Shown here: one piece after another, positions 1 to 29,299 of the stretch
Position numbering within the stretch: the first letter of the stretch is position 1
Layout: each line of letters begins with the position of its first letter
Source: an uncultured Frankiales bacterium
GTDB taxonomy: Bacteria; Actinomycetota; Actinomycetes; Mycobacteriales; SCTD01
Length of the DNA stretch: 29,299 nucleotides
Assembly (NCBI GenBank): GCA_946479905.1
Contig: CAMLIA010000028.1
Span: 1 to 29,299, forward strand
Reading direction: 5' to 3'
Made by a program: the position numbers and the translations under genes
The notes under the pieces: generated by a model
Databases searched by the model: none
What the model was told of the DNA's origin: nothing
The model's input: only the letters and a program-made list of their open reading frames with translations

Positions 1-2096
1 CCCTGCACCCGTGCGGCGTGCTGCTGTCGGACCGCACGCTGCTCGACCGCACCCCTGTGGAGTCGAGCTGGCTGGGGTTCCCGATGAGCCAGTTCGACAA
101 GGACGACGTGGAGGCACTGGGGCTGCTGAAGCTCGACGTCCTCGGCATCCGGATGCAGTCGGCGATGGCGCACGCGATGGACGAGGTCGAGCGGGTCGAG
201 GGCACCCGCCCCGACGTCGACAGCATCTCCCGCGAGGACCTGCGCACCTTCCACCTCGTGCAGTCGACGAAGACCCTCGGCTGCTTCCAGATCGAGTCGC
301 CGGGCCAGCGCGAGCTGATCGGCAAGTTCGCGCCGGAGACCTTCGAGGACCTCATCACCGACATCAGCCTGTTCCGCCCCGGGCCGGTGAAGAGCGACAT
401 GGTCCGGCCGTTCCTGGAGGCGCGCAACGGCTGGAAGGAGGCGCTGTACGTCCACGAGGACCTGCGGTACGCCCTCGAGCAGACCTACGGCGTCGTGGTC
501 TTCCACGAGCAGGTGCTGATGATCGTGTCGACGATGACCGGCTGCTCGCTGGCGGAGGCCGACGAGGTCCGGCGCGCCCTCGGCAACGACGAGGGCCAGG
601 AGGAGGTGCGGGTCTGGTTCCGGCCCACCGCGATGGCCCGCGGCTACAGCCAGGAGGTCGTCGACGAGGTGTGGGACATCCTCAAGGCCTTCGGCTCCTT
701 CGGCTTCTGCAAGGCCCATGCCGCAGCGTTCGCCCTCCCGACGTACCAGTCGACGTGGCTGAAGGCGCACCACCCCGCGGCGTTCCTGGCCGGGGTGCTG
801 ACGCACGACCCCGGCATGTACCCGAAGCGGCTCATCCTCGACGACGCCCGGCAGTTCGGCATCGCGATCCTCAGCCTGGACGTGAACGCGAGCATGGCGG
901 CGTACACGATCGAGAAGGTCGGCTTCCTCGACGAGCCGCCGCCGGCGATCCTCGGCGCCCCGCCGCGCAGCAGGGCTGAGGACCTCGACCTGCCGGACGG
1001 CCGCGGGCACGGCATCCGGATCGGGCTGTCCGACGTCCGCGGCATCACCGAAGCCGAGATCGCGCGGATCGTCGCGGGCCGGCCGTACGCGTCGCTGTCG
1101 GACTTCTGGCACCGGGCTGCGGTGTCGCGCCCGATCGCGGAGCGGCTCGTGGTCGCCGGGGGCTTCGACTCCCTGTACGGCCTGGGCTCCTCGGTCCCGG
1201 GACGGCGGCGGGGCCAGGTGACCCGGCGCGACCTGCTGCTGCAGGTGGCCGAGCTCGACCGGTGGTCCCGGTCGGTGCAGAAGGGGCAGCCCAAGCGGAA
1301 GAAGGAGCAGCCGCTGAAGGTCTTCGACCTCGACGACGTCGCCGGCCGGCAGGCGAAGCAGTCGCAGAAGGCCGCGCAGGTGGCTCCTGTCGACGTGCAG
1401 CTCGCCCTCGACCTCGGCGACGCCCCGGAGCAGACCGCCCCGAGCGGGCTGCCGGAGATGACGCAGGCCGAGCGGACCCGGGCCGAGCTCGACGTCCTCG
1501 GCCTCGACGTCAGCAGCCATGTGCTGGACGGGTACCGCGCGTTCTTCCGCGAGCTCGGGGTCACCCCCGCGAAGGACCTGCTCGGCTGCCGCAGCAACGC
1601 CCGCGTGCTGGTGGCGGGCGTCAAGGTCGCGACCCAGACGCCACCGATCCGCTCGGGCCGGCGGGTGGTCTTCGTGACCCTCGACGACAGCACCGGGCCG
1701 GTCGACGCGACGTTCTTCGAGGAGGCCCAGGTCGGCTACGCCAGCACGGTCTTCCACTCCTGGCTGCTCGTGATCTCCGGAGAGGTGCGACGGACCGGCC
1801 CGCGCGGCCTGTCGCTGCTCGCACTGGGCGCGTGGGAGCTGCCGGTGCTGCACGCGGTGTGGTCGCAGGGCGGGCTGCCGGCCGTCTACGAGCACATGGA
1901 GGCACCCGCGGTGGTCACCGAGCAGTCGGTGCACGGTGCCGCCGAATCGCGGTCCACCCGGCCGGTGATGACCAAGGCGCCGGTGCAGGTCTACTCGACC
2001 GGCTTCACGCTGTCGGCCTACAGCGACATCAAGCCCGCGGGCGCCGGAGTCACCCGCAAGCTGTGGCACTCCAGCCCGGGGAGCAGCGGCCGGTGA
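1..2096 (+). CDS. dnaE2: DNA polymerase III alpha subunit, DnaE2-like error-prone type (5' partial)
   Basis: The reading frame is open from base 3 and enters from outside the window, so only the C-terminal 697 residues are present and the start is missing. The first visible block, HPCGVLLSD, and then LKLDVLG (third catalytic Asp, codon at 135-137) belong to the C-family polymerase palm; the first two catalytic aspartates and the PHP domain must lie upstream. The block FGFCKAHAAAFALPTYQS followed by WLKAHHPAAFLAG is typical of the finger region. Helix-hairpin-helix and OB-fold regions follow (VLVAGVKVATQTPP; DDSTGPVDATFFEEAQ). The protein ends soon after the OB-fold, which fits DnaE2 (translesion polymerase of the ImuA/ImuB/DnaE2 mutasome) better than replicative DnaE1. 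DinB lies just downstream, which also suggests a DNA-damage role. Assignment to C-family polymerase is firm; DnaE2 rather than DnaE1 is inferred from the short C-terminus and context. Confidence 0.9.
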   Translation, partial: LHPCGVLLSDRTLLDRTPVESSWLGFPMSQFDKDDVEALGLLKLDVLGIRMQSAMAHAMDEVERVEGTRPDVDSISREDLRTFHLVQSTKTLGCFQIESPGQRELIGKFAPETFEDLITDISLFRPGPVKSDMVRPFLEARNGWKEALYVHEDLRYALEQTYGVVVFHEQVLMIVSTMTGCSLAEADEVRRALGNDEGQEEVRVWFRPTAMARGYSQEVVDEVWDILKAFGSFGFCKAHAAAFALPTYQSTWLKAHHPAAFLAGVLTHDPGMYPKRLILDDARQFGIAILSLDVNASMAAYTIEKVGFLDEPPPAILGAPPRSRAEDLDLPDGRGHGIRIGLSDVRGITEAEIARIVAGRPYASLSDFWHRAAVSRPIAERLVVAGGFDSLYGLGSSVPGRRRGQVTRRDLLLQVAELDRWSRSVQKGQPKRKKEQPLKVFDLDDVAGRQAKQSQKAAQVAPVDVQLALDLGDAPEQTAPSGLPEMTQAERTRAELDVLGLDVSSHVLDGYRAFFRELGVTPAKDLLGCRSNARVLVAGVKVATQTPPIRSGRRVVFVTLDDSTGPVDATFFEEAQVGYASTVFHSWLLVISGEVRRTGPRGLSLLALGAWELPVLHAVWSQGGLPAVYEHMEAPAVVTEQSVHGAAESRSTRPVMTKAPVQVYSTGFTLSAYSDIKPAGAGVTRKLWHSSPGSSGR

Positions 2097-2111
2097 GCGG
2101 GGCGCTGACCT

Positions 2112-2117
2112 TAGGCT
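2112..2117 (+). promoter_or_regulatory. Candidate -10 element for a leaderless methyltransferase transcript
   Basis: TAGGCT fits the actinobacterial -10 pattern TANNNT and ends 7 bases before the ATG at 2125, so transcription would begin at or next to the start codon. No Shine-Dalgarno sequence is visible before this ATG, which agrees with a leaderless mRNA. No convincing -35 element is seen. Confidence 0.4.
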
Positions 2118-2124
2118 GCCGGGC

Positions 2125-2862
2125 ATGGACACCCGACGCGGCCCGGCGGCCAACGTGCGCACGGCCGTGGTCTGGGAGGTGCTCTCCACGGTGCTGGCCG
2201 AGGGCGGCCAGGTGGTGGTCGACGCCGGTGGTGGGACCGGCGGCTTCGCGGTGCCGCTCGCCGAGACCGGGCACCAGGTCACCGTCGTCGACCCGAGCCC
2301 CGACAGCCTCGCGGCGCTGCAGCGGCGCGCGGCGGAGCGCTCGCTCGACGTCGAGGCGCTGCAGGGCGACCTCGGTGACCTGCCGTCGCTGGTCGCGCCG
2401 GGCAGCGCGGACCTGGTGCTGTGCCACTCCGTCCTCGAGGTGGTGGACGACCCGGCCGCGGCGCTGGCCGCGGTGGCCGCGGTGCTGCGCCCGGGCGGGG
2501 GGCTCAGCCTGCTCGTCGCCAACCGCGACGCCGCGGTCCTCGCCCGCGCCCTGGCCGGCCGTCCCGACGAGGCGGCCCACGCCCTCACCCACCCTGCCGG
2601 GCGCTGGGGCGACGCCGACGGCACCGCGCGCCGGTGGACGCCTGCCGCGATCACCGCGCTGGTGGAGGGCGCGGGCCTGCAGGTCGAGCAGGTGCACGGC
2701 GTCAGGTGCGTCTCCGACCTCGTCCCGAGCGCCGTCCTCGACACCGAGCCCGGCGCCGCCGCGGCGCTGCTGGCGCTCGAGCGGCGGCTGTCGGACCAGG
2801 CGCCCTTCCGCGACCTCGCGACCCAGGTCCACGTCCTCGCCCGCAAGCCCCTTGCGTCCTAG
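2125..2862 (+). CDS. Class I SAM-dependent methyltransferase
   Basis: A 245-residue protein with a Rossmann methyltransferase fold. Motif I, the SAM-binding glycine loop VVDAGGGTGG, is at residues 31-40. The next strand ends in VTVVDPSPDSL, whose acidic residue would bind the ribose of SAM; GDLGDLPSL and DLVLCHSVLEVVDDP follow as motifs II/III, then LRPGGGLSLLVANRD. This is the Methyltransf_11/25 type that acts on small molecules, RNA or protein; the substrate cannot be read from sequence. The ATG at 2125 lies 28 bases after the dnaE2 stop and has no clear ribosome binding site. The gene sits between two error-prone polymerase genes, but a repair role is only suggested by position. Confidence 0.85.
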   Translation: MDTRRGPAANVRTAVVWEVLSTVLAEGGQVVVDAGGGTGGFAVPLAETGHQVTVVDPSPDSLAALQRRAAERSLDVEALQGDLGDLPSLVAPGSADLVLCHSVLEVVDDPAAALAAVAAVLRPGGGLSLLVANRDAAVLARALAGRPDEAAHALTHPAGRWGDADGTARRWTPAAITALVEGAGLQVEQVHGVRCVSDLVPSAVLDTEPGAAAALLALERRLSDQAPFRDLATQVHVLARKPLAS

Positions 2863-2900
2863 CAACGGGCGCCTGGGTCAGGCTCAGCGGAGATGACGCA

Positions 2901-4159
<1,259 letters not shown>

Positions 4160-4163
<4 letters not shown>

Positions 4164-4188
4164 CGGGAGCGCGCGGGAGACCTACAGT
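4160..4188 (+). promoter_or_regulatory. Candidate promoter of the DUF3040 gene
   Basis: ATGACG (4160-4165), a spacer of 17 bases and TACAGT (4183-4188) approximate the actinobacterial TTGAC/TANNNT pattern. Transcription would begin near 4195, leaving a leader of about 35 bases that includes the GGAGG ribosome binding site. Confidence 0.45.
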
Positions 4189-4229
4189 GGAGGGGTCCGG
4201 CCCGGTACGACGATCTGGAGGCAGCCACC

Positions 4230-4643
4230 GTGCCTCTCTCTGAGCACGAGCAGCGACTGCTCGACCAGATCGAGCGCGCCCTCTACGCCGAGGACCCGAA
4301 GTTCGCCACGACGGTCCGCAGCACCGACCTGCGCACCCACATGCGGCGCCGGATCGGCCGGATGGTCGTGCTGTTCGTGATCGGCTTCGTGATGATGCTG
4401 GTCGGCGTGATCGTCAGCACCATCGCGGTGAGCATCGCCGGGTTCGTGCTCGCGCTGGTGGCCATGCTGCTGGGCGCCAACGCCTACAAGCGGATGAACG
4501 GCGGGCCCGCGCTGCGCTCGGTCGACGGCCCGGCCCGCGCCTCCCGCGGTCCGCGGTCGAAGTCGAAGGCCGAGGGGTCCGCGAAGGACCGCCTCGAGGA
4601 GCGCTGGCGCAAGCGCTGGGAAGAGCGCGGCGGCCCCCAGTAG
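4230..4643 (+). CDS. DUF3040 family membrane protein
   Basis: A 137-residue protein. The N-terminal block MPLSEHEQRLLDQIERALYA is the hallmark of DUF3040, a family restricted to actinobacteria and often found near the dcw cluster. Two hydrophobic segments follow at about residues 45-62 and 66-84, then a charged tail rich in Lys, Arg and Glu (about 90-137). The start GTG at 4230 is supported by GGAGG at 4217-4221. Function is not known; a small inner-membrane protein with both termini probably cytoplasmic is the most that can be inferred. It converges with the transglutaminase operon. Confidence 0.9.
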   Translation: MPLSEHEQRLLDQIERALYAEDPKFATTVRSTDLRTHMRRRIGRMVVLFVIGFVMMLVGVIVSTIAVSIAGFVLALVAMLLGANAYKRMNGGPALRSVDGPARASRGPRSKSKAEGSAKDRLEERWRKRWEERGGPQ

Positions 4644-4662
4644 GAGGCCTCGGGCGGACCCA

Positions 4663-4744
4663 CCCTTCCCCCGTGCACCCGACCGACCGGCTCTGAGCGT
4701 GCTCGGCCGCGGTCGAGCCGGCCCTGGCGTGCGCGTGGGAAGGG
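4663..4744. terminator. Nested inverted repeats between convergent genes, probable two-way terminator region
   Basis: CCCTTCCC (4663-4670) is the exact reverse complement of GGGAAGGG (4737-4744), and inside it CCGGCTC (4687-4693) pairs with GAGCCGG (4715-4721). The structure lies in the 117-base gap where the DUF3040 gene and the transglutaminase operon end facing each other. There is no T-run, so it is not a classical intrinsic terminator; a structured end point is inferred from location. Confidence 0.4.
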
Positions 4745-4760
4745 ACCTCGGACGAGCGGG

Positions 4761-7154
4761 TCAGTGGGGGGCGGCGCGGCGCCGGACCGGGCGCGTGATC
4801 GCGGAGATGGTGTCGTCGACCGCGTCCATCACCCGGGTGATGCGGGCCCCGAGCGTGCCCGCCACCCAGCGCAGCGTGGACGGCGGGAACAGCAGCGCCC
4901 GCAGCCGCACCGACCGCGGCGCCTGAGCCTGCAGCGCCGACCGGACGGTGGCGCTGTCGCGCGCCAGGTCCTCGCGTCGCTGGCTCTCCGGCGGGGCGTA
5001 CCGGGCCCGCTCGGCAGCCGCGGCGATCCGGGACAGCGACTGCTGGGCGGGCTGCGGGAGCCGGGTCCCGGCAGCCAGCCGGGCCGCCGCGGCGCGCGGG
5101 GAGTCCGCGTCCTGCCAGCTCCACCCGATGTCGGTGGCGTCGTCGACGAGCTGGTCCCACCCGGTGAGCGGTCCGGGGTCGGCCCAGCGGAACCGGCGGC
5201 GCAGCACCGTCAGGGCGAACGGGAGCACGAGCAGGACCGCCGCCGCGATCGGCCCCACCAGCCACAGGGACGGGCCCGAGGTGCCGGCGCTGGTCGTCGT
5301 ACCGCCGGTGGGGCCGCCCGCCTGGTCGCCCTGCAGGATCCGGTCGATGCCGGGCGGCAGCGTCGCGGACGGCTTGGCCCCGGGTGCCGTGCTCTCGGTC
5401 GGGGTGGGACCGCCGGTCTCACCCGTGACGGGCACCGGCCGGGCGGAGGTGTAGTCGGGGACCGTGGCGCCCGTCGCGCCGGAGGGGGTCGGCTCGAACC
5501 GCACCCAGCCCGTGCCGGCGAACCACGCCTCGGGCCAGGCGTGCGCCTCCTGGGTCGTGACCTCGTAGAAGGTGCTGCCGTCCTTGGTCTTCTGGCGCTC
5601 TCCGGCGGTGAACCCGACCGCGACCCGGGACGGGATGCCCGCGACCCGCAGCATCACGGCCATGGCGGTGGCGTACTGCTCGCAGAACCCGTGCTTGCCC
5701 TGCAGGAAGGCCACGAGCGGGTCCTGGCCGCGCCGGGCCTGGGTCGCGTGCAGGTCGTAGACGAACCCGTGGCCGCGGGTGAAGTAGTCCTGGAGGGCGA
5801 CGGCCTGGTCGTACTCGGTGGGCTTGCCGCGGACGATGCGGTCGGTGAGCGCCGTGACGCGCGAGTCGACGGTGAGCGGCACCTGGTAGACCGAGCGCAC
5901 GGCGTCCGGGACGTCGTCGAGGCTCGCGGTGCGCAGGGCCGTGCGGTCGGGGAGCGGCCGGCTGGCCTGCACCTTGTAGCTCGACAGGTCCTTGGTCGTC
6001 TCCGCCGCCGAGAAGACCGTCTGGCTGCGCTTCTCCCACAGCCAGGAGACGTCGACGTCGATCTTGCGAGGCCCGTACGGGACCGGGAGCCAGCGGATCA
6101 CGAGCGACTTCGGGCGCAGGGCGACCTTCATCGTGAAGTCGCGGTGGTCGCCGTCGTCGCCCTGGGGCGTGGGGATGCCGTTGCGGACACGGGCCTTCTT
6201 CGGGTCGGCCCGCAGCTCGGTGGCCTTCCAGGTGCCGGTCTCGTTGTCGTAGCTGTCGAGCGTCGTCATCCGGATGTAGTCGGGGTCCGGGTCGGTGGTG
6301 ACGTAGTCGAAGAACGCGATCTTGTCCTGGCGTCGCAGGTAGCCGCCCAGCTTGGTGATCGGGTTGTAGGTCTGCGCCGTGGACGCGCCGCCCTTGCCGC
6401 CGACCCCGCCCTGGCCGGCGCCGCCGCCCACGAGCCGGTGGTCCAGTCCCGGCGCGAGCCAGGGGATGACGACCGCCGCGCCGACGGCGGCGACACCGAT
6501 GCGGCGCCCCACCCTGCCCAGGCTGCTGTCGTCGTCGCCGGCCCGGGCGCCGGGCAGTGCCGAGCGCATCGGCGTGCCCCACCGGCCGATGCGCTCGCTG
6601 CCCTCCACCAGCAGCAGGCCCAGCCAGCCGATCGCGCCGAGCACGAAGGGCAGCCCGCCGATGCCGCCGGGGAGCACGGCCGACGGCACCGCCAGCAGCA
6701 CGAGCAGCGCCAGCCCCGACACCGCGGCCCGGTCGAGCACGACCGCGACCAGGTCGACCACGAAGGCGACCCCACCGACGCCGGCGGCGGTGAGCAGGAC
6801 GAGGCCGCGCGAGACCGGCACCGGCGGGCCGTAGTGCTGGATGTTGTTCTGCGCCTGCGTCCACAGCGCCTGCAGCGCGTCGCCCGTGCGGCTGGTCGGG
6901 ACGACGCCCGAGGTCAGCGTGTCCCCGACGAACAGGACGAGCAGGTAGCCCGCGAGGACGGCGAGGGTGAGCAGCGGCTGCAGGGCGCGCGGGACGCCGA
7001 GGCGGCGGGTCACGAGCCCGGTCAGGACGACTGCGAGGACCGACCCGAGGGACGGCGTCAGCCAGGCGGTGCCCTCGTAGATCGGGAACAGGCCGGCCAG
7101 GGCGAGCGCCACCGCGACACCGGCGGCCAGCGTCAGCTGCTCGCGGGTGCTCAT
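4761..7154 (-). CDS. Membrane-bound transglutaminase-like protein (DUF3488/TgpA N-terminal, transglutaminase core)
   Basis: A 797-residue protein. About six hydrophobic helices occupy residues 5-235. An extracytoplasmic region follows and contains a transglutaminase core with the catalytic Cys in GKHGFCEQYATAMAVMLR (Cys491) and the His in EAHAWPEAWF (His538, with Glu542 in the usual acidic position). A Thr/Pro/Gly-rich stretch (560-625) leads to a last helix at about 629-650 and a cytoplasmic C-terminal domain (DUF4129-like). The ATG at 7154 overlaps the DUF58 stop by ATGA. Such proteins sit with MoxR and DUF58 genes in many bacteria; a peptidase or cross-linking activity at the cell surface is likely but the substrate is unknown. 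Confidence 0.9.
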   Translation of the reverse strand: MSTREQLTLAAGVAVALALAGLFPIYEGTAWLTPSLGSVLAVVLTGLVTRRLGVPRALQPLLTLAVLAGYLLVLFVGDTLTSGVVPTSRTGDALQALWTQAQNNIQHYGPPVPVSRGLVLLTAAGVGGVAFVVDLVAVVLDRAAVSGLALLVLLAVPSAVLPGGIGGLPFVLGAIGWLGLLLVEGSERIGRWGTPMRSALPGARAGDDDSSLGRVGRRIGVAAVGAAVVIPWLAPGLDHRLVGGGAGQGGVGGKGGASTAQTYNPITKLGGYLRRQDKIAFFDYVTTDPDPDYIRMTTLDSYDNETGTWKATELRADPKKARVRNGIPTPQGDDGDHRDFTMKVALRPKSLVIRWLPVPYGPRKIDVDVSWLWEKRSQTVFSAAETTKDLSSYKVQASRPLPDRTALRTASLDDVPDAVRSVYQVPLTVDSRVTALTDRIVRGKPTEYDQAVALQDYFTRGHGFVYDLHATQARRGQDPLVAFLQGKHGFCEQYATAMAVMLRVAGIPSRVAVGFTAGERQKTKDGSTFYEVTTQEAHAWPEAWFAGTGWVRFEPTPSGATGATVPDYTSARPVPVTGETGGPTPTESTAPGAKPSATLPPGIDRILQGDQAGGPTGGTTTSAGTSGPSLWLVGPIAAAVLLVLPFALTVLRRRFRWADPGPLTGWDQLVDDATDIGWSWQDADSPRAAAARLAAGTRLPQPAQQSLSRIAAAAERARYAPPESQRREDLARDSATVRSALQAQAPRSVRLRALLFPPSTLRWVAGTLGARITRVMDAVDDTISAITRPVRRRAAPH

Positions 7155-8419
7155 CGTGCCGCCTCCGCCCGCGCGGTCACGGTCGCGGCGAGCGGCCAGA
7201 CCGAGGACAGCGTGGTGCCGTGCCGCACCGGCAGCACCCGCCAGCCGGCCGCGCCCAGCAGGGCCGCCGACGAGTCGTAGGCGGCCCGGGCCTGCTCCCG
7301 CCGCTTCGGGCCGCTCGGCGCCCAGGTGTCGGCGTCGATGAGGACGGCCACGCAGGCGACCGCGCCGTGCCGCAGCCGGGCGAGCCGCTCCGCGTCGTCG
7401 GCGCGGAGCGCACCCACGACCGCGACGAGCACCCCGTCGACGCCGTTGCGGCGCAGCTGCTCGCTCGCGGTGTCGAGCCCCTCGGTGCGCGAGGCCTGCA
7501 CGCCCGCCAACGCGTCCAGCACGGCGCCCTCGCCGGCGGGGACACCAGCGGGTACGAGGTCGGTGCCGGTGTCGAGCAGGACGCGCAGCCCGTAGCCGGC
7601 CCGCCCGAGGCAGACCGCGATGCTCGCGACGGCGCTCACCGCCCACTCGAAGGACGACCCCGGCCCGTCGCCGCGGTGCGCGACCACCCGCGAGTCGAGC
7701 AGCAGCGTGGCCCGGCTCTGGAAGGGCTGCTCCTCGCGCCGGACCATCAGCTCGCCGACGCGGGCCGTCGAGCGCCAGTGCACCTTGCGCAGGTCGTCGC
7801 CGTGCCGGTACTCCCGGGTGGCGGCGTCGTCGGAGCCGCTGACGGACACCGACCGGGCGCTCGCGTCGCCGCCGCCGGTCCAGTCGCCGCCGAGCCGGAT
7901 CGGGGGCAGTGGCGAGACCACGGGCGTGACGATGAGGTCGTCGGTGGAGGCGAAGGACCGGGTCAGCTCGACCAGCCCGAAGGGGTCGGTCAGCCGCACC
8001 GACAGCGGCCCCACCCGGTAGCGGCCGCGGACGTCCGCGCGGACCGGGTAGCTGCCCTCGCGGACCCCGCCGGGCTCGACCCGGTCCAGCACGAACCGCG
8101 GCCGGCCGCCCAGGACGTAGGGGAGCGCGTCCTCCATGAGGAGCACGCCGCTGGGGATCTTCGACACGTTGTCGATGCGCAGCCGCACCGCCGCCGGCCG
8201 GCCCGCCTCGACCCGCGGCGGGTCCAGCAGCCGCGAGCAGGCCAGCCGGTAGCGGGTGCGGGCCACCACGAAGACCGCCGCCAGCGGCAGGAACACGAGG
8301 AAGACCGCGGCGCGCAGCAGGTCGCGCTGACCGAGCAGCACCGCGCACGCCGCGAGGGCCAGTCCCGCCGCGAGCAGGCAGCGGCCCCGTGTGGTGAGAC
8401 CCGAGAGAGCGACGCGCAC
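7151..8419 (-). CDS. DUF58 domain-containing protein
   Basis: A 422-residue protein. Two hydrophobic segments lie at about residues 10-28 and 33-52. A beta-rich region follows (65-180), then the DUF58 signature REYRHGDDLRKVHWRSTAR at about 202-220, and a von Willebrand factor A-like C-terminal part (RATLLLDSR, then Rossmann-like strands to the end). The GTG start at 8419 lies 5 bases after the moxR stop, and the stop overlaps the transglutaminase start by 4 bases, so the three genes are surely co-translated. By family knowledge DUF58 proteins are partners of MoxR ATPases, which are thought to act as chaperones on VWA proteins; the process served here is not known. Confidence 0.9.
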   Translation of the reverse strand: MRVALSGLTTRGRCLLAAGLALAACAVLLGQRDLLRAAVFLVFLPLAAVFVVARTRYRLACSRLLDPPRVEAGRPAAVRLRIDNVSKIPSGVLLMEDALPYVLGGRPRFVLDRVEPGGVREGSYPVRADVRGRYRVGPLSVRLTDPFGLVELTRSFASTDDLIVTPVVSPLPPIRLGGDWTGGGDASARSVSVSGSDDAATREYRHGDDLRKVHWRSTARVGELMVRREEQPFQSRATLLLDSRVVAHRGDGPGSSFEWAVSAVASIAVCLGRAGYGLRVLLDTGTDLVPAGVPAGEGAVLDALAGVQASRTEGLDTASEQLRRNGVDGVLVAVVGALRADDAERLARLRHGAVACVAVLIDADTWAPSGPKRREQARAAYDSSAALLGAAGWRVLPVRHGTTLSSVWPLAATVTARAEAAR

Positions 8420-8424
8420 GGCGA

Positions 8425-9423
<999 letters not shown>

Positions 9424-9589
9424 GGGGGGACCTCCTGGGGTCGAGACGGGCCCCCGGAGTCTGGCATCGGCCGGGTCCGCTCGTCGCCCACGTTCAGGTC
9501 GCGGGCAGGTCACGGATCCGTCACTGGCGCCGGTCGGGGTGCTGCTCCCTCCAGCATGCGCCACCTCGCCCCCCGGTGTGGCCGCTTCG

Positions 9590-9607
9590 CCCACCACTTC
9601 CCACCAC
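9590..9607 (-). repeat. Tandem decamer repeat with GTGGTGGG units on the minus strand
   Basis: CCCACCAC occurs at 9590-9597 and again at 9600-9607, a spacing of exactly 10 bases. On the minus strand each unit reads GTGGTGGG. The 10-base period and the GTGGG core match the boxes at the mraZ promoter about 170 bases downstream, but in the opposite orientation. A second MraZ binding site is possible. Confidence 0.4.
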
Positions 9608-9766
9608 GTTGCCGCTGTGGGAGCCGTCCCTGCGGCGCGCGCACCGTCCGGTGGCTCGGGCGGAGCGGCCGCCGGCGAGCGGTGCGGCAGGATTCCCCCA
9701 CCTGCGCTCCACCGGGCTGACCTGCGGTTTTGCGCGAGATTCACCCGTCAGTGGGCGGGGATGTCG

Positions 9767-9794
9767 TTGACAGTGGGTAGTTGTGGAGTAACGT
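9767..9794 (+). promoter_or_regulatory. Main dcw promoter upstream of mraZ
   Basis: TTGACA (9767-9772) is a perfect -35 hexamer, followed after 16 bases by TAACGT (9789-9794), which matches TANNNT. Transcription would begin near 9801, giving a leader of about 40 bases before the GTG at 9843. It is the best-looking promoter in the window and would drive mraZ and the genes that follow. Confidence 0.75.
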
Positions 9795-9797
9795 GGG
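9773..9797 (+). promoter_or_regulatory. Three direct repeats matching MraZ operator boxes
   Basis: GTGGG (9773), GTGGA (9783) and GTGGG (9793) recur every 10 bases, each followed by five variable bases. This matches the known MraZ operator pattern of TGGGN boxes separated by 5 bases. The boxes cover the spacer and -10 element of the promoter, so bound MraZ would block RNA polymerase: autoregulation is inferred. Confidence 0.75.
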
Positions 9798-9842
9798 GCA
9801 GGCGGGAGATCCGGAGTCTGCCGCTCGGGGAGGTGGCGGGCC

Positions 9843-10274
9843 GTGTTCCTCGGCACCCACACCCCGAAGTTGGACGACAAGGGCCGGCTGTTCCTGCCGG
9901 CCCGGTTTCGCGAGGAGCTGGCAGAGGGCGTGGTGATCACCAAGGGGCAGGAGCGCTGCCTGTACGTCTTCAAGCGCTCCGACTTCGAGGACCAGGCCGC
10001 CAAGCTGCAGACCGCCCCGATCACGGCCAAGGCTGCGCGCGACTTCGGCCGCATGCTGTTCGCCGGTGCCGTGGACGACGCCCCTGACAAGCAGGGCCGC
10101 GTCACCGTCCCCGCCCCGCTGCGCAGCTACGCGGGCCTCACCAAGGACTGCGTCGTCATCGGCGCCAACACCCGGCTGGAGATCTGGGACGCCGCGACCT
10201 GGGCGGCCTACGAGGCCGAGCAGGACGTCGCGTTCGCCGAGCAGGCCGAGGAGGTGGTCCCGGGGCTGCTCTGA
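9843..10274 (+). CDS. mraZ: MraZ, transcriptional regulator of the dcw cluster
   Basis: A 143-residue protein of the usual length with two SpoVT/AbrB-like halves. The first contains [21 protein letters not shown] (DxKGRxxxPxxxR motif), the second [18 protein letters not shown]. MraZ forms a ring that binds tandem decameric repeats upstream of its own gene, and such repeats are present at 9773-9797. The GTG at 9843 has GGGGAGG (9827-9833) 9 bases upstream. It is the first gene of the dcw run, 149 bases ahead of rsmH, an order seen in many bacteria. Confidence 0.96.
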
Positions 10275-10307
10275 ACCGCCTCCCTGCCGCCTGGCCTCCG
10301 ACCGCTT

Positions 10308-10343
10308 CCCCTCCTGGCACACCTTCCCCGGTGCCAGGCGGGG
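10308..10343 (+). ncRNA. Strong stem-loop in the mraZ-rsmH leader region
   Basis: CCTGGCAC (10313-10320) pairs perfectly with GTGCCAGG (10331-10338) around a 10-base loop; beyond one mismatch, CCCC (10308-10311) pairs with GGGG (10340-10343). A stem of 12 pairs with one mismatch results. No T-run follows, so it may be an attenuator, RNase processing site or pause structure that sets MraZ expression apart from rsmH and later genes. Its function is not shown by the sequence. Confidence 0.5.
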
Positions 10344-10423
10344 GAGCGGGCGGGGACCAGGGAGCAGGACCCACCGACCACACGCACCACCGAACCGCCT
10401 ACCGCCAGAGGGGGGACGCACCG

Positions 10424-11374
10424 ATGCAGGAGCCCGCGCACACGCCCGTGCTGCTGGACCGCTGCGTCGGCCTGCTGGCTCCGGCGCTGCTGAGCGAGAC
10501 CGACGTCGTCGTCGACTGCACGCTCGGGATGGGCGGCCACGCGGAGGCGCTGCTGGCCCGCACGCCCGCCCGGCTCGTCGGCCTCGACCGCGACCCGGAG
10601 GCGCTGCGCCGCTCGACCGCCCGGCTCGCGCCCTTCGGGGAGCGGGTCACCCTCGTGCACGCCGTCTACGACGCGCTCCCGCAGGTGCTGGCCGACCTCG
10701 GCCTCGACACGGTCCAGGGGGTCCTGTTCGACCTCGGGGTCAGCTCGCTGCAGCTCGACGAGCCGGAGCGCGGCTTCTCCTACGCCACCGACGCCCCCCT
10801 CGACATGCGGATGGACCCGACCACAGGTGTCAGCGCCGCCGAGGTGGTCAACAGCTACGACGGCAAGCGGCTCGCCCGGATCCTCAAGGAGTACGGCGAC
10901 GAGCGGTTCGCCTCCCGGATCGCCGACGCCATCGTGCGCGAGCGCAGCAAGGCCCCCCTGACCTCCAGCGCCCGGCTGGCGGAGCTCGTCCGCGACGCGA
11001 TCCCCGCCGCGACCCGCCGTACCGGCGGGCACCCGGCCAAGCGCACCTTCCAGGCGCTGCGCATCGAGGTGAACGACGAGCTCGGCGTGCTGCGCCGCGC
11101 GATCCCCGCCGCGCTCGACGCGCTGTCGGTGGGCGGCCGGATCGTCGTGATGAGCTACCAGTCCCTCGAGGACAGGATCGTCAAGGCGGAGCTGGTCGCG
11201 CGCTCCACCAGCGACGTGCCGGTCGACATGCCGTTCGTGCCCGCCGGCCACCAGCCGGAGCTGCGGCTGCTGGTGCGCGGCTCGGAGCAGGCGTCCGAGG
11301 CGGAGGTCGCCGCCAACCCGCGCGCCCAGTCGGTCCGGCTGCGCGCCGCCGAGAAGGCACGTGCCGCGGCATGA
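10424..11374 (+). CDS. rsmH: 16S rRNA (cytosine(1402)-N(4))-methyltransferase
   Basis: A 316-residue RsmH (MraW). The N-terminal HTPVLLDRC, the SAM-binding motif [14 protein letters not shown] (about 31-44), [27 protein letters not shown], and the C-terminal [15 protein letters not shown] with [16 protein letters not shown] block ([12 protein letters not shown]) are all present. It methylates N4 of C1402 in the ribosomal P site. The ATG at 10424 is preceded by a purine run AGAGGGGGGA (10407-10416). Its stop overlaps the ftsL start as ATGA, so rsmH and ftsL are translationally coupled. Confidence 0.96.
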
Positions 11375-11940
11375 CCGCTCCCGCCCGCGTCATGCCGCTG
11401 CGCTCGCCGCTGCCCAAGGAGGCGCCGCGTCGCACCTCCCCGCTGCGTCTGGTGCCGCCGCGCCGCTCGTCGGCCGCGAAGGCGCCCTTCGTCGTCGTGC
11501 TCGTCGTGCTGCTCGCCGGCGGCCTGCTCGGCCTGCTGCTGCTCAACACCCTCGTGGCCCAGCAGAGCTTCTCCCTGCACGACCTCAGCACCCAGGACCG
11601 CGCCCTGACGCAGCAGGAGCAGGACCTGTCCCAGCAGGTGCGCGACCTCGAGGCGCCGGCGTCGCTCGCCGCCCGGGCCGCGGCCCTGCACATGGTGCCC
11701 AGCGGCGCCCCCGCCTTCCTCCGGCTGTCCGACGGCAAGGTGCTCGGCACGCCGCAACCGGGCGTCGCCCCCGTGGCACCCGCGGCCTCCACCACCTGGA
11801 CCGCGCCGCGGCAGCCGACGACCCCGACGGTCCCGGCGAAGAAGACCAGCAGGACCGGCACGACCAGCAAGACCAGCAAGAACGCGAGCAGCAAGGCGAC
11901 CACGACGACACCGACCAGGCCCGCGGGAGCGCACCGGTGA
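11371..11940 (+). CDS. ftsL: FtsL-like cell division protein
   Basis: A 189-residue bitopic membrane protein. A basic N-terminal tail (1-38) precedes one helix (about 39-62), then a short heptad-like region rich in Gln, Leu and Asp (66-95, including [18 protein letters not shown]), typical of FtsL/DivIC. The C-terminal third is low complexity, rich in Pro, Thr, Ser and Lys, longer than in most FtsL proteins. Sequence conservation of FtsL is poor, so the call rests on topology and its place between rsmH and ftsI. It starts with ATGA over the rsmH stop and ends with GTGA over the ftsI start. Expected role: with DivIC and FtsQ it activates FtsWI at the septum. Confidence 0.85.
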
Positions 11941-13874
11941 CCCCTCCTCCGCCGTCCCGTCCCTCCTCCCGCCCGTCCTCCCGGCCCGCCGCCCGCTCCG
12001 GTGCGCGCCCGGCGCCGGCCCGGCAGCGCCCCGCCGCCCGGCAGCCCGCACGGCAACCCGCACGAGCAACCGCCCGCAAGCCCCCGCCGCGTCGGCCCGC
12101 GGCGCACCGGCGAGGCCGTCCCCTCGGCCGGCCCGGCGTGCGACTGCGCAGCGGCCTCGTCATCCTCGGCGCCGTCGTCCTCATGCTCGCGGGCCGGCTC
12201 GTCCAGCTGCAGGGGCTGCAGCCGTCCGCCTACGCCGACCACGGCGTGCAGCACACCCGGGAGATCACCGTGCCCGCGCTGCGCGGGGCGGTGCTCGACC
12301 GCAACGGCAACACCCTGGCGGTGTCGGTCCAGGCCAAGAACGTCTTCGCCAACCCGCGGATGATCGCCGCGGCGACCTGCCAGCCGGGCGCCACCGCGCC
12401 GTGCGACCCCAGGTCGATCGCGGCCGCCCTCGCACCGCTGCTCGGCCTCGACGCGGCCGCGGTGCAGGCCAAGCTGGAGCTCGACAAGGCCTTCGTCTAC
12501 CTGAAGAAGAGCATCGTCGACGCCGCGGTCTGGAAGCGCATCAACGACCTCAAGCTGCTCGGCATCGGCGAGGAGCCGACCACCGTGCGCGTCCACCCGG
12601 GCCACGGCCTCGCCGCCGGGGTGCTCGGGTACACCTACGCCGACGGCACCGGCGCGGCCGGCATCGAGAAGGCCTACCAGGACGTGCTGGCCGGGACCCC
12701 CGGCCGGACGGTCGCGCGGATGGACGCGCTCGGCCGGGTCATCCCGACCGGCAACGACAGCCACGTCGACCCCGTCCCCGGCAAGGACGTGCAGCTCACC
12801 ATCGACGAGGACCTGGAGTGGTACGCCCAGGACCTGCTCGCCCGGCAGGTGCAGGCGACCGAGGCCCGCAACGGCACGATCGTCGTGATGGACGTCCGCA
12901 CCGGGGAGCTGCTGGCCTTCGCGTCCGCACCCAGCTACGACCCCGACCACCACTCAGGGGACTCCGGCAGCCTGCGGGGCATCTCCGAGGTCTACGAGCC
13001 GGGCTCGGTGAACAAGGTCATCACGGCCGCGGCCGCGCTGCAGCGGGGCATCGTCACCCCGACCACCGTCATCGACGTGCCGCCGACGTACCGGGTCAGC
13101 AACAAGGTGCTCCACGACGCCGAGCGGCACGGCGACGAGCACCTCACCTTCACCGGCGTGCTGGCGAAGTCCAGCAACATCGGCACGGTGAAGGTCGCCC
13201 AGCAAGTCGGACCGCAGGGCCTCTACGACACGATGAAGGCCTTCGGGTTCGGGGCCCGCTCCGGCATCGGGCTGCCCGCCGACAGCAAGGGCCTGCTGCC
13301 GCGCCCGGAGCACTGGTCGGGCACGTCGATCGCCAACATCCCGATCGGCCAGGGCGTCTCGACGACCGTGCTGCAGGTCGCCTCCGTCTACGCCACCATC
13401 GCCAACAACGGCGTCCGGGTGCAGCCCACCATCGTCAAGGCGGAGCGGGACGCGACCGGTCACACCGTGCCGGCCCACGCGCCCCAGCGCCGCCGGGTGA
13501 TCTCGGCCGACGTCGCCACGACCATCCGGCAGATGCTCGAGTCCGCGGTCTCCGAGCAGGGGACCGCACCGCTGGCAGCCGTCCCCGGCTACCGGGTGTC
13601 CGGCAAGACCGGCACCGCCCAGCGCGTGGCCACCGACGGGCCCCGCAAGGGCCACTACGACGGCAGCTACACCTCCTCCTTCGTCGGCATGGCACCGGCA
13701 GACGCCCCACGGTTCGTCGTGGCCGTCGTCCTCCAGGGCACCGGCAAGAAGGGCTACTTCGGCGGCCAGGTGTGCGCACCGCTGTTCAGCAAGGTGATGG
13801 GCTTCGCCCTGCGGTCCTTCGACGTCCCTCCCACGGGCACCACGCCGCCGCGGTTCCAGCTCGTCGCGCCGTGA
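11937..13874 (+). CDS. ftsI: Penicillin-binding protein FtsI (PBP2b/PBP3, septal transpeptidase)
   Basis: A 645-residue class B PBP that cross-links septal peptidoglycan. The first 68 residues form a cytoplasmic tail made almost only of Pro, Arg, Ala and Ser with SSRPSSRP and RQPARQPAR repeats. One helix follows at about 70-90, then the dimerisation domain (from TVPALRGAVLDRNGNTLA) and the transpeptidase domain with SVNK (Ser357 nucleophile, Lys360), SSN (412-414) and KTG (557-559). No PASTA domain is seen at the C-terminus. A Cys pair, CQPGATAPC, lies in the extracellular part and could form a disulfide. The GTG overlaps the ftsL stop (GTGA). Partner is FtsW. Confidence 0.96.
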   Translation: MTPPPPSRPSSRPSSRPAARSGARPAPARQRPAARQPARQPARATARKPPPRRPAAHRRGRPLGRPGVRLRSGLVILGAVVLMLAGRLVQLQGLQPSAYADHGVQHTREITVPALRGAVLDRNGNTLAVSVQAKNVFANPRMIAAATCQPGATAPCDPRSIAAALAPLLGLDAAAVQAKLELDKAFVYLKKSIVDAAVWKRINDLKLLGIGEEPTTVRVHPGHGLAAGVLGYTYADGTGAAGIEKAYQDVLAGTPGRTVARMDALGRVIPTGNDSHVDPVPGKDVQLTIDEDLEWYAQDLLARQVQATEARNGTIVVMDVRTGELLAFASAPSYDPDHHSGDSGSLRGISEVYEPGSVNKVITAAAALQRGIVTPTTVIDVPPTYRVSNKVLHDAERHGDEHLTFTGVLAKSSNIGTVKVAQQVGPQGLYDTMKAFGFGARSGIGLPADSKGLLPRPEHWSGTSIANIPIGQGVSTTVLQVASVYATIANNGVRVQPTIVKAERDATGHTVPAHAPQRRRVISADVATTIRQMLESAVSEQGTAPLAAVPGYRVSGKTGTAQRVATDGPRKGHYDGSYTSSFVGMAPADAPRFVVAVVLQGTGKKGYFGGQVCAPLFSKVMGFALRSFDVPPTGTTPPRFQLVAP

Positions 13875-13897
13875 CGCGGGCGCACACGGCCCCGGCA

Positions 13898-13903
13898 TAG
13901 CCT
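13898..13903 (+). promoter_or_regulatory. Candidate -10 element for a leaderless murE transcript
   Basis: TAGCCT fits TANNNT and ends 7 bases before the murE GTG at 13911. No Shine-Dalgarno sequence is visible in the 36-base ftsI-murE gap, in contrast to the overlapped junctions around it. A separate, leaderless murE start is therefore possible; a clear -35 element is not seen. Confidence 0.45.
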
Positions 13904-13910
13904 TCCGACT

Positions 13911-15377
13911 GTGCTCCGCCCGGCCCACCCCTCGCCGCGCCCCCTCACCGAGCTGCTCGGCGAGGTGGCCGGTCTGACCGTCGCGGTCGACGGTCCGGGC
14001 GTCTCGGGCGTCGCCGTGACCGGCTGCACCCACGACTCCCGCGCGGTGCAGCCCGGGGACCTCTACGCCGCGCTGCCCGGTGCGCACGTGCACGGGGCGG
14101 AGTTCGCGGCGCAGGCCGTGCAGGCGGGCGCGGTGGCGGTCCTGACCGACCCTGCCGGCGCGGCCCGCGCGCACGACGTGCCGGTGCTCGTGGCCGACGC
14201 CCCCAGGGCGGTCCTGGGGGACGTGGCGTCGTGGGTGCACGGCCACCCCTCGCAGGCGCTGACGGTGCTCGGTGTCACGGGCACCAACGGCAAGACGACG
14301 ACGGCCTTCCTGCTCGAGGCGGGGCTGCGTGCCGCCGGGCACCGCACCGGGCTGCTGGGCACGGTGGTCACCCGCATCGGCGACGAGGCCGTCCCGTCCA
14401 CCCGCACCACGCCGGAGGCCACCGACCTGCACGCGCTGTTCGCCGCGATGGTCGAGCAGCAGGTGACGGCCGTCGCCATGGAGGTCAGCTCCCACGCGCT
14501 GGCCTTCGGTCGCGTGGACGGCATCCGGTTCGACGTGGCCGCCTTCACCAACCTCTCCCAGGACCACCTCGACTTCCACGGCGACATGGAGGACTACTTC
14601 AGGGCCAAGGCGTCGCTGTTCACGCCCGGCCGCTGCGCGCAGGGCGTCGTCAACGCCGACGACCGCTACGGCCGGCGGCTGCTCGCCGAGGCGCCGGTGC
14701 CGGTGGTGTCGTTCGGCGCGGACGCGGACTGGGTGGTCCGCGACGTCGACCTCCGCGGCGACGGCTCGACGTTCCGGGTCGGCGACGCGACCGCCTCGGT
14801 CCGGCTGCCCGGCCTGTTCAACGTCAGCAACGCCGCCGCGGCGATCGTGACGCTGGTGCAGGCCGGCGTCCCGGTGGCGGCCGCGGTGTCCGGGGTGGCC
14901 GCCCTGCCCGGCGTACCCGGCAGGATGGAGCGGGTCGACGAGGGCCAGCCGTTCGCTGCGCTCGTGGACTACGCCCACACGCCGGAGGCCGTCACCACGC
15001 TGCTCCGCTCGGTGCGGGACGTGACCCCCGGCCGGGTCATCGTCGTGCTCGGCTGCGGCGGCGACCGGGACAGGGGGAAGCGACCGCTCATGGGCCGGGC
15101 CGCGGTCGAGGGCGCCGACGTCGCGATCCTCACGAGCGACAACCCGCGCAGCGAGGACCCCCTCGCCATCCTCGCGGAGATGGGTCAGCCCGACACGCCC
15201 CAGGAGGTGGACCGCGGCAAGGCCATCGCGCTGGCCGTGTCGCTGGCGCAGCCGGGGGACACCGTCGTGGTGGCCGGCAAGGGGCACGAGAGCGGCCAGG
15301 AGGCGGGCGGGTCGGTCACGCCGTTCGACGACCGCGAGGTCCTGCGCGACGCCCTGCGCGAGGTGCTCGCCTCGTGA
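13911..15377 (+). CDS. murE: UDP-N-acetylmuramoyl-L-alanyl-D-glutamate--2,6-diaminopimelate ligase
   Basis: A 488-residue Mur ligase that adds the third amino acid of the stem peptide in the cytoplasm. The ATP loop is [13 protein letters not shown] (123-131 core), the lysine expected to be carbamylated lies in YFRAKASLF (Lys232), and the specificity motif is DNPR in SDNPRSEDP (409-412). DNPR marks meso-diaminopimelate as substrate, whereas lysine-adding enzymes differ there. The C-terminal VVAGKGHESGQE is also typical. The GTG at 13911 was taken since no better start precedes the conserved N-terminal domain. Its stop forms GTGA with a short frame that occupies the place where murF is expected. 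Confidence 0.96.
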   Translation: MLRPAHPSPRPLTELLGEVAGLTVAVDGPGVSGVAVTGCTHDSRAVQPGDLYAALPGAHVHGAEFAAQAVQAGAVAVLTDPAGAARAHDVPVLVADAPRAVLGDVASWVHGHPSQALTVLGVTGTNGKTTTAFLLEAGLRAAGHRTGLLGTVVTRIGDEAVPSTRTTPEATDLHALFAAMVEQQVTAVAMEVSSHALAFGRVDGIRFDVAAFTNLSQDHLDFHGDMEDYFRAKASLFTPGRCAQGVVNADDRYGRRLLAEAPVPVVSFGADADWVVRDVDLRGDGSTFRVGDATASVRLPGLFNVSNAAAAIVTLVQAGVPVAAAVSGVAALPGVPGRMERVDEGQPFAALVDYAHTPEAVTTLLRSVRDVTPGRVIVVLGCGGDRDRGKRPLMGRAAVEGADVAILTSDNPRSEDPLAILAEMGQPDTPQEVDRGKAIALAVSLAQPGDTVVVAGKGHESGQEAGGSVTPFDDREVLRDALREVLAS

Positions 15378-15511
15378 CAGCGACCAGCCGGCCGCGACAC
15401 GTCGCGGCCGAACAGCGCGCCCTCACGCGCTCGGGAGCCCAGGTTCGGGACCATGACGTCGTGACCCCGCCCGGAGTGCCCGCTGCCGCACCGTCGCGGG
15501 TCTGCGCGTGA
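15374..15511 (+). other. 45-codon frame coupled to murE and mraY, in the expected murF position
   Basis: The GTG at 15374 overlaps the murE stop as GTGA, and the TGA at 15509-15511 overlaps the mraY GTG in the same way, so the frame links both neighbours exactly as a full gene would. The 45-residue product is basic and Ala/Arg/Pro-rich, with no Mur ligase motif and no membrane segment. About 80 percent of its third codon positions are G or C, clearly lower than in the flanking genes. It may be a remnant of murF after an in-frame internal deletion, a coupling minigene, or a chance frame. No Shine-Dalgarno sequence is seen. Confidence 0.35.
15389..15410 (+). repeat. Perfect inverted repeat between murE and mraY
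   Basis: CGGCCGCGAC (15389-15398) is the exact reverse complement of GTCGCGGCCG (15401-15410). As RNA it folds into a nine-pair stem with a CACG loop just after the murE stop. No T-run follows. It could pause or attenuate transcription, stabilise the murE 3' end, or mark a recombination scar where murF was lost. Confidence 0.5.
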
Positions 15512-16593
15512 TCTCCGTCCTGACCGCCGCCATCACGGCGCTGGTCCTCAGCCTCATCGGCACGCCCGCGGTCGTGCGCTTCTTCCGGCGGCAGGGCTAC
15601 GGGCAGGAGATCCGCGAGGACGGCCCCGCCAGCCACGCGACCAAGCGCGGGACGCCGACGATGGGCGGCACCGTCATCCTGCTCGCGACCTTCACGGGGT
15701 ACGTCGTGGCGCACCTCATCGCGCTGCGCAACCCGGGGCGGGGGCCGACCGCCAGCGGGCTGCTCGTGCTGGGCCTGATGGGGACGCTCGGCCTCGTGGG
15801 CTTCCTCGACGACTTCATCAAGATCCGCAAGCAGCGCTCGCTGGGTCTGACCGCGATCGCGAAGTTCGGCGGCCAGCTGATCAGCGGGGTCGGGTTCGCC
15901 CTGCTCTGCATGCAGTTCAAGAACCGGACGACGCACCTCACGCCGGCGTCCACGCACCTGTCGTTCGTCCGTGACTACACGTCCTGGTCGCTGGGGGCGG
16001 TCGGGTTCGTGGTGTTCGCCTACCTCATCATCACGGCCACGTCCAACGCCGTGAACCTCACCGACGGCCTCGACGGGCTCGCGTCCGGCTCGATGGTCAT
16101 GGTGCTGGCGTCGTACGTCATCATCGCGTTCTGGGAGTTCGGCAACGCCTGCACGACGAAGCTGACACCGGGGTGCTACCAGGCGCGCGACCCGCTGGAC
16201 CTCGCGCTCGTCGCGGCGGCGGCGATGGGCGCCTGCTTCGGGTTCCTGTGGTGGAACGCCTCACCCGCCAAGATCTTCATGGGGGACACCGGGTCGCTGT
16301 CGCTCGGCGGCCTGCTCGCCGGGCTGGCCATCACGACGCGCACCGAGCTGCTGCTCGTCGTGATCGGTGGCCTGTTCGTCATCGAGACGCTGTCGGTGGT
16401 GATCCAGGTCGGCTTCTTCAAGCTGACGAGGAAGCGGGTGTTCAACATGGCGCCCATCCACCACCACTTCGAGCTGGCCGGCTGGGTCGAGAACACCGTG
16501 ATCGTGCGGTTCTGGATCATCTGCGGGCTGGCCGTCGCGTTCGGCCTGGGCCTGTTCTACGCCGAGTTCCTCTCGAACGGGCCGCTCGGCTGA
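15508..16593 (+). CDS. mraY: Phospho-N-acetylmuramoyl-pentapeptide-transferase
   Basis: A 361-residue polytopic membrane enzyme with about ten hydrophobic helices, which transfers phospho-MurNAc-pentapeptide to undecaprenyl phosphate to make lipid I. Diagnostic motifs are KRGTPTMGG (46-54), GFLDDFIKI (Asp101, Asp102), [27 protein letters not shown] and the cytoplasmic MAPIHHHFE loop. The GTG at 15508 gives the usual N-terminus MISVLTAAI. Its stop overlaps the murD start as TGATG. Its substrate is the product of MurF, whose gene is not next to it here. Confidence 0.96.
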
Positions 16594-17915
16594 TGGACTG
16601 GCAGGGGCTGCCGGTGACCGTCGCGGGCGCGGGGGTGTCCGGCACGGCGGCGGCGCGCGTGCTGAAGGACCTCGGCGCCCGGGTGACCGTCGTCGACGAC
16701 CGGTCGACGGAGCTCGACGACTTCCCTGTGCAGCGCACGCTGCCGGAGGAGCTCGCCCTGGTCGTGACCTCGCCGGGCTTCCGGCCCACCGTGCCGATGC
16801 TCGTCGAGGCGGCCTCCCGTGGGGTCGAGGTGATCGGCGAGGTGGAGCTCGCGTGGCGGCTGCGCGGCCCGGGGGCAGCCCCCTGGCTGGCGCTGACCGG
16901 CACCAACGGCAAGACGACCACGGTCCGCATGCTCGAGGCGATGCTGCGGGCCGCCGGTCACCGCACGGTGGCAGCAGGCAACGTCGGGCTGCCGCTGCTC
17001 GAGGCGGTGCTGGACGACTACGACGTGCTCGCCGTCGAGCTCTCGAGCTTCCAGCTGCACTGGTCCTCGACGGTCACCCCGCACACCGGCGCGATCCTCA
17101 ACATCGCCGACGACCACACCGACTGGCACGGCTCCTTCCACGAGTACGCCCAGGCCAAGGGCAGGATCTTCGCCGCCGACGTGTCGCTGGGCAACGCCGA
17201 CGACGAGGTGGTGCGGTCCTTGCTCGAGCGCGCCCGGGACCGACGTGTCACGTTCACGCTCGGGTCGCCCCGCGCAGGCGAGCTCGGGGTCGTGGAGCAC
17301 CTGCTCGTGGACCGCGCGTTCCCCGACGTCGCCGGCGAGGCGACCGAGCTGGCCACGGTCGCCGACGTGACCGTGCCCGGTGACCACAACGTCGCGAACG
17401 CGCTGGCCGCAGCCGGCATGGCGCGGTCGTTCGGCGTGCCCGCCGAGGCGGTGCGCGAGGGGCTGCGCAGCTTCGTGCCGGAACCGCACCGCAACGCGCT
17501 GGTGGCCGAGGTCGACGGGGTCGCCTGGGTCGACGACAGCAAGGCGACCAACCCGCACGCGGCTGCCGCGTCGCTCGCCGCGTACCCCTCCGTCGTCTGG
17601 GTCGCCGGTGGGCTCCTCAAGGGCGCGCAGGTGGACGACCTGGTACGGCAGGCGGCCGGCCGGCTGCGTGCCGTGGTGCTGCTCGGGACAGACCGGGCTG
17701 TCCTGCGCGAGGCGCTCGAGCGACACGCGCCGGATGTCCCCGTCGTCGAGGTTTCCCGCCTCGACACTGGTGCCATGCAGGAGGTCGTCGCGGCGGCCCG
17801 GTCGCTGGCGCGCCCGGGCGACACCGTGCTGCTCGCCCCCGCCGCCGCCTCGATGGACTGCTTCACCGACTACAAGCAGCGCGGTGACCTGTTCGCCTCC
17901 TGGGTGCAGCCGTGA
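16593..17915 (+). CDS. murD: UDP-N-acetylmuramoylalanine--D-glutamate ligase
   Basis: A 440-residue Mur ligase that adds D-glutamate to UDP-MurNAc-L-Ala. The N-terminal Rossmann part holds [12 protein letters not shown], the ATP loop is [10 protein letters not shown] (101-110), ELSSFQLHW follows as the usual central motif, then [11 protein letters not shown], and the C-terminal domain has [20 protein letters not shown] and SKATNPHAA. The ATG start at 16593 shares its A with the mraY stop. The stop overlaps ftsW as GTGA. Length and motif order are normal. Confidence 0.96.
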
Positions 17916-19204
17916 CCGCCGTCGCGGGCGTCGGCGTCGCCAAGCGGACGGAGGTCCGCAGCTCGGTGCTGCAGGGCCCGCTGGCGTCGTACTACCTGGT
18001 GCTGGTGAGCACGGGGCTGCTGCTGACCATCGGCTTCGTCATGGTGCTCTCGGCCTCGAGCGTGCGGGCCTACTCGACGTACGGCTCGGTGTTCGCGATC
18101 GCCGTCAAGCAGGGGATCTTCATCACGATCGGGCTCCCGGCCATGTGGCTCGGGTCCCGGATCCCCGTGAAGGTCTACCGCCGCTGCGGGTTGCCGGTGC
18201 TGCTGGCAGCGCTGGTCCTCCTCGTCGCCGTGCTGCTGCCCGGCATCGGGCGCAACGTCGACGGCGCGCGGCGCTGGATCCCCCTGCCGATGGGGTTCAA
18301 CCTGCAGCCGTCCGAGCTCGCCAAGCTCGGCCTCGCGCTCTGGGGCGCCGACCTGCTGGTGCGCAAGCGCAAGCTGCTGGGCGAGTGGAAGCACCTGCTG
18401 GTCCCGCTCGTGCCGGTCGTCGGGGTCGTCGCCACGCTCGTGATGCTCGAGCCGGACATGGGCACGACGATCGTCGTCTCCGCGATCCTGCTCGCGCTGC
18501 TGTGGGTGGTGGGTGCACCGGGGCGCGTGTTCAGCCTGATGCTGACCGGCGCCCTGACGCTCGGTGCCCTGCTCGCCGTCGCGGAGCCCTACCGGCTGCG
18601 CCGCATCACCTCCTTCACCGACCCGTGCTCGGAGGCGCAACGGCTCGACCACGGGTTCCAGGCCTGCCAGGGGTTGCAGGCCCTGCACACCGGGGGAGTG
18701 TTCGGGCTCGGTCTCGGCGCGTCCCGCGAGAAGTGGGCCGGGGGCCTGCCCAACCCCTACACCGACTACGTCTTCGCCATCATCGGCGAGGAGCTCGGGC
18801 TGCTCGGGACGCTCACCGTGCTGCTGCTGTTCGCCACCCTCACCTACGCCGGGGTGCGCATCGCCAAGCGCACCAACGACCCCTTCGCCCGGCTCGCCGC
18901 GACCGGCATCACGGTCTGGATCGCGGTGCAGGCGCTCGTCAACATGGCCACCGTCGCGGGGCTCGTCCCGATCACCGGCATCCCGCTGCCGCTCATCTCC
19001 TTCGGCGGGTCGGCGCTGGTGCTCACGCTGTTCGCCCTCGGCATGCTGCTGTCGTTCGCGCGGACGGAACCCGGCGCGCAGAAGGCGCTCGCGGCCCGCA
19101 AGGGCGTCGTGCGGTCCCGGGTGCTGCGCACGTCCGCAGCCGTGCCGAGGCAGCGCACGGCCGCCCGCAGCGCCGCCCGGCGACCCGCGAGCCGCAAGCG
19201 GTGA
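17912..19204 (+). CDS. ftsW: FtsW, SEDS family peptidoglycan glycosyltransferase
   Basis: A 430-residue protein with about ten hydrophobic helices. SEDS motifs are present: [24 protein letters not shown], the catalytic Asp in MLEPDMGT (Asp182), [26 protein letters not shown], and [11 protein letters not shown]. FtsW polymerises lipid II into glycan strands at the septum as partner of FtsI. The C-terminal 40 residues are a basic Arg/Ala-rich cytoplasmic tail. Start and stop are joined to murD and murG by GTGA overlaps. RodA is the nearest alternative, but the dcw position makes FtsW the better name. Confidence 0.95.
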
Positions 19205-20286
19205 CGGTGCACGTCGTCCTCGCCGGCGGCGGCTCGGCAGGGCACGTGTCCCCCCTCCTCAGCACGGCGGACGCGCTGCGGCGCCGCCAGCCCGGCATCG
19301 GCATCAGCGCCCTCGGCACCGCGGAGGGCCTCGAGTCGCGGCTCGTGCCGGAGGCGGGGTACGACCTTGTCGTCGTCCCCAAGGTCCCGCTGCCGCGCCG
19401 GCCGACGCTGGACCTGCTCCGGGTGCCCGGCCGGCTGCGTGCCGCGGTCCGGGTCGCACGCGACCACCTCGACGCCGTCGACGCCTCGGTCGTCGTCGGC
19501 TTCGGTGGCTACGTCTCGGTCCCGGCCTACCTCGCGGCCCGCCGGCGAGGGACGCCCATCGTCGTGCACGAGGCCAACGTGCGGGCCGGCATCGCCAACC
19601 GGCTCGGCGCGCGCTGGGCCGCCGTCGTCGCGACCACCGTCCCGACCGGGCTGCGGGGCGAGCGGGTCGTGGGGCTGCCGCTGCGGCGGGACATCACGCG
19701 CCTCGACCGCTCGGCCGAGCGGCCGGCGGCCCGCGCCGCGTTCGGGCTGCGGCCCGACGGCCCGGTGCTGCTGGTCACGGGCGGCTCACTGGGCGCGCGA
19801 CGGCTCAACACCGCCGTCACGGCCGCCGCCGCGGAGCTGGCGCGCGCCGGGGTCCAGGTCCTGCACGTGACGGGGGAGAAGAACGCCGACGACGTCCGCG
19901 CCGCCCTGGGTGCGGCGCCGGCGGGATACCACGTGGTGCCCTACGTCGACGGGATGCAGAACGCTTATGCCGCAAGCGATCTCGCGCTGTGCCGGGCGGG
20001 CATGAACACCTGCGCCGAGCTGGCGGTGGTGGGGCTGCCCGCCGTCTACGTCCCGCTGCCCATCGGCAACGGCGAGCAGGCCCTGAACGCGCGCCCGACC
20101 GTGGACGCAGGGGGTGGGCTGCTGGTGGCCGACGAGGACCTGGACGCGTCCTACGTCACCTCCACGGTGCTGCCGCTGCTGCTGGACGGCGAGCGGCTCG
20201 CGGCCATGGGAGAGGCGGCCCAGCGGCTCGGCCACCCGCATGCCGACGACGAGCTCGCCGCGCTCGTGCTGGGAGCCGCCCGGTGA
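19201..20286 (+). CDS. murG: UDP-N-acetylglucosamine--undecaprenyl-PP-MurNAc-pentapeptide GlcNAc transferase
   Basis: A 361-residue GT28 glycosyltransferase that converts lipid I to lipid II on the inner membrane face. Visible motifs are [13 protein letters not shown] near the N-terminus, [31 protein letters not shown], the donor-binding region [12 protein letters not shown], and [34 protein letters not shown]. The start GTGA overlaps the ftsW stop and the stop overlaps murC in the same way. Length is standard. Confidence 0.95.
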
Positions 20287-21653
20287 CGCGCGTGCACTTC
20301 ATCGGCATCGGCGGGGCCGGCATGAGCGGCATCGCCCGGGTGCTGCTCGCTCGCGGCACCGCTGTGTCCGGCAGCGACGCCAAGGACTCGCTCGCCATCG
20401 CGTCGCTGCGGGCGCTCGGTGCCGACGTGCACGTCGGGCACGACGCCTCGCACGTCGTCGGCGCGGACGTCGTGGTCGTGTCCACGGCGATCCGGGAGAG
20501 CAACCCCGAGCTGGTCGCGGCCCGGGCCTCCGGCATCCCGGTCCAGCGACGGGCCGAGGCGCTGGCCGAGCTGCTCGTGGGGTACCGCGCGGTCGCCGTC
20601 GCCGGCACCCACGGCAAGACCTCCACCACCTCGATGCTGACCGTGGCCGCGCAGCACTGCGGGGTCGACCCGTCCTTCGCGATCGGCGGCGACCTCAACG
20701 AGGCCGGCAGCAACGCCCACCACGGCAGCGGTGACCTGTTCGTCGTCGAGGCCGACGAGAGCGACGGCAGCTTCCTCGTCTACCACCCGCACGCGGCGAT
20801 CGTCACCAACGTCGAGGCCGACCACCTCGACCACCACGGCACCGCCGAGGCCTACGACCAGGTGTTCCGCGCGTTCGTCGACACCGTGACCGGCTTCCTG
20901 GTGCTGTCCGCCGACGACCCGGGCGCGGTCGCGCTCGCCTCCTACGCCCGCGACCGCGGTTCCGTGGTGCGCACCTACGGCACCGCGGCCGACGCCGACC
21001 TGCGGATGCTCGAGCTGACCTCGAGCGGCGGCACCTCGTCGTACCGGGCGGAGCTCAGGGGGCAGCCGCTCGGGACGGTCACCCTCCAGGTCGCCGGGGA
21101 GCACATGGCCCGCAACAGCGCGGCCGCGCTGCTCACGGCGGTCGAGCTCGGCCTGGCCGCGGACCAGGTGATCGAGGGCCTGGCGAGCTTCACCGGAGTC
21201 CGGCGCCGGATGGAGCTCAAGGGCTCGGCGGCCGGCATCCGCGTCTACGACGACTACGCCCACCACCCGACCGAGGTGCGTGCCCAGCTGCAGGCTGCTC
21301 GCGGGATGGCCGGTGGTGGGCGGCTGATCGCGGTCTTCCAGCCGCACCTGTTCTCGCGGACGCTCACCTTCGCCGAGGGGTTCGGCTCGGCGCTGGCCCT
21401 GGCCGACGAGGTCGTCGTCATGGACGTCTACGGCGCCCGCGAGGACCCGGTCCCCGGCGTCACCGGAGGTCTCGTCGCAGCCGCCGTGACGCTGCCACCC
21501 GAGCACGTGCACTTCGAGCCCTCCTGGACGGCCGTGCCCGCCGCCGTCGTGTCGCGCGCCGTCGCGGGCGATCTCGTGCTCACACTCGGAGCCGGGGACG
21601 TCACGCAGATCGGCCCCGAGGTGCTGAGGCTGCTGGAGGGGGGTGCCTCATGA
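20283..21653 (+). CDS. murC: UDP-N-acetylmuramate--L-alanine ligase
   Basis: A 456-residue Mur ligase that adds the first stem-peptide residue. The N-terminal [13 protein letters not shown] binds UDP-MurNAc, the ATP loop is [12 protein letters not shown] (108-116 core), [10 protein letters not shown] and [11 protein letters not shown] are the central motifs, and [11 protein letters not shown] with FQPHLFSRT marks the C-terminal domain. GTHGKT and DDYAHHP separate MurC from MurD, MurE and MurF. The start and stop are joined to murG (GTGA) and ftsQ (ATGA). Confidence 0.96.
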
Positions 21654-22384
21654 GCAGGACGCCACGCGTCGTGTCCGCGACGCCGCGGCTGCGGGCGCGC
21701 GCGCAGGCCGCCCGTCGCGAGCGGCTCGCGTCGCGGCTGCGCTGGGTCGGCTGGGGGGCGGCGGGCCTGGTGCCGTTCGGGCTGCTCGCCTGGGTGCTGC
21801 TCGGGACGTCTCTGCTCGGCGTGCACAAGGTGGTCGTCGTCGGTGAGCACCGGCTCACCGCGGCAGAGGTGGAGCGGCTGGTCGACGTGCCGCCCGGCAC
21901 ACCGCTGGCCCGCGTCGACACCGGCGCCGTCGCCCGCCGGGTGCGCGGGCTGGAGGCCGTCGCGTCGGTCTCGGTCACGCGCGGCTGGCCGCACACGCTG
22001 CGGGTCGCGGTCGTGGAGCGGACGGCCGCCGTCGCGGTGCCCAACGGCTCCGGCTTCGACCTCCTGGACGACGCCGGCGTGAAGTTCGACAGCGTGCGCG
22101 TCCCGCCGCGCGGCGTCGTGCGGCTGCAGGCCGCTCACGACGACGCCTCCCGGGCCGCGGCGCTGCGCGTCGTGCGCAGCCTTCCCGTCGCCCTGCGCAA
22201 GGTCGTGTGGGTGGTCAGGGCCACGTCGCCGCAGGAGGTCTCGCTCGTGCTGCGCGGCAACCGCGTGGTGATCTGGGGCAGTGCCGACCAGGCCGGCGCA
22301 AAGGCTGCTGCGGCGCTCGCGCTGCTCAAGCTGCCCGGGCGGACCTACGACGTCAGCAGCCCCTCGGTGGTCACCCGGCGCTGA
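21650..22384 (+). CDS. ftsQ: FtsQ, divisome assembly protein with POTRA domain
   Basis: A 244-residue bitopic protein. An Arg-rich cytoplasmic tail (1-30) is followed by one helix (about 31-52), a POTRA domain that begins VHKVVVVGEHRLTAAEVERLV, and the FtsQ beta domain (VERTAAVAVPNGSGFDLLDDAGV and RGNRVVIWGSADQAGAKAAAALALL). FtsQ links FtsL/DivIC and FtsWI to the early divisome. The ATGA overlap with murC fixes the start. In most actinobacteria ftsZ follows directly; here the gene is followed by two minus-strand genes, the first of which overlaps it at the 3' end by 14 bases. Confidence 0.93.
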   Translation: MSRTPRVVSATPRLRARAQAARRERLASRLRWVGWGAAGLVPFGLLAWVLLGTSLLGVHKVVVVGEHRLTAAEVERLVDVPPGTPLARVDTGAVARRVRGLEAVASVSVTRGWPHTLRVAVVERTAAVAVPNGSGFDLLDDAGVKFDSVRVPPRGVVRLQAAHDDASRAAALRVVRSLPVALRKVVWVVRATSPQEVSLVLRGNRVVIWGSADQAGAKAAAALALLKLPGRTYDVSSPSVVTRR

Positions 22385-22652
22385 GCCGCCTGCGGTGCTT
22401 GATCAGCGTCAGGCCGATGGCGCCGGAGCAGACCGACAGCGTGCCCAGCACGATCATCCAGGGGCGGCCCACGGGGCTCCCGCTGTAGCGGTCGTGCACG
22501 CACGTGGTCGCCGTCTTCGCGGGGACGCACTGCACCCTGTCGTGGTTGAGGGTCCGAGGGCCCTCGACGACCCGCATGCCGACGAGCACGACGGTCGTGG
22601 CGATGACGAGCGCACAGGCCACGATCCCCAGCGTCGTCAGCCGTCTCTCCAC
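22371..22652 (-). CDS. Small two-helix membrane protein of unknown function
   Basis: A 93-residue protein with hydrophobic helices at about residues 8-27 and 65-83. The loop between them holds two cysteines, in VQCVPAKTATTCVHD, that could form a disulfide if the loop is outside. The C-terminus is basic (KHRRRL), which favours both ends being cytoplasmic. Third codon positions are nearly all G or C, which supports real coding. The GTG start at 22652 has no clear Shine-Dalgarno sequence. The stop lies 14 bases inside the end of ftsQ, so the two genes converge. It lies 25 bases after the M20 gene and may be cotranscribed with it. No family was recognised. Confidence 0.65.
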   Translation of the reverse strand: MERRLTTLGIVACALVIATTVVLVGMRVVEGPRTLNHDRVQCVPAKTATTCVHDRYSGSPVGRPWMIVLGTLSVCSGAIGLTLIKHRRRLSAG

Positions 22653-22677
22653 GCGAGCAGCCTAAGTGGGGCTCCGG

Positions 22678-23943
22678 TCAGCAGGTGCCGCACACCTCGG
22701 CCGCCAGCAGGACCAGTGCCTGGGTGACCTGGACGAGCTCGTCGACAGGCACCGACTCGTCGGGGGCGTGCGCCTGCCGGACGTCGCCAGGTCCGTAGTG
22801 GACGGTCGGGATCCCCGCCGCCGTCAGCAGCCGCAGGTCGGAGCCGTAGGGCGCGCCGTGCACCGGGGCCTCGCGGCCGGTGACCGTCCGGTGCACCTGG
22901 CAGACCTGGTCCAGCAGCGGGTCGCCGGCGGGCAGCATCCCCGGCGCGAACTGGCCGCCGTACCACTGCACCTCGACCGGGTGGCCGAGCGCGGCCAGGC
23001 ACTGCTCGAACTCGGCGCGGGCGTGCTCGACGGACTCCTCGAGGGCGACACCCAGCCGACCCTCGGCGACCAGCAGGTCCGGCACGCTCGACGGCCAGTC
23101 ACCTGCCCGCAGGGTGCCGACCGAGAGCGGGTACGGGATGGGCCGGTGCGCCATCAGCGGGTGCGTGCGCGCGTTGCGGCGGGCCTCCAGGTCGCGAAGC
23201 GCCTGGTGGACCCGCACGTAGACGTCGAGCACGTCGACGCCCTCGTCGCGGACGCTGGCGTGCGCAGAGGTGCCGCGGATGACGAGCCGGAACGTCAGGG
23301 CGCCCGCGCACGCCGGCACCACGGCCAGCGACGTGGGCTCGCACACGACGGCGACGTCACCCCCGTGCCCCCGGCGCAGCGTCGCGAAGGTGCCCAGCCC
23401 GCCGTCCTCCTCCCCGACGACGCTCTGCACCGTCAGCCGCCCCCGCAGCCGCACCCCTGCCTCCGCGAGCACGGTCGCCGCCATCACCTGGCAGGCCAGG
23501 CCGCCCTTCATGTCGCACGCGCCGCGGCCGACCACCGAGCCGGCGTGCAGCGCGCCGGACCACGGGTCCACCGACCAGCTGCTGCGGTCGCCCACGGGCA
23601 CCACGTCGATGTGGCCGTTGAGCACGAGCGCCGGCCCCTCGCCCGACCCCATCGACCCGACCAGGCCCCAGGCGTCGACGCGGGGGGCCTCCATGCCCGG
23701 GAACCCTGCTGCGGAGGTCGTGGTCGGCAGGTCGATCTCCCACAGGTCCGTGTCGAGGCCGGCCGACGCGAGGCGGGCGGCGAGCACCTGCTGCGCCTCA
23801 CCCTCGGCCGCCGAGCCCGTGACGGAGGGGATGCGGACCAGGTCCTGGAGCAGCGCCGTGAGCCGGTCCGCGGAGACGGCGTCGAGCGCCTCGGTGAGGG
23901 CACGACCATGGGCTGCGGCGCGTTGTCTCGTGTGCACGGTCAC
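22678..23943 (-). CDS. M20 family metallopeptidase (ArgE/DapE/ACY1-type deacylase)
   Basis: A 421-residue zinc amidohydrolase. Metal ligands and catalytic residues are visible: LNGHIDVVP (His111, Asp113), GRGACDMKGG (Asp144 bridging), GEEDGG (Glu178 catalytic base, Glu179), CEPTS (Glu202) and VHYGPGD near the C-terminus (last His). The region between about 210 and 320 is the dimerisation lid. Such enzymes cleave N-acyl groups or dipeptides; acetylornithine, succinyl-diaminopimelate and acyl-amino acids are all possible substrates, and the protein is longer than typical DapE. The GTG at 23943 is the first sensible start before the conserved N-terminal helix, but no Shine-Dalgarno sequence supports it. 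It is divergent from the GGDEF gene across 67 bases. Confidence 0.88.
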   Translation of the reverse strand: MTVHTRQRAAAHGRALTEALDAVSADRLTALLQDLVRIPSVTGSAAEGEAQQVLAARLASAGLDTDLWEIDLPTTTSAAGFPGMEAPRVDAWGLVGSMGSGEGPALVLNGHIDVVPVGDRSSWSVDPWSGALHAGSVVGRGACDMKGGLACQVMAATVLAEAGVRLRGRLTVQSVVGEEDGGLGTFATLRRGHGGDVAVVCEPTSLAVVPACAGALTFRLVIRGTSAHASVRDEGVDVLDVYVRVHQALRDLEARRNARTHPLMAHRPIPYPLSVGTLRAGDWPSSVPDLLVAEGRLGVALEESVEHARAEFEQCLAALGHPVEVQWYGGQFAPGMLPAGDPLLDQVCQVHRTVTGREAPVHGAPYGSDLRLLTAAGIPTVHYGPGDVRQAHAPDESVPVDELVQVTQALVLLAAEVCGTC

Positions 23944-24010
23944 AGAGTGGCTGAATGGAGCCCGGCGTGAAGGCAGAACGGCAGGGAAGGGGGGCCGAGA
24001 GGAGGTCCGC

Positions 24011-24979
24011 GTGAGCACCCAGTCAGATGCGAGGGCAGAGCGTGCCCGTCGCACCATGCGCGTCCTGGCCACCAGTGCCGACGTGTTCGAGACGTTCTTC
24101 GACCACGCGCGCATCGGGCTCGCCCTGACCGACCTCTCCGGCTGCTACGTGCGGGTCAACGAGACCTATGCCGGCCTGCTCGGCCGGCACCCGGAGGACC
24201 TGGTCGGTGTCTCGTTGACCGAGGTGCTGCACCCTGACGACCGCGAGACGGAGCTCGCCCGGGTCCACGAGCTGCTGACGGGGCGGCAGTCCAGCCTCAG
24301 CGCGGAGGAGCGGTACGTCGGTCCCGACGGTCAGGTCCTCTGGGTGCTGCACGGCGTGTCGGTCGTGCGCGACGAGCAGGGGACACCTGCGTGGTTCGCC
24401 GTGAGCGCGCAGGACATCACCGAGCGCCGCAAGGTCGAGTCCGACCTGCGGGAGCTGACGGCGACCCTGACCGAGCGCGCCGTCCGGGACCCGCTCACCG
24501 GCCTGGCGAACCGCACGCTGCTCCAGGAACGGCTGCGGTCGGTGCTGGCCCGCGACGCGCGCACGGGGGACAGCACGGCCGTGCTCTTCCTCGACCTCGA
24601 CGGCTTCAAGGCGGTCAACGACAAGTACGGCCACACGGTCGGCGACGAGGTGCTCGTGACCGTCGCGAAGCGGCTCGCCGCCGCGGTGCGGCCCTCCGAC
24701 ACCGTCGCGCGGATCGGGGGAGACGAGTTCGTCGTCCTCGTCGAGGGCACCGCACCGGGCGACCTCGACACGGTCGTGGGACGACTCCGGGAGGCCGTCT
24801 GCCAGCCGCTCCCAACCCTCGACCTCGAGGTGGGGGTGAGCATCGGTGTCGCGACCTCGACACGCGGCGAGGCGGAGCCGCGCACGCTCCTGAACGCGGC
24901 CGACAAGGCCATGTACACGGTCAAGCGGCAGGCCAAGGACGGCGAGAAGTCCGTCACACGCCACGCGCACGACGGTTGA
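24011..24979 (+). CDS. PAS-GGDEF diguanylate cyclase
   Basis: A 322-residue soluble protein with no membrane helix. A PAS sensor domain spans about residues 24-139 (NETYAGLLGRHPEDLVG, LHPDDRE, then the PAC end AQDITERRKVE). A short linker helix leads to the GGDEF domain (155-310), starting DPLTGLANR, with FLDLDGFKAVNDKYGH (metal and GTP binding) and an intact GGDEF (236-240). RPSD at 227-230, five residues ahead of GGDEF, is the I-site for feedback inhibition by c-di-GMP. It should therefore make c-di-GMP from two GTP. No EAL domain is present. The GTG at 24011 follows GAGGAGG with good spacing. Its place between ftsQ and ftsZ is unusual. Confidence 0.93.
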   Translation: MSTQSDARAERARRTMRVLATSADVFETFFDHARIGLALTDLSGCYVRVNETYAGLLGRHPEDLVGVSLTEVLHPDDRETELARVHELLTGRQSSLSAEERYVGPDGQVLWVLHGVSVVRDEQGTPAWFAVSAQDITERRKVESDLRELTATLTERAVRDPLTGLANRTLLQERLRSVLARDARTGDSTAVLFLDLDGFKAVNDKYGHTVGDEVLVTVAKRLAAAVRPSDTVARIGGDEFVVLVEGTAPGDLDTVVGRLREAVCQPLPTLDLEVGVSIGVATSTRGEAEPRTLLNAADKAMYTVKRQAKDGEKSVTRHAHDG

Positions 24980-25060
24980 CCTGCCGGACGGACGCCCTTA
25001 CCGTCTCGCGGCACGACAGGTTGACATAACTATAAGGGTCTACCTGAGGGTGAGGGTCGG
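24976..25060 (+). promoter_or_regulatory. Probable ftsZ promoter and leader region
   Basis: Two -35-like elements are visible: TTGACC (24976-24981) with TACCGT (24999-25004) 17 bases on, and TTGACA (25021-25026) inside an AT-rich island, TTGACATAACTATAAG (25021-25036), that stands out in this GC-rich window. No good -10 is spaced correctly from the second. AGGGT recurs at 25035, 25047 and 25053, which might be a regulator site. The 197-base gap before ftsZ is otherwise without features. Because ftsZ is cut off from ftsQ here, it must rely on signals in this gap or on read-through from the GGDEF gene. Confidence 0.55.
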
Positions 25061-25176
25061 TGCGCCGGCCGGCACGCGGCGTCTTCCCTGCGCCACGAGC
25101 CCACCCGTTCGGCAAGGAACGAATCGGCGTGCGGGAGATCCCTGCACGAGCGCGACACGAAGGGCCGTCCAGCACC

Positions 25177-26325
25177 GTGGCTGCACCGCAGAACTACCTC
25201 GCCGTGATCAAGGTCGTCGGCATCGGAGGCGGCGGGGTCAACGCCGTCAACCGCATGATCGAGGTCGGCCTCAAGGGCGTCGAGTTCATCGCGATCAACA
25301 CCGACGCGCAGGCGCTGCTGATGAGCGACGCCGACGTCAAGCTCGACGTCGGCCGCGAGCTGACCCGGGGCCTGGGCGCGGGCGCCAACCCGGACGTCGG
25401 CAAGCACGCCGCCGAGGACCACCGCGACGAGATCGAGGAGGTGCTCAAGGGCGCCGACATGGTCTTCGTGACGGCCGGCGAGGGCGGCGGCACCGGCACC
25501 GGCGGCGCGCCCGTCGTCGCCTCCGTGGCGCGCTCGCTCGGGGCCCTCACCATCGGTGTGGTGACGCGCCCGTTCTCCTTCGAGGGCCGCCGCCGGGCGA
25601 GCCAGGCCGAGGAGGGCATCGAGTCGCTGCGCTCCGAGGTCGACACCCTCATCGTCATCCCGAACGACCGGCTGCTGTCCATCAGCGACAAGCAGGTCTC
25701 GGTGATGGACGCCTTCAAGAGCGCCGACCAGGTGCTGCTGTCCGGTGTGCAGGGGATCACCGACCTGATCACGACACCGGGTCTCATCAACCTCGACTTC
25801 GCCGACGTCAAGTCCGTGATGCGCGGGGCCGGTTCGGCCCTGATGGGCATCGGCTCGGCCCGCGGTGACGACCGCTCCATCGTGGCCGCCGAGATGGCCA
25901 TCGCGAGCCCGCTGCTCGAGGCCAGCATGGACGGTGCGCACGGCGTCCTGCTGTCGATCGCCGGTGGCAGCGACCTCGGGCTCTTCGAGATCAACGAGGC
26001 CGCTCAGCTCGTGGCGGACGCCGCGCACCCGGACGCCAACATCATCTTCGGCGCGGTCATCGACGACGCCCTCGGCGACGAGGTGCGGGTGACCGTGATC
26101 GCCGCCGGCTTCGACGGCGGCGCGCCTGCGTACAAGAAGGTCGAGCCGCGACGCCAGCCGGTCGTCGAGCCCGAGCCGGTCATGGCCGAGCCCGAGCTCG
26201 AGGAGCCGGTCGTCCGCCGGCCCGAGCCGACCTACGCCGCGCCTGCCGCGGCCGCAGCGCCGGAGCGGCCCCGCCGCACGGTCGTCTTCGAGGACGACCT
26301 CGACGTGCCCGACTTCCTGAAGTAG
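25177..26325 (+). CDS. ftsZ: Cell division protein FtsZ
   Basis: A 382-residue tubulin-like GTPase that forms the Z ring. [16 protein letters not shown] binds nucleotide, the tubulin signature [12 protein letters not shown] is at 101-112, and the T7 loop [11 protein letters not shown] (Asp207, Asp210) supplies the catalytic acids. A Pro/Glu/Ala-rich linker (about 325-370) ends in the conserved tail [10 protein letters not shown], which binds SepF and other partners. The GTG at 25177 gives [13 protein letters not shown], the standard actinobacterial N-terminus; the in-frame extension up to 25060 is rejected on that ground. The ribosome binding site is weak. Confidence 0.98.
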
Positions 26326-26328
26326 CCC

Positions 26329-27045
26329 GTGCTCGAGGCGGGACTGCCTGCCCCTGCGCACGGCGTCTTCACGACGCGCCAGGGCGGCGCGAGTCGCCCC
26401 CCGTGGGACAGCCTGAACCTCGCGGTGCACGTCGACGACGCCTTCGCGACGGTGCAGCGCAACCGCGAGCTCGTCGTCGAGCAGCTCGGCCTCGAGGGCC
26501 TGGCGTTCGGCAAGCAGGTGCACGGCAACGGCGTCCGCGTCGTCCGGGGGCTCTCGAACAAGACCCGCCGTGGGCTCGACGACACCGACGGCCTCGTGAC
26601 GTCGGTGCCAGGGATCGGCCTGGCGATGATGGCCGCCGACTGCCTGCCGGTGCTGCTCGCCTCCGACGGTGTCGTGGGTGCCGCGCACGTCGGCCGCCCC
26701 GGTCTGGTCAAGGGCGTCCTGCGCGAGGTGGTCCGGGTGATGCGTGCCGAGGGCGCCGGTGACATCACCGCCGTCATCGGCCCCGGCATCTGCGGCGGCT
26801 GCTACGAGCTGCCGCCGTCGCTGGCGGGCGAGGTGGAGAAGGCGGTGCCCGGCTGCCGCGCCACCACCCGGCAGGGCACGACCTCGGTCGACCTCGTCGC
26901 CGGGGCCACCTCCCAGCTCGCCCGGGAGGGCATTCGGGCGGCGGCCGTCGGCGGCTGCACCCTCGAGCAGCCGGAGCTCTTCTACTCCTACCGGCGGGAC
27001 GGCGTCACGGGGCGGCACGCTGGCGTCGTCTGGCTGAGCCCGTGA
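26329..27045 (+). CDS. pgeF: Peptidoglycan editing factor PgeF (YfiH/YlmD, multicopper-oxidase-like)
   Basis: A 238-residue protein of the YfiH family. Metal-binding residues are visible in KQVHGNGVRVV (His), MAADCLPVLLAS (Cys) and AAHVGRPGLVKGV (His). IGPGICGGCYELP and the C-terminal DGVTGRHAGVVWLSP are also characteristic. By family knowledge it removes wrongly placed L-Ser from UDP-MurNAc-linked precursors and has purine nucleoside activity in some members. The GTG start lies 3 bases after the ftsZ stop without a visible Shine-Dalgarno sequence, so translation is probably coupled. Its stop overlaps the yggS start (GTGA). Confidence 0.93.
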   Translation: MLEAGLPAPAHGVFTTRQGGASRPPWDSLNLAVHVDDAFATVQRNRELVVEQLGLEGLAFGKQVHGNGVRVVRGLSNKTRRGLDDTDGLVTSVPGIGLAMMAADCLPVLLASDGVVGAAHVGRPGLVKGVLREVVRVMRAEGAGDITAVIGPGICGGCYELPPSLAGEVEKAVPGCRATTRQGTTSVDLVAGATSQLAREGIRAAAVGGCTLEQPELFYSYRRDGVTGRHAGVVWLSP

Positions 27046-27731
27046 GCCGCCGGGACGAGCTCGTCGCCAACCTGGCCGAGGTGGAGGAGCGGATCCGGGC
27101 GGCCTGCGCCGCCGCCGGCAGGTGCCGCGACGAGGTCACGCTGATCGCCGTCACCAAGACCTGGCCGGTCGGCGACTGCGAGCTGCTGCGCGACCTCGGC
27201 GTCGTCGACCTCGGCGAGAACCGTGTGCAGGAGGCCGCCGAGAAGGCCGCCCAGGTACGAGGTGTGCGGTGGCACTTCGTCGGCTCGGTCCAGACGAACA
27301 AGGCACGTGCGGTCGCGGCGTTCGCCGACGTCGTGCACAGCGCCGACCGCCCGTCGCTGGTCTCGGTGCTCGGTGACGGCGCCGTCCGCGCCGGCCGCAC
27401 CGTCGACGTGCTGCTGCAGGTCAGCCTCGACGGGGACCCGGCCCGCGGAGGTGCCGAGCCCGCTGCCGTACCCGGCCTCGCCGAGCAGGTCGTCGGGACA
27501 GCCGGCCTGCGACTGGCGGGCGTGATGGCCATCGCCCCGCTGGGCGCCGACCCCGAGATCGCGTTCGCGCGGCTGGCCGACGTCGCACGGCAGCTGCGGG
27601 CCGACCACCCGCAGGCGACCGTCATCAGCGCCGGCATGTCGGGTGACCTCGAGCAGGCCGTCGCGGCCGGAGCCACGCACCTGCGTGTCGGGACGGCCGT
27701 GTTGGGCGCTCGACCGGCCCCCCTCCGGTAG
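27042..27731 (+). CDS. yggS: PLP homeostasis protein, YggS/YlmE family
   Basis: A 229-residue single-domain PLP-binding TIM barrel. The Schiff-base lysine is in LIAVTKTWP (Lys39); LGENRVQEA, HFVGSVQTNKA and the phosphate-binding ISAGMSGDLEQAV with THLRVGTAVLGAR match the family. These proteins keep pyridoxal phosphate and amino acid pools balanced and have no known catalytic turnover. The GTGA overlap with pgeF sets the start. The ftsZ-pgeF-yggS-sepF order is conserved across actinobacteria. Confidence 0.94.
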   Translation: MSRRDELVANLAEVEERIRAACAAAGRCRDEVTLIAVTKTWPVGDCELLRDLGVVDLGENRVQEAAEKAAQVRGVRWHFVGSVQTNKARAVAAFADVVHSADRPSLVSVLGDGAVRAGRTVDVLLQVSLDGDPARGGAEPAAVPGLAEQVVGTAGLRLAGVMAIAPLGADPEIAFARLADVARQLRADHPQATVISAGMSGDLEQAVAAGATHLRVGTAVLGARPAPLR

Positions 27732-27734
27732 GCT
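27729..27734 (+). promoter_or_regulatory. Candidate -10 element upstream of sepF
   Basis: TAGGCT overlaps the yggS stop and fits TANNNT. Transcription would begin near 27741, about 40 bases before the sepF ATG. No -35 with proper spacing is seen, so the call is tentative. Confidence 0.35.
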
Positions 27735-27780
27735 CGGCGCAGTCTCTCTGCAGTTCCCACCAGTGATCGAGGAGCACGAC

Positions 27781-28305
27781 ATGCCGGGCACCATGCGCAA
27801 GCTGGGGCTGTACCTCGGCCTGGTCGAGGACGACGAGCACGACGCGTACGACCACTTCGACGACGAGGCCGAGGCCTACGACGAGCCGGCGGTCCGCCGC
27901 TACCCGGCCGCGACCGCCGCGACGCCCCGTCGCTCCTTCGACACCAGGACGTCGGTCGGCGCCACGGCCCTGGACACCGCGCCCCGCCCGCAGGCGGTCC
28001 CCGCGCACGACGGTGCCCACGACGCCGGCTACCGCATCACCACGCTGCACCCGCACAGCTACAACGACGCGCGCGCCATCGGCGAGCACTTCCGCGCCGG
28101 CACGCCGGTGATCATGAACCTGTCGGAGATGGACGACGCCGACGCCAAGCGCCTGGTCGACTTCGCCGCCGGGCTCATCTTCGGCCTGCACGGACGGATC
28201 GAGCGGGTCACCAACAAGGTCTTCCTGCTCTCCCCGGAGCACGTCGAGGTCACCGCGGAGGACAAGGCCAGGATCGCTGAGGCCGGGTTCTTCAACCAGT
28301 CCTGA
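27781..28305 (+). CDS. sepF: Cell division protein SepF
   Basis: A 174-residue protein. The N-terminal amphipathic segment MRKLGLYLGLVEDD is the membrane-binding helix; an acidic and disordered linker (15-85) follows; the conserved SepF/DUF552 domain begins near TTLHPHSYNDARAIGEHF and includes PVIMNLSEMDDADAKRLVDFAAGLIFGLHGRIERV, ending GFFNQS. SepF polymerises and tethers FtsZ to the membrane in actinobacteria, which lack FtsA. The ATG at 27781 has GAGGAG 6 bases upstream (27769-27774); the in-frame Met at 27793 is a weaker alternative. Confidence 0.95.
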   Translation: MPGTMRKLGLYLGLVEDDEHDAYDHFDDEAEAYDEPAVRRYPAATAATPRRSFDTRTSVGATALDTAPRPQAVPAHDGAHDAGYRITTLHPHSYNDARAIGEHFRAGTPVIMNLSEMDDADAKRLVDFAAGLIFGLHGRIERVTNKVFLLSPEHVEVTAEDKARIAEAGFFNQS

Positions 28306-28340
28306 CCCGCGATCCGCCCCCTGCTGGAAGACTGCTCACT

Positions 28341-28628
28341 GTGTCCGTCGTCGGTCAGGTCCTGCACACCGTGCTGCTGGTGTTCCTGGTGCTGCTCATC
28401 TTCCGGCTGGTGATGGACTACGTCTTCATGCTGGCACGCAGCTTCCGGCCGCAGGGACCGCTCGCGATCGCCCTCGAGCTGACCTACACCGCCACCGACC
28501 CACCGATCAAGGCAGTCCGTCGGGTGCTGCCGCCGCTGCGGATCGGCAACGTCTCGCTGGACCTGGCCTTCATGGTCGTGTTCTTCGTGACGATCATCCT
28601 GATGAACTACGTGGTCCCACAGCTGTGA
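28341..28628 (+). CDS. yggT: YggT family membrane protein
   Basis: A 95-residue protein with two hydrophobic helices (about 5-28 and 68-92) around a loop with the typical ALELTYTATDPPIKAVRRVLPPLRIGNVSLDLAF block. YggT proteins lie between sepF and divIVA in most actinobacteria and firmicutes; a role in division or envelope stress is suspected but not established. The GTG at 28341 lacks a clear Shine-Dalgarno sequence. Confidence 0.92.
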   Translation: MSVVGQVLHTVLLVFLVLLIFRLVMDYVFMLARSFRPQGPLAIALELTYTATDPPIKAVRRVLPPLRIGNVSLDLAFMVVFFVTIILMNYVVPQL

Positions 28629-28662
28629 CCGCCTTCCACGACACCAGGACGGTGTGACCCCG

Positions 28663-29299
28663 ATGCCCCTGACCCCTCAGGACGTGGTGAACAAGAAGTT
28701 CGCCACGAAGATGCGTGGCTACGACCAGGACGAGGTCGACGTCTTCCTCGACGAGGTCGAGCACGAGCTCGTCCGGTTGCTCACCGAGAACGCTGCGCTG
28801 CAGCAGCGGCTGGCCGCGGCCCCGCCTCCCACGGCCGCACCGAAGGCCCCCGAGCCGGCTGCCGAGCCGGCGGCGGGCGCGCCGATCGCGCCGGGGGAGC
28901 CGCAGGAGGCGGCGCTGCGCACCCTGCTCATGGCGCAGCGCACCGCCGACCAGGCCATCGCGGAGGCTCGTGCGGAGGCCGACGCGCTGCTCGCGCAGGC
29001 CAAGGCGCGGCAGTCGCAGATCGATGCCGAGATCAACGCCCGGACGGCGAACGCCATGGCTGAGCTGGAGGCCCGACGTGCCGAGCTCGAGGCCCGCATC
29101 GAGGAGCTGCGCGCCTTCGAGCGCGAGTACCGGATGCGGCTGAAGGCCTACCTGGAGGGCCAGCTGAAGGACCTCGAGGGACGCACCCCCGCGGAGGGGC
29201 CGGGCCGGGGCGTACCTCCCGCCGCGCGCAGCGCCGCCGTGTCCGGCGGGCCGACCCCGCCTCGGCCGCCGGCGTACGCCCCGCCTCCGCCGGCGCCCG
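28663..29299 (+). CDS. wag31: DivIVA/Wag31 polar growth protein (3' partial)
   Basis: The frame is open from the ATG at 28663 to the window edge, 212 codons, with no stop. The N-terminal MPLTPQDVVNKKF and RGYDQDEVDVFLDEVEHEL form the DivIVA membrane-curvature domain. A linker rich in Pro and Ala follows (about 52-82), then a long coiled coil (86-170, with ARAEADALLAQAKARQSQ and LEARRAELEARIEEL), then a Pro/Gly-rich tail that runs off the end. Wag31 marks the poles and organises tip growth. An in-frame GTG at 28654 has better spacing from AGGA (28646-28649), so the true start could be three codons earlier. Confidence 0.92.
   Translation, partial: MPLTPQDVVNKKFATKMRGYDQDEVDVFLDEVEHELVRLLTENAALQQRLAAAPPPTAAPKAPEPAAEPAAGAPIAPGEPQEAALRTLLMAQRTADQAIAEARAEADALLAQAKARQSQIDAEINARTANAMAELEARRAELEARIEELRAFEREYRMRLKAYLEGQLKDLEGRTPAEGPGRGVPPAARSAAVSGGPTPPRPPAYAPPPPAP

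Follow-up and report, generated by a model that had tools for sequence, protein, structure and literature searches.

The 45-codon reading frame between murE and mraY of the uncultured Frankiales bacterium studied here is, very probably, the decayed tail of a murF gene. In this reading, a divergent MurF-like ligase (called altMurF in the following) took over together with a divergent Ddl-type ligase (Ddl2), after which murF was cut down to its C-terminal domain and then to the 45 codons. The window, i.e., the whole stretch of 29,299 nucleotides that was analysed, contains an actinobacterial dcw cluster with mraZ, mraW, a penicillin-binding protein gene, murE, mraY, murD, ftsW, murG, murC, ftsQ, and ftsZ. 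The features at the murE-mraY junction are listed below, where "stump" denotes a longer frame found at the same place in five related genomes (G001, G002, G003, G005, and G006).

13911..15377, forward strand: murE, encoding MurE of 488 amino acids (profile NF001124, 576.8 bits, cut-off 476); the stop codon shares bases with the remnant's start.
15374..15511, forward strand: 45-codon frame, very probably the deleted and decayed murF tail; aligns to the stump tails of G001, G002, G003, G005, and G006, with dN/dS of 0.61-0.94.
15393..15508, forward strand: part of the remnant whose DNA can be aligned to the relatives' stump tails, at 70-73% identity for G001, G002, and G006, and 64% for G005 (identities cover these four genomes, G003 being excluded).
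15508..16593, forward strand: mraY, encoding 361 amino acids (TIGR00445 score of 313.9 bits, which exceeds the cut-off); the GTG start codon shares bases with the remnant's stop.

Between the end of murE at 15377 and the start of mraY at 15508 lie 130 bases. The GTGA at the end of murE supplies the GTG start codon of the 45-codon frame, whose TGA stop in turn overlaps the GTG start of mraY. Profile scoring assigned the Mur ligases of the window's cluster to MurE, MurD, and MurC, and no MurF was found among them. The third-position GC content of the frame is 0.80, compared to 0.977 in murE and 0.986 in mraY; three of 1154 overlapping 45-codon stretches from murE, mraY, and murD are as low. The first-pass annotation had reported the missing murF, the short gap filled by a frame overlapping both neighbors, and the reduced third-position GC, all of which were borne out. 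Openness of the frame was ruled out as evidence, as 60% of its base-shuffled versions are open as well. We consider the frame a murF remnant because it is homologous to the stumps, not because it is open.

A genome scan with MurE yielded 61 loci. The nearest ones belong to the Frankiales MAGs RYN_161 (locus L001, genome G001) and RYN_109 (L002, G002), with MurE identities of 84% and 82%, respectively. By one measure, the murE-mraY gap spans 365 bases in L001, 347 in L002, and 134 in the window, while 18 other loci (L003-L009, L011-L020, and L056) have gaps of 1367-2136 bases, which leave room for murF. From a second measurement, only L078, L080, L081, and L082 were used, as many loci gave meaningless gaps there owing to reversed orientation, flanks that were too short, or a paralogous Mur ligase. 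The gap amounts to 353-365 bases in G003, G005, and G006; for G002 it was taken from L002. In the Ktedonobacteraceae MAG of L034, a distance of 375 was obtained by a partial mraY match. An M20 peptidase gene (22681-24114, reverse strand) is located between ftsQ and ftsZ in opposite orientation, and about 1.45 kb of its region (22387-23843) is present in L002 and missing from L001. Positions 11773-12116, toward the N-terminal end of the penicillin-binding protein region, do not align with L001 or L002, with surroundings of approximately 80% identity.

The junction is visible in five of the seven close relatives, since the contigs of G004 and G007 end in or beside murE and mraY. In all five, the gap consists of a single frame of 118-126 codons that overlaps the murE stop and the mraY start. 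These stumps match the end of the MurF profile weakly (G001 at 325-405 of 418, E 8e-4; G002 at 347-405, E 1e-3), and three of them match the Pfam Mur ligase C-terminal domain with E-values of 2e-4, 3e-5, and 3e-7, the third alone exceeding the Pfam cut-off. A direct alignment to canonical MurF from related genomes places them on its C-terminal domain. A structure model of the stump (pLDDT 94.1) finds MurF chains among its best PDB matches, at modest E-values (best 9.8e-4). A protein database search returned 183 stump matches; among the 120 listed, lengths range from 96 to 136 amino acids, so that the stump occurs as a stand-alone protein in many assemblies. The motif HAGAVLEGSWG.ESRH is invariant in all 35 stumps aligned out of these 120. 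Stump dN/dS is 0.21-0.37 (10 pairs, five relatives), near the range of 0.17-0.34 for murE (15 pairs, window included). Judged by sequence, the stump is the MurF C-terminal domain, evidently held under purifying selection in the relatives.

The window frame aligns to the stump tail, with approximately 75-80 codons missing after the start, and blastn alignments of the window with L001 and L002 break at 15349/15393. Its local alignment scores exceed those of all 2000 shuffles for each of the five stumps. The first-pass annotation had explained the junction by an internal murF deletion preserving both coupled ends. The relatives show exactly such ends, but at least two steps were needed rather than one. 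None of them carries the same short frame conserved beside an intact murF, and the deletion reading holds in outline.

Would the frame nevertheless be a functional small protein, or a spacer needed for murE-mraY coupling? In favor of this, the frame retains both overlaps just as the relatives do, selection acts on their longer stump, and some DNA patches are identical to those of relatives. Against this, dN/dS of the window frame versus the stumps is 0.61-0.94 (five pairs of only 43-45 codons, one of them assessed by pN/pS since dS saturates), and the HAGAVLEGSWG block, present in 35 of 35 aligned stumps, is gone. Neither a direct Pfam domain match (best E 0.13) nor a database homologue was found for the 45 amino acids. 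We regard a function of this kind as unlikely, though the frame may still act as a spacer alone. Within 15454-15475, twenty bases of the remnant (TTCGGGACCATGACGTCGTG) are identical in the window, G002, and G006, though the protein frame looks unconstrained. Another possibility is that reads of an intact murF or of a longer stump were collapsed at the junction during assembly or binning. The relatives are indeed draft MAGs, yet five of them also have no murF at this place, which makes an assembly deletion unlikely to be the whole story. Stump-length proteins are also numerous in the database (the 183 matches), and a collapse would not cause the divergence without clear constraint in the kept part of the frame. 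An artefact is thus highly improbable, and the frame is best described, from its alignment and substitution pattern, as the remnant of a further-deleted stump, apparently free of clear constraint.

In an MraY tree, G001 comes out as the sister of the window (96/92), which falls among the genomes bearing stumps (100/97 together with G002 and G006; 98/91 with G003, G005, and G007). Because it is nested among them, the window's lineage most likely once possessed a stump and then lost most of it. None of G001-G007 reveals a MurF above the cut-off of TIGR01143, the canonical MurF profile (288.6 bits), in contrast to 50 of the 61 genomes of the same search; in a sample of the phylum, canonical MurF was found in 257 of 296 genomes. 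Instead, altMurF is present in G001-G006. For G007, which belongs to the clade by MraY, neither altMurF nor any Ddl hit was found, and this draft is probably incomplete. The relatives are draft genomes of unstated completeness, and related genomes do not count as independent. Hits within E 1e-40 of the altMurF of G001 occur in three of 394 class members and ten of 249 order members (G001 included). Neither MraY (at E 0.001) nor MurF (at E 1e-10) gave a hit in G055, a relative of 8.7 Mb. The first-pass annotation had expected a working murF elsewhere or a non-homologous ligase. Six relatives do carry another MurF elsewhere, paired with its own Ddl, but this enzyme is homologous, though very divergent. 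From its position in the clade, the window organism's own genome presumably carries altMurF, too.

With 173-183 bits in G001-G006 and 158-206 bits overall, altMurF scores below the canonical cut-off of TIGR01143, and its profile match begins at 58-65 in G001-G006. MurF is nevertheless its best family match (179.2 bits) and best fold match, although the structural comparison says little about the N-terminal helices. It has the middle and C-terminal domains of a Mur ligase, and the motifs GS.GKT.TK, SFNN, AK.E, and DDT.N.NP are invariant over 28 rows. Where canonical MurF has its UDP-binding domain, altMurF has hydrophobic helices, with the conserved residues AQ.EHY and R96; the predicted structure likewise places only helices (2-159) ahead of the core, without an N-terminal UDP-binding domain. 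The protein is probably membrane-bound. Its C-terminus reads ENDLPDHYP or a close variant, as opposed to VKASRSAGLE in canonical MurF. Given the conserved motifs, altMurF would perform the MurF reaction.

The altMurF genes are located outside the dcw cluster, together with genes for an alpha/beta hydrolase and Ddl2, as in locus L138:

L138, 9056-9763, reverse strand: alpha/beta hydrolase beside altMurF.
L138, 6454-7557, reverse strand: Ddl2, in which Tyr (within LYLW or KYLW) takes the place of the Ser of canonical Ddl and Ddl1, as in 13 other Ddl2 rows.

In all 16 genomes examined that carry altMurF, the hydrolase gene adjoins it (for G005, on a second piece of contig), and Ddl2 is found within the cluster in 13 of the 16, being located elsewhere in G448-G450. 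Ddl2 contains both Ddl Pfam domains and gives full-length hits of 147-199 bits (158.3 in G001), below the canonical cut-off of 245.65 (TIGR01205). A canonical Ddl above this cut-off occurs in seven of seven relatives with canonical MurF versus none of the 16 altMurF genomes (24 genomes including G007). On this evidence, canonical MurF and canonical Ddl appear to have been lost together.

All 14 Ddl2 rows preserve Glu, Ser, Lys-Tyr, Arg, and Asn at their respective positions; the residue after NT.PG is Tyr in each of these rows, compared to Ser in 12 of 12 canonical Ddl and Ddl1 rows. We take these positions and the Ser after NT.PG to be catalytic or functional sites, and the exchange of Ser for Tyr may alter the acceptor. 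Presumably, this Tyr and the changed C-terminus of altMurF lie where the end of the dipeptide might bind, i.e., both enzymes may differ from their canonical relatives at the positions that bind it. Because of these two differences, a serious rival reading is that altMurF truly replaces MurF, but the dipeptide that it receives from Ddl2 and adds is not D-Ala-D-Ala. The retention of the remaining Ddl2 positions in every row speaks against it, and the presence of Tyr instead of His at the Lys-Tyr site speaks against D-lactate. We consider a different dipeptide somewhat unlikely; most likely, as far as sequence can tell, altMurF and Ddl2 make the D-Ala-D-Ala arm.

Genome G019 (INTERMEDIATE), from a separate lineage, carries both the altMurF set and a dcw MurF. 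On the MraY tree it is placed among the canonical-MurF genomes (nearest fork 86/71, group of seven 100/99), and it contains the hydrolase-altMurF-Ddl2 cluster and no canonical Ddl. Its dcw MurF is full-length and scores 259.7 bits, below the cut-off. FNN, AKGE, and DAYNANP are lost at positions common to six compared relatives, GKS stands at the GKT position, and HAGAVLEGSWG is kept. For the middle domain, dN/dS is 0.49-0.72 in comparisons with five partners and 0.32 with the sixth, G017, versus 0.24-0.58 among four intact genes, and the C-terminal domain 0.28-0.43 versus 0.18-0.32 among the intact ones, by which it also seems somewhat relaxed. The dN/dS contrast is moderate, and the motif losses are the stronger evidence. 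Since two altMurF lineages have kept the MurF C-terminal domain after loss of catalysis, a second, non-catalytic role of this domain is suggested; as a guess, it might be a binding surface for MurE, MraY, or MurG.

The same murF loss is found outside the window's clade. In L028, L030, L032, and L054, murE and mraY are 38-39 bases apart without a stump, and the corresponding genomes G447-G450 contain altMurF and no MurF above cut-off. G328 and G139 likewise show a distance of about 80 bases between murE and mraY. L032 and L054 are titled Acidimicrobiia, which is probably the class of G447. Among 198 genomes of this class, 99 have a MurF above cut-off, 88 weaker hits only, and 11 none at E 1e-40. 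Of the weaker hits, 51 of the 88 were listed; 48 of these begin at profile positions 55-71 and 47 end at 402-403. In none of the 13 genomes with two hits did a canonical MurF and an altMurF-type hit occur together. Ddl was compared between 25 of the 51 listed altMurF genomes and the 25 best-scoring canonical-MurF genomes: a canonical Ddl above cut-off was present in none of the former versus 20 of the latter. The other five gave no hit, which indicates that drafts lose genes. A single weaker Ddl hit (91-199 bits) occurs in every one of the 25 altMurF genomes and directly adjoins altMurF in 23 of them. Assembly size is 0.8-1.1 Mb, at unstated completeness, in eight genomes of this test.

These distributions bear on the idea that altMurF, which has no UDP-binding domain, is an accessory ligase of another pathway and that a further unrecognised enzyme makes the pentapeptide. 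An accessory role does not account well for the near mutual exclusion of altMurF and canonical MurF, for the joint absence of canonical Ddl, for MurF being the best family and fold match, or for the presence of altMurF in assemblies as small as 0.6-1.1 Mb within the class of G447. We give this idea little credence and retain altMurF as the replacement of MurF, an arrangement also found in many other Actinobacteria.

Canonical MurF (TIGR01143, UDP-MurNAc-tripeptide:D-Ala-D-Ala ligase) shares the middle and C-terminal domains and the P-loop, FNN, AKxE, and DDTxNxNP motifs with altMurF, but differs in its UDP-binding N-terminus, its C-terminus, its dcw location, and its score above cut-off. Similarly, canonical Ddl (TIGR01205) and Ddl2 have in common both Ddl Pfam domains and the main catalytic positions; canonical Ddl differs by its score above 245.65 and the Ser after NT.PG, and Ddl2 by being encoded with altMurF. 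In glycopeptide-producing actinomycetes, a second MurF, MurF2, is accompanied by a Ddl-type ligase of its own; it supplements the normal MurF and is not known to replace it. MurT, which with GatD forms lipid II isoglutaminyl synthase, is likewise a Mur ligase without the N-terminal UDP-binding domain. It lacks hydrophobic helices of the altMurF kind, and its profile NF052464 gives altMurF 19.1 bits (cut-off 800) versus 179.2 for murF; the neighbors found for altMurF are the hydrolase and Ddl2. MurT amidates D-Glu. It is described as having a short, flexible N-terminus and as acting on lipid II, where a UDP-binding domain would, according to the authors, likely clash with the membrane (PMC6113224). 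In the open-licence literature searched (PMC8871954 and PMC6113224 included), we found no account of a replacement of MurF, no murF loss in Acidimicrobiia, and no stand-alone MurF C-terminal domain.

Since hydrophobic helices and conserved residues (AQ.EHY, R96) replace the UDP domain, and given the precedent of MurT, altMurF may work on a lipid-linked tripeptide. We tentatively extend this to a fuller scheme, which is possible though rather doubtful as a whole: MraY would transfer the tripeptide, membrane-anchored altMurF would add the dipeptide of Ddl2 to the lipid-linked intermediate, and the freed C-terminal domain would hold a non-catalytic role in some lineages and be gone in others, such as the window's.

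For the history of the locus, we infer the following order of gain and loss. In the ancestor of the clade of Frankiales MAGs, altMurF, with its hydrolase and Ddl2, encoded elsewhere in the genome, would have taken over the D-Ala-D-Ala-adding step. Canonical MurF and canonical Ddl would then have been lost in the clade. The dcw murF would first have been reduced to its C-terminal domain, still under selection in close relatives, and in the window's lineage this domain would have shrunk by further deletion to the present 45 codons, with both overlaps to the neighboring genes staying in place.

The MurF and Ddl steps of wall synthesis are commonly regarded as universal and essential, and the two enzymes as drug targets. 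Here, a divergent pair apparently replaces both at once, in one actinobacterial clade as well as in another class, where this applies to at least 51 of the 198 genomes sampled. The series from intact MurF via a full-length MurF without catalytic motifs and a selected stump to the 45-codon remnant records how a core gene was lost, and gives a hint that the C-terminal domain serves another, non-catalytic purpose. The replacement has lost the domain that holds UDP, which leads to a testable prediction on the order of the pathway: if true, an altMurF acting at the membrane stage would reverse the textbook order of MurF and MraY.
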